Positions 1 to 60,259 of a DNA stretch of 60,259 nt are shown here, one piece after another. The notes below the pieces were generated by a model. It was given only the letters and a program-made list of their open reading frames with translations. It ran no database searches and was not told the origin of the DNA. A program made the position numbers and the translations under genes. Origin of the DNA: Alphaproteobacteria bacterium (GTDB lineage Bacteria; Pseudomonadota; Alphaproteobacteria; Rhizobiales; JAKIUO01); the NCBI GenBank assembly GCA_024280895.1, contig JAJRPI010000048.1:1-60259 (forward strand). Direction: 5' to 3'. Each line of letters starts with the position of its first letter. The stretch's first letter is position 1.

Positions 1-153
1 AGAGTGCTCAAGCTGTCCCAAAAGGTCATTGACCATAGGAGTGTAACGCTTGCCACTATCGCGAAGGCGCTTCAACGCCGTCACAAAACTAGGCCATGGA
101 CCGCTCTCTAGCTCATCAAGCAGTTTGGTTTCATGAATTTTCATGTCTGACAT
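1..153 (-). CDS. dsrA: Dissimilatory sulfite reductase alpha subunit, N-terminus (partial)
   Basis: The first 51 codons of a gene leaving the window on the left. Seen: the N-terminal product contains DELESGPWPSFVTALKRLRD followed by NDLLGQLEHS, which I recognise as the N-terminal signature of DsrA in sulfur oxidisers of the Allochromatium type. DsrA pairs with DsrB in a cytoplasmic siroheme and iron-sulfur enzyme; in sulfur oxidisers it works in reverse, making sulfite from persulfidic sulfur. The ATG at 153 has a strong AAGGAGG about 10 bases upstream. The siroheme synthase gene at 2466 on the other strand fits this cofactor need, and the SQR-like gene at 29.9 kb fits sulfide use. Odd: the reading frame stays open upstream with no stop before the next possible start (see the entry at 154-396). 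Whether the enzyme is oxidative or reductive cannot be settled from 51 residues; oxidative is inferred from the alphaproteobacterial setting. Confidence 0.85.
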   Translation of the reverse strand, partial: MSDMKIHETKLLDELESGPWPSFVTALKRLRDSGKRYTPMVNDLLGQLEHS

Positions 154-396
154 ATTGTCGTTCCCTCCTTCGGATATTTCTATTGTCGTTTCGTCTCGTT
201 GCTGTGAGGCATTTACAATCGCGCGAACCTGAATACCAGATTCAAGAACCGCATCGCCAGCTTCAAGCTGAATTTCTATTTCATTTAGTCGTTCCAAAGC
301 TGTGAAGTAACGTGCTTGCTCTTCATCTTTTTTTAGTTCTTCAACAGCCTTCTTACGCAGACCCTTAATGGTCCTTAGCAAACTTTCCTTATCCAA
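154..396 (-). other. Open frame continuous with dsrA: N-terminal extension or small protein without its own stop
   Basis: Reading the minus strand from a TTG at 396, preceded by a good GGAGG ribosome site (about 8-9 bases away), gives 81 codons that run in frame into the dsrA ATG at 153 with no stop. The predicted stretch is charged and helical-looking, rich in Glu and Lys (for example KAVEELKKDEEQARYF), and has no motif I recognise. The frame can be opened further to an ATG at 450; the first upstream stop is at 472-474. Two readings are possible: a longer DsrA with a coiled-coil-like N-terminal extension, or two products from one frame, the shorter made from the strong internal site at 153. 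A missing or miscalled stop codon is also possible. Confidence 0.45.
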
Positions 397-920
397 TTCG
401 CTCCACCTCCAGCGTATCGCCTCAATCTCGACTTCGATGACCAAGGTCATCAGCAATGAGCGCGCACAATATCAGTTGTTTTTTGATCTGATATATCGCT
501 TAATTTCTGCCTTACTGGATACACCCAATTCAATCTCTATAATCAGATCGCATGAGCCGCCCAACAAAACAAATCTCGCACCGCTATTTCATCGCTTGCA
601 GTCCATTGAATATGCGGTTTATATCATCGAAGTAGAATATTTGAAAGCGCTAATATGAATTTGCATGTAAACTTGCTGATATATAGTCTCAAATTGTCAC
701 GATTCAAAAACAGGGTTTTTTAAATAAAATCGCTAATTTACAGTGCGTTGCGCGCACAATCACACGATGATCAAACGAAAAACATTACACTGGCATCTGG
801 AAAAAATATACACTTTTGAAACAATGCCATTTAGTTTGAATTGGTAAAAATGAGGCAATATGTCCCGAATTCTATTTTTGGGGAAGCGGACCGTAACAGG
901 GAATTGGACACAAGTATAAA
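397..920. promoter_or_regulatory. Divergent intergenic region between dsrA and the dioxygenase-cysG operon
   Basis: About 520 bases, visibly AT-rich, between two divergently transcribed sulfur-related units. I see no convincing gene; short open frames here overlap in conflicting frames and lack ribosome sites. It must hold promoters for both directions, and its length leaves room for a regulator site. I found no clean FNR-type or other named operator by eye. Confidence 0.5.
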
Positions 921-1847
921 ATGAAACCAGGAACAAAAGAACAAGCAGCCATTTATCGCCTCGACCGAACAGACGTTTACCAGCATTGGCGTGAGAACAA
1001 GCTGTCGCATGCCCCGCTTGATGCCAATGAGATACTCGTGGAGATAGAGGATATCAGTGCACCAAGCCAGGAGGAGAGCGCACAGGTCCTTAAACATTGT
1101 TGCCATAATAATATGGCGCTGTATCGCTACAAAAACGCCGATGACGACGAACAATCAGCGCGCAATAAAGCTCATGCCCTCGCCCATCATTTTGGCCTGC
1201 ACCGTGTCGAACAACACAGATCAATGAACCCGGATGGGCTGGTTTCCATCGAGGTCATCGCCGAAAACAGCTCTGAGGGGCGCGCAGGATTTATCCCCTA
1301 TACGAACAAGCCGATCAGCTGGCACACAGATGGCTATTACAATCCCACCGCCTCACGCATTAAAGCCATGATGATGTATTGCGTGCGCCCAGCGCCTGAG
1401 GGGGGCATGAATGAGCTGTTTGACCCCGAACTCGCCTATATCAGACTACGCGACGAAAACCCTGACTATATTAGCGCCTTGTCCCATCGGCGCACTCTGA
1501 CGATACCAGCTTTTGCGGAAGATGGTGAGGTCACACGGGCACAATCTGTTGGTCCTGTTTTTACCTGGGACCGCTATACCGGCAATCTGCACATGCGCTT
1601 CACTGATCGCAAACGCAATATCGAATGGTGCAAAGATGACATAACAACCGAAGCTGTCAGTTTTTTACGCCATGTCCTTGAGAATGACGAACATGTCCTT
1701 AAATATAAAATGAACGCTGGCGAGGGCATTATCTGCAATAATGTCCTGCATAACCGGTCCGCATTTGACGATAATAATCAGCCTGCAGCAGGTCGTCTAC
1801 TCATGCGCGCACGCTATCTGGACCGCATTGAAGGTACCTGCGACTGA
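921..1847 (+). CDS. TauD/TfdA-like Fe(II)/2-oxoglutarate dioxygenase
   Basis: A 308-residue protein of the TauD/TfdA fold. The iron-binding facial triad is visible: His135 and Asp137 in the SWHTDGYYN motif and a distal His near residue 277 in CNNVLHNRSAF, followed by Arg residues that usually hold the 2-oxoglutarate carboxylate. Family members hydroxylate carnitine precursors, taurine or other small acids; the substrate here is unknown. It is the first gene of an operon with two small unknown proteins and siroheme synthase, divergent from dsrA, so a role in sulfur metabolism (for example releasing sulfite from an organosulfonate, or modifying a carrier) is an inference from context only. No clear ribosome site precedes the ATG; no upstream in-frame alternative start was found. 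Confidence 0.8.
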   Translation: MKPGTKEQAAIYRLDRTDVYQHWRENKLSHAPLDANEILVEIEDISAPSQEESAQVLKHCCHNNMALYRYKNADDDEQSARNKAHALAHHFGLHRVEQHRSMNPDGLVSIEVIAENSSEGRAGFIPYTNKPISWHTDGYYNPTASRIKAMMMYCVRPAPEGGMNELFDPELAYIRLRDENPDYISALSHRRTLTIPAFAEDGEVTRAQSVGPVFTWDRYTGNLHMRFTDRKRNIEWCKDDITTEAVSFLRHVLENDEHVLKYKMNAGEGIICNNVLHNRSAFDDNNQPAAGRLLMRARYLDRIEGTCD

Positions 1848-1951
1848 GCGGCGCTTAACAAAAGACGCAAACCTTGATAAAATCCCCTCAATAGATACGG
1901 GAAACAGGCGGCAGACTGGCCAAGGTTTATTGCCAAGGAAGGAATGAAAAC

Positions 1952-2182
1952 ATGCATTTAAGTGATCTGATTATTTCAAATCCAGAGGTGACCAATTTTG
2001 ACGATCTGAAACAGCTCGTTGTTGCTGCAGCTCAGACTGGCGAGCGTTTTTTACATCTCGATGTCAAGCCGGACTATCGCGATACCCCAAGCAATTGGGA
2101 ACTCAAAATTGAAGCGGCGTTTTACTGGGGCGACCAGATCGTGCCGCCAACCGAGACAGCACCCAAAAAAGAAGACGAATAG
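1952..2182 (+). CDS. Small uncharacterised protein between dioxygenase and cysG
   Basis: A 76-residue acidic protein, not recognised. It has no signal peptide, membrane segment or cysteine. The ATG is preceded by AAGGAAGGAA at a suitable distance, which supports real translation. It lies about 100 bases after the dioxygenase gene and 13 bases before the next small gene, on the same strand, so it belongs to the operon that ends in cysG. Its place in a siroheme/dsr neighbourhood suggests a role in sulfur oxidation or sulfite metabolism, but nothing in the sequence shows the activity. Confidence 0.6.
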   Translation: MHLSDLIISNPEVTNFDDLKQLVVAAAQTGERFLHLDVKPDYRDTPSNWELKIEAAFYWGDQIVPPTETAPKKEDE

Positions 2183-2195
2183 AAGGCTGAAGCAA

Positions 2196-2465
2196 ATGAG
2201 CGATGAACAAGCGGGACGACGCATGGGTGGAGCCGAGCTTGAAGGCGTTGGAGAACACAAAGACGAGTTCGCCAGCTTTCACGCGCCTTACCGCAATGCC
2301 GTTATCACCTTGATTGACAAGCCGTCTGATGAGGTGCCGCTGATGCAAATGCGCATCCGCGAAGGACGCCGCATTACCATCCTGGAACTTGATGGTGAAA
2401 CAGTTGAAAATCTCGCCAAGGCCCTGCAAGGCTGGGCTGACAAAGTGCAAAACGAGGGGTCGTAA
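2196..2465 (+). CDS. Small conserved-looking protein directly upstream of cysG
   Basis: An 89-residue protein starting at the ATG at 2196. A longer open frame begins further upstream but would overlap the previous gene entirely in another frame, so the internal start is preferred. The C-terminal half (ITLIDKPSDEVPLMQMRIREG, then ITILELDGETVENLAKALQG) looks like a compact alpha/beta domain. It ends with TAA immediately followed by the cysG ATG, indicating translational coupling with siroheme synthase. Function unknown; it may be an accessory factor of sulfite reductase or siroheme handling, judged only from position. Confidence 0.6.
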   Translation: MSDEQAGRRMGGAELEGVGEHKDEFASFHAPYRNAVITLIDKPSDEVPLMQMRIREGRRITILELDGETVENLAKALQGWADKVQNEGS

Positions 2466-3923
2466 ATGGAACATCTGCCCATAAATATTGACCTTCGAGG
2501 CCGCAAGGTCATTGTCACGGGTGGGATCACCGGATCGGCTCGCAAGGTTGGTCTGGCCCTGCGTGCTGGCGCCAAGGTGACCGTTCACGCGCAAAAACTT
2601 GGGCCTGACTTTCATGAGCTGGTCAAGAACCCTGCCCTCACCCACGTCACGACACGCCTTGTCAGCCAAGACCTTAAGGATGTGGCGCTGATCTTTGCCG
2701 CCTGCGAAGAGGTTGACGAGGACAGGCGCATTTTCGATATGGCAAAAGCGGCTGGGGTGCTGGTCAATGTGCCCGACAAGTCTGAACTTTGCGATTTCAT
2801 CATGCCCGCCATTCTCGATCGCAGCCCGCTGGTGATCTCGGTTTCATCAGGTGGCGCTTCCCCTATTCTGGCGCGGGTCATCAAGGCCCGGCTGGAGACC
2901 TTGTTTCCCGCCGCTTATGGCCAGTTGGCCGGTTTTGTGGGCCGTTTTCGCGATGACGTCATGGAGAATATCAAATCCTCGGCAGGGCGCTTGCGCTTTT
3001 GGGAGAAAACCATTGATGGTCCGGTGGCCGATATGGCGCTTTCGGGCGATTTGCGCGGTGCCGAAGAACAAATGCGCGCCGAATTAAAAGCAGCAATTGA
3101 AGCAGATGGCGAACCACTGATGGGCGAAGTTTATGTGGTGGGCGCTGGTCCTGGCGACCCCGATCTTTTGACCTTCAAGGCTCTGCGCCTCATACAGCGT
3201 GCCGATGTGGTGCTTTATGATCGTCTGATTGGCAAGGGCTTGCTCAATCTGGTGCGCCGCGACGCCGAGCGGATTTATGTCGGCAAGCTGCCCAAAGACC
3301 ATATCATGCGCCAGGAAGAGATTACCAAACGCCTTGTGGAACTTGCCAAACAGGGCAAGCGGGTGTTGCGCCTCAAGGGCGGTGATCCGTTTATTTTTGG
3401 TCGTGGCGGCGAAGAAATCGAAATGCTGGCCGAGCACGGGGTACCGTTTCAAGTTGTGCCAGGTGTAACAGCAGCGGCTGGATGTTCTTCTTATGCGGGC
3501 ATTCCCCTCACCCACCGCGATCATGCGCAATGTTGCATCTTCGTCACCGGCCACGGTAAGGACGGCAAGGTCGACCTTGACTGGGAAGCGCTCATCAAGC
3601 CCCATCAAACCGTCGCCATTTATATGGGCTTGGCACAATTGGGGATCTTGACCAGTGAATTCATTGGCAATGGCGCCGACAGAAATTTACCGGTTGCCGT
3701 CATCGACAATGGCACAAGGCGCAATCAACGCGTCATCATCGGCACGCTATCAACCATTGCTGACAAGGTGAGGGAATCTGGTATTGAAGGCCCTGCTGTG
3801 ACCATTGTTGGTACTGTTGTCACGCTGCACGACAAACTAAAATGGTTCATGCCGGAAAAACAAAGCGCCCGCGCCGCACAATCATCAAGAGACGCCATTC
3901 CCGCTCATATGAGCACGAAATAA
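2466..3923 (+). CDS. cysG: Siroheme synthase (trifunctional CysG)
   Basis: A 485-residue protein with the full CysG architecture. Residues 1 to about 215 form the precorrin-2 dehydrogenase/ferrochelatase half, with VIVTGG near the start as the NAD-binding turn and [18 protein letters not shown] in the middle. Residues from about 220 form the uroporphyrinogen-III C-methyltransferase, with [36 protein letters not shown] and [20 protein letters not shown]. It converts uroporphyrinogen III to siroheme in the cytoplasm. The start abuts the stop of the upstream small gene. Because DsrAB carries siroheme, and this operon is divergent from dsrA, this copy probably serves dissimilatory sulfur oxidation, although assimilatory sulfite reductase would use the same cofactor. 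Confidence 0.93.
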
Positions 3924-3967
3924 CTTATAAAAAAGCGATATATCCAAGCCAATCGTTGGAGAATAAA

Positions 3968-4441
3968 ATGAACAAGGTCACTTACAGCAACGCCTCCTCA
4001 GCGGAGAACTCGCAGCTTGAACCACGAGACAAGATGCAATCATTGACCCGTGGAGCACGTGAAAAATGCCCAAATTGCGGAGAAGGATCGCTTTTTTCAA
4101 GCTATTTGAAAGTGGCCGACAGCTGCGATCATTGCGGAGAAGAACTCCATCATCAACGATCAGATGATGCGGCCCCCTACTTCACCATTCTCATTCTCGG
4201 GCATCTTATCGTGCCGCTATTGCTGATCGTTGAGACACGTTTCGCACCCGCCTATTGGGTCTATGCGCTGTTCGGCTTACCGCTGGTCGTCGCCCTCACA
4301 TTACCGATCTTGCAACGTGTCAAAGGGGCCGTGATCGGCTGGCAATGGGCGCTCTACATGCACGGGTTTGACCCAGATCATGTGTCAGAATATCCGTCCT
4401 TGTCGTCAAGTTTGGAGACGAGCTCGCAAACTTCTCAATAG
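3968..4441 (+). CDS. DUF983 family membrane protein with zinc-ribbon-like cysteines
   Basis: A 157-residue protein read from the ATG at 3968; a longer frame opens inside cysG but overlaps it out of frame. After about 30 residues a CPNCGEG motif and a CDHCGEEL motif form a four-cysteine ribbon typical of DUF983, followed by two hydrophobic segments (ILILGHLIVPLLLIV and YALFGLPLVVALTLPIL). The family is widespread in alphaproteobacteria and its function is not established. It lies 44 bases after cysG on the same strand, so it may be transcribed with it. Confidence 0.75.
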   Translation: MNKVTYSNASSAENSQLEPRDKMQSLTRGAREKCPNCGEGSLFSSYLKVADSCDHCGEELHHQRSDDAAPYFTILILGHLIVPLLLIVETRFAPAYWVYALFGLPLVVALTLPILQRVKGAVIGWQWALYMHGFDPDHVSEYPSLSSSLETSSQTSQ

Positions 4442-4509
4442 GTTGAATTGGCAAGATTGGGAGCTTTGCGAAGGCAGCTAACTGCTCATCGCTGATTGAG
4501 CCCCGCTGC

Positions 4510-4875
4510 CTATTTTACTTTTTTGAGGATCTGATTGACCATTTTATAGAAATTTTTCTTACCCGGATAGCCACGGATACGTGCCACTTCACGGCCTTTT
4601 TTGAACATCACAAAGGTCGGGGTCACAGTAATACCGCGGCGCAAGGGATAGCCGCCCGTGCCATTTCGCTCAATATTGATTTCCCGCAATGGAGCCTTGC
4701 GGCCAAGCGCACTCCAACGATAATTCGGCCTCACTTCGCGGTTGAAAATCTGGCAATAAACGCAGCTTTTGGAGCCAAACATGACCAGCTCCTTGTCCCC
4801 TGCCATCGCCGCACCCGGCAAAACAAACAATAAAGACAAAACCACCACAAACCCACTCGTGACACGGTGTATCAT
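4510..4875 (-). CDS. Periplasmic thioredoxin-fold protein with CVYC motif
   Basis: A 121-residue protein with a signal peptide and a thioredoxin-like fold. The start at 4875 is chosen because GGAG lies nine bases upstream and the product then opens with MIHRVTSGFVVVLSLLFVLP and a likely cleavage after AMA; upstream ATGs at 4890 and 4914 lack ribosome sites. The mature part has VMFGSKSCVYCQIF, a CxxC redox centre, and VTPTFVMFKKGREV with the cis-proline typical of thioredoxins. Similar small SoxW-like proteins occur in sulfur oxidisers, but a general periplasmic thiol reductant is equally possible. Its 3' end faces the DUF983 gene. Confidence 0.75.
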   Translation of the reverse strand: MIHRVTSGFVVVLSLLFVLPGAAMAGDKELVMFGSKSCVYCQIFNREVRPNYRWSALGRKAPLREINIERNGTGGYPLRRGITVTPTFVMFKKGREVARIRGYPGKKNFYKMVNQILKKVK

Positions 4876-5037
4876 CTTGAAAAACTCCATTACACAACCC
4901 CAAGGCGCATTCATTCGCGCAATTATAGATTATAACCAGCCCCCAGTACAATCTCGGCTGCTGATAAGGTAAATCTCGCTTCTTCCATCGGCAATCGGCT
5001 GGTCTTGAATTCAGGACGGCCCATCCCCAGATAGAGT

Positions 5038-5067
5038 TTGCACACGCCTGTTGCATGGGTGTGCAAC
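5038..5067. promoter_or_regulatory. Overlapping inverted repeats upstream of hsp20
   Basis: Two mutually exclusive hairpins share the same bases: TTGCACAC at 5038-5045 can pair with GTGTGCAA at 5059-5066, while GTTGCA at 5050-5055 can pair with TGCAAC at 5062-5067. They lie about 105 bases before the hsp20 start. Such switching arms could be part of a thermosensor leader or an operator, but no ROSE-type anti-ribosome-site pairing was demonstrated. Confidence 0.35.
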
Positions 5068-5172
5068 ACGGTCTTTAACTCTTTGCTCGATAAGAGGGAG
5101 AGTGGCCCGTATCAATGGCTTGGGCACACGGCTTGAGTTCAACATATCGCTTATCAAAAAGGATATTACCCT

Positions 5173-5634
5173 ATGAGAACGTTTGACCTTTCCCCCCTAT
5201 ACAGATCCACCATCGGCTTTGATCACCTGGCCAATATGCTCGACAATATGAGCGGCGTTGATCGTGATAGCGGCAACTACCCTCCCTTTAATATCGAGCT
5301 GCTCGATGAAAACAAATATCGCTTGAGCATGGCCGTCGCAGGCTTTGGCAAAGACGAGATCAACATCGAAGTCAAAGAAAATGTCCTCGTCGTCAAGGGC
5401 CAGACAAAGGCCGATGGCGACGAAACCGAATATCTTCATCGCGGCATCGCGACGCGCAACTTCGAACGCCGCTTCCAGCTCGCCGATCATGTGCAGGTCA
5501 ACGAAGCGGAAATGAAAAATGGCCTGCTACATGTGGAATTGGTGCGAGAGCTACCAGAAGCCATGAAGCCGCGCACCATCGCAATCTCGACGGGCGATAG
5601 TGAGCCAAAACTTATCGAAAGCGAAGCGGCTTAA
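5173..5634 (+). CDS. Small heat-shock protein (Hsp20/IbpA family)
   Basis: A 153-residue alpha-crystallin-type chaperone that binds unfolding proteins in the cytoplasm. It begins MRTFDLSPLYRSTIGFDHL, the usual IbpA-like N-terminus of alphaproteobacteria. The central domain shows PPFNIELLDENKYRLSMAVAG, VKENVLVVKG and IATRNFERRFQL, followed by NGLLHVELVRELPE; the C-terminal tail holds PRTIAI, an I-x-I/V-like anchor. AAGGA lies about nine bases before the ATG. A strong hairpin terminator follows at 5661-5695, so it is a single-gene unit. Heat regulation is expected for the family; the paired repeats at 5038-5067 may contribute. Confidence 0.92.
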   Translation: MRTFDLSPLYRSTIGFDHLANMLDNMSGVDRDSGNYPPFNIELLDENKYRLSMAVAGFGKDEINIEVKENVLVVKGQTKADGDETEYLHRGIATRNFERRFQLADHVQVNEAEMKNGLLHVELVRELPEAMKPRTIAISTGDSEPKLIESEAA

Positions 5635-5660
5635 ATAACAGTCCCATGACACCAATCGAA

Positions 5661-5695
5661 AACGGACAGGTTTCTCCCAGCCTGTCCGTTTTTTT
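5661..5695 (+). terminator. Rho-independent terminator of hsp20
   Basis: AACGGACAGG at 5661-5670 pairs perfectly with CCTGTCCGTT at 5681-5690 around a ten-base loop and runs into a stretch of Ts. It lies 27 bases after the hsp20 stop codon. Confidence 0.92.
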
Positions 5696-5781
5696 GTGTT
5701 ATGAGCTGTGAGGAAATCAGATAATTTGATCATGTTTACGTTGTCTGGCGATTGGCGAATAACATGAGGGAGCCTTAGTCG

Positions 5782-6405
5782 ATGCTGGAAAATTTGGCGC
5801 AAGTGCTTGACTGGTTCGGGCTGGTGGTATTTGCAACCACGGGAGCGCTGACCGCTTCAAGAAATCAAATGGATATATTCGGCTTTGCCCTGCTGGCCAC
5901 CGTCACCGGCATTGGCGGCGGCACAATTCGTGATGTGCTGCTTGGCCGATTGCCCATTTTCTGGGTACAGGATCCAACCTATTTGATGGTCTGTGTCGGG
6001 GTTGCCTGCATCTTGTTTTTCACCGCCCACATCCCGCAATCGCGCATCCGCTTACTATTATGGCTTGATGCAATCGGACTGTCCCTGTTTGCGGTTGGCG
6101 GCGCCAAGCTTGCTCTTGGATTAGACATCCACCCATTTATCGCCATCATAATGGGGGTCATCACAGGCACATTTGGCGGCATTATCCGTGATATACTGGG
6201 CGGTGAAAAACCCGTTGTTTTAAGCCAGGAAATCTACGTTTCAGCGGCGCTTCTGGCGGCTGTTGTTTTCGTGGTGCTGCAATCGTTCAATGTGTCCGCC
6301 GACTGGTCGCTGGCGCTTGGCTTCATCGCCGGGTTCGCAGTGCGCGCCACAGCCCTTGTCTGGCATTGGTCCCTGCCCCGATACCAACCCCGGTCACGAT
6401 CATGA
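5782..6405 (+). CDS. TRIC-type cation channel family membrane protein (YicG/UPF0126)
   Basis: A 207-residue inner-membrane protein with about seven hydrophobic segments in two homologous halves. Each half carries the family signature: TGIGGGTIRDVLLGRLP in the first and TGTFGGIIRDILGGEKP in the second. Bacterial members of the TRIC family form trimeric potassium-permeable channels; the physiological role in bacteria is unclear. GGGAG lies about ten bases before the ATG. It seems to stand alone after the hsp20 terminator. Confidence 0.88.
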   Translation: MLENLAQVLDWFGLVVFATTGALTASRNQMDIFGFALLATVTGIGGGTIRDVLLGRLPIFWVQDPTYLMVCVGVACILFFTAHIPQSRIRLLLWLDAIGLSLFAVGGAKLALGLDIHPFIAIIMGVITGTFGGIIRDILGGEKPVVLSQEIYVSAALLAAVVFVVLQSFNVSADWSLALGFIAGFAVRATALVWHWSLPRYQPRSRS

Positions 6406-6914
6406 TTTGGCGTGTTAATTGTCATCAATTATACCTCACCAGACGTCAGTTTCTCCCGTGTGAGCAGACATTCCATGATCCAACCAAGATGTTCGGCTTA
6501 GTGCCAGGAACGGTCATAATCTGCTCCCCCTGTTTATCAGACTGGCCTGAGGATCAAAGCATGCTTGCCTGTGCTTGACCTTCATACCTTTTCAAAATGG
6601 TTATACCGAACCGACGCCAGGAACGCACTGCAAAAAAGCAAGGCTGCGGGTGCTCATGGAAATCGATCAGGCGTGCTGTACCTTGCGCACGGTGGCTCCC
6701 GGAATTGCGCGCAATTACAGCACAATCACCCGTTCGTCCAGTTGCCGAAAAACGGCTGACCATGGTCGGGGAGAAGGATTTACCAGTCCGCCTCGCCCCT
6801 CTCACCTGCACCACTCCTATTCAGTCCCATTGAATATAATTCAAGGTAGTTCACGTTCAACCAGATTGCATCTCAAGCCACCATTGCGTTTCATCCATAC
6901 TTGTGTTGCTTACG
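6406..6914. other. 509-base stretch without a supportable gene
   Basis: Several open frames of 60-134 codons overlap here on both strands, but none has a ribosome site, a recognisable domain or coding-like composition. The sequence may be degenerate remains of a gene; I could not identify a family. It marks the beginning of the patchwork region that extends to about 9.16 kb. Confidence 0.5.
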
Positions 6915-7487
6915 CTAATGTTGGCTATGCGTACTTTGCAGGCATTTTGTCTGAACAGGCAGACCAATTGCCTGGTTGATCTTCATCCCCCCGTTCTCTG
7001 CATGGTAAGTTGGGTATGAAACACGATTCGAGATATTGATTTCACGCCTAAGCCACGCCTTCTCCTCCAGCTGTTGTAATGACTTAGATAGCGCCCGGTC
7101 CGTAATTGTAGCTAATTCTGACTTGATTGCCGAGAAGCGTTGAGGCGTGGTCGTTAGCGCAAGTATCGGAACTGTCCAGTTACGCCGCAACAACTTGAAT
7201 TCCACCTCGTCGGGCACAACCTTCACAATCCTGTCGGCGGTTTCAGCGATCAATGCGCCGTCTGGAGTCAATCGAAATTCCGGCCGCAACGGATGACCAT
7301 GACCTGGATTTTTCTCCAACAGGCCCAATTGTACAAGATGTTCAAGGCTTGAGGCGAAAGAAGTACGGCTGGCACTTGTTGCCGCCAGCAACGAAGCTTG
7401 CCTGCCTGGAACACCGGTGTGCAAAAGCGCCAGTATGTTCAGCGACCAAGCCCGAGAAGAAAGGTTGACAAGCAATTTTATGTCCAT
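6915..7487 (-). CDS. HxlR-family winged-helix transcription regulator
   Basis: A 190-residue protein with two winged-helix units. The N-terminal half includes RAWSLNILALLHTGVPGRQA and a helix-turn-helix; the C-terminal half has LLRRNWTVPILALTTTPQRFSAIKSEL and ITDRALSKSLQQLEEKAWLRR, the classic HxlR pattern. HxlR proteins sense reactive electrophiles, thiols or small molecules and often control a divergent gene. Here the divergent partner is the VOC-domain gene at 7528, with a perfect 13-base palindrome in the 40-base gap. The last 20 or so residues look unusual and may result from a decayed 3' end. Confidence 0.82.
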   Translation of the reverse strand: MDIKLLVNLSSRAWSLNILALLHTGVPGRQASLLAATSASRTSFASSLEHLVQLGLLEKNPGHGHPLRPEFRLTPDGALIAETADRIVKVVPDEVEFKLLRRNWTVPILALTTTPQRFSAIKSELATITDRALSKSLQQLEEKAWLRREINISNRVSYPTYHAENGGMKINQAIGLPVQTKCLQSTHSQH

Positions 7488-7491
7488 TAAT

Positions 7492-7504
7492 TATAGTTAC
7501 TATA
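7492..7504. promoter_or_regulatory. Palindromic operator candidate between hxlR-like and VOC genes
   Basis: TATAGTTACTATA is a perfect 6+1+6 palindrome in the short gap between two divergent starts, where it would overlap both promoters. HxlR-type regulators bind such AT-rich dyads, so autoregulation together with control of the VOC gene is inferred. Confidence 0.5.
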
Positions 7505-7527
7505 CTTTTCAAACAAAAGGAAGCCCA

Positions 7528-7905
7528 ATGCCACTTGTCTCTCTGGAAAACACCATTACTCTGGCTATATCCGTTCGAAACCGGCACACCAGCGCAGAAT
7601 GGTATCACGAAAAACTCGGATTTGAACTGATCTACCACGCTGACGAGGCTGGGTGGAGCGAGCTGCAAACCAAAACCGAAGGTGTAACCCTGGGGTTAGG
7701 CGAACAATCTGAGCCAGCACCTGGCAACACTGTTCCCGTATTTGGTGTGGCGAACATTGAGGTGGCACGAAAGGCTTTAGAAGAAGCCGGGGTGAAATTT
7801 GACGGGGAGACCGAGACTGTCGAAGGAATGGTAAGCACCGCTACGTTTTATGATCCTGACAACAATGCATTGATGTTGGCCCAAGATCTATCGAGTGCTG
7901 GTTAA
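7528..7905 (+). CDS. VOC-superfamily (glyoxalase/bleomycin-resistance-like) protein
   Basis: A 125-residue single vicinal-oxygen-chelate protein, read from the ATG at 7528 which has AAGGAAG just upstream. Recognisable parts are NRHTSAEWYHEKLGFELIYH, a beta-strand with SELQ, and a C-terminal VEGMVSTATFYDPDNNALMLAQ, where the acidic and aromatic positions of metal-binding VOC strands are seen. Such proteins bind or modify glutathione adducts, quinones or antibiotics; the substrate is unknown. The divergent HxlR-type regulator suggests induction by a reactive or toxic compound. Confidence 0.85.
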   Translation: MPLVSLENTITLAISVRNRHTSAEWYHEKLGFELIYHADEAGWSELQTKTEGVTLGLGEQSEPAPGNTVPVFGVANIEVARKALEEAGVKFDGETETVEGMVSTATFYDPDNNALMLAQDLSSAG

Positions 7906-8170
7906 GCGACAGATCAGCATATCGCAGCCGTAGTTGAGCAACGAGCCTTGGGGTGTTCGCCGTTTCTACCTTATTGACCCCACATGAAACCTCCTCAGTA
8001 TCCTTGCTCATTTGGAATGCCCTTGATGAAATTAAGGTACTTGGACTACCTTATGCCAGTGCCCATCTATGTCGCCTGCAGGGCACCAAAGGCTTTTTGC
8101 AAAGCAAAACGCCAGCTTCAACTGCATCGGGAAAGTAGCGGCAGTTGTTTCACAGAAACAACGAGAGCGA
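7906..8170. other. Non-coding or decayed stretch before the Cys-rich gene
   Basis: Short overlapping frames only, none with a ribosome site or a known domain. It probably belongs to the decayed patch whose later part includes a sigma-factor fragment. Confidence 0.4.
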
Positions 8171-8569
8171 ATGTTCGAGGTTTCTCAGCTACAGCCCACT
8201 CACGACAAACCAAAAACAGGTCGGGGGAGCCGCACTGTTCGTCCGGTGAAAGTGCCTGAGCCGCCAAAATGCAAAACCAGCTGGAAAACCAGTTGCACAC
8301 GCAAACCCGTAAAAGAGTGTCGGCATAAAACTACCGTATCTTGTAAGCCGATGACCAGGAAACAGTGCAAAAAAACCACAAGCATCAAATGTAAAAATGT
8401 TGCAAAGCGCTCTTGTACCAACAAGCGCACAATGAGCTGCAAAAGAAAACTGGTGCGGGTTTGCAGGAAGGTGCGTGGAAAACAGATCTGTAAAACAATC
8501 TCGAAAATGCAGTGCAAACCAAAGTTTGTAAAGGTTTGTAAAACTAAAATGAATAGATTTTGCAAGTAG
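8171..8569 (+). CDS. Lys/Cys-rich protein with thirteen cysteines in an eight-residue repeat
   Basis: A 132-residue, very basic protein read from the ATG at 8171; an upstream ATG at 8069 in the same frame adds residues with no recognisable content. After a short N-terminal part ending VKVPEPPK, cysteines occur at residues 34, 42, 50, 58, 66, 74, 82, 90, 98, 107, 115, 123 and 131, that is every eighth residue with one nine-residue step. Most residues between them are Lys, Arg, Thr, Ser and Val, as in CKNVAKRSC and CKPKFVKVC. I know no bacterial family with this exact pattern. No signal peptide is seen at either start, so export is uncertain; the original 5' end may have been lost. Possible roles are metal or polyanion binding or a disulfide-linked structural protein; none is shown. 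Confidence 0.55.
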   Translation: MFEVSQLQPTHDKPKTGRGSRTVRPVKVPEPPKCKTSWKTSCTRKPVKECRHKTTVSCKPMTRKQCKKTTSIKCKNVAKRSCTNKRTMSCKRKLVRVCRKVRGKQICKTISKMQCKPKFVKVCKTKMNRFCK

Positions 8570-8726
8570 GGCCGGTCTAAGCGTATCAGCAGCGAAATCA
8601 CGTGTTCAACGTGGGCGCAAGATGCTTAAAGATGCGGTTCTCGACTATTATAATGTCGAATATGATAATCTTGGTAACGTGACAACGGTAGAGGCAAGTC
8701 ATTCGTGTAAAAAGGGATGCTGCTAA
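8568..8726 (+). pseudogene. 3' fragment of an ECF sigma factor (SigZ-like)
   Basis: About 50 codons in a frame different from the Cys-rich gene read AGLSVSAAKSRVQRGRKMLK and then DAVLDYYNVEYDNLGNV, ending SCKKGCC and a stop. This is the region-4 helix-turn-helix and C-terminal tail of an ECF sigma factor of the SigZ type. Regions 2 and the start of 4 are absent: an in-frame stop lies at 8550-8552. The fragment begins exactly where the Cys-rich frame ends, which suggests a recombination junction. Confidence 0.65.
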
Positions 8727-9159
8727 GTTAAGTTCATGCCCATCAGTAGGTTAAATAGCATTGTGAGGATATTTACTGAAGGCAGCTTTGGGTCAAAAGT
8801 GATGGTCAGCGCGGTCTTCCTGACATGCCCGCTCCACCCTCAGCAGCAGAAACACACTGTGGCCGACTACAACGGAGAAAAAGTGCCAGAAGTGGATCTG
8901 GTACTACGCTCCACTAGCAAGCTCGTTCCATAGATCGAGGCCTATCTATTCGCGCTCTGCGACGTGGGACATAGGCTCATTGGAGCGATTGCATTTGCAA
9001 TCTGTCTTTTGCTGGCTGCAATAGTTGATTTATGTGAAATTACCCCTAATATTATAGTCACTCGATTGCAAAGACGTCCCGAAAATTGGCTGAAAGAGCT
9101 CGCTCAACGTCGTGCGGTTAACGTTCTCATTCAATGGTTTTTATTCGTACTGGAATAAT
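8727..9159. other. 433-base stretch without a supportable gene
   Basis: Contains open frames of about 65 codons, one with a hydrophobic run near 8970-9030, but no ribosome site, known domain or clear start. It is taken as decayed or intergenic sequence. Confidence 0.4.
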
Positions 9160-10176
9160 ATGGATCCCTTAACTCAGGGCGTGTTAGGCGCTGCTTTACC
9201 GCAATCAACACGGACAAATTGGATTGGCGTCAACAAGTATCACGTTGCCCTCGCTGGCGCCTTAGGGATGCTCGGCGGAATGGCTGCGGACTTGGACGTG
9301 CTGATCTACTCGAATACTGATCCGCTTTTTTTTCTTACCTATCACCGGCAATTTACTCATTCGCTCGCCTTTATTCCGTTTGGCGGGTTTCTGGTGGCAC
9401 TGATCGTCCAAGGGCTTTTAAGGCAACGATGGCACCTACCGTTCTGGCAGACCGTCCTTTTATGTTCACTGGGTTACGCCACGCACGCACTACTGGACGC
9501 CTCCACATCATATGGCACGATGTTGCTGTGGCCGTTCGTTGAGACACGCTATTCCTGGAGTATAATTTCGATTATAGATCCAGTTGTTACGTTGCCTTTA
9601 GTTCTCTTCGTTGTAACGGCAGCTGTGCGCGATGCCCCTCGTTTTGCCCGTATTGGCCTCGCCTGGGCACTGTTATATTTGGGCGTAGGGTGGTTTCAAC
9701 ATCAAGGTGCGCGTGCAATGGCAGAGCATTTGGCATCCATGCGTGGCCATGTTCCCCACCGTTTCGAGATTAAACCAAGCTTTGGCAATATACTTGTCTG
9801 GAAGAGCGTCTATGAAACCGAACACAAGTTCTTTATCGATGCGTATCGTGTCGGAATTTCACCCAAAACCTATGAAGGTACATCTATACCCAAACTAAAT
9901 CTCAAGCATGACTTCCCATGGCTCTTACCGGATTCGCAACAGGCAAGGGATATTAAGCGGTTTGACAATTTTAGTGATCACTTTTCTGCAGTAGATCCTT
10001 CAAATCCCAATCGAATAATTGATGTACGCTATTCCTTCGTTCCCAACGAAATCAATGCACTATTTTCAATCGAATTAGTCCCCGGCGCCCCCCTTGCAAA
10101 TCATGCTCAATTCCAAACTCATCGCAAACAGGCACGCCAAAAATTTGGCCGACTCTGGCAGATGGTGATCGAATAG
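9160..10176 (+). CDS. YdjM-like inner-membrane protein (putative metal-dependent hydrolase, DUF457-type)
   Basis: A 338-residue membrane protein read from the ATG at 9160. It starts MDPLTQGVLGAALPQS, the family hallmark, followed by GGMAADLDVLIY and YHRQFTHSLAFIPFGG, which supply the conserved Asp and His residues of the presumed metal site, and GYATHALLDASTSYGTMLLWP. Five or so membrane segments occupy the first 200 residues; the C-terminal 140 residues are soluble. In Escherichia coli the family is linked to LexA control and membrane remodelling, but its reaction is unknown. It stands alone between a decayed patch and an inverted repeat. Confidence 0.82.
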   Translation: MDPLTQGVLGAALPQSTRTNWIGVNKYHVALAGALGMLGGMAADLDVLIYSNTDPLFFLTYHRQFTHSLAFIPFGGFLVALIVQGLLRQRWHLPFWQTVLLCSLGYATHALLDASTSYGTMLLWPFVETRYSWSIISIIDPVVTLPLVLFVVTAAVRDAPRFARIGLAWALLYLGVGWFQHQGARAMAEHLASMRGHVPHRFEIKPSFGNILVWKSVYETEHKFFIDAYRVGISPKTYEGTSIPKLNLKHDFPWLLPDSQQARDIKRFDNFSDHFSAVDPSNPNRIIDVRYSFVPNEINALFSIELVPGAPLANHAQFQTHRKQARQKFGRLWQMVIE

Positions 10177-10226
10177 TTATGGGGGGCGCCAACCCGCCCT
10201 GGAGACATCGGCCTCGTCCCTAATTG

Positions 10227-10251
10227 GTCAGCTAATCCCTCATTAGCTGAC
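10227..10251. repeat. Perfect 10-bp inverted repeat after the YdjM-like gene
   Basis: GTCAGCTAAT at 10227-10236 and ATTAGCTGAC at 10242-10251 pair perfectly over a five-base loop. There is no T-run on either side, so it is not a standard terminator; it may stop transcription between convergent genes or be a binding site. Confidence 0.6.
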
Positions 10252-10315
10252 GGCGATCCATATCAACCTCGACGATGATTAAGTGCCAATAGCTGACTTG
10301 GATGATCGCTGTTTT

Positions 10316-11068
10316 TCACTCCTCAAACGTCAGGATTTTATTTTGTTTTCCCACCAAGTTGGCTTGAAATTTAGAAACATCGTTTTCCATGTATCGCCAA
10401 CCACATTCATCCACGCCTGAGCGAAGTAGGAATTCTAGGTTAAAGGGCATCCGCTGTTTACTCTCATTATCATAAACCGCGCGGTTTATGAGCATTGGCA
10501 TCTTACTTATACCATCGAACAGAAAGCCCGGCGCAAACAACGCTGCCCGATACTCCTGCTGATATTCGAAACTCGATTGCTTCACATACACTTCTCGCCG
10601 ATGGCTGTCCTCGATAGACGCAGGATGATTGTCTATGTCGTAGTATTCAACAGTGTCGTGACTGAAAAAGCGTTGGCCGCCATCTGCGACACCTGTGACC
10701 GTCTCATTCAAAACCATCCCGAAGGTTTCGAAATAATCAGTCTCAAGCTCCACTGCAAACGAACAATCACCAATCACCGCTTCAGTTTTTGCCGTGCTCA
10801 TGCAGAAGACAAAATATTGCTGAAGGAGCTCGTCAGGGAGACTGGTGCTCTCGCATTGGAAATCAATCCCTTCTAAACTTGCAGTAGGAAGCTTATCGAT
10901 AAAACCCTTTATTCCATCATCCGTAAAACTTACCGATCCTTCGGTGCCGTCTGACCGCCCCGTATCTTCTTCAAGTTTGATATATTTGAGCAACTCATAA
11001 AATCGGAACACGCCCTCTGAGACCTGTTTCGCAATCTCTAATGTTGGAACAAATTTATACAGCTGCAT
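10316..11068 (-). CDS. Uncharacterised accessory protein
   Basis: A 250-residue soluble protein without signal peptide or membrane segment. Its N-terminal third (FRFYELLKYIKLEEDTGRSD followed by GTEGS) resembles a group of scattered hypothetical proteins, some related to DUF2971, that occur sporadically in accessory DNA; I cannot assign a function. A GAGG lies upstream of the ATG. Its acidic, aromatic-rich composition differs from the flanking backbone genes, and it lies between the YdjM-like gene and the PEP carboxykinase terminator, an insertion-prone spot. A defence or phage-related role is possible but not supported by any motif. Confidence 0.6.
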   Translation of the reverse strand: MQLYKFVPTLEIAKQVSEGVFRFYELLKYIKLEEDTGRSDGTEGSVSFTDDGIKGFIDKLPTASLEGIDFQCESTSLPDELLQQYFVFCMSTAKTEAVIGDCSFAVELETDYFETFGMVLNETVTGVADGGQRFFSHDTVEYYDIDNHPASIEDSHRREVYVKQSSFEYQQEYRAALFAPGFLFDGISKMPMLINRAVYDNESKQRMPFNLEFLLRSGVDECGWRYMENDVSKFQANLVGKQNKILTFEE

Positions 11069-11187
11069 GGCGTATTCAAAGCCTCTTTCGTTCGCCGTTC
11101 TACTTCCAGTTTATCCGCAAACCCGGCATTTCCATGCCAAATTACACCGGTACTATCTTACTTCTCTTACGTCCGTTAAGGGTCAAA

Positions 11188-11224
11188 AGCAGCACCCCCC
11201 TTTGGAGCCAAAAAGGGGGCTGCT
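11188..11224 (-). terminator. Hairpin terminator downstream of PEP carboxykinase
   Basis: On the minus strand AGCAGCCCCCTTTTT pairs across a short loop with AAAGGGGGGTGCTGCT and is followed by TTTTGA. It lies 40 bases after the stop codon of the carboxykinase gene. Confidence 0.7.
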
Positions 11225-11263
11225 CTTGAATGGATTGCGGTCGTCATAGCTATGACAACTGCC

Positions 11264-13123
11264 TTAAGCTGCATCTTTCGTGCGCCATATGGCAACAGAG
11301 TTTTCGAGGCGTTCACCCATAGCAACGCGCTGTGCTTCGATATCAGCGGGCAGATGATCTCCAAACTGCTCGAAATAGACCTTTAGGTCAGCTACTTCGG
11401 CAAGACCTGCGTCACGTGAAATCTCGGTGAGCTGCATGAACTGCTCGGGGGCAAAGTCCAGTCCGTTCCAATTGAAATCTTCGTAGCTCGGCACTAGGCC
11501 AAACGGGCTTTCACTCGCCCCCACTTTGCCATTGATGCGATCAACAACCCATTCCAGCACGCGCATATTTTGACCAAAGCCCGGCCACATGAATTTGCCG
11601 TTGTCGTCCTTACGAAACCAGTTAACGCGGAATATTTTCGGATTTTTGAGGCCCTGCTTTTCGCGGTTTTGCCCCATGTCGAGCCAATGCTGCCAATAGT
11701 CGCCCATATTATAGCCGATAAACGGCAACATGGCGAAGGGGTCGCGGCGGATGCCAGAAACACCAATAGCAGCGGCCGTTGCTTCAGATCCCATGGTGCA
11801 GGCCTGAAAGACGCCGTGATCCCAGTCAAAGCTTTCATAAACCAGCGGGAAAGTTTTCGATAAACGCCCCCCGAACAAGAAAGCGCTGATCGGCACGCCT
11901 TCAGGATCTTCCCAACGGGGATCAATCGAGGGGCACTGACCGGCTGGTGCGGTGAAACGCGAATTTGGATGCGCCGCTGGCTTATCGCTATCTGGCGTCC
12001 AGTCATCTCCCTTCCAGTCAATCAGGTGATCCGGCACGGGGCCGTCAATATCTTCCCACCACACATCCCCATCATCGGTGAGCGCTACATTGGTGAAAAT
12101 GCAGTTTTCTTTCATGCTCTCCATCGCCATGGGGTTACTGTCATAGCTGGTGCCAGGGGCCACACCAAAAAAACCATATTCAGGATTGATGGCGCGCAAG
12201 GTGCCGTCTGTATGTGGCTTGATCCAGGCAATATCATCGCCGACGGTGAAGGTTTTCCAGTCTTTCAATCCTTCGGGGGGCAGCACCATCGCAAGGTTGG
12301 TCTTGCCGCACGCACTGGGGAACGCGGCGGCAATATAGGTGTCTTCGCCAGCAGGATTTTTAAGCCCCAGAATAAGCATATGCTCCGCCAGCCAGCCTTC
12401 TTCGCGGGCCATATTGGAGGCGATGCGCAGGGCCAGACATTTTTTACCAAGCAAGGCATTGCCGCCATAACCAGATCCATAGGACCATATCTCACGGGTC
12501 TCGGGAAAGTGGGTGATGTATTTATCATCGATCTGCGCTTCGCACGGCCAGGGAACATCTTCTTGACCAGGCTCCAGCGGAGCACCAACAGAATGCAGGC
12601 ATTTGATAAATTCTCCATCGCCCAGAGTGTCCAGCACTTTCTGGCTGACACGGGTCATGATGTGCTGATTGGTGACCACATAGGCGCTGTCGGTAATTTC
12701 AATGCCGATCTGCGCAATAGGAGAGCCGATGGGACCCATCGAAAACGGGATCACATACATGGTGCGCCCCTTCATGCAGCCCTCATAACTCTTGCGCATT
12801 TCCGCTTTCATTTGCGCGGGAGCCATCCAGTTATTGGTCGGGCCGGCATCGGCCTCTTTTTCATGACACATGAAGGTGCGGTTCTCGACGCGCGCCACAT
12901 CAGAGGGGTGCGAACGGGCAAGATAGGAATTGGGGCGCTTTTCTTCATTCAGCTTAATATAGACACCAGCCTCTACGAGTTCCGCAGCGAGGCGGTCATA
13001 TTCAGCTTTCGACCCGTCACACCAGACAATTGTGTCAGGCGTACACATTTTTGCGATCTCGTCGACCCAACTGATCAGTTCATTGTTGCTTGTGCGTGAA
13101 GCGCCATCGTGAGATAGTGTCAT
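11264..13123 (-). CDS. pckG: Phosphoenolpyruvate carboxykinase (GTP)
   Basis: A 619-residue enzyme of the GTP-dependent PEPCK family, which interconverts oxaloacetate and phosphoenolpyruvate in gluconeogenesis. Diagnostic parts are [20 protein letters not shown], the P-loop [13 protein letters not shown], the metal-binding VGDDIAW, and [21 protein letters not shown]. Length matches the GTP family (about 600 residues) rather than the ATP-dependent PckA (about 530). In many Hyphomicrobiales the ATP enzyme PckA sits in this place, divergent from chvI-chvG; here the unrelated GTP enzyme occupies a similar position. A good hairpin terminator follows. Confidence 0.95.
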
Positions 13124-13168
13124 TGTGGGGGATTTTCCCTTCGGTTTTTAAAGAAGATGTCGGACGAC

Positions 13169-13192
13169 ACATCCCTACGACCAACGGGATGT
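13169..13192. repeat. Inverted repeat in the region upstream of pckG
   Basis: ACATCCC at 13169-13175 and GGGATGT at 13186-13192 pair over ten bases, 46 bases before the pckG start and in the shared upstream region of the divergent secreted-protein gene. It could be an operator for either gene. Confidence 0.4.
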
Positions 13193-13313
13193 AGTTGACT
13201 TGACTATCCCCTAAATTGTATTCACTTGCAACTGCTAGAATTTGACTTATTTGGTTGTATTGAGAAATGATAACTGTGCGTAACGCACCCCTATACCAAA
13301 AAGGATTTATATC

Positions 13314-13709
13314 ATGAAAATGATAATGACCGCGCTGTTCGGTTTGGTTTTCATCTTGAGTACCACCCAGTCCTATGCCAAATCTCGCTCGCTTGCAGGA
13401 AGCTGGAAAGGCGGCGGTAGTTTTACCACGTCATCAGGTACCCGCGAAAAAACCAGATGTCGCGCCACGGTTCGCGCGCAAAAGTCTGGTCGATATAGCG
13501 TTTATGCCAGATGCTCGGTGGCCAGCGTTGGTCTTCTTGAACAATCAGGAACCGTTAGAAGCGTCGGCAAAAACCGTTATCGCGGTCGCTTCTCGAATAC
13601 TGAATATGACATTCATGGTTCCATCAATATCGTTGTCAAAGGCAATCGCCAATACATCACTTTGAGAAGCCCAAGCGGACGTGGAGATCTTGTCTTTCGT
13701 CGCCGCTAG
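13314..13709 (+). CDS. Small secreted basic protein, unknown function
   Basis: A 131-residue protein with a clear signal peptide: MKMIMTALFGLVFILSTTQS with likely cleavage after SYA. The mature part is basic and beta-rich (GSWKGGGSFTTSSGTREKTR, then YSVYARCSVASVGL and QYITLRSPSGRGDLVFRRR) with two cysteines that could form a disulfide. I do not recognise a named family, although similar short secreted proteins are common in Hyphomicrobiales. It is divergent from pckG and its stop codon shares bases with that of the HugZ-like gene on the other strand. Confidence 0.7.
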   Translation: MKMIMTALFGLVFILSTTQSYAKSRSLAGSWKGGGSFTTSSGTREKTRCRATVRAQKSGRYSVYARCSVASVGLLEQSGTVRSVGKNRYRGRFSNTEYDIHGSINIVVKGNRQYITLRSPSGRGDLVFRRR

Positions 13710-14479
13710 TTATTTCTTCTGGCTTTCTTGGCCAGCGCGACCAGTGTTTGATGAGCCTCATCGGAGGTTTCCACACGTGAGCTGAAATCGAGACGGCATC
13801 GCTCCTTGCGCATCATGAAGTCGCAGCCTTCAGGATCGATGCCGGTCAGCTGCCAGGGGCCATCGCGCTCTTGCAGCAGATTGACTGCAATATTGCGTAC
13901 CGCTTCCCCATGTTGCTCATTCATATGATTCAAGATGCTCGGCTCAGCTGCTTGCAGTTCTTGTATTTCCGCCTTCTTTAAACAAAGAATGTCTGCGCGG
14001 ACCGACAAGGCCGTGCCAAAGCCGCCCACAAAATGGGCGTCATCAACCAGCATTTCATAAAATGAAAAGTCGGCAAACTGTGCGTAGAATGCTTTGGGGT
14101 GCCGGGCCATGAAGCGCTGCTCTGCCTGCGTGCGCGCACATTTGACAATACGCCCGTTGACCGAGACCCGATCTTCGCTCAAGGGATTGGCATTATCGCC
14201 AGTGCCATCGAATAAAAGAGAGGCGCGCGGGTCTTTATCAAGGTTTTTGGTATGGCGCGAAATATCCGACATGAGCAGGATTGGCGTGACATCCATCAAG
14301 CAAGCTACCCCGGTAAGGGACAAAAATGGTCCCCCACTCTCCTGATCGATACTCGCCAACGCCACTTTATCGGCCAGACGCATGACCCTTCGCGCAATTG
14401 GTGCGACCTCACTGGGTGGGGGCATTGGCGGTCTTGAAGCAGGCTTCGAGCTATCTTTTTTTGTCATTGTGGGGATCAT
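13706..14479 (-). CDS. HugZ-like pyridoxamine-5'-phosphate-oxidase-fold protein
   Basis: A 257-residue protein with an N-terminal split-barrel flavin/heme-binding domain (ARRVMRLADKVALASI, MSDISRHTKNLDKDPRASLL, ARTQAEQRFMARHPKAFYA) and a C-terminal DUF2470-like domain with ILNHMNEQHGEAVRNIA. The latter pattern is typical of HugZ/HutZ-type heme-utilisation proteins and related oxidoreductases. A second ATG at 14467 is equally plausible as start. Such a gene next to chvI is familiar in Hyphomicrobiales. The CTAG tetranucleotide at 13706-13709 gives the stop codons of both convergent genes. Confidence 0.82.
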   Translation of the reverse strand: MIPTMTKKDSSKPASRPPMPPPSEVAPIARRVMRLADKVALASIDQESGGPFLSLTGVACLMDVTPILLMSDISRHTKNLDKDPRASLLFDGTGDNANPLSEDRVSVNGRIVKCARTQAEQRFMARHPKAFYAQFADFSFYEMLVDDAHFVGGFGTALSVRADILCLKKAEIQELQAAEPSILNHMNEQHGEAVRNIAVNLLQERDGPWQLTGIDPEGCDFMMRKERCRLDFSSRVETSDEAHQTLVALAKKARRNN

Positions 14480-14600
14480 TTTCGTTCAGGTTTTGACTTA
14501 CTGACCAGAGACGCCTAAAAACAGTGTCATAACAAAGATGAAACACTCAGCGCCTCGCGACATGATAGCATGACATAGCGCTGATAAAAGGGTTGAAACT

Positions 14601-15302
14601 ATGGCTACCATCGCACTGGTTGATGATGACAAGAATATCATCGGTTCGTTAAGTGTACTGTTCGAAAACGAAGGCTACATTGTCAACACCTATCATGATG
14701 GTGTTTCTGCCCTTGAAGGCCTCAAGGAAAAACCGGTAGATATCGCCATATTTGATATCAAGATGCCGCGTATGGATGGCATGGAGCTCCTGCGCCGCAT
14801 GCGCCAGGACAGTGAAATTCCAGTCATTTTCCTGACCTCCAAGGATGATGAAATCGATGAATTGTTCGGCCTCAAAATGGGCGCTGACGATTATATCGCC
14901 AAGCCTTTTTCACAGCGCTTGTTGCTGGAGCGGGTCAAAACCATTCTGCGCCGCTCGCAAGCGCGTGCCACTCCCAAGGAAGAAAATGACAGCAGTGAAC
15001 AGCTTCTGGAACGCGGCAAACTGAAAATGGACCAGGAACGCCACACCTGTCATTGGGATGGCGGTGAAGTGACGCTAACGGTCACCGAATTCCTTATTCT
15101 GCAAGCACTGGCGCAACGTCCAGGCGTCGTCAAAAGCCGCGATGCCCTGATGGATGCCGCCTATGATGATCAAGTTTATGTCGATGACCGGACAATCGAT
15201 AGCCACATTAAAAGGCTACGTAAAAAATTCAAAGTCGTCGACGATGATTTCGATGTCATCGAAACTCTCTATGGCGTTGGATACCGCTTCAAGGAAAGTT
15301 GA
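14601..15302 (+). CDS. chvI: ChvI-type response regulator (OmpR family)
   Basis: A 233-residue regulator. The receiver domain begins [20 protein letters not shown], has the phosphoacceptor Asp in [17 protein letters not shown] and the conserved Lys in [16 protein letters not shown]. The C-terminal winged helix shows [20 protein letters not shown] and [17 protein letters not shown], ending [12 protein letters not shown]. It matches the ChvI/BatR/ExoR-controlled regulators that govern acid response, envelope and exopolysaccharide genes. It is followed five bases later by chvG, and is divergent from the HugZ-like gene. Confidence 0.93.
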
Positions 15303-15307
15303 GAAAC

Positions 15308-17173
15308 ATGCCACGATCGCAATGGCTGAAAGAACAAATAGCCAAGGTCGGGGGCAAATTGACAGAACTTTCCCAGCGCGTTTCAATCCCGCTTAAAAAG
15401 ACCATCGCCAAACAGTGGACGGCCCTCAAACATTCGCGTGCAAGGGGCTTTATGCTGTTTGTGCGCAGACGCCTGTCCCCTTTCATTCGTCACTTCAAAA
15501 CCAACTATAAATTCAACAGCCTGACCCGGCGCATTCTTGTCTATAATGTGCTTGGACTGTTCACACTTGTGGGCGGTGTGCTGGTGCTTAACACCTATCG
15601 CGCTGGTTTGATTGAAGTGCGTGTCCAAAACCTGCTGACCCAGGGCAAGATCATCTCCGAGGCCATTGCCGCCTCCTCGACGATTGATACCGATCAGGTA
15701 ATTGTCGATCCCGAAGAACTGCTGGAGATGCAATCAGATCATGATGCCATTGGCAATATTGAGAGTTATGACAGTCTCGATTTTCCGATCAATCCCGAAC
15801 GCGCCGCACCGATCTTGCTGCGCTTGATAAAACCAACGGGAACGAGAGCACGCATCTACGACCGCGAAGGCAACAAGCTGCTGGATTCAGAAACGCTGGA
15901 TGCGCGCGGTCAGATCTCTCGTACACAGCTGCCCCTCGCAGGCGGCGCCCAAAAGGTCAATAATATCACGCGCATTACACGTTGGACGAAACGCAAATGG
16001 CGCGGCAATGTCCCCCTATATGTGGATATTGGCGACGCCAATGGCAAAGCCTATAACGAAGTTAGAAAAGCTCTTGGCGGGCGATCACATCACATGTCTC
16101 GCCTTAATGAGCGCTCTGAGCTGATCGTCTCGGTTGCTGTGCCCATTCAGCGCATGCGCGCTGTACTTGGCGTTTTGATGCTATCGACCAAGGGCGATGA
16201 TATCGATAAAATCGTTTATGATGAGGGGGTTGGCGTGCTGCGTGCCGGGCTTATTGCCGCTGCTGTCATGACGGCGCTATCTTTGTGGCTGTCCAATCAG
16301 ATCGGTGCACCCATGCGCAAACTGGCGGCCGCTGCACGGCGCGTACGCCACAGTGCCAAGGCCCGCGAGGAAATTCCCGATTTCACATGGCGCACAGACG
16401 AAATCGGCGAGCTGTCGCTGGCCCTTCGCAATATGACGGGAGCCCTTTACAGCCGCATTGAAGCCATCGAAACATTTGCCGCCGATGTCGCCCATGAGCT
16501 CAAAAATCCCCTGACCTCCTTGAAAAGTGCGGTGGAAACCTTGCCGCTCGTCCAAAAGGAAGAATTGCGCGAGCGATTGACGAAAATTATCTTGCATGAC
16601 GTCAAGCGACTGGACCGCTTGATCAGTGATATTTCTGACGCTTCGCGCCTTGATGCTGAACTGGCACGCGAAGAATATGAGCCTATGGACATCTCCACCC
16701 TGCTTGGTAATATCATCCCCGCCTTCAACGATATCCGCCGCGACAGCGATATTGATGTGAGCCTTGTTGTCAATAAGGTCTTTCGCTGTCCCGACGCATT
16801 TTTAATGAATGGTCACGAGATGCGCATAGGTCAGGTAATCAATAATCTGGTGGACAATGCCATTTCATTTTCACCCGACAAGGGAGCTGTGAAAGTCACC
16901 ATGAGACGCTTGAAGGGCACCATTGAAATCCGCATTGAAGATGATGGACCCGGCATTCCTCCCGACAATTTGGAAAAAGTCTTCAAGCGCTTTTATACCG
17001 ACCGCCCTGACGAACATGGCTTTGGCAATAATTCAGGGCTTGGTCTCAATATATCCGAGCAGATCGTTCTCTCGCACAAGGGCAAAATCTGGGCCGAGAA
17101 CCGCTTGGTGAATGACGAGATCGCCGGTGCCCGCTTCATCATTCAATTGCCCGGGCTTGTGGCTTGTCGATAA
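15308..17173 (+). CDS. chvG: ChvG-type sensor histidine kinase
   Basis: A 621-residue inner-membrane kinase. The ATG at 15308 follows the chvI stop by five bases, with AAGGA in the end of chvI. After a cytoplasmic basic N-terminus come the first membrane segment (NVLGLFTLVGGVLVLNTYRA), a periplasmic sensor domain of about 200 residues, a second membrane segment (LIAAAVMTALSLWLS), a HAMP linker, the dimerisation box AADVAHELKNPLTSLKSAVE with the phospho-His, and the ATPase with NLVDNAISFSP, EDDGPGIPPDN and NSGLGLNISEQIV. It phosphorylates ChvI. The usual downstream hprK and PTS genes of Hyphomicrobiales are absent; a small membrane protein overlaps its stop instead. Confidence 0.93.
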   Translation: MPRSQWLKEQIAKVGGKLTELSQRVSIPLKKTIAKQWTALKHSRARGFMLFVRRRLSPFIRHFKTNYKFNSLTRRILVYNVLGLFTLVGGVLVLNTYRAGLIEVRVQNLLTQGKIISEAIAASSTIDTDQVIVDPEELLEMQSDHDAIGNIESYDSLDFPINPERAAPILLRLIKPTGTRARIYDREGNKLLDSETLDARGQISRTQLPLAGGAQKVNNITRITRWTKRKWRGNVPLYVDIGDANGKAYNEVRKALGGRSHHMSRLNERSELIVSVAVPIQRMRAVLGVLMLSTKGDDIDKIVYDEGVGVLRAGLIAAAVMTALSLWLSNQIGAPMRKLAAAARRVRHSAKAREEIPDFTWRTDEIGELSLALRNMTGALYSRIEAIETFAADVAHELKNPLTSLKSAVETLPLVQKEELRERLTKIILHDVKRLDRLISDISDASRLDAELAREEYEPMDISTLLGNIIPAFNDIRRDSDIDVSLVVNKVFRCPDAFLMNGHEMRIGQVINNLVDNAISFSPDKGAVKVTMRRLKGTIEIRIEDDGPGIPPDNLEKVFKRFYTDRPDEHGFGNNSGLGLNISEQIVLSHKGKIWAENRLVNDEIAGARFIIQLPGLVACR

Positions 17174-17637
17174 TGGGCTATTCAATGCCAACTCCAAGGA
17201 AAGTGGCACAGACCATTGCCATGTTGGGCACATTGGGCTTTCCGACCTTTCTTTGGGGACAAACAGCTTACTTAACTCATGGCTATTTGGCTCGGTTCTG
17301 GTGGAGTCAGTCTTGGACATTAATGGCCTTGATTCTTTTTGTTGCCGGTGTTTTTATCGCGCAGCTTAATTCTCGGAACTGGACTATCGCTCTTGGCATT
17401 TTGGTTTGGGGTATGGCGAGCTTCTGGCTATTCAAGACTGTCGATTGGTGGAGAGTTTCAGGTATTTTGTATATGTTCAGACCTGTTCCCTTCCCCGATC
17501 ACACCCAATACAAAACCGTCATCATCTCCCTGCTCTTTCCGCTTGTCTGGGGCTACCTGACACCCGCAAAATCATTGAAGAATCTTGTCAAGCGGCTAAT
17601 AAACATCATCAAATGGCTGAGAGGTCCTATGTTCTAA
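17173..17637 (+). CDS. Small membrane protein translationally coupled to chvG
   Basis: A 154-residue protein whose ATG shares one base with the chvG stop (TAATG), suggesting coupled translation. It has about four hydrophobic segments, for example SWTLMALILFVAGVFIAQL and WTIALGILVWGMASFWLF, and a basic C-terminus. No family recognised. The position immediately after the kinase hints at an accessory membrane partner of ChvG, but this is inference only. Confidence 0.6.
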   Translation: MGYSMPTPRKVAQTIAMLGTLGFPTFLWGQTAYLTHGYLARFWWSQSWTLMALILFVAGVFIAQLNSRNWTIALGILVWGMASFWLFKTVDWWRVSGILYMFRPVPFPDHTQYKTVIISLLFPLVWGYLTPAKSLKNLVKRLINIIKWLRGPMF

Positions 17638-17652
17638 GACTACCCGTCGATC

Positions 17653-17780
17653 TGTCATCCCAGCGAAGGCTGGGAACCATACTCACTGGTCTTGCCAATG
17701 GCATATTGAGCAAGCGTCCCAGTTCATTATATAAAACGAGAGTTCTGGGGTTATGGATCCCAGCCTGCGCTGGGATGACA
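17653..17780. repeat. 128-bp MITE/BIME-like element with 29-bp terminal inverted repeats
   Basis: The ends at 17653-17681 and 17752-17780 are inverted repeats identical at 27 of 29 positions, with the outer 12 bases (TGTCATCCCAGC) perfect. Each arm is itself a hairpin of the form CCCAGC...GCTGGG. The related motif GTCATCCCGGC occurs at 58787. No target duplication is visible. It resembles paired REP sequences or a small non-autonomous element. Confidence 0.75.
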
Positions 17781-17823
17781 TTCCTAGTAGCGCTCATATT
17801 CTGAAATTTAGCTCTATAAAACC

Positions 17824-18693
17824 CTAGTAAAAACTAAGCGGGAAATAGCGCAGGAACAGCTCTTCATAAATGCCGTCGCGGCGCACTTTTTCCAGGGCGT
17901 AATTGAGCATTTCGCGCAGGCGGCGATTGCCTTTCTGAACAGCGAATCCAACGCCTTGGCCAAAATATTTTTGATCGACCAAAGGACCACCCAAAAAGGA
18001 ACAACAGGCTTTCGAAGCTGTTCCGTTGAGCCAGAAAACAGAGGTGATACCATCATCGAATATCACTTTGACCTTGCCGCCCAATAGCATTTTATGCAAT
18101 TTCTCTCGTCTTTTGACCGGGACCAATTTGACACCGGCATAATATTTTTGCAAATAGGCCTGATGGCTGGACCCCTCGATCACACCAACCGTTTTTCCCT
18201 TCAGGGCTTCGGGAGTGATATCCGCCAGATTACTGCCTTTAGCAACGATAAAACGAGCGGGAGTGTCATAATAGTGATCGGTCAAATCTGCTGTTTTCAG
18301 ACTATCCGAACTGATGGTAATGGAAGCGGCAACAATATCGACTTCTTTGCGTGCCAGCGAGGGAAGCAAAAACTCCCAGTCGCGTGCTTCGACCGAACAG
18401 GTAACGCCAAGCACGCCGCATATCGCTTGAATAAGCTCAACATTAAATCCCGTCAGGGTGCCATCTTCATCATAATAATTGAACGGTGGATAATCAGCTT
18501 CGGTGATAACGCGCAGCGGCGGCAAACCACTAAAATCAGGGCGCGGACGTTGCACATCACCGCGCCAGACCCCCGGCACATAGCTTTTGCCCTGTTGCTG
18601 CGCCCAGCCCATCGCGACCATGCCACCAGCAAGGATCGCAAAGCACAAAACACAGAGAATCAGAGCTTTCACATAATCGTTCATGGTCACCAT
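17824..18693 (-). CDS. Amino-acid-type ABC transporter substrate-binding protein (SBP_bac_3)
   Basis: A 289-residue protein with an N-terminal hydrophobic segment (ALILCVLCFAILAGGMVAMG) serving as signal peptide or anchor, then the family-3 fold: PLRVITEADYPPFNYYDEDG, LTGFNVELIQAICGVLGV, PSLARKEVDIVAASITIS, KGKTVGVIEGSSHQAYL and GVGFAVQKGNRRLREMLN. Such proteins bind amino acids or related solutes in the periplasm. No permease or ATPase genes are adjacent, so it is an orphan receptor that may serve a distant transporter or a sensor. A second ATG at 18684 could be the true start. Confidence 0.85.
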   Translation of the reverse strand: MVTMNDYVKALILCVLCFAILAGGMVAMGWAQQQGKSYVPGVWRGDVQRPRPDFSGLPPLRVITEADYPPFNYYDEDGTLTGFNVELIQAICGVLGVTCSVEARDWEFLLPSLARKEVDIVAASITISSDSLKTADLTDHYYDTPARFIVAKGSNLADITPEALKGKTVGVIEGSSHQAYLQKYYAGVKLVPVKRREKLHKMLLGGKVKVIFDDGITSVFWLNGTASKACCSFLGGPLVDQKYFGQGVGFAVQKGNRRLREMLNYALEKVRRDGIYEELFLRYFPLSFY

Positions 18694-18801
18694 CGTTAGC
18701 GAGGTCGCGCCACAAGATCAACAGCGCTTATTTCAACAGGCCAGTAGAGAGCACAATAGTTTGCGAACGGCTCGAAATTATGGCCTATTGGGCACAAGTT
18801 T

Positions 18802-19980
18802 TCACGTCTGCTTATAGCTCCCATCAGGCCAATTAGGACCATTGATCACGGATCCAAGTTTCGCATCGACAAGGCGCTCGCGCACCTCCAGCAACCGCCC
18901 GATCAAGCCCGGCTCTTGAGCCTGATAGGCTTTCTCATCTTCCACCCGGTCAACAACAATGCCCAACAGTTCAGTAATCGCATTGCCCACCGAATTTTGC
19001 GAAATTGTGACGATCAACCGCCCCAGATCATCGCGATACATGATTTGTTTATAAGCCGGACGCCAGCGGATTTCATTGGCGAACTGGGGATCCAGTATCA
19101 CCTTTTCACGCAGGTCGCGCGCCACGCGCTGGAACTGATTATTGCTCAACAGCACATCATCGATCTGTGACGCGAAATTAGCTCCGGGCGGCACCTTGGG
19201 ATCTCCCGTCGCCACCATCATGAAAAAGGTCCGGTAGAAGTCCAGAAAACCACGCAGTATTTGCTCATATTCAAACCAGAAATAGCGATCTTTAAGGCGC
19301 TCTGGCCCATCCTTTAGCACCCAGCTTGGCAACCCTTGTGGATAGCCAGTGAGCGATAGAGCACATTCGCTGGAAGGAATGGGCTCAAGGATTTGCAAAT
19401 CCAGCACTTCCAAAAACTCGTGATAGACATCAGACAGGCTCATCAAGAACATGGAGTTGTGGCCGCTATCGGTGAGATTTGGATTAGCGGGGTTAGCCTC
19501 CTTGCCATTTTTCAGCTGTTCCATCGGGAACACCATGAAATGATTGTGGATCATGCGGATGCTGGGCACGCCAGGCTTGTTGAGCGGCCAGGTGCTGTCG
19601 AGCGACGCCTCCCCGCACAAAATAAGATGTTTGCCCGGGTCTGGATATTTCTCCAGCATATAGTCGCAGGTGATCTGGGTCATTTGCTCCCAGACCTTCT
19701 TTTGTTTGCGCTTCATTTGATCTCGGCGCACAGGGCGACCCAGCGGATCAAGAATGCGCTTGGAGGTATCCAATATGATTGAGGTGTCAAATTCCGTCGA
19801 ATGACCAATCAGTTTGCGGTACATCAACAAATCTTGCGTGGTGCGAAACAAACCGTTTTCTTCAGCCAGGTTTTTAAGATTGGCAGAACTATTGAAAAAT
19901 TCCACCGGCGCCATGCCATCGGGTATCTCCACAGTCAGTTTCGGCCTCGGTGTTATGATGGTGCGTGGTGCCTGCTTCAT
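18802..19980 (-). CDS. Conserved-looking protein of unknown function
   Basis: A 392-residue soluble protein without signal peptide. Visible elements are MYRKLIGHSTEFDTSIILD, a segment with LILCGEASLDSTWPLNKPG, and IRMIHNHFMVFPMEQL, in which the His-Asn-His-Phe motif recalls active-site histidines of HIT/GalT-like nucleotidyl-transfer enzymes, but the resemblance is too weak to name a family. Its stop-side neighbour is a solute-binding protein and it starts at the 3' end of pheA, overlapping that gene by four bases (19977-19980), so it is probably translated with pheA and kdsB. Role unknown. Confidence 0.65.
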   Translation of the reverse strand: MKQAPRTIITPRPKLTVEIPDGMAPVEFFNSSANLKNLAEENGLFRTTQDLLMYRKLIGHSTEFDTSIILDTSKRILDPLGRPVRRDQMKRKQKKVWEQMTQITCDYMLEKYPDPGKHLILCGEASLDSTWPLNKPGVPSIRMIHNHFMVFPMEQLKNGKEANPANPNLTDSGHNSMFLMSLSDVYHEFLEVLDLQILEPIPSSECALSLTGYPQGLPSWVLKDGPERLKDRYFWFEYEQILRGFLDFYRTFFMMVATGDPKVPPGANFASQIDDVLLSNNQFQRVARDLREKVILDPQFANEIRWRPAYKQIMYRDDLGRLIVTISQNSVGNAITELLGIVVDRVEDEKAYQAQEPGLIGRLLEVRERLVDAKLGSVINGPNWPDGSYKQT

Positions 19981-20855
19981 GCGCGCTCCTTAGTGTTCAA
20001 TTTCAAGCGAAACTCGTTGGCCTTGTAACTGCCAAGTAAGCGGACTTCAGAAGAATAAAAATCAAGCTCTTCCATGGCAAGCTGTACATTGCGCTCATCT
20101 GGATGACCTTCAATATCGGCATAAAACATGGTGGCATTGAACGAGCCTTCGAGCTGATAGCTCTCCAGCTTGGTCATATTGACCCCGTTGGTGGCAAATC
20201 CCCCCATGCTTTTATAAAGGGCAGCGGGCACATTACGCACACGAAAAACGAAAGTTGTGATAATGGGGCCATCTGCTGGCACCACTGGTTGCGGGGTCGC
20301 CGACAAAATCAAAAAACGCGTGGTGTTATGTGCAGCGTCCTCAATATCTTTGGCAAGCACTTCAAGTCCATAAATCTTGGCCGCCAGACTTGGCGCAATC
20401 GCCGCCATGCTTTGGTCGCGCGCTTCTTGCACCATCCGGGCACTGCCAGCCGTATCCCCTTGCGGATGGGCAACCAAACCCAGTTCTCTGATTTTGTTGC
20501 GGCACTGGCCAAGCGCCATAACATGACTATGCACCGATGTGAGCCCCTTCAATGTCGCCCCTTTGAGGCCAAGCAACTGATGATGGATTGGTTCAAATTG
20601 CTCACCGACAATATGCAGCCCGGAATCGGGTAATAGATGGTGTACATCCGCCACGCGGCCAGCCACAGAGTTTTCAATGGGGATCATGGCAAAAGCTGCC
20701 TCCCCTGCCTTAACGGCGGCCAGTGCCCCCTCAAAAGTCGCACAAGGCATCGCACGCCAGTCCGGTTGATATTCAAGACAGGCCAGATGCGAATTTGCCC
20801 CCGGCTCCCCCTGATAGGAGATCGTCGTAGACGAGGATTTTGTTAATTTGCTCAC
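19977..20855 (-). CDS. pheA: Prephenate dehydratase
   Basis: A 292-residue enzyme that converts prephenate to phenylpyruvate in phenylalanine synthesis. The start is taken as GTG at 20855, giving MSKLTKSSSTTISYQGEPGA and preceded by GGAAAG; a longer frame reaches into kdsB and is not needed. The dehydratase domain shows FAMIPIENSVAGRVADVHHL, SHVMALGQC and the catalytic TRF in NTTRFLILS. A C-terminal ACT domain (VPAALYKSMGGFATNGVNMT, then KLESYQLEGSF) gives feedback control by phenylalanine. It lies 22 bases after kdsB on the same strand. Confidence 0.92.
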   Translation of the reverse strand: MSKLTKSSSTTISYQGEPGANSHLACLEYQPDWRAMPCATFEGALAAVKAGEAAFAMIPIENSVAGRVADVHHLLPDSGLHIVGEQFEPIHHQLLGLKGATLKGLTSVHSHVMALGQCRNKIRELGLVAHPQGDTAGSARMVQEARDQSMAAIAPSLAAKIYGLEVLAKDIEDAAHNTTRFLILSATPQPVVPADGPIITTFVFRVRNVPAALYKSMGGFATNGVNMTKLESYQLEGSFNATMFYADIEGHPDERNVQLAMEELDFYSSEVRLLGSYKANEFRLKLNTKERA

Positions 20856-20877
20856 GTTTTTCTTTCCATCTTCGGCG

Positions 20878-21615
20878 TTATTTTTCCGCCGACAGCAACA
20901 CTCGTGCTTTTTCAAGATCGGCTGGAGTATCAACACCAAGGGGGATCGTGTCAACGAGCGCAACATCAATCCGCATACCATTTTCCAGGGCACGCAATTG
21001 CTCAAGTTTCTCGCGCAATTCAAGCGTCGAGGGAGAAGCGCTGACAAAACGCTCTAACGCCGCGCGACGATAGGCATAAATGCCTATATGATGGTAATGA
21101 GGACCCTCGCCATATGGAGCCGTGGTGCGCGTAAAATAAAGTGCCCGCAACCGCTTTTCTCCAAGCGGGGTGCCAACAATTTTTACGACATTGGGATTGG
21201 TGCGCTCTTCATCATTGTCAATTTCAACGCCAAGGGTCGCGATATCCACGTCCTTATCGGCAAGCGGCGCTATACAAGCCTTCACCAAAAGGGGATCAAG
21301 ACTGGGTAAATCTCCTTGCAGATTGACGATGGTTTCAAATTGTCCATCAGGGTCGACCTGCTGCAAGGCTTCAAAAATGCGGTCCGAGCCGCTTTTATGA
21401 TCGGAACGGGTCATAACACAACGTCCTCCCGCTTGCTCGATCGCGTTCAAAATCGCGTTATCATCCGTGGCCACCACAACCTCACCAACAGTTGATTCGA
21501 CGGCTCTGCGCCAGACATGCACAATCATGGGTTCACCAAGGATGTCCGCCATCGGCTTGCCCGGCAACCGCGATGCCTGCATCCTGGCGGGGATAAGTAT
21601 CAAAGTTTTTGTCAT
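20878..21615 (-). CDS. kdsB: 3-deoxy-manno-octulosonate cytidylyltransferase
   Basis: A 245-residue nucleotidyltransferase that activates KDO with CTP for lipopolysaccharide synthesis. The N-terminus [20 protein letters not shown] is the CTP-binding signature; [32 protein letters not shown] and [17 protein letters not shown] are further KdsB marks. The gene is first in a minus-strand unit kdsB-pheA-unknown and is divergent from the cytochrome gene, an arrangement common in Hyphomicrobiales. Confidence 0.94.
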
Positions 21616-21789
21616 ATGATGCCTTCGCTATATATCTATTGCCGTAAAATGGCCTCTTAACTATTGATAATCTGGTGCAAAGGGAGGTAATAGGGTGCAG
21701 ACTCGCCATTCCAGATATGCAGGATCTGAATACAATGCGGTAAATTCACCCTATTGACCAAACCAAACGTCAAGAATTGGACCCCCTGA

Positions 21790-22434
21790 ATGAAACACAA
21801 ACAACACCTCCCCTCGAAGTTTGAAGAATTCGTACCAATCGCTGCTGGCGCCCTTGGTTTCTCAATCCTCTTTCTGTTTGGCCTGTCGGCATTTGTCAAC
21901 AATCTCTTCCAACCAGAGGCAGGTTCCGCACATCAGCCAATGATTGCCACAACCGCGCCTCATAAGCCAGCTGCGAGCGATAGCGGTAAAAACACACAAA
22001 ATACCCACGACAATGTTGCTGGTAGCACGACCAGCAAGCCCGTAGCAAAGCCACCATCAGCAATCGTTTCAATCGGCCAGATACTCGCCAAAGGGGATGC
22101 CAAAAAAGGCGCCAAGGTTGCCAAAAAATGTTTCGCCTGTCACAGCTTTGACAAAGGTGGAAAAAACAAGGTTGGTCCCAATCTCTACGCGATAGTCGGC
22201 AAGAATATCGGCACCACAAAGGGCTTTAAATATTCTTCTGCTATGGTCAAATATGCCGGTAAAACCGGCAGTTGGAAATATGCCAATCTGATGGCGTTTT
22301 TGAAAAAACCAAAATCGGTTGTGAAGAAAACCAAAATGGCCTTTGCAGGGCTCAAAAAAGAAAAAGATCTGGCAAACCTGATCGCCTATTTGCGCGGTAA
22401 TGCCTCAACACCGGTGCCGCTCCCGACCCATTAA
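21790..22434 (+). CDS. cycM: Membrane-anchored c-type cytochrome (CycM-like)
   Basis: A 214-residue protein with an uncleaved N-terminal membrane anchor (IAAGALGFSILFLFGLSAFV), a Pro/Ala/Thr-rich linker and a class I cytochrome c domain. The heme motif CFACH lies in VAKKCFACHSFDKGGKNKVG, and a downstream Met in KMAFAGLKKEKD can be the sixth ligand. CycM-type cytochromes carry electrons from the bc1 complex to terminal oxidases on the periplasmic side. The gene is divergent from kdsB, as in other alphaproteobacteria. Confidence 0.9.
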   Translation: MKHKQHLPSKFEEFVPIAAGALGFSILFLFGLSAFVNNLFQPEAGSAHQPMIATTAPHKPAASDSGKNTQNTHDNVAGSTTSKPVAKPPSAIVSIGQILAKGDAKKGAKVAKKCFACHSFDKGGKNKVGPNLYAIVGKNIGTTKGFKYSSAMVKYAGKTGSWKYANLMAFLKKPKSVVKKTKMAFAGLKKEKDLANLIAYLRGNASTPVPLPTH

Positions 22435-22485
22435 GGGGTGCGTGCGCCGTCAAATAAAAACAATTGATGGGAAGGGAACGTTTAA

Positions 22486-24378
22486 ATGGCACCTAGAACC
22501 AGCATAAGATCAGGGGTGGCGGCTGCTTGCTTATTCCTGTCCACCTCTATTGTTACGATTCAATCGGGAACCGAGCTTGCCAAAGCCAGTGGCACCATCG
22601 AGGATCAACCGCGCAAACACGCTCTTTCCCTGATCGGCGAACCCAAATACCCCGCCGGTTTCAAGCATTTCGACTATGTCAATCCAAATGCTCCCAAGGG
22701 AGGCCGGGTGCGCCTTGGTGCCAATGGCAGTTATGATACGCTGAACATTTTCACAGGTAAGGGAGATACGGCATCGGGCATCGGGCTGCTATACGACAAT
22801 TTGATGGATACAAGCCTTGACCAACCTTCCACCGCCTATTGCCAGTTATGCGAATGGGTCAGCTATCCCAAAGACTTTTCCTCAGTGACCTTTAAATTGC
22901 GCGATGAAGCTAAATGGCATGACGGCAGACCCGTATCTGTCGAGGATGTGATTTTTAGTTTCAAGACCTTCACAACCCTTAATCCGGGCTGGAAATTTTA
23001 CTATAAAAACGTCGTCAAAGCCGAAAAAACCGGCCCCCTCGAAGTAACGTTCAGATTCAATGTCAAAGGCAATCGCGAATTACCGCAAATCATGGGAGAC
23101 CTCACGGTCCTACCCAAGCATTACTGGGATGATACTGACGCCCATTATGTCAAACGCGACCCCGCCAAAAGCACCCTCGTGCCACCTCTGGGCTCTGGCC
23201 CCTACAAAATCAGTAAAATGGCCAGAGGGGCGAGTATGACCTTCACGCGCGTCAAAGATTATTGGGGCAAAAACATAGCCTGTAATGTCGGTCGCTATAA
23301 TTTCGATGAAATCAGCTACACTTATTTCCGGGATTCAACCGTTGCCCTTGAGGCGTTCAAAAGTGGTCTGCTCGATTACCGCGCTGAAACCAGTTCGAAA
23401 AACTGGGCGACCGCCTATAATTTCCCGGCCTTCAACAAGAAATTGGTCAAAAAGCAAACAATCAAACTCAAAACCTCCCAGCCCATGCAAGCCTTTGTCA
23501 TGAACACAAGGCGTTCGCGCTTCAAAGATCCCCTTGTGCGTCATGCCTTTACGCTGGCTTTTAATTTTGAATGGGCCAACAAGAACCTGTTTTATAGTCA
23601 ATATAAGCGGGTTAGCAGCTATTTCGAAAATACCGAACTGGCGTCCTCTGGATTGCCAACTGGTCGCGAGCTGGAAATTCTCAATGAGGTCAAGGCGATT
23701 GTGCCTCCTGAAGTTTTTACCAAGCCATATAAACTACCGGTCAATAACACGATGCGCGACTTTCGCAAAAATTTGCGTTATGCGAGCAAACATCTTGATG
23801 AAGCAGGCTGGAAAATAAAAAATGGTGTGCGCATCAACACCAAAACCGGCGAGCAGCTAAAGGTTGAATTCCTGCTTGTACAGGCCGCCTTCGAGCGCAT
23901 TGTTATGCCCTATATCAACAGCCTCAAAAAACTTGGCATCAAGGCCACCATTCGCCAAGTCGATACCTCCGAATATATCAGACGTCATCGCAAGTTCGAT
24001 TTCGATATTATCATTGGTACCTTCCGCCAATCGCAATCGCCAGGCAATGAACAGCGCGGCTATTGGAGCTCGGCAGCTGCCAGTAAAGAAGGATCGCGCA
24101 ACACGATTGGCATTAAGAACAAAGCCATCGACAAGCTGATTGACAAAATTATTTTTGCCAAAACCCGCAGCGAGCTCGTGGCGACCACCAGAGCGCTGGA
24201 CCGTGTCCTTTTGTGGAACCATTATCTCATCCCGCAATGGTACGCCCCTTATGAGCGCATTGCTTACTGGAACAAATTTGGTCAGCCAGAAACCCTGCCC
24301 AGTCAGGATGTGAGCTTCCTTGCGACCTGGTGGTATGATCAAAAATCTGCAGACGCCCTTAAAAAAACCGGTGGATAA
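22486..24378 (+). CDS. YejA-type ABC transporter substrate-binding protein 1 (SBP_bac_5)
   Basis: A 630-residue periplasmic protein of the family-5 peptide/solute binders. It has a signal peptide ending around TELAKASG, then HALSLIGEPKYPAGFKHFDY, the YejA-like hallmark, and LRDEAKWHDGRPVSVEDVIF, GSGPYKISKMARGASMTF and FDFDIIIGTFRQSQSPGNEQ. YejA-group proteins bind microcin C-like peptides or oligopeptides. AAGGGA precedes the ATG. It is the first gene of a cluster with a second, diverged copy and YejB- and YejE-like permeases. Confidence 0.9.
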   Translation: MAPRTSIRSGVAAACLFLSTSIVTIQSGTELAKASGTIEDQPRKHALSLIGEPKYPAGFKHFDYVNPNAPKGGRVRLGANGSYDTLNIFTGKGDTASGIGLLYDNLMDTSLDQPSTAYCQLCEWVSYPKDFSSVTFKLRDEAKWHDGRPVSVEDVIFSFKTFTTLNPGWKFYYKNVVKAEKTGPLEVTFRFNVKGNRELPQIMGDLTVLPKHYWDDTDAHYVKRDPAKSTLVPPLGSGPYKISKMARGASMTFTRVKDYWGKNIACNVGRYNFDEISYTYFRDSTVALEAFKSGLLDYRAETSSKNWATAYNFPAFNKKLVKKQTIKLKTSQPMQAFVMNTRRSRFKDPLVRHAFTLAFNFEWANKNLFYSQYKRVSSYFENTELASSGLPTGRELEILNEVKAIVPPEVFTKPYKLPVNNTMRDFRKNLRYASKHLDEAGWKIKNGVRINTKTGEQLKVEFLLVQAAFERIVMPYINSLKKLGIKATIRQVDTSEYIRRHRKFDFDIIIGTFRQSQSPGNEQRGYWSSAAASKEGSRNTIGIKNKAIDKLIDKIIFAKTRSELVATTRALDRVLLWNHYLIPQWYAPYERIAYWNKFGQPETLPSQDVSFLATWWYDQKSADALKKTGG

Positions 24379-24385
24379 TCATCAA

Positions 24386-26320
24386 ATGAGACCCGCAATG
24401 AAAATAGACAATCCAACCCTTCTTGCACTCACTCTGGCTCTGGGTTTGACATTTTTACTGCCAGGGCAACAGGCCTTGGCAGGCGAAAAAACACACGGGC
24501 TTTCCGCCTTTGGCGAGCTTAAATACGGCCCCGACTTCAAGCATTTTGATTATGTCAATCCACAGGCACCAAAGGGCGGTCGGCTGTCGATGATCGGTCC
24601 ATCAAGGCTCAAATCTTTTAACAGCTTCAATGATTTCATATTGAAGGGGGACGCCGCTCAAGGGCTCAGCGCCCTGTTTGACAGCCTGATGGAAGGGGCT
24701 GCTGACGAACCTGACAGCGTTTATGGTCTGGTGGCACATAGTGCTCAATTGGCCAACGATAAAAAGTCGGTGACGTTTTACATGCGGCCAGAAGCAAAGT
24801 TTTCCGATGGCACGCAAATCACCGCCAAAGATGCCGTTTTTTCCTTTGATATTCTCAAATCCAAAGGCCATCCAGCCTATCGTTTGCAATTGCGTGATGT
24901 GGTCAAGGCACAGGCCATCGACAAGCTTACGGTTCGCTATCAATTCAAGGGCGAACAGGTCCGTGATCTGCCCCGCCTGGTGTCCGGGCTCCCCCTGCTG
25001 TCTGCGACTTATTACAAGACCCGCGATTTTTCTAAAACCACACTCGATGTGCCGCTTGGCTCGGGGGCTTACAAGATTAAGAACTTTGATCAGGGCCGTC
25101 AGGTCACCTATGAGCGGCGCAAGGATTATTGGGCCAAAGATCTACCGATCAATGTGGGGCGCTATAATTTCGACGAGTTGCGCTATGAATATTACCGCGA
25201 CGATACATCTGAATTTGAGGGCCTGACCAGCCATACCTATGATTTGCGCGAGGAATTCACCTCTAAAAACTGGGCCACAGCCTACAATATTCCGCAGGTT
25301 AAATCAGGGCGCTTGAAACGCGAAACCTTGCCCGATAAAAGCCCCTCGGGAGCGCAGGGCTTTTTCATGAATATGCGCCAGGACAAGTTTAAAGACCCCC
25401 GCGTCAGGGAAGCGCTCGATCTCGCCTTTGACTTCGAGTGGACCAACAAGAACCTGTTTTTCAATGCCTATATCCGCACACAAAGCTTCTTTGAGAACTC
25501 GGAGATGAAAGCCCATGGCAAGCCTTCCAAAGAAGAGTTGGCCCTGCTGGAGCCTTTCGCGGACAAGCTGCCAGCTGAAGTATTCCAAACTCCTTACACG
25601 CCGGCCAAAACCTCTGGAGCTGGCAAAGACCGGGGCAATCTGCGGCGCGCTCAAAAACTGCTGGCGAAAGCTGGTTGGAAAGTCGGCAATGAAACCATCA
25701 AAGAAAAGGATTGCGGATTTTTCTGCAGCCTGATGACCTCAATCGGTCTGCGTTCACAAAAGAAGAGCGCCGTTTTGCGAAACGAAAAAGGGGACAAATT
25801 CACCATTGAATTTCTCACCGTCAGCCCGGCTTTTGAGCGCATCATCGGTCCTTATCTTCAAAATCTCAACACCCTTGGCATCAAAGCAAAAATTCGTATG
25901 GTCGACAGCTCCCAATATGAGCGCCGCCTCAAAGATTTCGATTTCGACATTACCACCTCTCGCTTTGTGCTCGGTCTTACACCTGGCGTCTCCATGCGTA
26001 GCTACTGGTCATCGGTCAGCGCCGACACCAAGGGATCGCGCAATCTGTCGGGTATCAAAAGCCCCGTCATTGACGCCTTGATCGAGAAAATGATCGGCGC
26101 CAAAAGCCGCAAGGATCTGGTCATTGCCGCCAAAGCACTTGACCGCGTGCTGCGAGCTGGCCGTTACTGGGTGCCGCAATGGTATTATCCGTTCCACCGC
26201 ATGGCCTATTGGGACAAGTTCGGTAAACCTGCCAAAAAGCCCCCTTATGCCCGCGCCATTATCGACACCTGGTGGGTGGACAAAGAAAAAGAAGCCAAGC
26301 TGCAAGAAAAGAAGAAGTGA
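24386..26320 (+). CDS. yejA: YejA-type ABC transporter substrate-binding protein 2
   Basis: A 644-residue paralogue of the preceding gene, starting seven bases after its stop (ATG at 24386; an ATG at 24398 is an alternative). The signal peptide is LALTLALGLTFLLPGQQALA. Shared landmarks are HGLSAFGELKYGPDFKHFDY, GSGAYKIKNFDQGRQVTYER and DFDITTSRFVLGLTPGVSMR. Compared with copy 1 it has an extra cysteine-containing segment near DCGFFCSLMTSIGLRS. Two tandem binders sharing one permease pair suggests an extended substrate range. Confidence 0.9.
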   Translation: MRPAMKIDNPTLLALTLALGLTFLLPGQQALAGEKTHGLSAFGELKYGPDFKHFDYVNPQAPKGGRLSMIGPSRLKSFNSFNDFILKGDAAQGLSALFDSLMEGAADEPDSVYGLVAHSAQLANDKKSVTFYMRPEAKFSDGTQITAKDAVFSFDILKSKGHPAYRLQLRDVVKAQAIDKLTVRYQFKGEQVRDLPRLVSGLPLLSATYYKTRDFSKTTLDVPLGSGAYKIKNFDQGRQVTYERRKDYWAKDLPINVGRYNFDELRYEYYRDDTSEFEGLTSHTYDLREEFTSKNWATAYNIPQVKSGRLKRETLPDKSPSGAQGFFMNMRQDKFKDPRVREALDLAFDFEWTNKNLFFNAYIRTQSFFENSEMKAHGKPSKEELALLEPFADKLPAEVFQTPYTPAKTSGAGKDRGNLRRAQKLLAKAGWKVGNETIKEKDCGFFCSLMTSIGLRSQKKSAVLRNEKGDKFTIEFLTVSPAFERIIGPYLQNLNTLGIKAKIRMVDSSQYERRLKDFDFDITTSRFVLGLTPGVSMRSYWSSVSADTKGSRNLSGIKSPVIDALIEKMIGAKSRKDLVIAAKALDRVLRAGRYWVPQWYYPFHRMAYWDKFGKPAKKPPYARAIIDTWWVDKEKEAKLQEKKK

Positions 26321-26405
26321 GCATAACACCTCCCCTCTTGCCATTCTGGCCTGCATGATCGATAAATACCAGCTCAACAATAAACACTGATAAAAACGAG
26401 ATTTC

Positions 26406-27722
26406 ATGGGCGCTTATATTTTACGAAGGTTATTGCTGATCATTCCGACCATGTTCGGGATTATGGCCGTGAGCTTTGCCATTATCCAGTTTGCGCCGGG
26501 CGGCCCCGTGGAACAGATGATTGCCCAGTTGACGGGCACCAATGTTGATGCCACCGCCCGCATCGGTGGCGGCAGTAGCGATTTTGGCGCTGGTAACCCG
26601 CAAGGTGGCGCTGATAGCGGCTCCGCTGGAAAATATCGCGGCTCACAGGGGCTGGACCCTGAATTCATCAAATCTCTTGAAAAACAGTTTGGCTTCGACA
26701 AGCCCTGGTACACGCGCTTTAGCACCATGATGTGGAACTATCTGCGCTTTGATTTTGGCGACAGCTATTTTCGTGATGTCAGTGTGATCTCACTGATCAA
26801 GGAGAAACTACCGGTTTCTGTGTCGCTCGGTCTGTGGATGACTCTGATTTCTTATGGAATTTCCATCCCCCTTGGCATCAAGAAAGCGGTCAGTGACGGC
26901 TCGCGATTTGATGCCTGGACCTCAAGCGTTATTATTATTGGCTATGCAATACCGGGCTTCTTGTTTGCCGTTTTGCTCATTGTGTTATTTGCAGGGGGAT
27001 CATTTTTCAACTGGTTCCCCTCGCGCGGCTTAACGTCCGACAATTGGCAAGATTTGAGCTGGCTCGGGCTATTTGGGCAATATCTAAAGCTTGCCGCGCT
27101 GCCGATCATCATTGCTGGATTGTCTGGCCTGTATTTTCTGACAAAACGCGCAAATACCTCCCTTTGGCAGGCGATCCGTACATCGATCCTGTTTTCATTG
27201 CTGCTATTGCTTGGGGTCTTTGCCCTTGTCGCTTGGCTCAAACTGTTGCCAGATAGCGAAGATATGACCTATTTTGGTCGCGTTGGCGACTATTTCTGGC
27301 ATCTCGTACTGCCGCTTATTGCCATGTCCTTATCCGCCTTCGCCACCACCACCTTCTTGACCAAGAACTCGTTTCTGGACGAGATCAAAAAGCAATATGT
27401 GGTAACGGCCAGAGCCAAGGGTCTCACTGAAAATCAAGTGCTTTACGGGCATGTGTTTCGTAACGCCATGCTGATCATTATCGCTGGGTTTCCAGGGGCC
27501 TTTATTGGCGCATTTTTCACCGGCTCGCTACTGATCGAAACGATCTTCTCGCTGGATGGGCTGGGGCTGTTATCGTTCAAGAGTATTCTTGACCGCGATT
27601 ATCCCGTGGTATTTGCCAATCTTTATATCTTCTCGCTGGTCGGGATCATTGTGGGACTGATTTCTGATCTGACCTATACTTGGATTGATCCGCGTATCGA
27701 CTTTGAGTCGCGGGAGATATAG
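26406..27722 (+). CDS. yejB: ABC transporter permease, YejB-like
   Basis: A 438-residue inner-membrane permease. It begins MGAYILRRLLLIIPTMFGIM, typical for DppB/OppB/YejB proteins, followed by a glycine-rich insert between residues 50 and 80 as in YejB. The coupling EAA-type loop is seen at VVTARAKGLTENQVLYGHVF, with several membrane segments around it. It forms the channel together with the YejE-like protein encoded four bases downstream. Confidence 0.92.
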   Translation: MGAYILRRLLLIIPTMFGIMAVSFAIIQFAPGGPVEQMIAQLTGTNVDATARIGGGSSDFGAGNPQGGADSGSAGKYRGSQGLDPEFIKSLEKQFGFDKPWYTRFSTMMWNYLRFDFGDSYFRDVSVISLIKEKLPVSVSLGLWMTLISYGISIPLGIKKAVSDGSRFDAWTSSVIIIGYAIPGFLFAVLLIVLFAGGSFFNWFPSRGLTSDNWQDLSWLGLFGQYLKLAALPIIIAGLSGLYFLTKRANTSLWQAIRTSILFSLLLLLGVFALVAWLKLLPDSEDMTYFGRVGDYFWHLVLPLIAMSLSAFATTTFLTKNSFLDEIKKQYVVTARAKGLTENQVLYGHVFRNAMLIIIAGFPGAFIGAFFTGSLLIETIFSLDGLGLLSFKSILDRDYPVVFANLYIFSLVGIIVGLISDLTYTWIDPRIDFESREI

Positions 27723-27726
27723 CGCC

Positions 27727-28980
27727 ATGGACAGTAAAATCAATAATCCAGACGCCCCCAGGAAAGGGTTTTTTGGCCGTATGTGGTCGACCTTGCGGCA
27801 TGGCCCTGATCTCTCGCCGATCAATGAACGCCGCTGGGACACATTTAAGGCCAACCGGCGCGGCTATTGGAGCTTGTGGATTTTCCTGTTCCTGTTCATC
27901 TTCTCTCTGTTCGCTGAGTTCATCGCCAATGACAAGCCGCTGATCGTAAAATATGACGGCAAGATGCACTTCCCCGTCCTCTTCACCTACACCGAAACCG
28001 ACTTTGGCGGCCTGTTTGCTACCGAAGCTGATTATCGCGACCCGGTACTTGAATGTCTGGTGCGCACCAATGGCTCGGAGCAATGCGAAGACAATACCCA
28101 AACCAGCGACATCAAAGGCGGCTCCAAGGGCTGGTTCTTGTGGCCGGTGATCCGCTATGGCTACCGCACCATCAATCTCGATTATCCTCGCGTTAAAGCT
28201 GCTGATGGCCTTTGCCTTGGTTTTCCTTCGCCGCCAAACTGGCTGCGCGACGATAGCTTTTGCGAGGCACCCAAAGATCAAATGGAGCGCTTTTCGCGCC
28301 TTGGCAATACCAATTGGCTCGGCACAGATGATCAAGGACGCGATGTTGTGGCACGGGTGATTTACGGGTTCCGCATCTCTATATTGTTCGGCCTCGCCCT
28401 CACCATCTTGTCCTCCATAATCGGCATCGCAGCTGGTGCCGTGCAAGGTTATTTTGGCGGCTGGACCGATCTCATTTTCCAGCGCTTCATCGAGGTCTGG
28501 AACTCGGTGCCAACGCTCTATCTGCTAATCATCGTGGCCTCCATCATTGAACCAAATTTCTGGATCCTGCTGGGCATTTTGCTGCTTTTTGCCTGGGTTG
28601 CGCTGGTGGGAGTGGTACGCGCCGAGTTTTTGCGTGGCCGTAACCTTGAATATGTACGCGCCGCCAGAGCCATGGGTCTGACCTCGCGCAGCATCATGAT
28701 CAAGCATCTGTTGCCCAACGCCATGGTTGCCACACTGACCTTCATGCCCTTTATTCTCAATGGCTCAATCACCACTTTGACTTCGCTGGATTTTCTGGGC
28801 TTTGGCCTACCTCCAGGAGATCCATCGCTAGGGGAATTGCTGAAGCAGGGCAAAGCTAATCTGCAAGCCCCCTGGTTAGGTCTCACCGCCTTTTTTGTGA
28901 TTGCGATCATGCTATCGCTGCTGATCTTTATCGGTGAAGCCGTGCGCGACGCGCTTGATCCCAGAAAAACCTTTGAATAG
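27727..28980 (+). CDS. yejE: ABC transporter permease, YejE-like
   Basis: A 417-residue permease read from the ATG at 27727, four bases after the yejB stop; a longer frame would overlap yejB. It begins with a basic cytoplasmic part (NERRWDTFKANRRGYWSLWI), has a large periplasmic loop between the first two membrane segments as in YejE, then TDDQGRDVVARVIYGFRISI and the coupling loop YVRAARAMGLTSRSIMIKHL. No ATP-binding subunit (yejF) follows; the next gene is a glycosyltransferase, so the ATPase must be encoded elsewhere. Confidence 0.92.
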   Translation: MDSKINNPDAPRKGFFGRMWSTLRHGPDLSPINERRWDTFKANRRGYWSLWIFLFLFIFSLFAEFIANDKPLIVKYDGKMHFPVLFTYTETDFGGLFATEADYRDPVLECLVRTNGSEQCEDNTQTSDIKGGSKGWFLWPVIRYGYRTINLDYPRVKAADGLCLGFPSPPNWLRDDSFCEAPKDQMERFSRLGNTNWLGTDDQGRDVVARVIYGFRISILFGLALTILSSIIGIAAGAVQGYFGGWTDLIFQRFIEVWNSVPTLYLLIIVASIIEPNFWILLGILLLFAWVALVGVVRAEFLRGRNLEYVRAARAMGLTSRSIMIKHLLPNAMVATLTFMPFILNGSITTLTSLDFLGFGLPPGDPSLGELLKQGKANLQAPWLGLTAFFVIAIMLSLLIFIGEAVRDALDPRKTFE

Positions 28981-29024
28981 AGCAAGACCTTTGAATAGAG
29001 AAAGACTTTTGAGTAGCCCGCAAT

Positions 29025-29825
29025 ATGACAGACAACCCAGAAAAGCTGCCAATTTCATGCTTCATCATCGCCATGAACGAAGAAGATCGGATTGGGCGCA
29101 CCATCAAATCGGTGATCGGTTTTGTGGATGAAGTCATTGTCATTGATAGTGGCAGCACCGACCAGACGGAAGAAATCTGCCGCTCATTGGGCGTCACCTT
29201 CTTATACAATAAATGGAGCGGTTACGGGCAGCAAAAAAACTTTGGTGAAGATCAGTGTAAACATGACTGGGTGCTCAACCTCGATGCCGATGAAGTGCCA
29301 ACCAGGGCGTTATGCGATGAGATCATCGCCTTGATGAGTGCGGGAGAACCACAGCTCTCTTGCTATTCGATCTATTTCCCAACCGTCTACCCCGGCGCTC
29401 AAAAACCGCGTCCTTTTGCTGATTATCACAATTATATCCGGCTCTATGATCGCACCAAGATGCGCTTTTCAAACAGCGCCGTGCATGACACTGTGACCTC
29501 GCATGACTATGAGATTGGCCAGCTTGATGCCCCCGCTTTTCACTATAGCTATCGCTCGCTATCGCATCTTCTGGAAAAGTTTAATTCCTATACGGACCTG
29601 CAGGCCAACACGATGAAGAAGCGCAGCATATGGAAGCTGAAACTGCGCCTACTCAGCGAATTTCCCCTCGGATTTCTCAAATTTTATATCTTGCGCCGCC
29701 ACATTACCGGAGGGTTTGAGGGCTTCACACGGGCTCTTGCCGGAGCCTCATTCCGCTATTTTCGTATCGCCAAAATGCTGGAGCTGGCACAAAAGCAACA
29801 CGCAAATCACCCAGATAAAAAATAA
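29025..29825 (+). CDS. Family 2 glycosyltransferase (WaaE/KdtX-like)
   Basis: A 266-residue GT-A enzyme. The N-terminus PISCFIIAMNEEDRIGRTIK, the strand VDEVIVIDSGSTDQTEEICR and the DxD motif in WVLNLDADEVPTRALCDEI are typical of the WaaE-like group that adds sugars to the lipopolysaccharide inner core. The C-terminal part (LSEFPLGFLKFYILRRHITG) is amphipathic and likely membrane-associated. It follows yejE by 44 bases and is closed by a hairpin. A core-oligosaccharide role is inferred from the family. Confidence 0.88.
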   Translation: MTDNPEKLPISCFIIAMNEEDRIGRTIKSVIGFVDEVIVIDSGSTDQTEEICRSLGVTFLYNKWSGYGQQKNFGEDQCKHDWVLNLDADEVPTRALCDEIIALMSAGEPQLSCYSIYFPTVYPGAQKPRPFADYHNYIRLYDRTKMRFSNSAVHDTVTSHDYEIGQLDAPAFHYSYRSLSHLLEKFNSYTDLQANTMKKRSIWKLKLRLLSEFPLGFLKFYILRRHITGGFEGFTRALAGASFRYFRIAKMLELAQKQHANHPDKK

Positions 29826-29853
29826 GCGCCACAGGAATAAACTCCTATGGCGC
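29826..29853 (+). terminator. Hairpin after the glycosyltransferase gene
   Basis: GCGCCACAGGA and TCCTATGGCGC pair with one mismatch over a six-base loop directly after the stop codon; a weak T-rich tail (GATTTTC) follows. Confidence 0.65.
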
Positions 29854-29926
29854 TCGATTTTCAAATTATGCGATCAATTCAAAGAGCACCGGACCATGCA
29901 GCACGCCTGCCCTTAAACCCCGGACC

Positions 29927-31225
29927 CTATCCAAGCGGATTATTGATCTTGTCTTTCAGTTTACGCACCTTGATCATGTTCATGATGGCTTTTTCATAAA
30001 ATGGCTCGGTGGTGCCTTTTTTCATTTTACGCATGAAATATTTCTCAAAGGCGATCTTTGCATAATGTACCCATTTGCCATCGGCAGCCCAGTTAACATT
30101 GCGCGGAGGATTTTGCGGGCGCGCCACAAACACCACTCCTTCATCACCAAGATCGGCAAGACAAACCGCGTTCCAGGTCCCCTCGGCTTCGGGTTCCTTG
30201 CCACGTAGCACGCTACCAATATTGTGAGCAACCGCCGTTACCATGCTCTCAATCATGAAGCCAGTTTTCGGCACACCAGTGGGCACTGGTGTCGCTTCCA
30301 GCGGGGCAATGGCGATACAAACGCCAACCGCATAGATATTGGGATATTTTGGATTTTTCTGCTTGGTATCGACAATCGTGAAACCGCGCGGATTGGAAAC
30401 CCCCTCGATATCACGCACCGCTTCGACGCCTCTAAAGGCTGGCAGGATCATGCCATAACCAAAGGGGACTTCGTGTTGCAAAAAAGCGTTGCCATCTTGA
30501 CCGACTTCAGTGATGTGCATCATCCCATCTGTGACCTGATCAATTTTGGCATTGGTAATCCATTTGATATTGCGATGGCGCATTTTGCTCTCCAGAAGCC
30601 CCTTGGTGTCTCCAACACCGCCCAGCCCCAGATGGCCGATATAGGGTTCCGCTGTCACGAAAGTTATCGGGAACTTGTCGCGGATTTTACGGCGACGCAG
30701 ATCCGTATCCATGATCATCGCATATTCGTAGGCAGGGCCATAACAAGAAGCCCCCTGCGCGGCCCCTACAACAATCGGTCCTGGCGTTTTTATAAACTCT
30801 TCCCAGCCCGCATAGGCATTGAGAGCATGATCTACCGTACAAATCGAATGGGTAAAGCCGCCATCAAGGGGACCCAAACCAGGTATTTCATCGAAAGCCA
30901 ACTCCGGACCGGTAGCGATCACAAGAATATCGTATTGAACCTGCTCACCGTTCGCCAGTTCAATAATATTATGATCAGGATGAACCCGGTTGGCGGCCTG
31001 CGGGATGAAATTGATCTTCCGCTTTTTCATCAAGCCTTCCAGCTCAAGCGTAATATCAGCCCTGTTTCTCCAGCCAACACCCACCCACGGATTACTAGGT
31101 GTGAATTGCAAATAGGAGTTCGCAGATATCAATGTCAGCGTATCTCCTTTTCGTAGTTCGGCTTTTATTTCATAGGCGGCAGACACCCCACCAATACCAC
31201 CACCTAATATGACTACATGAGCCAT
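29927..31225 (-). CDS. Sulfide:quinone oxidoreductase-like flavoprotein
   Basis: A 432-residue FAD protein, started at the ATG at 31225 because GGGAG lies about eight bases upstream and the product then opens with the Rossmann motif MAHVVILGGGIGGVSAAYEI. Further SQR/flavocytochrome-like marks are LVIATGPELAFDEIPGLG, and cysteines at 129, 161 (GASCYGPAYEYAM) and 303 (VGVCIAIAP), the kind of cysteines that relay sulfur to the flavin. The C-terminus carries basic amphipathic stretches fit for membrane contact. SQR oxidises sulfide to polysulfide and passes electrons to quinone. Together with dsrA this supports sulfide-based energy metabolism. I do not assign an SQR subtype. Confidence 0.82.
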   Translation of the reverse strand: MAHVVILGGGIGGVSAAYEIKAELRKGDTLTLISANSYLQFTPSNPWVGVGWRNRADITLELEGLMKKRKINFIPQAANRVHPDHNIIELANGEQVQYDILVIATGPELAFDEIPGLGPLDGGFTHSICTVDHALNAYAGWEEFIKTPGPIVVGAAQGASCYGPAYEYAMIMDTDLRRRKIRDKFPITFVTAEPYIGHLGLGGVGDTKGLLESKMRHRNIKWITNAKIDQVTDGMMHITEVGQDGNAFLQHEVPFGYGMILPAFRGVEAVRDIEGVSNPRGFTIVDTKQKNPKYPNIYAVGVCIAIAPLEATPVPTGVPKTGFMIESMVTAVAHNIGSVLRGKEPEAEGTWNAVCLADLGDEGVVFVARPQNPPRNVNWAADGKWVHYAKIAFEKYFMRKMKKGTTEPFYEKAIMNMIKVRKLKDKINNPLG

Positions 31226-31894
31226 TCGCACATCTCCCTTAAATAACCGTATGGAAACAGCTTTTGCGTATCGCAAGCAGCTCTCCAATGGATAAAATGT
31301 TGCTTAAAAGCAAATAATAATGCTTCATTCCTGCTTCTGCCGAATTGGTTCAGTAAGTAGAGAACAAGCCAACCACATAACGCTTCTTTGCGCGTTTTTG
31401 TGATCTCTCCCTCACCTTTATCGTCTGTTTCATTCCCTCACATTGATGCCCAGCATCGATGTCAACGAGCGCCCCATATGGCAAACAAGCTTTCGAACTC
31501 ACGAAAACAATCTTTGTAGAGATGATTATTTCTACGGCGTTCCAAAGCACTCGCAACATTATAGTAGAAGTTTTAGGAATTATCCAGCTTCCGGCAGGCG
31601 TCAAGCATATTTTTTACCAAATGACCTAGCTTGCAAAGAGACGAACCTAATGAATTCAAATAGATAGGCATAGATCACCATGCTCAGATAATGCTTCTGA
31701 CTATATTCCCCTGCCCCATCTGTGAACTAGTTGGATCATAGGCGACACTATCTTGCTGATCCAACTTTCAATAAGCAGCGATAATAATCTTGTCGCCTTT
31801 CGCGCCTTACGGCCCCACCCCAATGACAATGATCGCTCGAGCAAACATCTTTGGTAAAAAATACGCTTTGGGGCCATTCGTCAAAATATTTATT
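31226..31894. other. Long intergenic region between SQR-like and TetR genes
   Basis: About 670 bases. A minus-strand open frame of 84 codons at 31350-31604 has no ribosome site or known domain and is not called. The region must contain the SQR promoter (reading left) and that of the TetR gene (reading right). Apart from the palindrome at its right end I see no clear element. Confidence 0.45.
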
Positions 31895-31910
31895 GAATGA
31901 TCGTTCATTC
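31895..31910. promoter_or_regulatory. Palindromic TetR-type operator candidate
   Basis: GAATGATCGTTCATTC is a 16-base dyad (six-base arms perfect) with the GATCGTTC core often seen in operators of AcrR/TetR regulators. It lies just upstream of the TetR-family gene, consistent with autoregulation. Confidence 0.6.
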
Positions 31911-31981
31911 CTGTTAAATTAGTGTCAAACGCCAGCCTATCCTCCGCCGGTTATAAACCCCTCTTGAAGAAATGCGATGAC

Positions 31982-32590
31982 ATGAAACTGAGCGAACAAA
32001 AAATTGTCGACAAAAAAGCGCAAATTCTTGAAGCCTCTCAGGCCTGTTTTGTGCGTAAGGGCTTTCACAACACCACCATGCAAGACGTCTGTCAGCAAGC
32101 GGGTATGAGCGCTGGCAATATCTACCGTTATTTTGACAGCAAGGAAGTTATCATCGAGGCGTTCGCTGCGGATGAACTGCAATGGATGAGTACCGCCATC
32201 AATGATGTGCCCTCTTCTCCAGATATGCTGCAAGCCATCGTCGATACCGTCTATTGGACAGCGACCACCTTGATGGAAAATGATAAATCAGAATTAATCG
32301 CCGAGCTATTTGCCGAAGCTGGTCGCAATCCCCGCATCAACGCGATCTATACCAAATTTAACAAGCAACTGACGCAGCAAGCTTGCGGAATGCTGCAAGA
32401 ACTTGAAGACAATAAGCTTTTGCGCTGCATACATGACAAGGCACTGATCGCCAGGATACTGATCTCGCTGGTCGATGGGCTCGTCGTCAACAAAATCGTC
32501 TGTCCCGATTTCGACATGACCAATATGCGCCCGGTGATCGAAACAATGGTCACATCCTTGTTCGCTCCGATCAATCCAGAAATCAGTTGA
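31982..32590 (+). CDS. TetR-family transcription regulator
   Basis: A 202-residue regulator read from the ATG at 31982; a GTG at 31922 in the same frame would add 20 residues. The DNA-binding domain is clear: KAQILEASQACFVRKGFHNT, TMQDVCQQAGMSAGNIYRYF and DSKEVIIEAFAADEL. The ligand domain is of the YfiR/AcrR kind. The palindrome at 31895-31910 probably is its own operator. It is divergent from the SQR-like gene with a long gap, and convergent with the phosphoethanolamine-transferase-like gene, whose 3' end overlaps by eight bases. Control of either neighbour is possible. Confidence 0.88.
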   Translation: MKLSEQKIVDKKAQILEASQACFVRKGFHNTTMQDVCQQAGMSAGNIYRYFDSKEVIIEAFAADELQWMSTAINDVPSSPDMLQAIVDTVYWTATTLMENDKSELIAELFAEAGRNPRINAIYTKFNKQLTQQACGMLQELEDNKLLRCIHDKALIARILISLVDGLVVNKIVCPDFDMTNMRPVIETMVTSLFAPINPEIS

Positions 32591-34367
32591 GTTTTTCGGC
32601 CATTTTAGGCTGACTATATTTTTTCAGATATGCGAGAATTTCCTGCAATCCTTCGATCGCCTCTATTTTTGGTTTTGAGCGCTCATTATCTGGCATGATA
32701 ATGGAGGTTTGAAATTGGTCGATCTCATCGGTTTTTTCGAACTCGATATAGCCACGGCGTCCATAGGCCATGACCCCATTCACATAGGTCTTTTTAGTTG
32801 GCTGAGCTAGATGCACCTCTTGGCCCAGAGTGCGGGAGACGAGTTGCATAAACTCAAATGAAGTCGGCACTCGAAGTTTCGAAAACCGCCTGGCAATATC
32901 ACTGTCTGGCCGATTTGTGGCTAGGATCATAGGAACAAGAGCGCCTTGCAGAACAAGATTGGAATGGCCCCACATGCCTTTTTCCCCCATCAGCTCATTA
33001 TGATCGGCGGTGATAAAAATATAGAGAGCGCCACGCTGTTTCTCCAACCGGGAGAGGAGCTCATCAAGACTTTTATCATAGCACAAGAGACCCCGGCGAT
33101 ATCTTTTCAGGCGAGCCAGACCGGAGGCCGCTTGATTGGCTTTTTTTTGCCGAGAAGTTTTAGTGCCCCTGACATCAGTACGATCCGTAAGTGGCCCCTT
33201 AATATTGCAGACATAGGGTCCGTGGTTGGTGCGCTGATGAATAAAATAGAACCGCTTATCCCCCCCTATCGGCGCCTTGTCCATCTGATCGAGGATGACC
33301 GCATCGCGCTTGGCTTCGTAAGCTGGCTCCCAGTCTTCCTTTGTTTCAATCTTGTCGATAAATTTCAATCCGCCGGCGATTTGCAAAGGCTTGATATTTT
33401 GAGCAGAATAATAACCAACAGAAAATTTCTGTTTGTGCGCCATTTCAAATATCGTGGATGAGCGACGAAAAGCGGCCACTGGATTGAACGACATGCGGAT
33501 GAACAATGGCACACTGGCAAGAGTCGCGGTTCCCGCCGCCAGCCCGACCTTGGGGATATAGCGTAACCCGTTCCCGCTCGAAAAACGTTTCGTCATCAAA
33601 GGCGTTGTAGCTTTGTCGGCTCCAAATATGCCAAGCTCCATCGGCGAGATACTTTCTCCCATGATAACGGCAACCGTTATCGGTTCATCAAGCGCGCCTT
33701 CAAGGCTTGCGCCAACCACCAATTTTGGAGCCCTCCGATCGCTAAATTGACTATCCGCCAGCCCGCTTCGAATAGCTAAGGAAACGGCCTGCACGACCCC
33801 TGTGTGCGAGGGCATATAGGGAGAAGGGTTAAGCACAAAGGGCCTGGAATGAACAAAGCTTCGCACAGAGATGATCATAAATGGCAGCACCACCAGAAAC
33901 ACCCCCAGTCTCGTTAGGGGGTCAAAACGATCACCTTTGACATAGTGTACAAAAATCGCAAAGACGACATTCAGGACGATCACCAAAATGACCGGTAGCA
34001 CAAAAATCTGCCACTCACCGGTTGCTGCAATGCCGATTTCGAACATTTGTTCACGTCCCAGCAAGATAAGATCTGGTCCCAAAACGCTTCCAAAGTAGCG
34101 ATAAGTTCCAAACCAGATCAACTGCAACGCCGAGATCGCAACCAACACCCAAAACAGGGCCCGCCTAGAATCAATGAGTAAAAGCCCCATGGGCAGGAGG
34201 ATATAAGGATAAAGATGGCGAATATCGATATTGAGGGCGCTCATTCCGAATATATATCGAAGAATGGCCTCGTTGATCAACAAGACTACCAAAACCAAAA
34301 GCGAGACTATTATATATAATGCAAACTGCATCAATTTATTCTTCACACTGCAGTCCTTGCTTTTCAT
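32583..34367 (-). CDS. Phosphoethanolamine transferase-like membrane sulfatase-fold protein
   Basis: A 594-residue protein with about five N-terminal membrane segments in the first 190 residues and a periplasmic alkaline-phosphatase-fold domain. Catalytic landmarks are VAVIMGESISPMELGIFG (metal-binding Glu), LAAGTATLASVPLFIRM with the Thr that acts as nucleophile in EptA-type enzymes, and FITADHNELMGEKGMWGHS near the end. Such enzymes decorate lipid A or core sugars with phosphoethanolamine, changing surface charge. The usual GESxR arginine is replaced (GESIS), so the exact donor or acceptor may differ. Confidence 0.83.
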   Translation of the reverse strand: MKSKDCSVKNKLMQFALYIIVSLLVLVVLLINEAILRYIFGMSALNIDIRHLYPYILLPMGLLLIDSRRALFWVLVAISALQLIWFGTYRYFGSVLGPDLILLGREQMFEIGIAATGEWQIFVLPVILVIVLNVVFAIFVHYVKGDRFDPLTRLGVFLVVLPFMIISVRSFVHSRPFVLNPSPYMPSHTGVVQAVSLAIRSGLADSQFSDRRAPKLVVGASLEGALDEPITVAVIMGESISPMELGIFGADKATTPLMTKRFSSGNGLRYIPKVGLAAGTATLASVPLFIRMSFNPVAAFRRSSTIFEMAHKQKFSVGYYSAQNIKPLQIAGGLKFIDKIETKEDWEPAYEAKRDAVILDQMDKAPIGGDKRFYFIHQRTNHGPYVCNIKGPLTDRTDVRGTKTSRQKKANQAASGLARLKRYRRGLLCYDKSLDELLSRLEKQRGALYIFITADHNELMGEKGMWGHSNLVLQGALVPMILATNRPDSDIARRFSKLRVPTSFEFMQLVSRTLGQEVHLAQPTKKTYVNGVMAYGRRGYIEFEKTDEIDQFQTSIIMPDNERSKPKIEAIEGLQEILAYLKKYSQPKMAEKLN

Positions 34368-34459
34368 TTACTCTCACGTGATCGTATTCGTCATCCCCAC
34401 GCAGAACATAGAAGCAAGACTAAAACGGCCGCCAACGCTCTGACACATGAGACAACCCT

Positions 34460-36538
34460 CTAATTATCCAGGAAGCTGCGCAATTTACGCGAGCGTGAAG
34501 GATGTTTGAGTTTGCGAAGAGCCTTGGCTTCGATTTGCCGAATACGCTCGCGGGTCACAGAAAACTGCTGTCCGACCTCTTCCAGCGTATGATCCGTGTT
34601 CATGCCAATGCCAAAACGCATGCGCAACACGCGCTCCTCGCGGGCTGTCAAAGAGGCTAGCACTCGGGTCGTCGTCTCACGCAGATTGCTTTGAATGGCG
34701 GCATCGATGGGCAGAACGGCGTTCTTGTCCTCGATGAAATCGCCAAGCTGGCTATCTTCTTCATCGCCAATCGGCGTTTCCAGCGAGATCGGCTCTTTGG
34801 CGATTTTCATCACCTTGCGCACTTTCTCAAGCGGCATATTGAGCTTTTGCGACAGCTCTTCTGGTGTTGGTTCACGGCCAATTTCATGCAGCATCTGCCG
34901 GCTGGTGCGGACAATCTTGTTGATGGTCTCGATCATATGCACCGGAATACGAATGGTGCGCGCCTGATCTGCAATAGAGCGGGTAATGGCCTGGCGGATC
35001 CACCAGGTCGCATAGGTCGAGAACTTGTAACCACGGCGATATTCGAATTTGTCGACCGCCTTCATCAGACCAATATTGCCTTCTTGAATGAGATCAAGGA
35101 ATTGCAGGCCGCGATTGGTGTATTTCTTGGCAATCGAGATCACCAGTCGCAGATTGGCTTCGACCATTTCCTTTTTGGCAATGGCGGCTTCTTTTTCACC
35201 CTTGCGCACATGCTTGACGATGCGCCGGAATTCCTTGATGACCAACCCCGTATCGCTGGCCAGCTCATGGATATCAGCGCGGATCAGTTCGACCCGGTTT
35301 CTATCCTCATTGATGAATTCGGCCCAGCCTTTGACTTCCAGCTTGCCAACCCGATCACACCAACCCGTATCGATCTCATGACCATAATATTCGTTGAGGA
35401 AATCCTTACGCGGAATGCCATAGCTATCGGCCAAACGCATCAAACGTCCTTCAAAACCAATGAGGTGCTTGTTGATCGAATAGAGTTGTTCGACGAGCGT
35501 TTCGATGCTGCCATTATTCAGCTCAAGGCTTTTCACCTCTTTGATGATATTGGTCTGAAAGGTCTTGTATTTCTTCTTTAGCGGTGCCGAAAGGGTGGCG
35601 CCCTTCATTTTCTTGGCGACCAACTTATCCTGCAAATCGCGCAATTTCTTGTACTCGTCGGCAATGCGATCAAAGGACTCTAAAACAACCGGTTTGAGCT
35701 CAGCTTCCATCGCGGTCAGCGAGATGCTGTTCTCGAACTCATCGTCATCATCTTCTTCATCGTCATCGGTGCTTTCACCATCTTCCGATTTGGTATCTTC
35801 ACCATCCTCCGACTTGCTGGCGGATTTGCCATCTTCACCGTCTTTTTTCTCGCCCTCTTCTTCTTTAGCCTTTTCATCCTCAGTGGGCTGCAGGGTTTTA
35901 TCTTCCTGCTTGGCGTCTGGCCCCGCATAGGTAGCTTCAAGATCAATGATATCGCGCAGCAAACGCGTGCCTTCATTGAGGTCATCGCGCCAGATAATAA
36001 TGGCCTGGAAGGTCAGCGGACTTTCGCACAAACCAGCGATCATCGCTTCACGCCCGGCCTCGATACGCTTGGCGATGGCAATTTCGCCTTCGCGCGACAA
36101 AAGCTCAACCGTGCCCATTTCGCGCAAATACATGCGAACGGGATCATCGGTGCGCTCACCAGCACCAGCTCTTGTGCCGGTTTTGGCTACGGCTGTTTTC
36201 TTTTTGACCGTGGGAGCGAGACTCTTGCCGGTTTTTGTATTCTTGGTCACAGCCACTTCTTCAACGTCCTCTGCTTCAACGACATTGATGCCCATCTCTG
36301 ACAGCATGGTCATTGTGTCTTCGATTTTTTCGGAAGAAACCTCACTCGATGGCAGAACTTCATTGAGTTCCTCATAAGTGACATAGCCAGCCTTTTTGGC
36401 CTTTTTGATCATGCCTTTGACAGCTTTGTCACTCATGTCCAAAAGCGGTTCATCCTGAACTTCTTCAGATTTTTTCGCCTTCCGAGGCTTTGCTTTAGCT
36501 TTCGTTTTGGCTTTAGCTTTGACTGTTCTCGTTGCCAT
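34460..36538 (-). CDS. rpoD: Primary RNA polymerase sigma factor (sigma-70)
   Basis: A 692-residue RpoD. The N-terminus is very basic (a run of [11 protein letters not shown] type), followed by region 1.1, then [20 protein letters not shown] (1.2), the non-conserved region with a strongly acidic insert around residues 215-270, then [20 protein letters not shown] and the region-2 melting motif [20 protein letters not shown]. Region 3 has [18 protein letters not shown], and region 4 ends with [20 protein letters not shown] and [13 protein letters not shown]. It directs housekeeping transcription. It follows dnaG on the same strand, the classical macromolecular-synthesis order. Confidence 0.97.
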
Positions 36539-36696
36539 ATGGTTCCTTGCTCCAGTCGCGTCTGTTGAACGCGCCTCTCCTATCCCCTGAAAAGCCCCTC
36601 ACATCTGGCCAATTAAAGCCAATTAGAAGGGCAAGGATCACTTGTGTCTAATATGCTGCACCGAGATAAAAAATGCTCGTATGCGCGATGAACCCA

Positions 36697-38682
36697 TCAT
36701 TTCAATCCGCGAGCTTCCAGTTGCGCGGCCAGAAATGCGTCAAAATTCTCAGCACCACTCACTTCACCTGACCTTGCAAACATGTTCTCATTATCCAGAT
36801 AACGCGCATTGAGGTCTCGAACTTTCCCGAGATTCTCTTCGCTACCATCTTCGTCAAACGCCTGCTTTGCGCCATCCAGCCGCATGGAAAGCGCCATTTG
36901 ACGCCGATACAGCTCAAGCATCTGGTGCCAGCTCTCCTCGATCACGGTTCGAGATTGGTCCAACGCCCTAACCCATCTGTCAATGCCAATATGGGCGGCG
37001 CCCACTCTTTCAAGGGCGTCGCCAAATCCAATCTCTTTCAGATGGACACGGAAAGTCTCCCTGTCAAGTCCATTTTGACCACTTAAAGCGATCTGCACCT
37101 GTAAAATCGCGTCCCTGAGCCCAGATAATTCGGCGTGAACAAAGGTCAGCTCGGAAATCTCCTCACTATAGTCCTCAAGCAACCAAGGATGATTGATCAA
37201 TGCCTCAAGCACCAAAGCCTCACGCGGTAAAAACTGTTCTTTGGCCCCTGCCGCCATAGCACCCTTGCGCCAGGTCTCCATGGAAGAGGCCATTTGATGC
37301 GCAAAACGCTCCACCAGCTCTGATGGTCTGGTGCGATCTTTGCGCCAGGCTTTATAAGAACCGTTAGGCGTGGATCGCTGGGCACTGCCCGACGCACTCT
37401 TGCTGGTGCCACGCTCTCGCCATAGCTCCCACAGGCGCTGACGTAATTCCTTGTCATAATGGGTTTTGACAGCTGGATTATTGATACGATCGACTTGCTC
37501 TTGCAACCGCGCTTCAAAGGCGGCACGGCGCTCTGGCGTATCGGTTGGCGCAAGCTTTAATTCACGCTGCCATAACACATCAACCAGCGGGCTGGCCGCT
37601 TTGATGACCTCGCCAAAGGCCCGCTTGCCCTCACTTTTGATCAGATCATCGGGATCCTGCCCGTCTGGCAGAAAGGCAAATCGCAGGGAAAATCCGGGAT
37701 GCAGCTCCGGTAACACGGTATCAATGGCCCGCCAGGCAGCCTTTTTACCAGCTTCATCGCCATCGAAACAAAGCACCGGCTCCTTGGCGAGACGCCACAT
37801 CAATTGCAGCTGCTCCGGCGTCAAAGCTGTGCCCAGCGGTGCGACGACATTTTCAAAGCCTGCCTTTGCACAGGCAATGGTGTCCATATAACCTTCCACC
37901 GCGATGACAGACTGCTCGTCATAGGCGCTCTGCCTGGCCTTGGCGATATTGTAAAGCAATCGTCCCTTGTGAAATAACGGCGTTTCGGGAGAATTGAGAT
38001 ATTTGGCTTTTTGCTGCGAGCTAAGCGCCCGCCCGCCAAAGGCGATGACCTTGCCTTTCAAGTCTTCGATGGGAAACATCAAACGATCGCGAAACCGGTC
38101 ATAGGGTACCGCAATATCGCGCCCACCGATACACATCCCCGACGTGACAATTTCTTCCAGGGTAAAGCCAAGATTGGTCAAATGGTTTTTGAGCAAGTCA
38201 CGCCCATTGGGCGCATAACCAATGCGAAAACGGGCGCGGGCTCGATCATCAAGTCCCCGCTTGGTCAAATATTCATCTGCTCCAGCGCCTCGCAGCCCTT
38301 TTAGCTCTTGCTCGAAAAAGCGGCAACTGGCCTCCGTGACCTCACGCAACCGTAGACGCTTGTCGGCATTTTGCTGCATTTCCGGCGTATCTTTGGGCAG
38401 TTCAACCCCCGCCTCAGCGGCGAGCTTTTCAACACTTTCGGGAAAGCTGATACCTTCCACCTTGATCAAAAACGTAAAAATGTCTCCATGCTCACCAGTG
38501 GCGAAACAATGGTAAAAACCTTTATCATCATTGACGGTAAAAGAGGGCGTTTTTTCCTGTTTGAACGGTGAGAGGCCCGTATATTCTCGCCCCGTCCGTT
38601 TCAGGCGCACATGACGCGACACCACTTGAGACACCGGCAGACGGGCGCGGATCTCGTCAAGTAATGTTGGTGAAAAGCGCAT
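36697..38682 (-). CDS. dnaG: DNA primase
   Basis: A 661-residue primase, start taken at 38682 because GGGG lies upstream and MRFSPTLLDEIRARLPVSQV is the typical alphaproteobacterial beginning; an upstream ATG at 38733 has no support. It makes RNA primers at the fork. The N-terminal CHC2-type zinc domain is degenerate: the usual Cys-x2-His and Cys-x2-Cys ligands are Ser38, Lys41, Cys59 and Thr62. The TOPRIM core shows VIAVEGYMDTIACAKAGFEN and LCFDGDEAGKKAAWRAID. It lies between yqeY and rpoD. Confidence 0.95.
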   Translation of the reverse strand: MRFSPTLLDEIRARLPVSQVVSRHVRLKRTGREYTGLSPFKQEKTPSFTVNDDKGFYHCFATGEHGDIFTFLIKVEGISFPESVEKLAAEAGVELPKDTPEMQQNADKRLRLREVTEASCRFFEQELKGLRGAGADEYLTKRGLDDRARARFRIGYAPNGRDLLKNHLTNLGFTLEEIVTSGMCIGGRDIAVPYDRFRDRLMFPIEDLKGKVIAFGGRALSSQQKAKYLNSPETPLFHKGRLLYNIAKARQSAYDEQSVIAVEGYMDTIACAKAGFENVVAPLGTALTPEQLQLMWRLAKEPVLCFDGDEAGKKAAWRAIDTVLPELHPGFSLRFAFLPDGQDPDDLIKSEGKRAFGEVIKAASPLVDVLWQRELKLAPTDTPERRAAFEARLQEQVDRINNPAVKTHYDKELRQRLWELWRERGTSKSASGSAQRSTPNGSYKAWRKDRTRPSELVERFAHQMASSMETWRKGAMAAGAKEQFLPREALVLEALINHPWLLEDYSEEISELTFVHAELSGLRDAILQVQIALSGQNGLDRETFRVHLKEIGFGDALERVGAAHIGIDRWVRALDQSRTVIEESWHQMLELYRRQMALSMRLDGAKQAFDEDGSEENLGKVRDLNARYLDNENMFARSGEVSGAENFDAFLAAQLEARGLK

Positions 38683-38848
38683 CTGCAAACCCCGCGAAAA
38701 GCTGACAGCGATCTTGAGGAGATCATCTGCCAAACCGAATCAGTTTTGTGAATGGATTATAGGGCGATTCGCATCTGAGGGCAGCACAGGTTTTTACCCG
38801 TGGACAGGCTCTTGATAACTAGGGCTCACCCTCGTTGAAAGCAAGCCA

Positions 38849-39298
38849 TTAACCCAAAGCTTCCTTGACAAAACGAGATGCTTTACCAAAGTCCATCTGG
38901 CCAGTGTAGCGTTGTTTCAGCTCACCCATTGTGCGTCCCATATCTTTCAGGCCCTGCGCACCGATTTCCTCAATGACGCTCGCGCAGATATCGCGGATCT
39001 CATCTTCGTCAAGCTGCTGGGGTAAAAACTCGGTGACGATCTCGATTTCTTCTTGTTCCTGTACCGCCAGTTCTGGACGCCCACCGTCGTTAAACGCGAT
39101 GATTGAATCGCGTCTTTGCTTGATCATACGAGAGAGAATTTCGAGAATTTCATCGTCGCTGACGCCAGCTTCGCCTTTACCGCGTGCTGCAATATCACGA
39201 TCCGTGATCGCCGCGTTGACCAGACGCAAGGTGCCAGTACGCAACTTGTCCTTGTCTTTCATAGCCTGCTTCAACGCCTGATTGATTTGTTCGCGCAT
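38849..39298 (-). CDS. GatB/YqeY domain protein
   Basis: A 149-residue protein, started at the ATG at 39298 (GGAG upstream); a longer frame reaching 39382 is not supported. MREQINQALKQAMKDKDKLR and TLRLVNAAITDRDIAARGKG are the standard YqeY opening, and EIVTEFLPQQLDEDEIRDIC and GELKQRYTGQMDFGKASRFV form the helical tail shared with GatB. It resembles a tRNA-binding helper domain of amidotransferases, but its exact role is not settled. In many alphaproteobacteria it lies as here between carA (divergent) and dnaG. Confidence 0.92.
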   Translation of the reverse strand: MREQINQALKQAMKDKDKLRTGTLRLVNAAITDRDIAARGKGEAGVSDDEILEILSRMIKQRRDSIIAFNDGGRPELAVQEQEEIEIVTEFLPQQLDEDEIRDICASVIEEIGAQGLKDMGRTMGELKQRYTGQMDFGKASRFVKEALG

Positions 39299-39562
39299 AG
39301 ATTTAAAGGTCTCCGCCTGTTCGTAAGGGGCTGAACTATACCCGCTCTCATTGCATTTGGCCAATGACGACTTGTCACACAAAGTGACGTTTAAGCGTTA
39401 ACAGTCGATTAGGACGCTACAAGAAGTCAGTTTAAGCTATATTATAGTACAAAAAATAGTCCAAACCAGCCATTGACCACCCGCCCCGTTTTATCTAATC
39501 TCGCGTCAATTTGAAATCGCCCGCTATTCCTCAACAGATGGGCCTCAAAAAGACACTCAAAG

Positions 39563-40813
39563 ATGACACAGATAACACCAACGCCCTCCCCCAGCGATGC
39601 TGGCAGCCTGCCAGCAGATGACATGGTTCAAAAATCACCTCCAGGCGACTGGGTAGAGCCGCTAAAAACCGCCCGCCTGATCTTGCAAGATGGCACCGTG
39701 ATCGAAGGCTACGGACTTGGTGCGACCGGCTCGGCAACTGGTGAAGTGTGTTTCAACACAGCCATGACCGGTTATCAGGAAGTGCTCACTGACCCGTCTT
39801 ATTGCGCGCAGATCATCACCTTCACATTTCCCCATATCGGCAATGTGGGCACCAATGATGATGATTTGGAAACTTCAAATGTGCAAGCTGGTGCCGGCAT
39901 TAAGGGCTGCATCTTGCGAGCTGACATCTCCAACCCGTCCAACTATCGCTCCACGCAGCATTTCAATGACTGGCTAAAAGCCCAAGGCATTATCGCCATT
40001 TGCGGGATCGATACCAGAGCGCTCACCACCATCATCCGTGAAAACGGCATGCCAAACGCTGTTATCGCTCATAATTCTGACGGTGAATTCGATATTGACG
40101 ACCTCAAAAAGAAGGCTGGTAATTGGCCCGGACTTGAGGGCATGGACCTCGCCAAAGAAGTCTCTTGCACCTCGGCCTATGACTGGAACGAAAGCCTGTG
40201 GCAATGGCCAGATGGATTTGGCACACAAGAAACGCCCGACCACCATGTCGTGGTGATGGACTTTGGTATCAAGCGCAACATATTGCGCTGCCTTGCCAGC
40301 CAGAGCTGCAAGATCACCGTGGTCCCGGCCAATAGCAGCGCGCAATCCATATTGGATCTCAAACCAGACGGCATCTTTTTGTCCAATGGCCCCGGCGACC
40401 CCGCCGCGACGGGACAATATGTGGTGCCTGAGTTAAAAATCCTCATTGATAGCGGCATCCCGATCTTTGGCATCTGCCTTGGTCATCAAATGCTGGCACT
40501 GGCACTTGGCGCAAAAACGCTAAAAATGCACCAGGGTCATCATGGCGCCAATCATCCGGTGAAAGATTTCACCACCGGCAAGGTGGAAATCACCAGCATG
40601 AACCATGGCTTTGCGGTAGATGGTGACAGCCTGCCAGAGCATGTTACACAGACCCATATCTCCCTGTTCGATGGTAGCAATTGCGGGCTTAAAGTCGACA
40701 GCAAGCCCATTTTTTCCGTGCAATATCATCCAGAAGCATCCCCTGGACCACAAGACAGCCACTATCTTTTTGCACGCTTCAGGGATACCATAAAGACCAA
40801 CAAAGGCTCCTGA
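39563..40813 (+). CDS. carA: Carbamoyl-phosphate synthase small subunit
   Basis: A 416-residue glutamine amidotransferase subunit that supplies ammonia to CarB for arginine and pyrimidine synthesis. The N-terminal half includes GEVCFNTAMTGYQEVLTDPS; the C-terminal class I GATase has the catalytic Cys in FGICLGHQMLALALGA and the His/Glu in VQYHPEASPGPQD. The first 30 residues are an extra Pro/Ser-rich lead. carB is not adjacent; the next gene, three bases on, encodes a ChaN-like protein. Divergent from the yqeY gene. Confidence 0.96.
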   Translation: MTQITPTPSPSDAGSLPADDMVQKSPPGDWVEPLKTARLILQDGTVIEGYGLGATGSATGEVCFNTAMTGYQEVLTDPSYCAQIITFTFPHIGNVGTNDDDLETSNVQAGAGIKGCILRADISNPSNYRSTQHFNDWLKAQGIIAICGIDTRALTTIIRENGMPNAVIAHNSDGEFDIDDLKKKAGNWPGLEGMDLAKEVSCTSAYDWNESLWQWPDGFGTQETPDHHVVVMDFGIKRNILRCLASQSCKITVVPANSSAQSILDLKPDGIFLSNGPGDPAATGQYVVPELKILIDSGIPIFGICLGHQMLALALGAKTLKMHQGHHGANHPVKDFTTGKVEITSMNHGFAVDGDSLPEHVTQTHISLFDGSNCGLKVDSKPIFSVQYHPEASPGPQDSHYLFARFRDTIKTNKGS

Positions 40814-40815
40814 TC

Positions 40816-41895
40816 ATGAGCAAGCCAAGATACACTAAACGCTCCGCAAAGCGATTTGCGCCCCGCGCCCTTATATCTTTTTTTGGCCTCTGCCTTTCCT
40901 TAAGCCTTGTCGCCACCACTCGCCCTTATGCGCAAGAGATCCAGGCCCCAGCCCCGTTTGAGAACTGGCAATCACCGCTCGACACCAAACATCCGCTCGT
41001 CGGTAAAATCTATTCTGTCAAAGATGGCGCTAACATTACTCCCGGCGAACTCATCGACCGCCTGTCAAGCGAGCGTCATATATTGCTGGGCGAAATCCAC
41101 GATAATAAAGATCACCATCTCTTGCAGGCATGGATCATCGAGCAGCTTGCCGCTTTAAACCGCACCCCCGCCATCGTCATGGAGCAGATCAGAGCCGATC
41201 AATCCGGTGTCCTTAAATTATTTATGAGCGGCAAATTCAAAACTGCGCAGCGCATGGGCCCCGCGATTGGATGGGAAAAAAGCGGCTGGCCCAAATGGGA
41301 GAACTATCAGCCTATCGCCCGCGCCGCCATCACCAACAACCTGCCCATATTTGCCGGCGATACGACAAGAGCGATGAACCGCAAGGTCGGCAAGCAGGGC
41401 TTTAAAATATTGCCCAAGGGGGAGGTCAACGAGCTTGGTCTTGATCTTCCGCTCGGCAAAGATCTCGATAACGCACTGGCGATCGAACTTGTGAGCTCCC
41501 ATTGCGATATAATGCCTGCCTCGATGATGGGCCCGATGGCACTGGTACAGCGCTATCGCGACGCACATCTGGCCCGCGCCCTGCGCCAAGCCAACAAAGT
41601 GGACGGTTCTATTTTGATCGCTGGCAATGGTCATGTGCGCACCGATCGTGCGGTCCCATGGTATTTGCGCGGCGAACAGATCAAAAGTGTGGCCGTGATG
41701 ATTGTGGAAACCTCAAGCGAGGCGAAAACAGCTCTCGATCTCATTCCCCTCGATCCGAGCGGCAAAGCAACTGCTGACTATATCTGGGTGACCCCGGGCG
41801 CAAAGCGAGAAGATCCCTGCATCAAACTCAAAAAACAATTCGGCGGCAAGCATGGTAAAAAGGGCAAGAGCAAGCATAGCGAGAAGGTGAAATAA
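40816..41895 (+). CDS. ChaN-like heme-binding-family protein
   Basis: A 359-residue exported protein with an N-terminal hydrophobic segment (ALISFFGLCLSLSLVATT). The conserved core of the ChaN (DUF399) family is seen as ERHILLGEIHDNKDHHLLQA, TPAIVMEQIRADQSGVLKLF and ILIAGNGHVRTDRAVPWYLR. ChaN of Campylobacter binds two cofacial hemes and is tied to iron acquisition. The tail is a Lys/Gly/His-rich stretch (KHGKKGKSKHSEKVK) that might bind metal. It starts two bases after carA and is probably co-transcribed with it. No lipobox was seen. Confidence 0.82.
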   Translation: MSKPRYTKRSAKRFAPRALISFFGLCLSLSLVATTRPYAQEIQAPAPFENWQSPLDTKHPLVGKIYSVKDGANITPGELIDRLSSERHILLGEIHDNKDHHLLQAWIIEQLAALNRTPAIVMEQIRADQSGVLKLFMSGKFKTAQRMGPAIGWEKSGWPKWENYQPIARAAITNNLPIFAGDTTRAMNRKVGKQGFKILPKGEVNELGLDLPLGKDLDNALAIELVSSHCDIMPASMMGPMALVQRYRDAHLARALRQANKVDGSILIAGNGHVRTDRAVPWYLRGEQIKSVAVMIVETSSEAKTALDLIPLDPSGKATADYIWVTPGAKREDPCIKLKKQFGGKHGKKGKSKHSEKVK

Positions 41896-43399
<1,504 letters not shown>

Positions 43400-43409
43400 A
43401 CAAAAACAT

Positions 43410-43441
43410 CCAGCCCGTCTCACCAGATGTTGACGGGCTGG
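43410..43441 (+). terminator. Hairpin after the aminotransferase gene
   Basis: CCAGCCCGTC at 43410-43419 pairs perfectly with GACGGGCTGG at 43432-43441 over a 12-base loop, ten bases after the stop codon. No long T-run follows, so termination strength is uncertain. Confidence 0.65.
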
Positions 43442-43629
43442 GTCGTTATCCACGCGATACTCGCTACTGCTCAAACTGCTTACAATTCTACGACGCAACG
43501 CATTTCCTAAACTGCACTTAATCACCGCAAATGTGCTGCGATAAATCCTTACCATCTCGATCACTTGTGCAATTGGCTTGTCTATATTTGATGATATTGC
43601 GAAACCAATTTATGAGGATGATCCAACCC

Positions 43630-44049
43630 ATGTATGTTCGAAATCGGCTTTTTTATTTCACCCTTATCGTTGGCACGGTAGGGCTAGGACTGGCCTCCCG
43701 TCATTTTTCTTACCTGCCTTCATTCGTACATCTCTATATCGGCGATGCCCTATGGGCCTTGATGGTATTTTTCATCTTCGGCTTCCTATTTCCTCGACAG
43801 GCAACAATACGGCTGGCCTTTTATGCCTTGTGTTTTTCCTTCGCCATCGAATTCAGCCAACTTTATCATGCCCCCTGGATTGATAGCATCCGCGCCAATC
43901 GGCTTGGCGGGCTGGTGCTGGGTTTTGGTTTTTTATGGTCGGACCTGGTCGCCTATATCGTGGGTATCAGCCTTGGAGCAGCTGGCGAAACCTTCATCAA
44001 TCGAGTAAGGTGTCGCCAGCTTTTAATTCAAAGAAGCAGCCCCTATTAG
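43630..44049 (+). CDS. DUF2809-like membrane protein
   Basis: A 139-residue protein read from the ATG at 43630, with GAGG about 12 bases upstream; ATGs at 43612, 43618 and 43591 are possible alternatives. It has four hydrophobic segments, with YIGDALWALMVFFIFGFLFP and the conserved FAIEFSQLYHAPWIDSIRAN motif of the DUF2809 family. The function of the family is unknown. Its stop codon overlaps the stop of the convergent LprI-like gene by four bases. Confidence 0.75.
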   Translation: MYVRNRLFYFTLIVGTVGLGLASRHFSYLPSFVHLYIGDALWALMVFFIFGFLFPRQATIRLAFYALCFSFAIEFSQLYHAPWIDSIRANRLGGLVLGFGFLWSDLVAYIVGISLGAAGETFINRVRCRQLLIQRSSPY

Positions 44050-44405
44050 AACCGCATTGTCTGCAGCTCCAGCATTTTGGTCCGTTCACTGGTCAGCCTG
44101 GCAAGACAATTGCTATACAGCAGCGGGCGGGTCGAACCAGCACCCCCCAGATTTGAGTACGACTTGCAGGCTTTGTTACGATAAGATACCCAGGAGCGTT
44201 GAGCCTTGCGCAGGGCCTGCTTTTCACCACTGCGCTGGACTTTCATGGCCATACGATAGACCCGGTTCATTCTGCTATCGGCGCTTTTATAGGCATTGTG
44301 CGCGCATTTATTCATGGCCGCCGGTGTTGAACGGTTGCTGCATCCCGCCTGCGCAGCGGTGAAACCAAAAAATATCATTGCCATTGTGATGATGAGCGTT
44401 TTCAT
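44046..44405 (-). CDS. LprI-like secreted protein (DUF1311, lysozyme-inhibitor type)
   Basis: A 119-residue secreted protein with signal peptide MKTLIITMAMIFFGFTAAQA and cleavage before GCSNRS. The mature part has four cysteines and the LprI pattern: MNKCAHNAYKSADSRMNRVY, then LRKAQRSWVSYRNKACKSYS and YSNCLARLTSERTKML. Family members include lysozyme inhibitors acting in the periplasm. It stands alone on its strand, convergent with the DUF2809-like gene. Confidence 0.82.
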   Translation of the reverse strand: MKTLIITMAMIFFGFTAAQAGCSNRSTPAAMNKCAHNAYKSADSRMNRVYRMAMKVQRSGEKQALRKAQRSWVSYRNKACKSYSNLGGAGSTRPLLYSNCLARLTSERTKMLELQTMRF

Positions 44406-44588
44406 GATCGTCGTCCTTTATATCTACCTGTATTTGACCGATCGAGCCGGTCACCCATGCTGTAAATATAAGCGAACACTGCATTTCAGGGAATAATCAG
44501 AGTGCTATCAACCCTCCTTTATATCTATCGAAAAGCAGGATTTTGACAGTATTTGAGTGTTGCAAGCTGTGTCATCGGGCTATTCACC

Positions 44589-45041
44589 CTAGCCACGCTC
44601 GTTTTTAGAGCTCGCCATCACAAAGTAGGACACAATGCTGGAGACTTGCGGGACCGTGCCTAGCACTTCTGTATGGAAGAATTTATAGGCATCAAGATCA
44701 GCCACTTCGATGCGTAAAAGATACTCAATGATGCCAGAGACATTGTAGCACTCTTTGACTTGTGGGGCGATTGACATGGCCGTTTCAAACGCTTCTTGAT
44801 CTTTTTTGAGATGGCGGGACAGGCCAACAGTGACATATACGGTTAACCCAGCCCCCAGCGATGTCTGATCAAGCACGGCGCGGTAGCCCTTAATAATACC
44901 CTTGCGCTCCAGCTCTTGCACCCGCCGCAAACAAGCAGAAGGCGACAAACCAACCGACTGCGCCAAATCAGAATTACTCACACGCCCGTCGCGCACAAGC
45001 TCACGCAATATATTTTGATTTATCTGATCAATATTGGTCAT
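44589..45041 (-). CDS. Lrp/AsnC-family transcription regulator
   Basis: A 150-residue regulator read from the ATG at 45041 with GGTGA upstream. The winged helix (NILRELVRDGRVSNSDLAQS, VGLSPSACLRRVQELERKGI, IKGYRAVLDQTSLGAGLTVY) and the ACT-like RAM domain (YNVSGIIEYLLRIEVADLDA) are complete. It is divergent from a LysE/RhtB exporter gene, the standard pairing in which the regulator controls export of an amino acid in response to its level. A TTTGC...GCAAA dyad lies between them. Confidence 0.92.
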   Translation of the reverse strand: MTNIDQINQNILRELVRDGRVSNSDLAQSVGLSPSACLRRVQELERKGIIKGYRAVLDQTSLGAGLTVYVTVGLSRHLKKDQEAFETAMSIAPQVKECYNVSGIIEYLLRIEVADLDAYKFFHTEVLGTVPQVSSIVSYFVMASSKNERG

Positions 45042-45095
45042 ATATTGTGAAATCACCTAAGGTATCGATATAATCGCATACACATTGTGCGATAT

Positions 45096-45113
45096 TTTGC
45101 ATATCATTGCAAA
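45096..45113. promoter_or_regulatory. Dyad between lrp-like and lysE-like genes
   Basis: TTTGC at 45096-45100 and GCAAA at 45109-45113 frame an AT-rich centre, just upstream of the exporter start. Lrp-family proteins bind such AT-rich dyads, so this is a plausible site controlling the divergent pair. Confidence 0.45.
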
Positions 45114-45115
45114 TT

Positions 45116-45730
45116 ATGACCATAACTCTACTAACAGCTCTCATCACGTTCGCATTTGTCACCCTGATTACACCGGGGCCAAATAACATCATGCTGCTGG
45201 TATCGGGCATGAATTATGAATATCGACGCACATTCCCGCATCTGGCAGGAATCGGTATCGGCTTTGCGGTCATGCTCGTATTGGTTGGCATTGGCATCAT
45301 GCAATTAATTGAGTTCTTTCCCGCTGCCATCATAATCCTGAAAATTGTCTGCACGCTCTATTTGCTCTATCTGGCGTCGAAAATAGCCCGTGCAGCGCCC
45401 CCAAGTGCCAACGCGGATCAAAGCAAGCACGCAAGCAAACCCCTCACCCTCTTGCAAGCAGCCCTGTTCCAATGGGTCAATCCCAAAGCCTGGACCATGC
45501 AACTCACAGCCGTTAGCGTTTATACGCCCAGCGACCCTGTTTTTATTGATTTTCTGCTGGTGGCGGGCGTTTTCGGGATCATGGTCATACCGATCAACAG
45601 CCTGTGGATTCTGGCTGGCCGACAATTACGTCCCTTATTCAATAATCAAAAGCGCATGCAAGCCTTCAATGCCCTTTGTGCGCTATTGCTTGTTGCGTCC
45701 CTATATCCGATTTTTATCGGCACGCATTAA
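45116..45730 (+). CDS. LysE/RhtB-family amino-acid exporter
   Basis: A 204-residue inner-membrane exporter read from the ATG at 45116; a TTG nine bases upstream is less likely. It has about six hydrophobic segments and the family signature TLITPGPNNIMLLVSGMNYE near the start, then LYLLYLASKIARA and LFQWVNPKAWTMQLTAVSVY. It exports amino acids or related solutes in exchange for protons. The divergent Lrp-type gene is its presumed regulator. The stop overlaps the stop of the convergent DsbA-like gene by four bases. Confidence 0.9.
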   Translation: MTITLLTALITFAFVTLITPGPNNIMLLVSGMNYEYRRTFPHLAGIGIGFAVMLVLVGIGIMQLIEFFPAAIIILKIVCTLYLLYLASKIARAAPPSANADQSKHASKPLTLLQAALFQWVNPKAWTMQLTAVSVYTPSDPVFIDFLLVAGVFGIMVIPINSLWILAGRQLRPLFNNQKRMQAFNALCALLLVASLYPIFIGTH

Positions 45731-46422
45731 ATCGCGCATTGATCGCCAGGCGCGCCGGGCATCAAGCCATTTGGTAATGTATCTGCCGACAAAAGCCGTT
45801 TTAGCGATGGTTCCAGATCTTCAAAGCTCTTATAGCCGTGGGTGATCGCCATGAACCCGTCCGCGTCGCTGCCTCCTAGCAGAGCCGGAAAAGCGCGGAT
45901 ACCATTATTGAGCACCAGACTAAAATCATTGGTGAGCTCTGCGGAGCACTCGTCTCCCGAAAAAGCCTGCGAAAACTGCTTTTCGCTAAAACCAAAATCT
46001 GTGGCAAGCTGCATCAACTGCGAACCATCTGTAAGATCGACCCCATTTTTGTAAAAAGCTTCATGAAGTGTTTTCAAAAATGCCAGCTCGCACCCCGGAT
46101 CGGCGCGTCTTGCAGCGACCAGAGCCCGGCAAGCTGGTCCCGTGTCATAAACGAAGCCAGCGCGATCAAAAAAAGCATGATCAAAGGGCTGGCTTGAGCG
46201 CTCATGCACATGGCGCCAATGGCTCTCAATATCATTTTTCATGGCCTGATCCATGGGAACGGTATTACCGGCCCGCAATCCGCCCATCACCACCCTGATA
46301 GGTAGATCCTTGCCAAATTTTTCGGCAATGCGCTCAATAACCGGCGAAAATCCCCAGCACCAAGAGCACATGGGATCAGCAAAATAAATCAGCTGACGTT
46401 GATGCGTATTGGAAGAGGGCAT
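45727..46422 (-). CDS. DsbA-family thiol oxidoreductase (FrnE-like, cytoplasmic)
   Basis: A 231-residue protein of the DsbA thioredoxin fold without signal peptide. The CxxC centre is in LIYFADPMCSWCWGFSPVIE, with the helical insert (RADPGCELAFLKTLHEAFYK) and the cis-Pro segment NGIRAFPALLGGS. This group, related to FrnE and 2-hydroxychromene-2-carboxylate isomerase, works in the cytoplasm on oxidative stress or glutathione-linked reactions. The partner is unknown. No operon partner is apparent. Confidence 0.85.
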   Translation of the reverse strand: MPSSNTHQRQLIYFADPMCSWCWGFSPVIERIAEKFGKDLPIRVVMGGLRAGNTVPMDQAMKNDIESHWRHVHERSSQPFDHAFFDRAGFVYDTGPACRALVAARRADPGCELAFLKTLHEAFYKNGVDLTDGSQLMQLATDFGFSEKQFSQAFSGDECSAELTNDFSLVLNNGIRAFPALLGGSDADGFMAITHGYKSFEDLEPSLKRLLSADTLPNGLMPGAPGDQCAI

Positions 46423-46464
46423 TTTTGCTCCTGCCTACCCCCTTCAACGGGGTAGTTTTTGCAC

Positions 46465-46815
46465 TCAGGATTTATGTTTAGCTGGTATTCGCACCGGCAC
46501 CAGATCCAGACCAGTATCAGCCTTTGGCAGGCCCTGCTTGAGCCGCGCCACGATATTGTCAATCTTGAGCCCGCCGCCTTTGCCATGATCCTCGCCATAA
46601 GGCAGTGTCATGATCGCCGCCCCCATGGCCAGTGATCCAAAAGTAATGGTAAATCCAAACGCCAATAAGATAAGCGCCAGAATGGGGTCAGAAGAGGTAA
46701 ACAGGATCGTGCGCAGTCCACCAATATTGATAAACAGCAACATGCCAAGCGTCACCCATCCAGCAGCAACGCCCATTATAAGGTGGCGCATAAGCAATTT
46801 TAGCAAAATCGGCAT
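46465..46815 (-). CDS. Small membrane protein, unknown function
   Basis: A 116-residue protein with two or three hydrophobic segments (MGVAAGWVTLGMLLFINIGG and DPILALILLAFGFTITFGSL) and a basic cytoplasmic C-terminus ending IPAKHKS. Similar short proteins are seen near DsbA-like genes in Hyphomicrobiales, but I know no function. It lies upstream of the DsbA-like gene on the same strand, 42 bases apart, and may be its operon partner. Confidence 0.65.
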   Translation of the reverse strand: MPILLKLLMRHLIMGVAAGWVTLGMLLFINIGGLRTILFTSSDPILALILLAFGFTITFGSLAMGAAIMTLPYGEDHGKGGGLKIDNIVARLKQGLPKADTGLDLVPVRIPAKHKS

Positions 46816-47064
46816 AGATATTCTCCCAGCAAATTATGTTATCTCGATTATAGCGTCTTATAATGAGTGATCTCAAGCAAATTCCCAGGGAGCAAATTGA
46901 AGCAGCCCCCCTTGGCAACAACGTCCACAGGCTGTTTGAAGCCGATCATCAACAGGACTTGTCACACCGGTTTGAAACGGTTATAGGTTCCACTTGTTCA
47001 AGCAACAACAGGGATTCTGGTGTTCGGGTCATAGCTTTTGGCCCCTCATATACACCACCCCAAT

Positions 47065-47140
47065 GCCGGTATAGCTCAGATGGTAGAGCGGCTGATTTGT
47101 AATCAGTAGGTCCCGAGTTCGATTCTTGGTGCCGGCACCA
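47065..47140 (+). tRNA. tRNA-Thr (anticodon TGT)
   Basis: A 76-base cloverleaf with encoded CCA. The acceptor GCCGGTA pairs with TGCCGGC (one G-T pair), the D arm GCTC/GAGC and the anticodon arm GCTGA/TCAGT hold the loop TTTGTAA, anticodon TGT, and the T arm CCGAG/CTTGG holds TTCGATT. Direct repeats start nine bases after it. Confidence 0.97.
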
Positions 47141-47148
47141 TTTTCCTT

Positions 47149-47460
47149 ATCTCACGGCTATTCCAGCTAACGCTGGGCCTTCGATGGAGCGGCCTGCTCG
47201 GCCGTCGCCCAGTCGGGCTCTGGTGGTAGAGCTTTGATCTCACGGCTATTCATCGCTGCGCGGTGACCTTCGTCTATGGTTGCCCTGCCGCTTCACTGCT
47301 TGAGGACGACGGGGCGGCCGTGTTCGGCCGTCGCCCAAATCAAGCTATGGCGGGCTCTGATGGGTAAAGCTTTGATCTCACGGCTATTCGCGCTAACGCG
47401 CTGCCTTCGATGGAGCGGCCTGCTCGGCCGTCGCCCCGTCGGGCTCTGAGGGTACAAAAG
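47149..47460. repeat. Three imperfect direct repeats after tRNA-Thr
   Basis: Units begin with ATCTCACGGCTATTC at about 47149, 47237 and 47375. Units 1 and 3 are closest: both contain CCTTCGATGGAGCGGCCTGC, then TCGGCCGTCGCCC and GTCGGGCTCTG. Unit 2 is longer and more diverged (GGCGGCCGTGTTCGGCCGTC). Each unit can form a GGCC-rich hairpin. No open frame is convincing through them. Confidence 0.75.
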
Positions 47461-47559
47461 GTAAGCCTTTTCGCAGGGGCTCGCAAAAAGCTGCGAGGGC
47501 CCCATAAACAGCTTAAAAGGCGCTAGAATACGCCAATCTCACGTTTCAATATAGATATT

Positions 47560-47688
47560 GACTTTCCTCGTGCAATTGAGGAAACTGCGGCTACTCAAAA
47601 AAGGCTTGAACCGAGCCGCCAATCTGGACTTGAGCCAGTGAGGTCAACATCCGTCAGCGAGTTTCGCTCACGGATGGATTTTTGTTTG
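47560..47688 (+). ncRNA. Candidate structured small RNA with intrinsic terminator
   Basis: Downstream of an AT-rich TATAGAT near 47550 the sequence holds consecutive hairpins: TTTCCTC/GAGGAAA (47563-47569 with 47578-47584), GCGGCT/AGCCGC (47587-47592 with 47614-47619), CTGG/CCAG (47624-47638), and a terminator stem ATCCGTCAGCGA/TCGCTCACGGAT with one mismatch (47649-47675) followed by GGATTTTTGTTT. No gene precedes the terminator, so an RNA gene is the simplest explanation. I do not match it to a named family. Confidence 0.4.
47648..47688 (+). terminator. Intrinsic terminator without an upstream protein gene
   Basis: CATCCGT-C-AGCGA and TCGCT-C-ACGGATG form a stem with a single C-C mismatch and a three-base loop, followed by a T-rich tail. 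It lies about 300 bases before ffh and ends no recognised coding gene. Confidence 0.65.
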
Positions 47689-47732
47689 GCGCATTGGAAT
47701 AGACAGATTGACCGTTATGTAAAGAAGGCTCA

Positions 47733-47917
47733 ACAGGCGATAGGACAATAAAATGACCCCGCCCTTTCGAGGCCTGAGCGTAACGACAAATGGACATGAG
47801 AGAAATTATAACCGACCAACGGGAGACAATGGGTTTTTAGTTGCGCTACCGCTTCGCTGTTTGAGCGCAGATGCCCGCCGGGCACCGTCCTCAAATAGCC
47901 GACAGGCGATAGGACAA
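47733..47917. repeat. 16-bp direct repeat pair upstream of ffh
   Basis: ACAGGCGATAGGACAA occurs at 47733-47748 and again at 47902-47917. Between them lies the second copy of the 28-bp dispersed repeat (47841-47868). The span 47690-47985 has no supportable gene. Confidence 0.65.
47841..47868 (+). repeat. Dispersed 28-bp repeat, copy 2
   Basis: Matches 41972-41999 at 27 of 28 positions (A to G in the centre). Its outer GCGCT and AGCGC can pair. Together the copies show a family of short extragenic repeats in this genome. Confidence 0.7.
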
Positions 47918-47985
47918 CAAAAAGCCGCGCTCCCTCGAAGGCCCAGCGATAGCTGGGATAGCCGCAAGAGATATAAGAGATTTAA

Positions 47986-49497
47986 ATGTTCGAAACCCTT
48001 TCTGATCGCCTCAGTGGCGTATTTGACAAGCTGACCGGTCGTGGTGCCCTTTCTGACAAGGACGTCAAAGCCGCTATGCGCGAAGTAAGGCGCGCTCTGC
48101 TTGAGGCCGATGTGGCACTGGAAGTGGTGCGGGATTTTGTTGAAAAGGTTACGCAACGAGCCGTCGGCCAGGAAGTCGTCAAATCAATCACGCCGGGGCA
48201 AATGGTCGTCAAGATCGTCAATGACGAGCTGGTCAAGGTGCTCGGCGAAACCGCTGTTCCAATCGATCTCAATGCTGCTGCCCCCGTCTCCATCATGATG
48301 GTCGGCCTGCAAGGCTCTGGTAAAACCACCAGCACCGCCAAGATCGCCAAACGCCTTACCGAAAAAGAAAACAAAAAGGTGCTGATGGCTTCCCTCGATA
48401 CGAGGCGACCAGCGGCGCAACAACAGCTGAAAGTGCTCGGTGAGCAAATTGGCGTTGAGACCTTGCCGATTATTGATGGGCAAACGCCCCAGCAGATCGC
48501 CAAACGCGCGGTGCAATTTGCCAAGCTTTCAGGCTATGACGTGCTCATGCTCGATACCGCGGGCCGCCTGCATATTGACGAGACCTTGATGGCCGAAGTT
48601 GCGCAGGTCCGCGACATCACCAAGCCGCAAGAAGTGCTGCTGGTGGCTGATGCGCTAACCGGTCAGGACGCTGTTAATCTGGCGCGCTCCTTTGATGAAC
48701 GCATTGGCATCACCGGCCTGATGCTGACCCGAATAGATGGCGATGGACGCGGCGGTGCCGCTCTATCCATGCGCGCGGTAACTGGCAAACCAATCAAGCT
48801 GCTGGGTACTGGCGAAAAAATAGATGAGCTGGAAGACTTTCATCCCGAACGCATTGCCAACCGTATTTTAGGCATGGGCGATGTGGTGTCGTTGGTGGAA
48901 AAAGCCGCTGAGACCATCGACGCTGAAAAAGCCGAGAAAATTGCCGCCAAAATGCAAAAAGGCGCTTTTGATCTTGATGATCTCTCCGAGCAGCTCAAAC
49001 AAATGCAGCGCATGGGCGGTATGTCCGGTGTGATGGGAATGTTGCCCGGCGTTGGCAAGATGAAAAAACAGATGGCCGGTGCCAATATGGATGACAGCCT
49101 GCTAGGTCGCCAGCAAGCCATCATCTCATCCATGACGCGCAAAGAACGCAAGCGCCCCAAACTGCTCAACGCCTCGCGCAAGCGGCGCATCGCGGCGGGT
49201 TCTGGCACCTCCGTACAAGAAATCAACAAGCTGGTGAAAATGCACCGCCAGATGGCCGACATGATGAAAAAACTGGGCAAACGCAAAGGCGGCCTTGCCG
49301 GACTGTTTGGCGGCGGCATGCCCGATATGCCGCCAGAAGCCGGGGCTGGTGGAGCTTTGCCACCCGGCGGCATGCCAGGCCAAATGCCAGGATTGGGCGG
49401 CGGTCTTCCCCCTGGCGCCGGATTGCCCGGCCTCCCAGGACTTGGTGGCCCCGGCCTACCCGGATTACCCGGCGGGCGAGGCAAAAAAAAGAGATAA
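47986..49497 (+). CDS. ffh: Signal recognition particle protein
   Basis: A 503-residue SRP54 GTPase that with 4.5S RNA targets nascent membrane proteins. The N domain (MFETLSDRLSGVFDKLTGRG), the G domain with P-loop VGLQGSGKTTSTAKIAKRL, DTRRPAAQQQLKVL, VLMLDTAGRLHIDETLM and TRIDGDGRGGAAL, and the methionine-rich M domain (LKQMQRMGGMSGVMGMLPGV) are complete. The C-terminus is a long Gly/Pro/Leu-rich tail of about 70 residues ending GRGKKKR. It leads ffh-rpsP-rimM. Confidence 0.97.
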   Translation: MFETLSDRLSGVFDKLTGRGALSDKDVKAAMREVRRALLEADVALEVVRDFVEKVTQRAVGQEVVKSITPGQMVVKIVNDELVKVLGETAVPIDLNAAAPVSIMMVGLQGSGKTTSTAKIAKRLTEKENKKVLMASLDTRRPAAQQQLKVLGEQIGVETLPIIDGQTPQQIAKRAVQFAKLSGYDVLMLDTAGRLHIDETLMAEVAQVRDITKPQEVLLVADALTGQDAVNLARSFDERIGITGLMLTRIDGDGRGGAALSMRAVTGKPIKLLGTGEKIDELEDFHPERIANRILGMGDVVSLVEKAAETIDAEKAEKIAAKMQKGAFDLDDLSEQLKQMQRMGGMSGVMGMLPGVGKMKKQMAGANMDDSLLGRQQAIISSMTRKERKRPKLLNASRKRRIAAGSGTSVQEINKLVKMHRQMADMMKKLGKRKGGLAGLFGGGMPDMPPEAGAGGALPPGGMPGQMPGLGGGLPPGAGLPGLPGLGGPGLPGLPGGRGKKKR

Positions 49498-49564
49498 CGA
49501 ATTTGAAAATGAACTGAATAATCGAAACAAACCAAACGAATTAATGTAAAAAAGGAAAAGACAA

Positions 49565-49963
49565 ATGGCTTTGAAAATCAGACTGGCTCGTGGTGGCTCC
49601 AAGAAACGCCCATTTTATCGCATTGTTATTGCCGACATCCGCATGCCCAGAGATGGTCGCTTCATTGAAAAAGTCGGTTCATGGAATCCCATGCTCGACA
49701 AAGATGATGAAAACCGCGTCACCCTTGAAATCGAGCGCATCAAATACTGGATGTCAGTTGGCGCCATCCCAACCGATCGCGTTGCACGCTTTTTGGATGC
49801 TGCAGGCCTCATGAAACGTGTCGCCAGCAACAACCCGAATAAAGCCAAACCAGGCAAAAAACGCGTTGAACGTGAAGAAGAGAAAAAAGCCGCTGCGCAG
49901 GCAGCCAAGGAAGCCGCTAAGGCTGAAGCTGATAAACCGGCTGCCGAAGCTGCCAGCGAGTAG
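49565..49963 (+). CDS. rpsP: 30S ribosomal protein S16
   Basis: A 132-residue S16. [20 protein letters not shown] and the adjacent [20 protein letters not shown] are the conserved beginning, followed by [20 protein letters not shown]. As in other alphaproteobacteria the C-terminus is extended by a Lys/Ala/Glu-rich tail from about residue 95. AAAGGAAAAG precedes the ATG. It follows ffh by 67 bases. Confidence 0.97.
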
Positions 49964-49968
49964 GCCTT

Positions 49969-50517
49969 TTGTCTACAAGCAAATCAAAGAGGCTCTGTCT
50001 TGGGATCATCACCGGCGTCCATGGCATACATGGCGAGGTGGTGATCAAGAGCTATACCGCTGATCCGCTGGATATTAAATCCTACGGACCGCTGAGCGAT
50101 GAGCCAAATGATCGCCAGTTCAAAATCGGCAAAGTGCGCATCGCCAAAAAAGGTGTTGTCGCCCGCCTCAAAGGCATTGACGATCGCGACAGCGCACAAG
50201 CCCTCAAAGGCACCGCGCTGTTTGTTGAGCATGCGCAGCTGCCAAAACCCGAGGACGAGGATGAATTTTACTTCACCGACCTCATCGGATTGAACGTCAT
50301 CCTTGCAGATGGCAAGGACTATGGCACGGTCACCGGTGTGCATAATTTTGGCGCTGGAGACCTCATCGAAATCCTGGCCAACGAAAATCCAAAATCGAGT
50401 AAAAAGCCAGCCAGCGAGGTCTACCCGTTTGACAAAATAACGATCCCAAAAGTCGACATTCCGGCTGGGCACATTGTGTTCAACCCTCCGATAATGATTG
50501 AAACCCCCGACGAGTAA
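49969..50517 (+). CDS. rimM: Ribosome maturation factor RimM (TTG start)
   Basis: A 182-residue 16S rRNA-processing factor that binds S19 during 30S assembly. LCLGIITGVHGIHGEVVIKS is the canonical opening of the RimM domain, and FYFTDLIGLNVILADGKDYG with VHNFGAGDLIEIL the PRC-barrel. No ATG or GTG precedes the conserved core; a TTG at 49969, five bases after the rpsP stop with GAGTAGG close by, is the best start. The usual next genes trmD and rplS are absent. Confidence 0.93.
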   Translation: MSTSKSKRLCLGIITGVHGIHGEVVIKSYTADPLDIKSYGPLSDEPNDRQFKIGKVRIAKKGVVARLKGIDDRDSAQALKGTALFVEHAQLPKPEDEDEFYFTDLIGLNVILADGKDYGTVTGVHNFGAGDLIEILANENPKSSKKPASEVYPFDKITIPKVDIPAGHIVFNPPIMIETPDE

Positions 50518-50576
50518 GACTATCCTTTGGCGAGTACGGGGGTGCTTTTTGTTTTGTGCTATTTTGGAGTGCGACC

Positions 50577-52559
50577 ATGAAAACACACGTTCGATCTACC
50601 CCCCGCGTCTTGATGAATTTTGCTGGCCTGTTCGCAGCCTTGTTCCTGCTCACCAGCACTGCGATTATTCTTCATACCAATGTCGCAAGCGCCCAGACGC
50701 GAAATTTTAATCAACGCCTTGTCAAATTAAGATCTGATATCAATCGGTTGATAGAAAAAGGCACCTATGTGCCTGCCCTCATCAAAGCGAAATTTTATGT
50801 CCGTCTGATGGCCAAAAAAGTCGGCACACGACATCCGAGCTACGCGCGCGCCCTGCAATTGCAAGCAAAGATTTATCGCTATCTGAAGCGCCCTGTTGAG
50901 GCTCGTAAATTTGAGTTACGGGCGGCATTGATCCTCAAAAATCATCGCAACTTCAAAGCCAAGCGAGATGCTAATATCAAAGCTGCAATCGCTGCATCAG
51001 TGGCCAAAAGGCGCGCGATGGAGTTGAGGTTGCGCAAACAACGTGTGCAACAACGGGCCAAATTACAAGGAAGAGTACAAGAGCAACGACAGCCCTCATC
51101 ATCAAAAAGAACACAGAAAAAACGCCGACTCCGGACTGTGAAGAAACAGAAAAAAGCAGCTCCACAACCTCGCTCATCCGCACAAATGCAAAAGCCAGTT
51201 GCAAAGTCCAAACCAATTCCCGATTATAAATTCAACTTGAATCCACCCACCACTTCGGGACGTACATACGGGGCAGCCAAGCCCCATAGCTCATATCAAC
51301 CAACCAGGCGAACCAGCCGCTCCACACGCGGTCAGCAAAAACCCGTCATGCGCAGCAAGAGCGCCGCTTCGCGAAGTGCGCCCCAAGGCGGCGAAGTTTC
51401 AAAAGCCACAGCACCTCCTCCCTCAATGACAGCCCCGCCAGCACCTCCAGTAATCGCCTCACGCACACTCAACAAGGGACCAACGGGAGGCGCGGTCCCG
51501 CAAACGGAAGCTGGAGCCGAGCCACCTGCTGCAAACGAACCTGCTCCTGCCGCCTCCCTTGGCAAGAAAAATCACACGATTGTAAAAGTCTATTACGCAA
51601 CAGACCGCCAGCGCACGAGTAGTAAGCAACTGGCCAGCATTTATAGCGGCGAGCCCGCCGACCCGATCAGGATCAGTTATGGCATCTGCGAAGTCTCTAT
51701 CCCTAAAGGTCACAAGCCGGGGCAGTTGGAAGCCCCTTCAATCTACCGTTTTGAATTCAAGGAAGACCCCGACAAGCATGTGGTGCTGCTGAACGTGCAT
51801 CCACAAGAGAAGAAATCCTATTTCCGCAATCTAAAAGACGTCATTGCACGCTCAAAAGGTGAAAATGCCTTCATCTTCATTCACGGTTATAATGTTACCT
51901 TTTCGGACGCCGCCCGCCGCACAGCCCAGATTTCCTATGATCTTGGCTTCGATGGGGCACCAGTCTTCTATAGCTGGCCATCGACCGGAGAGCTTTCTGG
52001 CTATCCCGCTGACGAGGACAATATTTTGTGGGCCCAAGAAAACATCAAACAGTTTTTACGAGACTTTGTCGAACAAACGGACGCCAAAAATATCTATCTC
52101 GTTGCGCACAGCATGGGCAGCCGTGCTCTGACCGGCGCAGTGGCCTCACTGATTTCCGAAGCGCCAAAATTCAAAAAACGTTTCAAGGAAATCATACTGG
52201 CAGCTCCCGATATCAGCGCCCGTATTTTCAAGGACCATATCGCTCCCAAAATGCTTGAAGCATCAAACAATGTCACACTCTATGTTTCCGCCGACGACAA
52301 GGCATTGCTGGCTTCACGTAATTTTCATTCCAATCCACGCGCTGGGGAAGCAGGTGAAAATATCATTATTTTCAAGGGTATCGACACCATAGACGCCACC
52401 GGTATAGATGCCAGCCTGCTGGCTCATTCCTATTTCGCGGAAGCCAAATCGATCATCTCGGATATTTTGGCAATCATTCGCGGCAAACCGCCACAAGGAC
52501 GCAAAACGCTCAAGCCGATTGAAACCAAGCGCGGGATATATTGGGCTTTCAGAAAATAG
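50577..52559 (+). CDS. Exported alpha/beta hydrolase (DUF900 esterase-like) with TPR-like N-terminus
   Basis: A 660-residue protein read from the ATG at 50577 with GGAG seven bases upstream. A signal sequence (LMNFAGLFAALFLLTSTAII, then VASAQ) is followed by a TPR-like helical part (residues about 35-110), then about 200 residues of Lys/Arg/Gln- and Pro/Ala-rich low complexity. The C-terminal 320 residues are a DUF900-type alpha/beta hydrolase: IVKVYYATDRQRTSSKQLAS, NAFIFIHGYNVTFSDAARRT, VFYSWPSTGELSGYPADEDN and the nucleophile elbow VAHSMGSRAL. The substrate is unknown; the basic linker could hold the protein to the wall or envelope. Confidence 0.85.
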   Translation: MKTHVRSTPRVLMNFAGLFAALFLLTSTAIILHTNVASAQTRNFNQRLVKLRSDINRLIEKGTYVPALIKAKFYVRLMAKKVGTRHPSYARALQLQAKIYRYLKRPVEARKFELRAALILKNHRNFKAKRDANIKAAIAASVAKRRAMELRLRKQRVQQRAKLQGRVQEQRQPSSSKRTQKKRRLRTVKKQKKAAPQPRSSAQMQKPVAKSKPIPDYKFNLNPPTTSGRTYGAAKPHSSYQPTRRTSRSTRGQQKPVMRSKSAASRSAPQGGEVSKATAPPPSMTAPPAPPVIASRTLNKGPTGGAVPQTEAGAEPPAANEPAPAASLGKKNHTIVKVYYATDRQRTSSKQLASIYSGEPADPIRISYGICEVSIPKGHKPGQLEAPSIYRFEFKEDPDKHVVLLNVHPQEKKSYFRNLKDVIARSKGENAFIFIHGYNVTFSDAARRTAQISYDLGFDGAPVFYSWPSTGELSGYPADEDNILWAQENIKQFLRDFVEQTDAKNIYLVAHSMGSRALTGAVASLISEAPKFKKRFKEIILAAPDISARIFKDHIAPKMLEASNNVTLYVSADDKALLASRNFHSNPRAGEAGENIIIFKGIDTIDATGIDASLLAHSYFAEAKSIISDILAIIRGKPPQGRKTLKPIETKRGIYWAFRK

Positions 52560-52636
52560 CATAAGTGGTTATAGACACTTGGAGCGCAGGCGTTCTTACT
52601 AAGCGCACGATCAATCAATAAGGGTATCCTCAATTC

Positions 52637-53206
52637 ATGGCCAACAATACTGACCATTTACGCACGCAGATGAAAATCATCCAGGGAAGTTTTTCCTCGC
52701 GGGACCGGCGCTCCGTGACCAATGCCATTGCTGATGTGGGGCAGGATTTTCTTGCTTCTGGCGGCCGCAAAGTCATTGCTGGTTTCTTTCCGGTCGGTAA
52801 TCAGATCACACCATTACTGTTGATGCAGGCCCTGTTCCACCGCCAGCTACCGCTGGCTCTGCCCAAACTTGACGATCAAAACAGCTTGCGTTTTTACAGC
52901 TGGTGGCCCGGCGCAAAAATGCACTCGCCACAAGGAGCTATTCCAGCGCCTCTGGAATGTGAAGAAGAGGTCGCTCCCGACTATCTGCTAGTGCCAATGC
53001 TGGGCTTTGATCAAATGGGTAATCGCCTTGGTTTTGGCAGTGATTTTTATAGTCAGGCTATCAGATCCGTACGCGCCCGCAGCGACACCATCGTCGTTGG
53101 CATCGGCTTTGCCGAGCAAGAACTGGGCGCTATTTTACAAGATGACAGTGAGGGCCGTCTCGACTGGATCATCACCCAAAATGGCCTGCGCGGACTGACA
53201 CAATAA
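52637..53206 (+). CDS. 5-formyltetrahydrofolate cyclo-ligase family protein
   Basis: A 189-residue protein of the YgfA/MTHFS family, which recycles 5-formyl-THF to 5,10-methenyl-THF using ATP. Landmarks are VIAGFFPVGNQITPLLLMQA, LALPKLDD and VPMLGFDQMGNRLGFGSDFY, with the C-terminal VVGIGFAEQELGAIL. The nucleotide-binding loop, usually GYGGGYYDR, is here GFGSDFYSQ, so activity may be altered. It starts 77 bases after the hydrolase gene. Confidence 0.83.
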   Translation: MANNTDHLRTQMKIIQGSFSSRDRRSVTNAIADVGQDFLASGGRKVIAGFFPVGNQITPLLLMQALFHRQLPLALPKLDDQNSLRFYSWWPGAKMHSPQGAIPAPLECEEEVAPDYLLVPMLGFDQMGNRLGFGSDFYSQAIRSVRARSDTIVVGIGFAEQELGAILQDDSEGRLDWIITQNGLRGLTQ

Positions 53207-53311
53207 CATATTGGGGTCATAAAACTGGTTTCAGTAACCAATAGTCTTTTCGAAATTGCAATCAAACTGGTCTATAATCGCCAGTACGATTGTGCAGCGA
53301 AAGATAAGTTT

Positions 53312-53509
53312 ATGACCTCAATTGCAAGAGATCTCGTCTCCAGTTTCAAGCGGGCAACACGCCTTGCATTCTTGCGAAAAACGTCCCAGGCAGAACCAGA
53401 AATCAGCACAGGCGCGCTGATGACACTGGTTTTTCTCAACATAACAGCCTCCATTGGCTCTGAGATTTTGGACGCGGGGGGAATCTCTATTTCAACTCCT
53501 TTGGATTGA
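53312..53509 (+). pseudogene. N-terminal part of the C13 peptidase gene, split by a frameshift
   Basis: A 65-codon frame whose product (VSSFKRATRLAFLRKTSQAE, GALMTLVFLNITASIGSEIL, then DAGG) resembles the beginning of membrane-bound alphaproteobacterial C13 peptidases. The gene then continues in another frame. Over a run of six Gs at 53476-53481, reading with one more G joins DAGG to NLYFNSFGLNAHFASF of the next frame, which gives the expected family sequence. The lesion may be a sequencing error, a true mutation or a slippage site. Confidence 0.6.
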
Positions 53510-54834
53510 ATGCTCACTTTGCAAGTTTCGTGGTTGTTGTCATTTTAATTCTTGTGTTGGGATCAAAGTCTGGTCTCCCCTCTCCGCAACGCATTATCAC
53601 AGATATCGCATCACTGGAGATCTGGTTTTTCCTCCTCTTTGTGGGCCTCTTTTATGCGTCTCCTCCTCTGATTGAACGGTTTAATCTGCAACCTGCAGCC
53701 CATGAGATTGTACAAGAATTACCGCTTCTTATTCTTGGGATCTGGGGGCTCGTAGCTCTGTGGTGGACCGGGCGAACCTTATGGCGCGGGCATTTAAGGT
53801 TTCCCGGCTTGCACTTTGTATTTGTTGTTCTCGCCCCCATGTTTTTAGTGCCGCATCAAGCTGCCTTTAACGGCGACACAACAGATTGGACCCGCTACGA
53901 CATATGGTACTGGGGAGAAAAAGCCCGCCATGCCCTCTTCCCTCAAACTGCCAGCAATAAAAAACGCGCCCCGCGCATCGACGTGGAAGCCGCTTATTAT
54001 CGCCAGCCCGCCCTCGTCAAAAAAGCGCTCGACAAACTGAAATCTTCATCGACTACCACCCCCAATTTTTACTTTGTGGGGGCCGCACCAGATGCTTCCC
54101 AACTGGTCTTCAAGCGCGAAGTGCTGGCGGCGCAAAAAATGTTCGATAAGCGTTTTAATACGCGGAACCGCTCGCTGGTTCTTCTGAATAACCGCAAAAC
54201 CATCGACACCGTGCCTATGGCTAATGCCTCCAATCTTGCTCTGGCGCTTGAGGGGGTCGGCAAAAAAATGGATGTCGAAAAAGACGTGCTTATTTTGTTT
54301 ATCACCACTCATGGAGGCACCAGACAACTGTCGGTACGGTTTTCGCGTTTTTACCCAAATAATCTGAGCGCGCAACGGTTGGCCAACATCTTAAAAAAAT
54401 CTAAGATCAAGCACAAGGTCTTGATCATTTCTGCTTGCTATTCGGGCAGCTTTATTCCCGCTCTCAAAGATGAGAATACCTTGATCATGACAGCCTCTCA
54501 TGCGGAGCGATCCTCCTTTGGCTGCTCCAATGAACGAGACTGGACATATTTTGGCGATGCTTTGATCAATCGCGCCCTGCGGACAACGAAGTCCTTGCCA
54601 TATGCCTTCGCGGAGGCACGGGCGATGATCACCAAATGGGAAGCCAAAGCAGGCGTTGAGGCGTCAGAACCCCAGATCTTTGTTGGTGAGCTCATCGGCA
54701 CCAAACTGGACAGCCTGATCAGCGGACTGGATCAATTGGAGCACCAGGCGAAAGCTTCGCCAGATGGCAGCAATATCTCACCTCGCGACCAAAAACTGGT
54801 CCAAAATCAACACACCGCCCAACCGTTGGAATAG
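53506..54834 (+). CDS. Membrane-bound peptidase C13 (legumain-like) family protein, main part
   Basis: The bulk of a C13-family protein, 442 codons from a TTG, though the natural frame extends upstream to about 53464 and joins the preceding short frame by a -1 shift. Three or four membrane segments (FVVVVILILVLG, LEIWFFLLFVGLFYA, LPLLILGIWGLVALW, LHFVFVVLAPMFLV) precede a soluble domain with the catalytic His-Gly in ILFITTHGGTRQLSVRF and the catalytic Cys in HKVLIISACYSGSFIPALKD, followed by ITASHAERSSFGCSN-like residues. C13 members cleave after Asn or process GPI-type anchors in eukaryotes; the bacterial substrates are unknown. Confidence 0.8.
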   Translation: MNAHFASFVVVVILILVLGSKSGLPSPQRIITDIASLEIWFFLLFVGLFYASPPLIERFNLQPAAHEIVQELPLLILGIWGLVALWWTGRTLWRGHLRFPGLHFVFVVLAPMFLVPHQAAFNGDTTDWTRYDIWYWGEKARHALFPQTASNKKRAPRIDVEAAYYRQPALVKKALDKLKSSSTTTPNFYFVGAAPDASQLVFKREVLAAQKMFDKRFNTRNRSLVLLNNRKTIDTVPMANASNLALALEGVGKKMDVEKDVLILFITTHGGTRQLSVRFSRFYPNNLSAQRLANILKKSKIKHKVLIISACYSGSFIPALKDENTLIMTASHAERSSFGCSNERDWTYFGDALINRALRTTKSLPYAFAEARAMITKWEAKAGVEASEPQIFVGELIGTKLDSLISGLDQLEHQAKASPDGSNISPRDQKLVQNQHTAQPLE

Positions 54835-54852
54835 TGTCACCAGCTGACCAGC

Positions 54853-55782
54853 TCACCATTTGCGTGCCTGCTCTGGCGCTTTCATTTCTTCGAAAACCAT
54901 GTGGTTGAAATCGCCGAGCAATTTGGGCTGAGCAAGCTTGAAAGCGCGGGGATCACGGCGGTAATTCATGCGCCATAATTTGCCAGCCCAAGCCCAAAGA
55001 ATATCACCATTGTGATCAAGATCGCACCAGTCGACGCGGCCAATTTCCCAAATAGCTTTTCCCCATAAATTGGTAATGCAAGCTTCTTCAACATTCCAGC
55101 GCCCTTGACGTTCATGCGTATATTTGGAACTTAATTGCAGGCTCCAGCGGGACGGGCCACCCTTGTTTTGCGGGCGCTTGGCGAAGATGGTCGGCCGTTT
55201 TTTCACAAAACTATAAGGTTCGCGATATCCCACCATTTTGCTATGAGATCCCTTTTGGGCAAGGGTCCAACCATCGCGCAACATACGATAAGTTCGAATG
55301 GGATCATCTTCTCCGCAACCGGAATATTCACGAAGTGGCTTGACGCTCATCGGTAGACAAGCCTGCTCGCGCGCCATGTTTTTTGGACATTCTGGCGTCA
55401 TGCCATGATTGAGATAGATCGTGCGACCATTGTGCGAAAACAGACCACCGCCACCCCAGGTATCTCCCTTGGGCCACATAGCCAGCGCCGTAAAAAAAGG
55501 TGGCTTTGAAATCACGCTATAGGTGCTTATTTCCTTGGCGTAATTTGAGGCAAAATAAATGAAATAGCGACCATCTGGCGAGAGATCGCAGCGCCGCTCA
55601 TAGACCCGGTGTTTTAGCCATTGGCCGGGCGTGAAAAGATCATTACCGCGATCCCAACTGATCATGCGTACATGATTGCTCGGCCCTCGACGCAACAAAA
55701 CCGCCTTTCGAGAATTTGGCGCAAGCAAAGCGTATAGTCGAGCGGTGTTTTTCCATTGCGCTGTTGAGACAATCTTGGCCAA
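54853..55782 (-). CDS. Uncharacterised protein with beta-propeller-like composition
   Basis: A 309-residue soluble protein, rich in Trp and Tyr, with segments such as CDLSPDGRYFIYFASNYA and GGGLFSHNGRTIYLNHG that look like blades of a WD40-like or TolB-like propeller. No signal peptide is seen. Cysteines occur at several scattered positions. No named family recognised. It ends 18 bases from the C13 peptidase gene on the other strand and begins three bases after the stop of the GcvR-like gene, so it is probably co-transcribed with that gene. Confidence 0.65.
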   Translation of the reverse strand: MAKIVSTAQWKNTARLYALLAPNSRKAVLLRRGPSNHVRMISWDRGNDLFTPGQWLKHRVYERRCDLSPDGRYFIYFASNYAKEISTYSVISKPPFFTALAMWPKGDTWGGGGLFSHNGRTIYLNHGMTPECPKNMAREQACLPMSVKPLREYSGCGEDDPIRTYRMLRDGWTLAQKGSHSKMVGYREPYSFVKKRPTIFAKRPQNKGGPSRWSLQLSSKYTHERQGRWNVEEACITNLWGKAIWEIGRVDWCDLDHNGDILWAWAGKLWRMNYRRDPRAFKLAQPKLLGDFNHMVFEEMKAPEQARKW

Positions 55783-55785
55783 AAG

Positions 55786-56325
55786 CTACTTCCCTTTGAC
55801 CGAACACATTTTGACTTCAACCATTAAATCCGAGGCGAGGTCCTCAAGCTTTTCGCAAAGCTGATCCATCTCGAGACCGTCGGGCAAGACAATATCGGCT
55901 TCGGCACTAAACATGTGCTCGCCGGTCATGGAACCCGTGAAAATGTGAGTGCGCAACTCGTCTACATTGACCTTGTTTTCCGCCAGCACGCGCGAGACAT
56001 CACGTACGATACCCTTGTGATCCTGGCCGGTGACCTCGAAATAGGCCTTGCGCCCAGTGTCTCCTTGCGCCGAGAACGACGTAGCGCTGGTTTCGCGCAT
56101 GGATATAGAGATGCCATCTTCATGCAGAGCTTCCAGCGCTTTTTCCAGCCCTGGCGCTTTGTCCTCATCAAGAGTTATGCGAAGGATACCTGCGAACTCT
56201 CCACCAAGCCGCGACATGGCACTGTCCACCCAGTTGCCTTCATAGCTTGCCACCACATCAGCTAAAAGCTCAACAATACCCGGGCGGTCTTTTGCCATTA
56301 TGGTCAAGACCAGTTCCATCTGCAT
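55786..56325 (-). CDS. GcvR-like protein with two ACT domains
   Basis: A 179-residue protein made of two ACT domains: VLTIMAKDRPGIVELLADVV at the start and YFEVTGQDHKGIVRDVSRVL in the second half, with DELRTHIFTGSMTGEHMFSA. This is the architecture of GcvR, the co-repressor that binds glycine and restrains GcvA in control of the glycine cleavage system. No GcvA gene is present here, so the partner is unknown. AGGAAG precedes the start closely. The next gene begins after three bases. Confidence 0.83.
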   Translation of the reverse strand: MQMELVLTIMAKDRPGIVELLADVVASYEGNWVDSAMSRLGGEFAGILRITLDEDKAPGLEKALEALHEDGISISMRETSATSFSAQGDTGRKAYFEVTGQDHKGIVRDVSRVLAENKVNVDELRTHIFTGSMTGEHMFSAEADIVLPDGLEMDQLCEKLEDLASDLMVEVKMCSVKGK

Positions 56326-56479
56326 GGGGTTCTTCCTCTCTCAAATGATCATTTGAGAGCAATCTAGCATCTTTGCAACAAGGGGAAAAGTCACATATTT
56401 GGGGGGTTTCGTGAGTGGCGAGGCGCGCGAGCACTAAAGATCGATTGTGAGCGGTCTTCGATCAAACTTACGCAAAAGG

Positions 56480-57889
56480 CTAACGCTTTTTATTTTGCCA
56501 GCTCAGGAAATCAGCGAACAGTTTTTCGCTATTGTCTCCATTACTTGCTGTCCCGCGCGTCGCCATAAACTGCTTGAAATTAGCCATCAGATCTTCACGG
56601 CGTTTCATTGCATCATCTGGTATTTGAGCTGTACTCACCGCATTCTCGCGCTTGACGATGGCCGTTTTCGCATCGATCCATTGCTGGGCTGGCGCAAATC
56701 TCGTCATGCCGGGAACAGTGGCGCGCAAATTGACCTCGGCCCATTTTGGATGCAGGTTGTGCGAGCTGCGCAACTTGGCGAAATGCTCAAAAAAGGTCTT
56801 GGTGAATTTTGACAAACGGCGATAACGATCTGAATTGGGCTTCCAGTTGAACACCGCAAGGATCGTGCGCGTAGCAATCGTTGGCACGACTTGGCCCTTT
56901 GCGATCAGCTCTGGATAATCCTCATGGGTCAGCTGGGTTGGCAGGTGCGAACCGATGAATGAGGGATCATAATTGATCGGCAATAATCTGATGCCGGGGA
57001 ATATGCTTTTCAACCGCAATACGTTGCGAATGGGCTTGCCGGTGACGCGCATCATGGCATCAAGACGCCCTTCTTTGAGCGCCAACGCTCCGTCGCCTTC
57101 CGAAATACGAATGGTTTTCGATGGCTTTATGCCAAGTTTTTCAAACAGGATCGAAGCGGTGACTTGTGCGCTGGAATTATTAAAACCAACCCGCTTCCCG
57201 TTCAATTCAATCAATGAGGAAACATTGTTGCCCGCATATAGATGCACTTCTTCGTTAAACAGTTTGGTAATGTAATGGATGCGCTTGTCGAGGCGTTCAT
57301 AGAGCGGCTTGCCCATAAAATAATTGAGTACATCGGTGTTTACAATGGCCATATCGACACCGCGCAGATAAAGAAGATCGCGTACATTGGTACCCGCGCC
57401 GCCGCCAAGAACGGGCAGCACCCGCAGGCCGTTTTTCTCCCCCGCCGCTTTGATCATATCCTTGATGTCAGCGCCAAATGCCGTATAAGCGCCGGTCGTG
57501 CAACAGCCAGACATGAGGGTGACGGTATTTTGATTGAGGGTCGTTTTGTAGGCCACTTGTGAGCGCGGAATTTTCGCGCCACCGGGCGCCCTTCGAAGGG
57601 CATTGGCGCGCCGCGCCGCTCGTGCTCTTTTGTTGGCTCTTGCTGTGCGCGCTTTTCTTAAAGCTTTAGCCTTTGCGGCTCTTTTGATCTTTTGAGCTTT
57701 GCTGAGTTTTTTAGATTTCTTGGAGGCTTTTTGCGCCTGCGCTGGCGTCACAAAAACCGTGCTGGAAAGCACCGCGCTGGCCAGAAAAGCCATGCTCAAA
57801 ACGACAACTGACAGGCCCGCCCGAGGTCTGACCAAGGGAGCCTCATGCCCCATTTTAGACCATTTACCAAACAAATTCACTTCAAACAT
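56480..57889 (-). CDS. TAXI-family TRAP transporter solute-binding protein with basic linker
   Basis: A 469-residue protein; the ATG at 57889 is chosen because AGGGA lies nine bases upstream (57916 and 57853 are alternatives). A signal sequence (LSVVVLSMAFLASAVLSSTV, then VTPAQA) is followed by an unusual Lys/Ala/Arg-rich stretch of about 60 residues. The binding domain begins TVTLMSGCCTTGAYTAFGAD and has RGVDMAIVNTDVLNYFMGKP, LIELNGKRVGFNNSSAQVTA and LKEGRLDAMMRVTGKPIRNV, as in TAXI proteins. No DctQM-type fused permease is adjacent, so it is an orphan receptor here. Confidence 0.85.
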   Translation of the reverse strand: MFEVNLFGKWSKMGHEAPLVRPRAGLSVVVLSMAFLASAVLSSTVFVTPAQAQKASKKSKKLSKAQKIKRAAKAKALRKARTARANKRARAARRANALRRAPGGAKIPRSQVAYKTTLNQNTVTLMSGCCTTGAYTAFGADIKDMIKAAGEKNGLRVLPVLGGGAGTNVRDLLYLRGVDMAIVNTDVLNYFMGKPLYERLDKRIHYITKLFNEEVHLYAGNNVSSLIELNGKRVGFNNSSAQVTASILFEKLGIKPSKTIRISEGDGALALKEGRLDAMMRVTGKPIRNVLRLKSIFPGIRLLPINYDPSFIGSHLPTQLTHEDYPELIAKGQVVPTIATRTILAVFNWKPNSDRYRRLSKFTKTFFEHFAKLRSSHNLHPKWAEVNLRATVPGMTRFAPAQQWIDAKTAIVKRENAVSTAQIPDDAMKRREDLMANFKQFMATRGTASNGDNSEKLFADFLSWQNKKR

Positions 57890-58335
57890 GCTCAAATTCC
57901 CTACACTCAACAACAACTCAATCCAGTCTCAAAATATAGCGCCAGCGCCCCTGCTTAGGTCTTGTCGCCAACAAAGCACCGATCGCAAAGCAGTACAAAC
58001 ACTTGGGGCCATGTGTGGGATGTTACAAGTTCTGTGCCAGATGGGAGATAGGCATCATCGATGTTCGAGCGCTATATGGTCGAACCACCGATGGCGCTCG
58101 ATCAAGGGCCTCGTTTTGACAATTCCCCAAAACCAAATTTGCAGCAATGCAATTAAACCGCATCCCGCAGTGAAATGACGTTTCCAAATGATCCCCCGCA
58201 TAACAATATATTAAGGATCACGGACGAAAACTGGCTTGTAGGAGATCAATTTTCCACGAAATAACAAGTCATTAAATCAATCTGGGCACACTTGCCTATA
58301 TGATCGCTGAACAGTAAATTGCGTATGGGAGACAA
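57890..58335. other. 446-base intergenic region
   Basis: No supportable gene. Frames of 60-100 codons overlap without ribosome sites. It separates the TAXI gene promoter from a possible small gene at 58336. Confidence 0.45.
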
Positions 58336-58581
58336 ATGATGGTTGCAACAAATATGAACAAGACAATAAAGCGTCTTGAAACTCTTTTTGAGGGACAAGC
58401 CGACGCGGTTGGCTCTGGCAAGGCGGACTTGTCCAACTTGCGAAATCTGCTTGAGAATTCTGAGCATGTGCCTCTGGATGTCTGTTTTGCCCAGCTGAAA
58501 GCAGATTTGAGCGGCGATAAAAGCCCCCGGCATGACAATGGTAAAAGCGAAGAACGTCTCCAACGAATAATGAACCGCTAA
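58336..58581 (+). CDS. Possible small protein
   Basis: An 81-residue frame starting with ATG ATG, preceded by GGGAGA at good distance, which favours translation. The product (NMNKTIKRLETLFEGQADAV, DLSNLRNLLENSEHVPLDVC) is hydrophilic and helical-looking, with one Cys. I recognise no family. Larger open frames on the opposite strand run through the palindromes at 58745-58810 and are less likely to be genes. Confidence 0.45.
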   Translation: MMVATNMNKTIKRLETLFEGQADAVGSGKADLSNLRNLLENSEHVPLDVCFAQLKADLSGDKSPRHDNGKSEERLQRIMNR

Positions 58582-58744
58582 GGCAATTTTCCCCACATTT
58601 CTTTTGCTGCCTTGATCGCAGCAACCAATATGCCCTCGTCGAGATCCTTGCGTTCTTAAACAATAGCGAAACTGTGGGCCTGTTGGAAGATTTCGATGTT
58701 GCAAGGGGCAGCTTGTTCCCGCGCGCCTGGTGACACGACTTGCA

Positions 58745-58775
58745 TCGGCCCTCAATGAGCGGCATTGAGGGCCGA
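58745..58775. repeat. Perfect 13-bp inverted repeat
   Basis: TCGGCCCTCAATG at 58745-58757 pairs perfectly with CATTGAGGGCCGA at 58763-58775 over the five-base loop AGCGG. No T-run follows; the REP-like hairpin begins 12 bases later. Confidence 0.75.
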
Positions 58776-58786
58776 AGAAGCATACC

Positions 58787-58811
58787 GTCATCCCGGCAGA
58801 GGCCGGGATCC
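58787..58811. repeat. REP-like palindrome
   Basis: GTCATCCCGGC followed by GAG-type loop and GCCGGGATCC forms a stable hairpin (ATCCCGGC at 58790-58797 with GCCGGGAT at 58802-58809). Its GTCATCCC core matches both ends of the element at 17653-17780, indicating one repeat family. Confidence 0.7.
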
Positions 58812-59061
58812 GGTCGACCCTCCCCTTGCAAATTACAAGCAAAATTCAAGAACGCACCCCAGCCCCCTCGCCCCACGACCCGACCAATTTTGTGGCACCA
58901 CTACTGGCGACCGGCTGGAGCTGGAATGGTGTTTTGTGGAGCGGATCTAGTATCGAGAAAAAAGAACGCTATGGGTGCATTTTTTATTGCGCACAACTAG
59001 ATCAATGATTAAGGTTCGTCCGTGGGCGTTATTTTTAAGTTGTATTGGGAGATAGTTGCGA

Positions 59062-59850
59062 GTGAGTGAACATACAACTTTGGAGCTAATGCAAGCCCTC
59101 TATGAAGTATTACCGGCAAATCAACAGCCAATCATCAACCCCAAAGCCCGGGCACTACTATCAAGAATCGTCGGCATCAACATATCCAAAGAAAGATACA
59201 ACGAAATCAGATCTGGCCTAATCGATCAGGGCCTGATCGAGATCGGAATGGGACACGGAGGGACGATAGCCCGCACAAAAGAAATACCTCCAGATAGTAT
59301 TGCCACACCAATTCAAATAACTTCAGAAATTAATCTGTACAAACCTACAATCGAATATATCGAGAAAGTTTTTCGAGATCACGAAGGGCTAATCGAAGAG
59401 AATTTTATTATAGAAGATACTTCTGCGGGAGGACCAGCCACAGGAAAATGGGAACGCCCCGACATCACACTGATCTCCAGCCGCTATTACAAATACACAA
59501 ATCACCGGTCGATTGATATTTACAGCTTCGAAGTCAAAACACAAAGCAGCTGTGATCTAACAGCAGTCTATGAGGCCCATGAACAAGGATTGCAAACCCA
59601 CTATCCCTATGTTGTCTGGAGCATTCCTATTGGAGAACCTGATAAAACAAAACTCACACAAATGATTGATTCAGCCCAGCGAAATGAAGTCGGGCTCATA
59701 TTACTCCGAAACAGGCTGGAGGATTCAGAAATAATCGTATCAGCAACCCGCAGAAATCCAAAACATGCAACTATAGAACGGTTTATTGAAGATCGAATAA
59801 GCTCAGCAAGTCAGCAGGCTATTGCTGACTGGCATAAGGGAGAAAATTAA
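59062..59850 (+). CDS. Winged-helix plus PD-(D/E)XK nuclease-like protein
   Basis: About 262 residues from a GTG at 59062 with GGGAG ten bases upstream (a TTG at 59056 is an alternative). The N-terminal 75 residues look like a winged helix (ARALLSRIVGINISKERYNE, IRSGLIDQGLIEIGMGHGGT). The middle shows KWERPDITLISSRYY and, about 22 residues later, DIYSFEVKTQSSCDLTAVYE, matching the PD...(D/E)XK spacing of restriction-like nucleases, with Asp134, Glu157 and Lys159 as likely catalytic residues. The codon choice (AGA, ATA, AAA) and AT content differ from the backbone. It overlaps the downstream parA by one base, so the two are likely made together. Confidence 0.65.
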   Translation: MSEHTTLELMQALYEVLPANQQPIINPKARALLSRIVGINISKERYNEIRSGLIDQGLIEIGMGHGGTIARTKEIPPDSIATPIQITSEINLYKPTIEYIEKVFRDHEGLIEENFIIEDTSAGGPATGKWERPDITLISSRYYKYTNHRSIDIYSFEVKTQSSCDLTAVYEAHEQGLQTHYPYVVWSIPIGEPDKTKLTQMIDSAQRNEVGLILLRNRLEDSEIIVSATRRNPKHATIERFIEDRISSASQQAIADWHKGEN

Positions 59851-60233
59851 TGGGGCGCGTTGTTGCCATCATGAACACAAAAGGCGGTGTTGGGAAATCA
59901 ACAACCGTCATGATGCTAGCCGAATATTTGGCAAGCAAGAAAGATATAAAAATATTGATTATTGATGCCGATTCACAGGCCAGCATTAGCAATATGCTGA
60001 TTTCCACCAAGGAATACAAAGAGCTCGAACAAAATGAAAAAACATTATTCGAATACATGATGATTTCCATTGCCAATAGGAAAGGGGATAAATTAGACAA
60101 CTATATTAAGCATGCAGCTTCTGATGTAATGGGTGCCCAATCGATCAGTCTGCTTCCAAGCAAAATAGAACTCTCCCTTCTGGAAAGAGAAGTAATGCTT
60201 GCACCTACTGATTTTATGAAAGCCGTGCGCTAA
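59850..60233 (+). CDS. ParA/Soj-type ATPase with early in-frame stop
   Basis: 127 codons starting at the ATG that overlaps the preceding stop (TAATG). The deviant Walker A motif KGGVGKST at residues 11-18, in VVAIMNTKGGVGKSTTVMML, and the Walker A'-like ILIIDADSQASISNMLIS define a ParA-family ATPase, normally 200-300 residues long. After KAVR there is a TAA; the same frame then continues AVNDLIKS to the window edge, which reads like the natural continuation. So the gene is either interrupted by a nonsense change (a pseudogene) or affected by a base error. Role of a ParA beside a nuclease-like protein: unknown. Confidence 0.7.
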   Translation: MGRVVAIMNTKGGVGKSTTVMMLAEYLASKKDIKILIIDADSQASISNMLISTKEYKELEQNEKTLFEYMMISIANRKGDKLDNYIKHAASDVMGAQSISLLPSKIELSLLEREVMLAPTDFMKAVR

Positions 60234-60259
60234 GCCGTAAATGATCTTATTAAAAGTGC

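Follow-up and report, generated by a model that had tools for sequence, protein, structure and literature searches.

What does a winged-helix protein with a restriction-like nuclease fold do in an operon with a ParA ATPase? The question is raised by the right-hand end of the window, by which we mean the whole stretch of 60,259 nucleotides analysed here, from an alphaproteobacterium of the order Rhizobiales (assembly GCA_024280895.1, contig JAJRPI010000048.1). The initial annotation had described two overlapping genes there as a possible two-gene system. The features concerned are the following.

58336..58581, plus strand: small flanking ORF of 81 aa at the left border of the accessory segment, outside the system
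58940..59055, plus strand: leader/promoter region of the cassette, conserved in the same-genus genome G290
59062..59850, plus strand: winged-helix PD-(D/E)XK nuclease-like gene, 262 aa; GTG start at 59062, with TTG at 59056 possible; TAA at 59848-59850
59850..60259, plus strand: 5' part of parA; ATG at 59850, in-frame TAA at 60231-60233; continues on contig C58 to a stop at L003:6507-6509, minus strand
L003:6090-6494, minus strand: small-partner gene, 135 aa, 12 nt after parA on contig C58

The window ends inside parA, where contig C56, one of the 96 contigs of the assembly, stops, and its last 141 bases (60119-60259) are the exact start of the minus strand of contig C58. The remainder of parA, in the same frame, the third small gene and recR all lie on C58, and the adjacency of the two contigs is supported by G290, in which both flanks are on a single contig. 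The exact overlap is probably a k-mer graph break. Read across the junction, the gene order is the 81-aa ORF, 480 bases, the nuclease gene, parA, 12 nt, the 135-aa ORF and a convergent recR. The one-base overlap reported initially is there, the nuclease stop (TAA 59848-59850) and the parA start (ATG 59850) sharing a base in TAATG, but the system has three genes rather than two, since a small gene follows parA. A parB gene just past the window edge had been named as a possible explanation of the locus; the sequence to the right excludes it, as the small-protein gene and then recR come next on C58. An inverted repeat of 13 nt, perfect and with a 5-nt loop, lies at 58745-58775, between the 81-aa ORF and the cassette. 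Further left, a 442-aa ORF at 53506-54834 may encode a caspase/C13-like peptidase, as judged by eye.

The parA reading frame is not intact in this assembly. The in-frame TAA falls within the 141-base stretch common to C56 and C58, and the frame stays open for 150 codons after it. The exact k-mer overlap at this TAA points to branching of the assembly graph, so that a strain mixture or an assembly fault may be responsible; the interruption in the assembled genome also means that this copy may be inactive.

The segment differs in composition from its surroundings. The nuclease gene has a GC content of 0.433 and a GC3 of 0.389, the lowest GC among the 36 window ORFs that reach 200 aa, which, with the nuclease included, average 0.509 +/- 0.027 for GC and 0.557 +/- 0.049 for GC3; the two pieces of parA stand at 0.404 and 0.412, the small gene at 0.398 and recR at 0.564. 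In the same-genus genome G291 less than 0.9 kb separates recR from the neighbouring transporter gene, leaving no room for the cassette, and an ORF that by eye resembles the 81-aa one adjoins recR. No KGGV frame occurs in the stretches fetched around recR in G289 and G292. The earlier description of AT-rich DNA with deviating codon use at an accessory border is upheld by these values and by the cassette-free site of G291, and, on the evidence of sequence, the cassette segment is accessory.

The first gene had been read as encoding a winged helix joined to a PD-(D/E)XK nuclease domain, and structure prediction agrees. The AlphaFold2 model, made with 25 sequences, has a mean pLDDT of 90.6, with a winged helix at about residues 1-73 and a nuclease core at about 89-215. 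The modelled core runs alpha-beta-beta-beta-alpha-beta (helix 89-107, strands 114-119, 135-143 and 148-159, helix 166-175, strand 181-187) and is a complete PD-(D/E)XK core with the active-site motif E89 ... PD134 ... E157-x-K159; the topology, the acidic residue, the PD and the (D/E)xK by which the superfamily is recognised are thus all predicted to be present. The residues E89, P133, D134, E157, K159 and G211 do not vary among the 29 aligned proteins, a set made up of the 27 members of alignment A6 plus L150 and L151, with the more distant profile matches L025-L032 left out, and one in which the PD stretch served as one of the two search patterns of the species-collection scan, L120, L129, L150 and L151 having been found by profiles instead. 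The best structural match of the C-terminal part is the type IIS enzyme PaqCI (8em1; Z 11.5, rmsd 3.4, 145 aligned), followed by SPO1766 (3dnx; Z 10.1, rmsd 3.6, 133 aligned), both at 9-13% identity to this domain, so that the likeness is in fold only; the N-terminal part resembles many winged helices. No Pfam, NCBIfam, PADLOC or PHROGs model matches the nuclease above cut-off, and a PDB sequence search with it gave nothing useful. The 25-row nuclease set gives weak matches in Pfam, PADLOC and NCBIfam, the best being to Rrf2-type regulators in two members (0.0001 in Pfam, 5e-5 in NCBIfam), presumably on account of the winged helix.

The downstream gene is parA, as first annotated: its product carries the deviant Walker A motif KGGVGKST, and Pfam AAA_31 is matched on both sides of the internal TAA (1.9e-18 before, 4.9e-11 after), a deviant Walker A with an AAA_31/CbiA domain being the mark of the ParA/MinD family. 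Weak relatives of this ParA occur in 14 phage records. ParA ATPases bind DNA as ATP dimers, and the function they are chiefly known for is positioning rather than the gating of nucleases. The ParA-type ATPases treated in excerpts of PMC10241942 are controlled by very diverse partner proteins, and MinD/ParA-like domains, predicted to be inactive, are also listed as effectors in other conflict systems in part of PMC7159879.

Our analysis of the 135-aa protein gave no Pfam or NCBIfam match above the curated cut-offs, and in these two libraries no match to the ParB family that follows parA in ParABS loci. Below the cut-offs stand two putative addiction-module components, PF09720 at 0.0026 and TIGR02574 at 0.062, which lean towards a toxin-antitoxin interpretation of the locus. 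The model is helical (pLDDT 73.5), its best structural match has a Z of 5.8 and is possibly meaningless, and the helical C-terminus may, by eye, be SAP/HeH-like. The HEPN motif is RxxxxH, and the small protein lacks it because it has no histidine at all. No positively charged N-terminus is common to all of the 16 small proteins compared. ParA relatives on three plasmids (Methylocystis, Rhizobium and Caballeronia) are likewise followed by a gene for a small protein, 20-23% identical to the third gene of the window cassette.

Wider searches gave no sign that nuclease and ParA belong together. With the single nuclease protein as query, nothing beyond the window matched in 289 same-class and 101 related genomes; a three-row nuclease profile, run against 398 genomes from the phylum, matched 10, that of the window among them, and a pattern scan of the species collection yielded 20 nuclease loci from 67 pattern matches. 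None of 32 other nuclease loci (20 from the species collection, 10 other places of the three-row profile and 2 plasmids; 31 of them with more than 1 kb of DNA downstream) has a ParA partner, L025 included, a partial nuclease frame in a genome (G313) of the same order as the window. At one of them, L048, an Mrp-like ATPase gene follows on the same strand after a 76-nt gap (L048:5061-6783; ParA-profile match 9e-11); we take it to be a housekeeping neighbour, yet it weighs against a clean zero.

Among 249 genomes of the window's order the outcome is different. A profile of the window-type small protein (A5) matches 28 of them at E <=0.01, the window's own included, and all 16 of the best places (E <=1e-6: 14 fetched, the window and L035, with 14 weaker places left out) have a ParA frame a short way upstream, no more than about 360 nt off. 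Besides the window, two of these 16 have the nuclease directly upstream of parA, namely L120 (genome G840) and L129 (G801), the latter with a nuclease domain alone, of 192 aa; the nuclease is absent from the other 13, and the pair of ParA and small protein is the commoner one. The 25-row nuclease profile, at E <=1e-6, finds 10 places in 8 of the 249 genomes (the window's own included). Four are winged helices alone and six cover nuclease-core positions; five of these six are nuclease-parA-small triples, at the window, L120, L129, L150 (G840) and L151 (G801), and the sixth, in G313, is a partial frame without ParA. Triples thus occur in 3 of 249 genomes, two of which have two divergent copies each. 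The nuclease gene overlaps parA by 1 nt in the window, 13 in L120, 4 in L129 and 4 in L151, and a gap of 2 nt separates them in L150, with the start codon chosen in three cases (the ATG nearest Walker A for L120 and L151, TTG for L150). Neither the A4 nor the A9 profile matches the small protein of L150 or that of L151, so that proteins of more than one sequence family occupy the third position. The supposition that nuclease homologues are never paired with ParA, which the 32 loci had suggested, is overturned by these triples. The recurrence that the initial annotation looked for therefore exists at five of six nuclease-core places within the order and at none of the 32 loci from the wider searches; nuclease, parA and small gene are a real, rare and recurrent three-gene unit, with a broken parA frame in the assembled window genome.

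Trees of the two main components give different pictures. Among 29 nucleases, those of the five triples are set apart by a single branch of the tree (94/98; none of 500 shuffles reached so low a value). The sample is narrow, one order and two families supplying all five, and the branching within the group is uncertain, its terminal branches being long and two of them coming together. The tree of 31 ParAs does not unite the five nuclease-adjacent sequences (3 changes; a joint clade in 0% of bootstrap trees), which fall among ParAs of the same small-protein type, so that nuclease and ParA have not simply shared one descent.

The site itself appears to host exchangeable cassettes. G290 aligns with window positions 53634-59052 at 81.8% and, at 88.7%, with C58 from its position 997 onwards; between the aligned flanks G290 holds a different cassette of 1.7 kb, encoding a ParA with a hydrophobic and coiled N-terminal segment (by eye) and a 157-aa protein. 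The leader DNA just ahead of the start codon is common to both cassettes. A relative of the G290 cassette lies on the same side of recR in G316, of another family, and between one and three ParA genes stand at recR in genus g256; recR-side cassettes are found in 10 loci of three families (the window, L064, L068, L121, L122, L123, L125, L126, L127 and L130). A profile of the G290-type small protein (A4-type) matches 16 of 249 genomes at E <=0.01, and an adjacent ParA frame, at a gap of up to about 360 nt, accompanies 14 of 16 A4-type places examined (2 partial or weak places left out), none being found at L131 and L136. By eye, the ParA N-termini are fused to HTH-like domains in L007, L008 and L117, and are hydrophobic or coiled in L064, L121, L123, L125 and L126. 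In g256 two different ParA-small cassettes adjoin at recR (L121, L123, L125, L126), with the two small genes convergent in L125 and L126 and in tandem in L123, and with three ParA genes in L121. The ParA-small cassette of L007, a Methylocystis plasmid (1-2111), lies beside multiubiquitin, E2/UBC, ThiF and Fic genes. The interchangeable recR-side cassettes (nuclease, membrane and plain) offer a natural comparison for the role of the ParA-small core.

The winged helix supplies the link to restriction-modification. The four places that match it alone (L152, L153, L154 and L155, in G861, G866, G771 and G748) are N-termini of larger proteins, two of them fused to HsdM domains (PF12161 and PF02384) and two, of 1074 and 1079 aa, to a PF01555 (N6_N4) DNA methylase. 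A distant nuclease relative from the profile search, L027, follows hsdR, with no ParA, and in this resembles the HrgA/COG2958-type genes of type I restriction-modification operons, a name that found no support for the nuclease relatives in library and literature searches. Together these cases indicate that the same DNA-reading domain serves restriction-modification proteins, and it is mainly for this reason that we prefer a restriction-type role; the sharing with HsdM and other methylases is also a lead to what is recognised.

Database scans give the triple no established place. In PADLOC-DB 2.0.0 the window nuclease and small protein have no match and no system model fits; the window ParA parts match weakly around Walker A (at best 6.8e-7, in a 48-residue stretch, with the candidate PDC-M28B), the proteins of three triples give two matches in the ParA Walker A region and otherwise none (the non-nuclease proteins of L129 left out), and the 25 nuclease relatives give one, at 0.027. 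Neighbours of the triples, read by eye, include no identified defence gene. With four of the five triple nucleases as queries, 72,556 plasmid records contain no triple, which counts against a plasmid-maintenance role, and two orphan nuclease relatives without ParA. A phage tblastn with the nuclease found no match, and of 54 and 4 pattern matches in viral contigs none was confirmed. Repeats near the operon are scattered and short (a 14-nt unit in no more than 3 copies, or a 29-nt unit in 2 copies at 72%) and form no iteron-like array, though a repeat-free site may still exist. We recognised no description of a PD-(D/E)XK-ParA-small operon in the parts of the open-licence literature covered, which does not show that none exists.

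We propose, with a confidence a little short of even, that the triple is an ATP-gated restriction or conflict module, a PD-(D/E)XK counterpart of the predicted HEPN-ParA dyads. The winged-helix nuclease would be the DNA-cutting effector, its winged helix reading sequence or modification state; the ParA-type ATPase, as a DNA-bound ATP dimer, would hold, load or release the nuclease; and the small partner would control the ATP cycle of ParA or tie it to its target, as ParB- and McdB-type partners do. Foreign or wrongly modified DNA that enters or replicates might shift the state of ParA, upon which the nuclease would cut. What the analysis establishes is the order of the genes and its recurrence, the predicted fold, the conservation of the catalytic residues and the sharing of the winged helix with DNA methylases; DNA cutting, gating by ParA, the role of the small partner and the trigger are what we infer. 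The proposal is favoured by the fold and catalytic motif, the tight gene coupling (overlap or 2 nt in five of five triples), the single nuclease clade despite deep divergence, the winged-helix-methylase fusions, the position of L027 after hsdR, the patchy distribution and the swapped cassette of G290; it is weakened by the lack of any fitting PADLOC model, the lack of a defence gene identified by eye beside the triples, the customary positioning role of ParA, the 32 nuclease loci without ParA, the 13 of 16 ParA-small places without nuclease, the scattered ParAs and the interrupted parA. Somewhat doubtful, and offered tentatively, is its extension to a new class of DNA restriction: a ParA-type ATPase, its ATP cycle controlled by a small partner, would gate a winged-helix PD-(D/E)XK nuclease on DNA, as part of a wider exchangeable ParA-small family (nuclease-, HTH- or membrane-equipped) swapped at one recR-side chromosomal site. 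A recurrent ParA operon with a nuclease that has its full set of catalytic residues suggests that ParA, studied as a positioning engine, may also control DNA cutting.

Other explanations share part of this evidence. The ParA-small pair is the widespread part, present in 16 of 16 best A5-type and 14 of 16 examined A4-type places, and the ParAs of related cassettes have an HTH-like domain joined on at the equivalent position (L007, L008, L117) or, in others, hydrophobic or coiled N-termini; ParA and the small protein might therefore position something on the nucleoid, with the protein of winged-helix and nuclease fold as DNA-binding adaptor or operon regulator rather than cutter. A pure adaptor would not need the catalytic E, D, E and K that are kept in 29 of 29 proteins, and leader DNA shared by two different cassettes is not a cassette-specific centromere. 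Partition becomes less likely still because there is no ParB, no iteron-like array by the operon, a chromosomal site beside recR and no triple on plasmids (four of five nucleases searched), and we regard such a positioning cassette as unlikely.

An addiction device, with the nuclease as a toxin acting on the host's own chromosome and with ParA, together with the small protein, as antitoxin, draws on the HEPN gene beside a ParA/Soj gene that part of PMC3710099 reads as toxin and antitoxin, on the small protein's addiction-module matches, both below curated cut-offs, on the overlapping genes and on the swapping of cassettes at one site. The presumed toxin gene nevertheless comes first, a third gene is present in five of five triples, 32 nuclease relatives are tolerated by cells without such an antitoxin, and HEPN is an RNase fold in that source as against the PD-(D/E)XK fold here; we consider this device improbable. 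A mere meeting of accessory genes at an insertion hotspot, with nuclease and ParA functionally unrelated, would agree with the 0 of 32 nuclease loci and with the 3 changes in the ParA tree, but five loci share order and orientation, with junctions that overlap or lie 2 nt apart and with nucleases of one clade. Coincidence is thus very improbable, and largely refuted by the recurrence of the triples.

The restriction or conflict module that we prefer can be set beside three known arrangements. ParAB and McdAB, as presented in excerpts of PMC10241942, likewise pair the gene of a ParA-type ATPase with a downstream one whose product is small and poorly conserved; the cassette differs in that its small protein has no ParB match, that the 16 small proteins have no common positive N-terminus and that a nuclease gene leads the operon. 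The winged-helix fusion endonucleases of type IV restriction (PMC11037411) also combine winged helix and PD-(D/E)XK in a single protein, and the part of that source concerned with their winged helices has them read adenine methylation. Their order is PD-(D/E)XK-wH, whereas the nuclease here has its winged helix at the N-terminus and parA as the next gene; the term ParA is absent from the main text of PMC11037411. The dyads of HEPN (MAE_18760 family) and ParA/Soj, as given in part of PMC3710099, share with the cassette a nuclease-superfamily gene in an operon with a ParA/Soj ATPase gene and were proposed there to be toxin and antitoxin. HEPN is an all-helical RNase fold, and in place of a HEPN partner the cassette has an upstream protein with a predicted PD-(D/E)XK fold behind a winged helix, and a third small gene besides; among the published ideas that we found, the HEPN-ParA dyad is the nearest.
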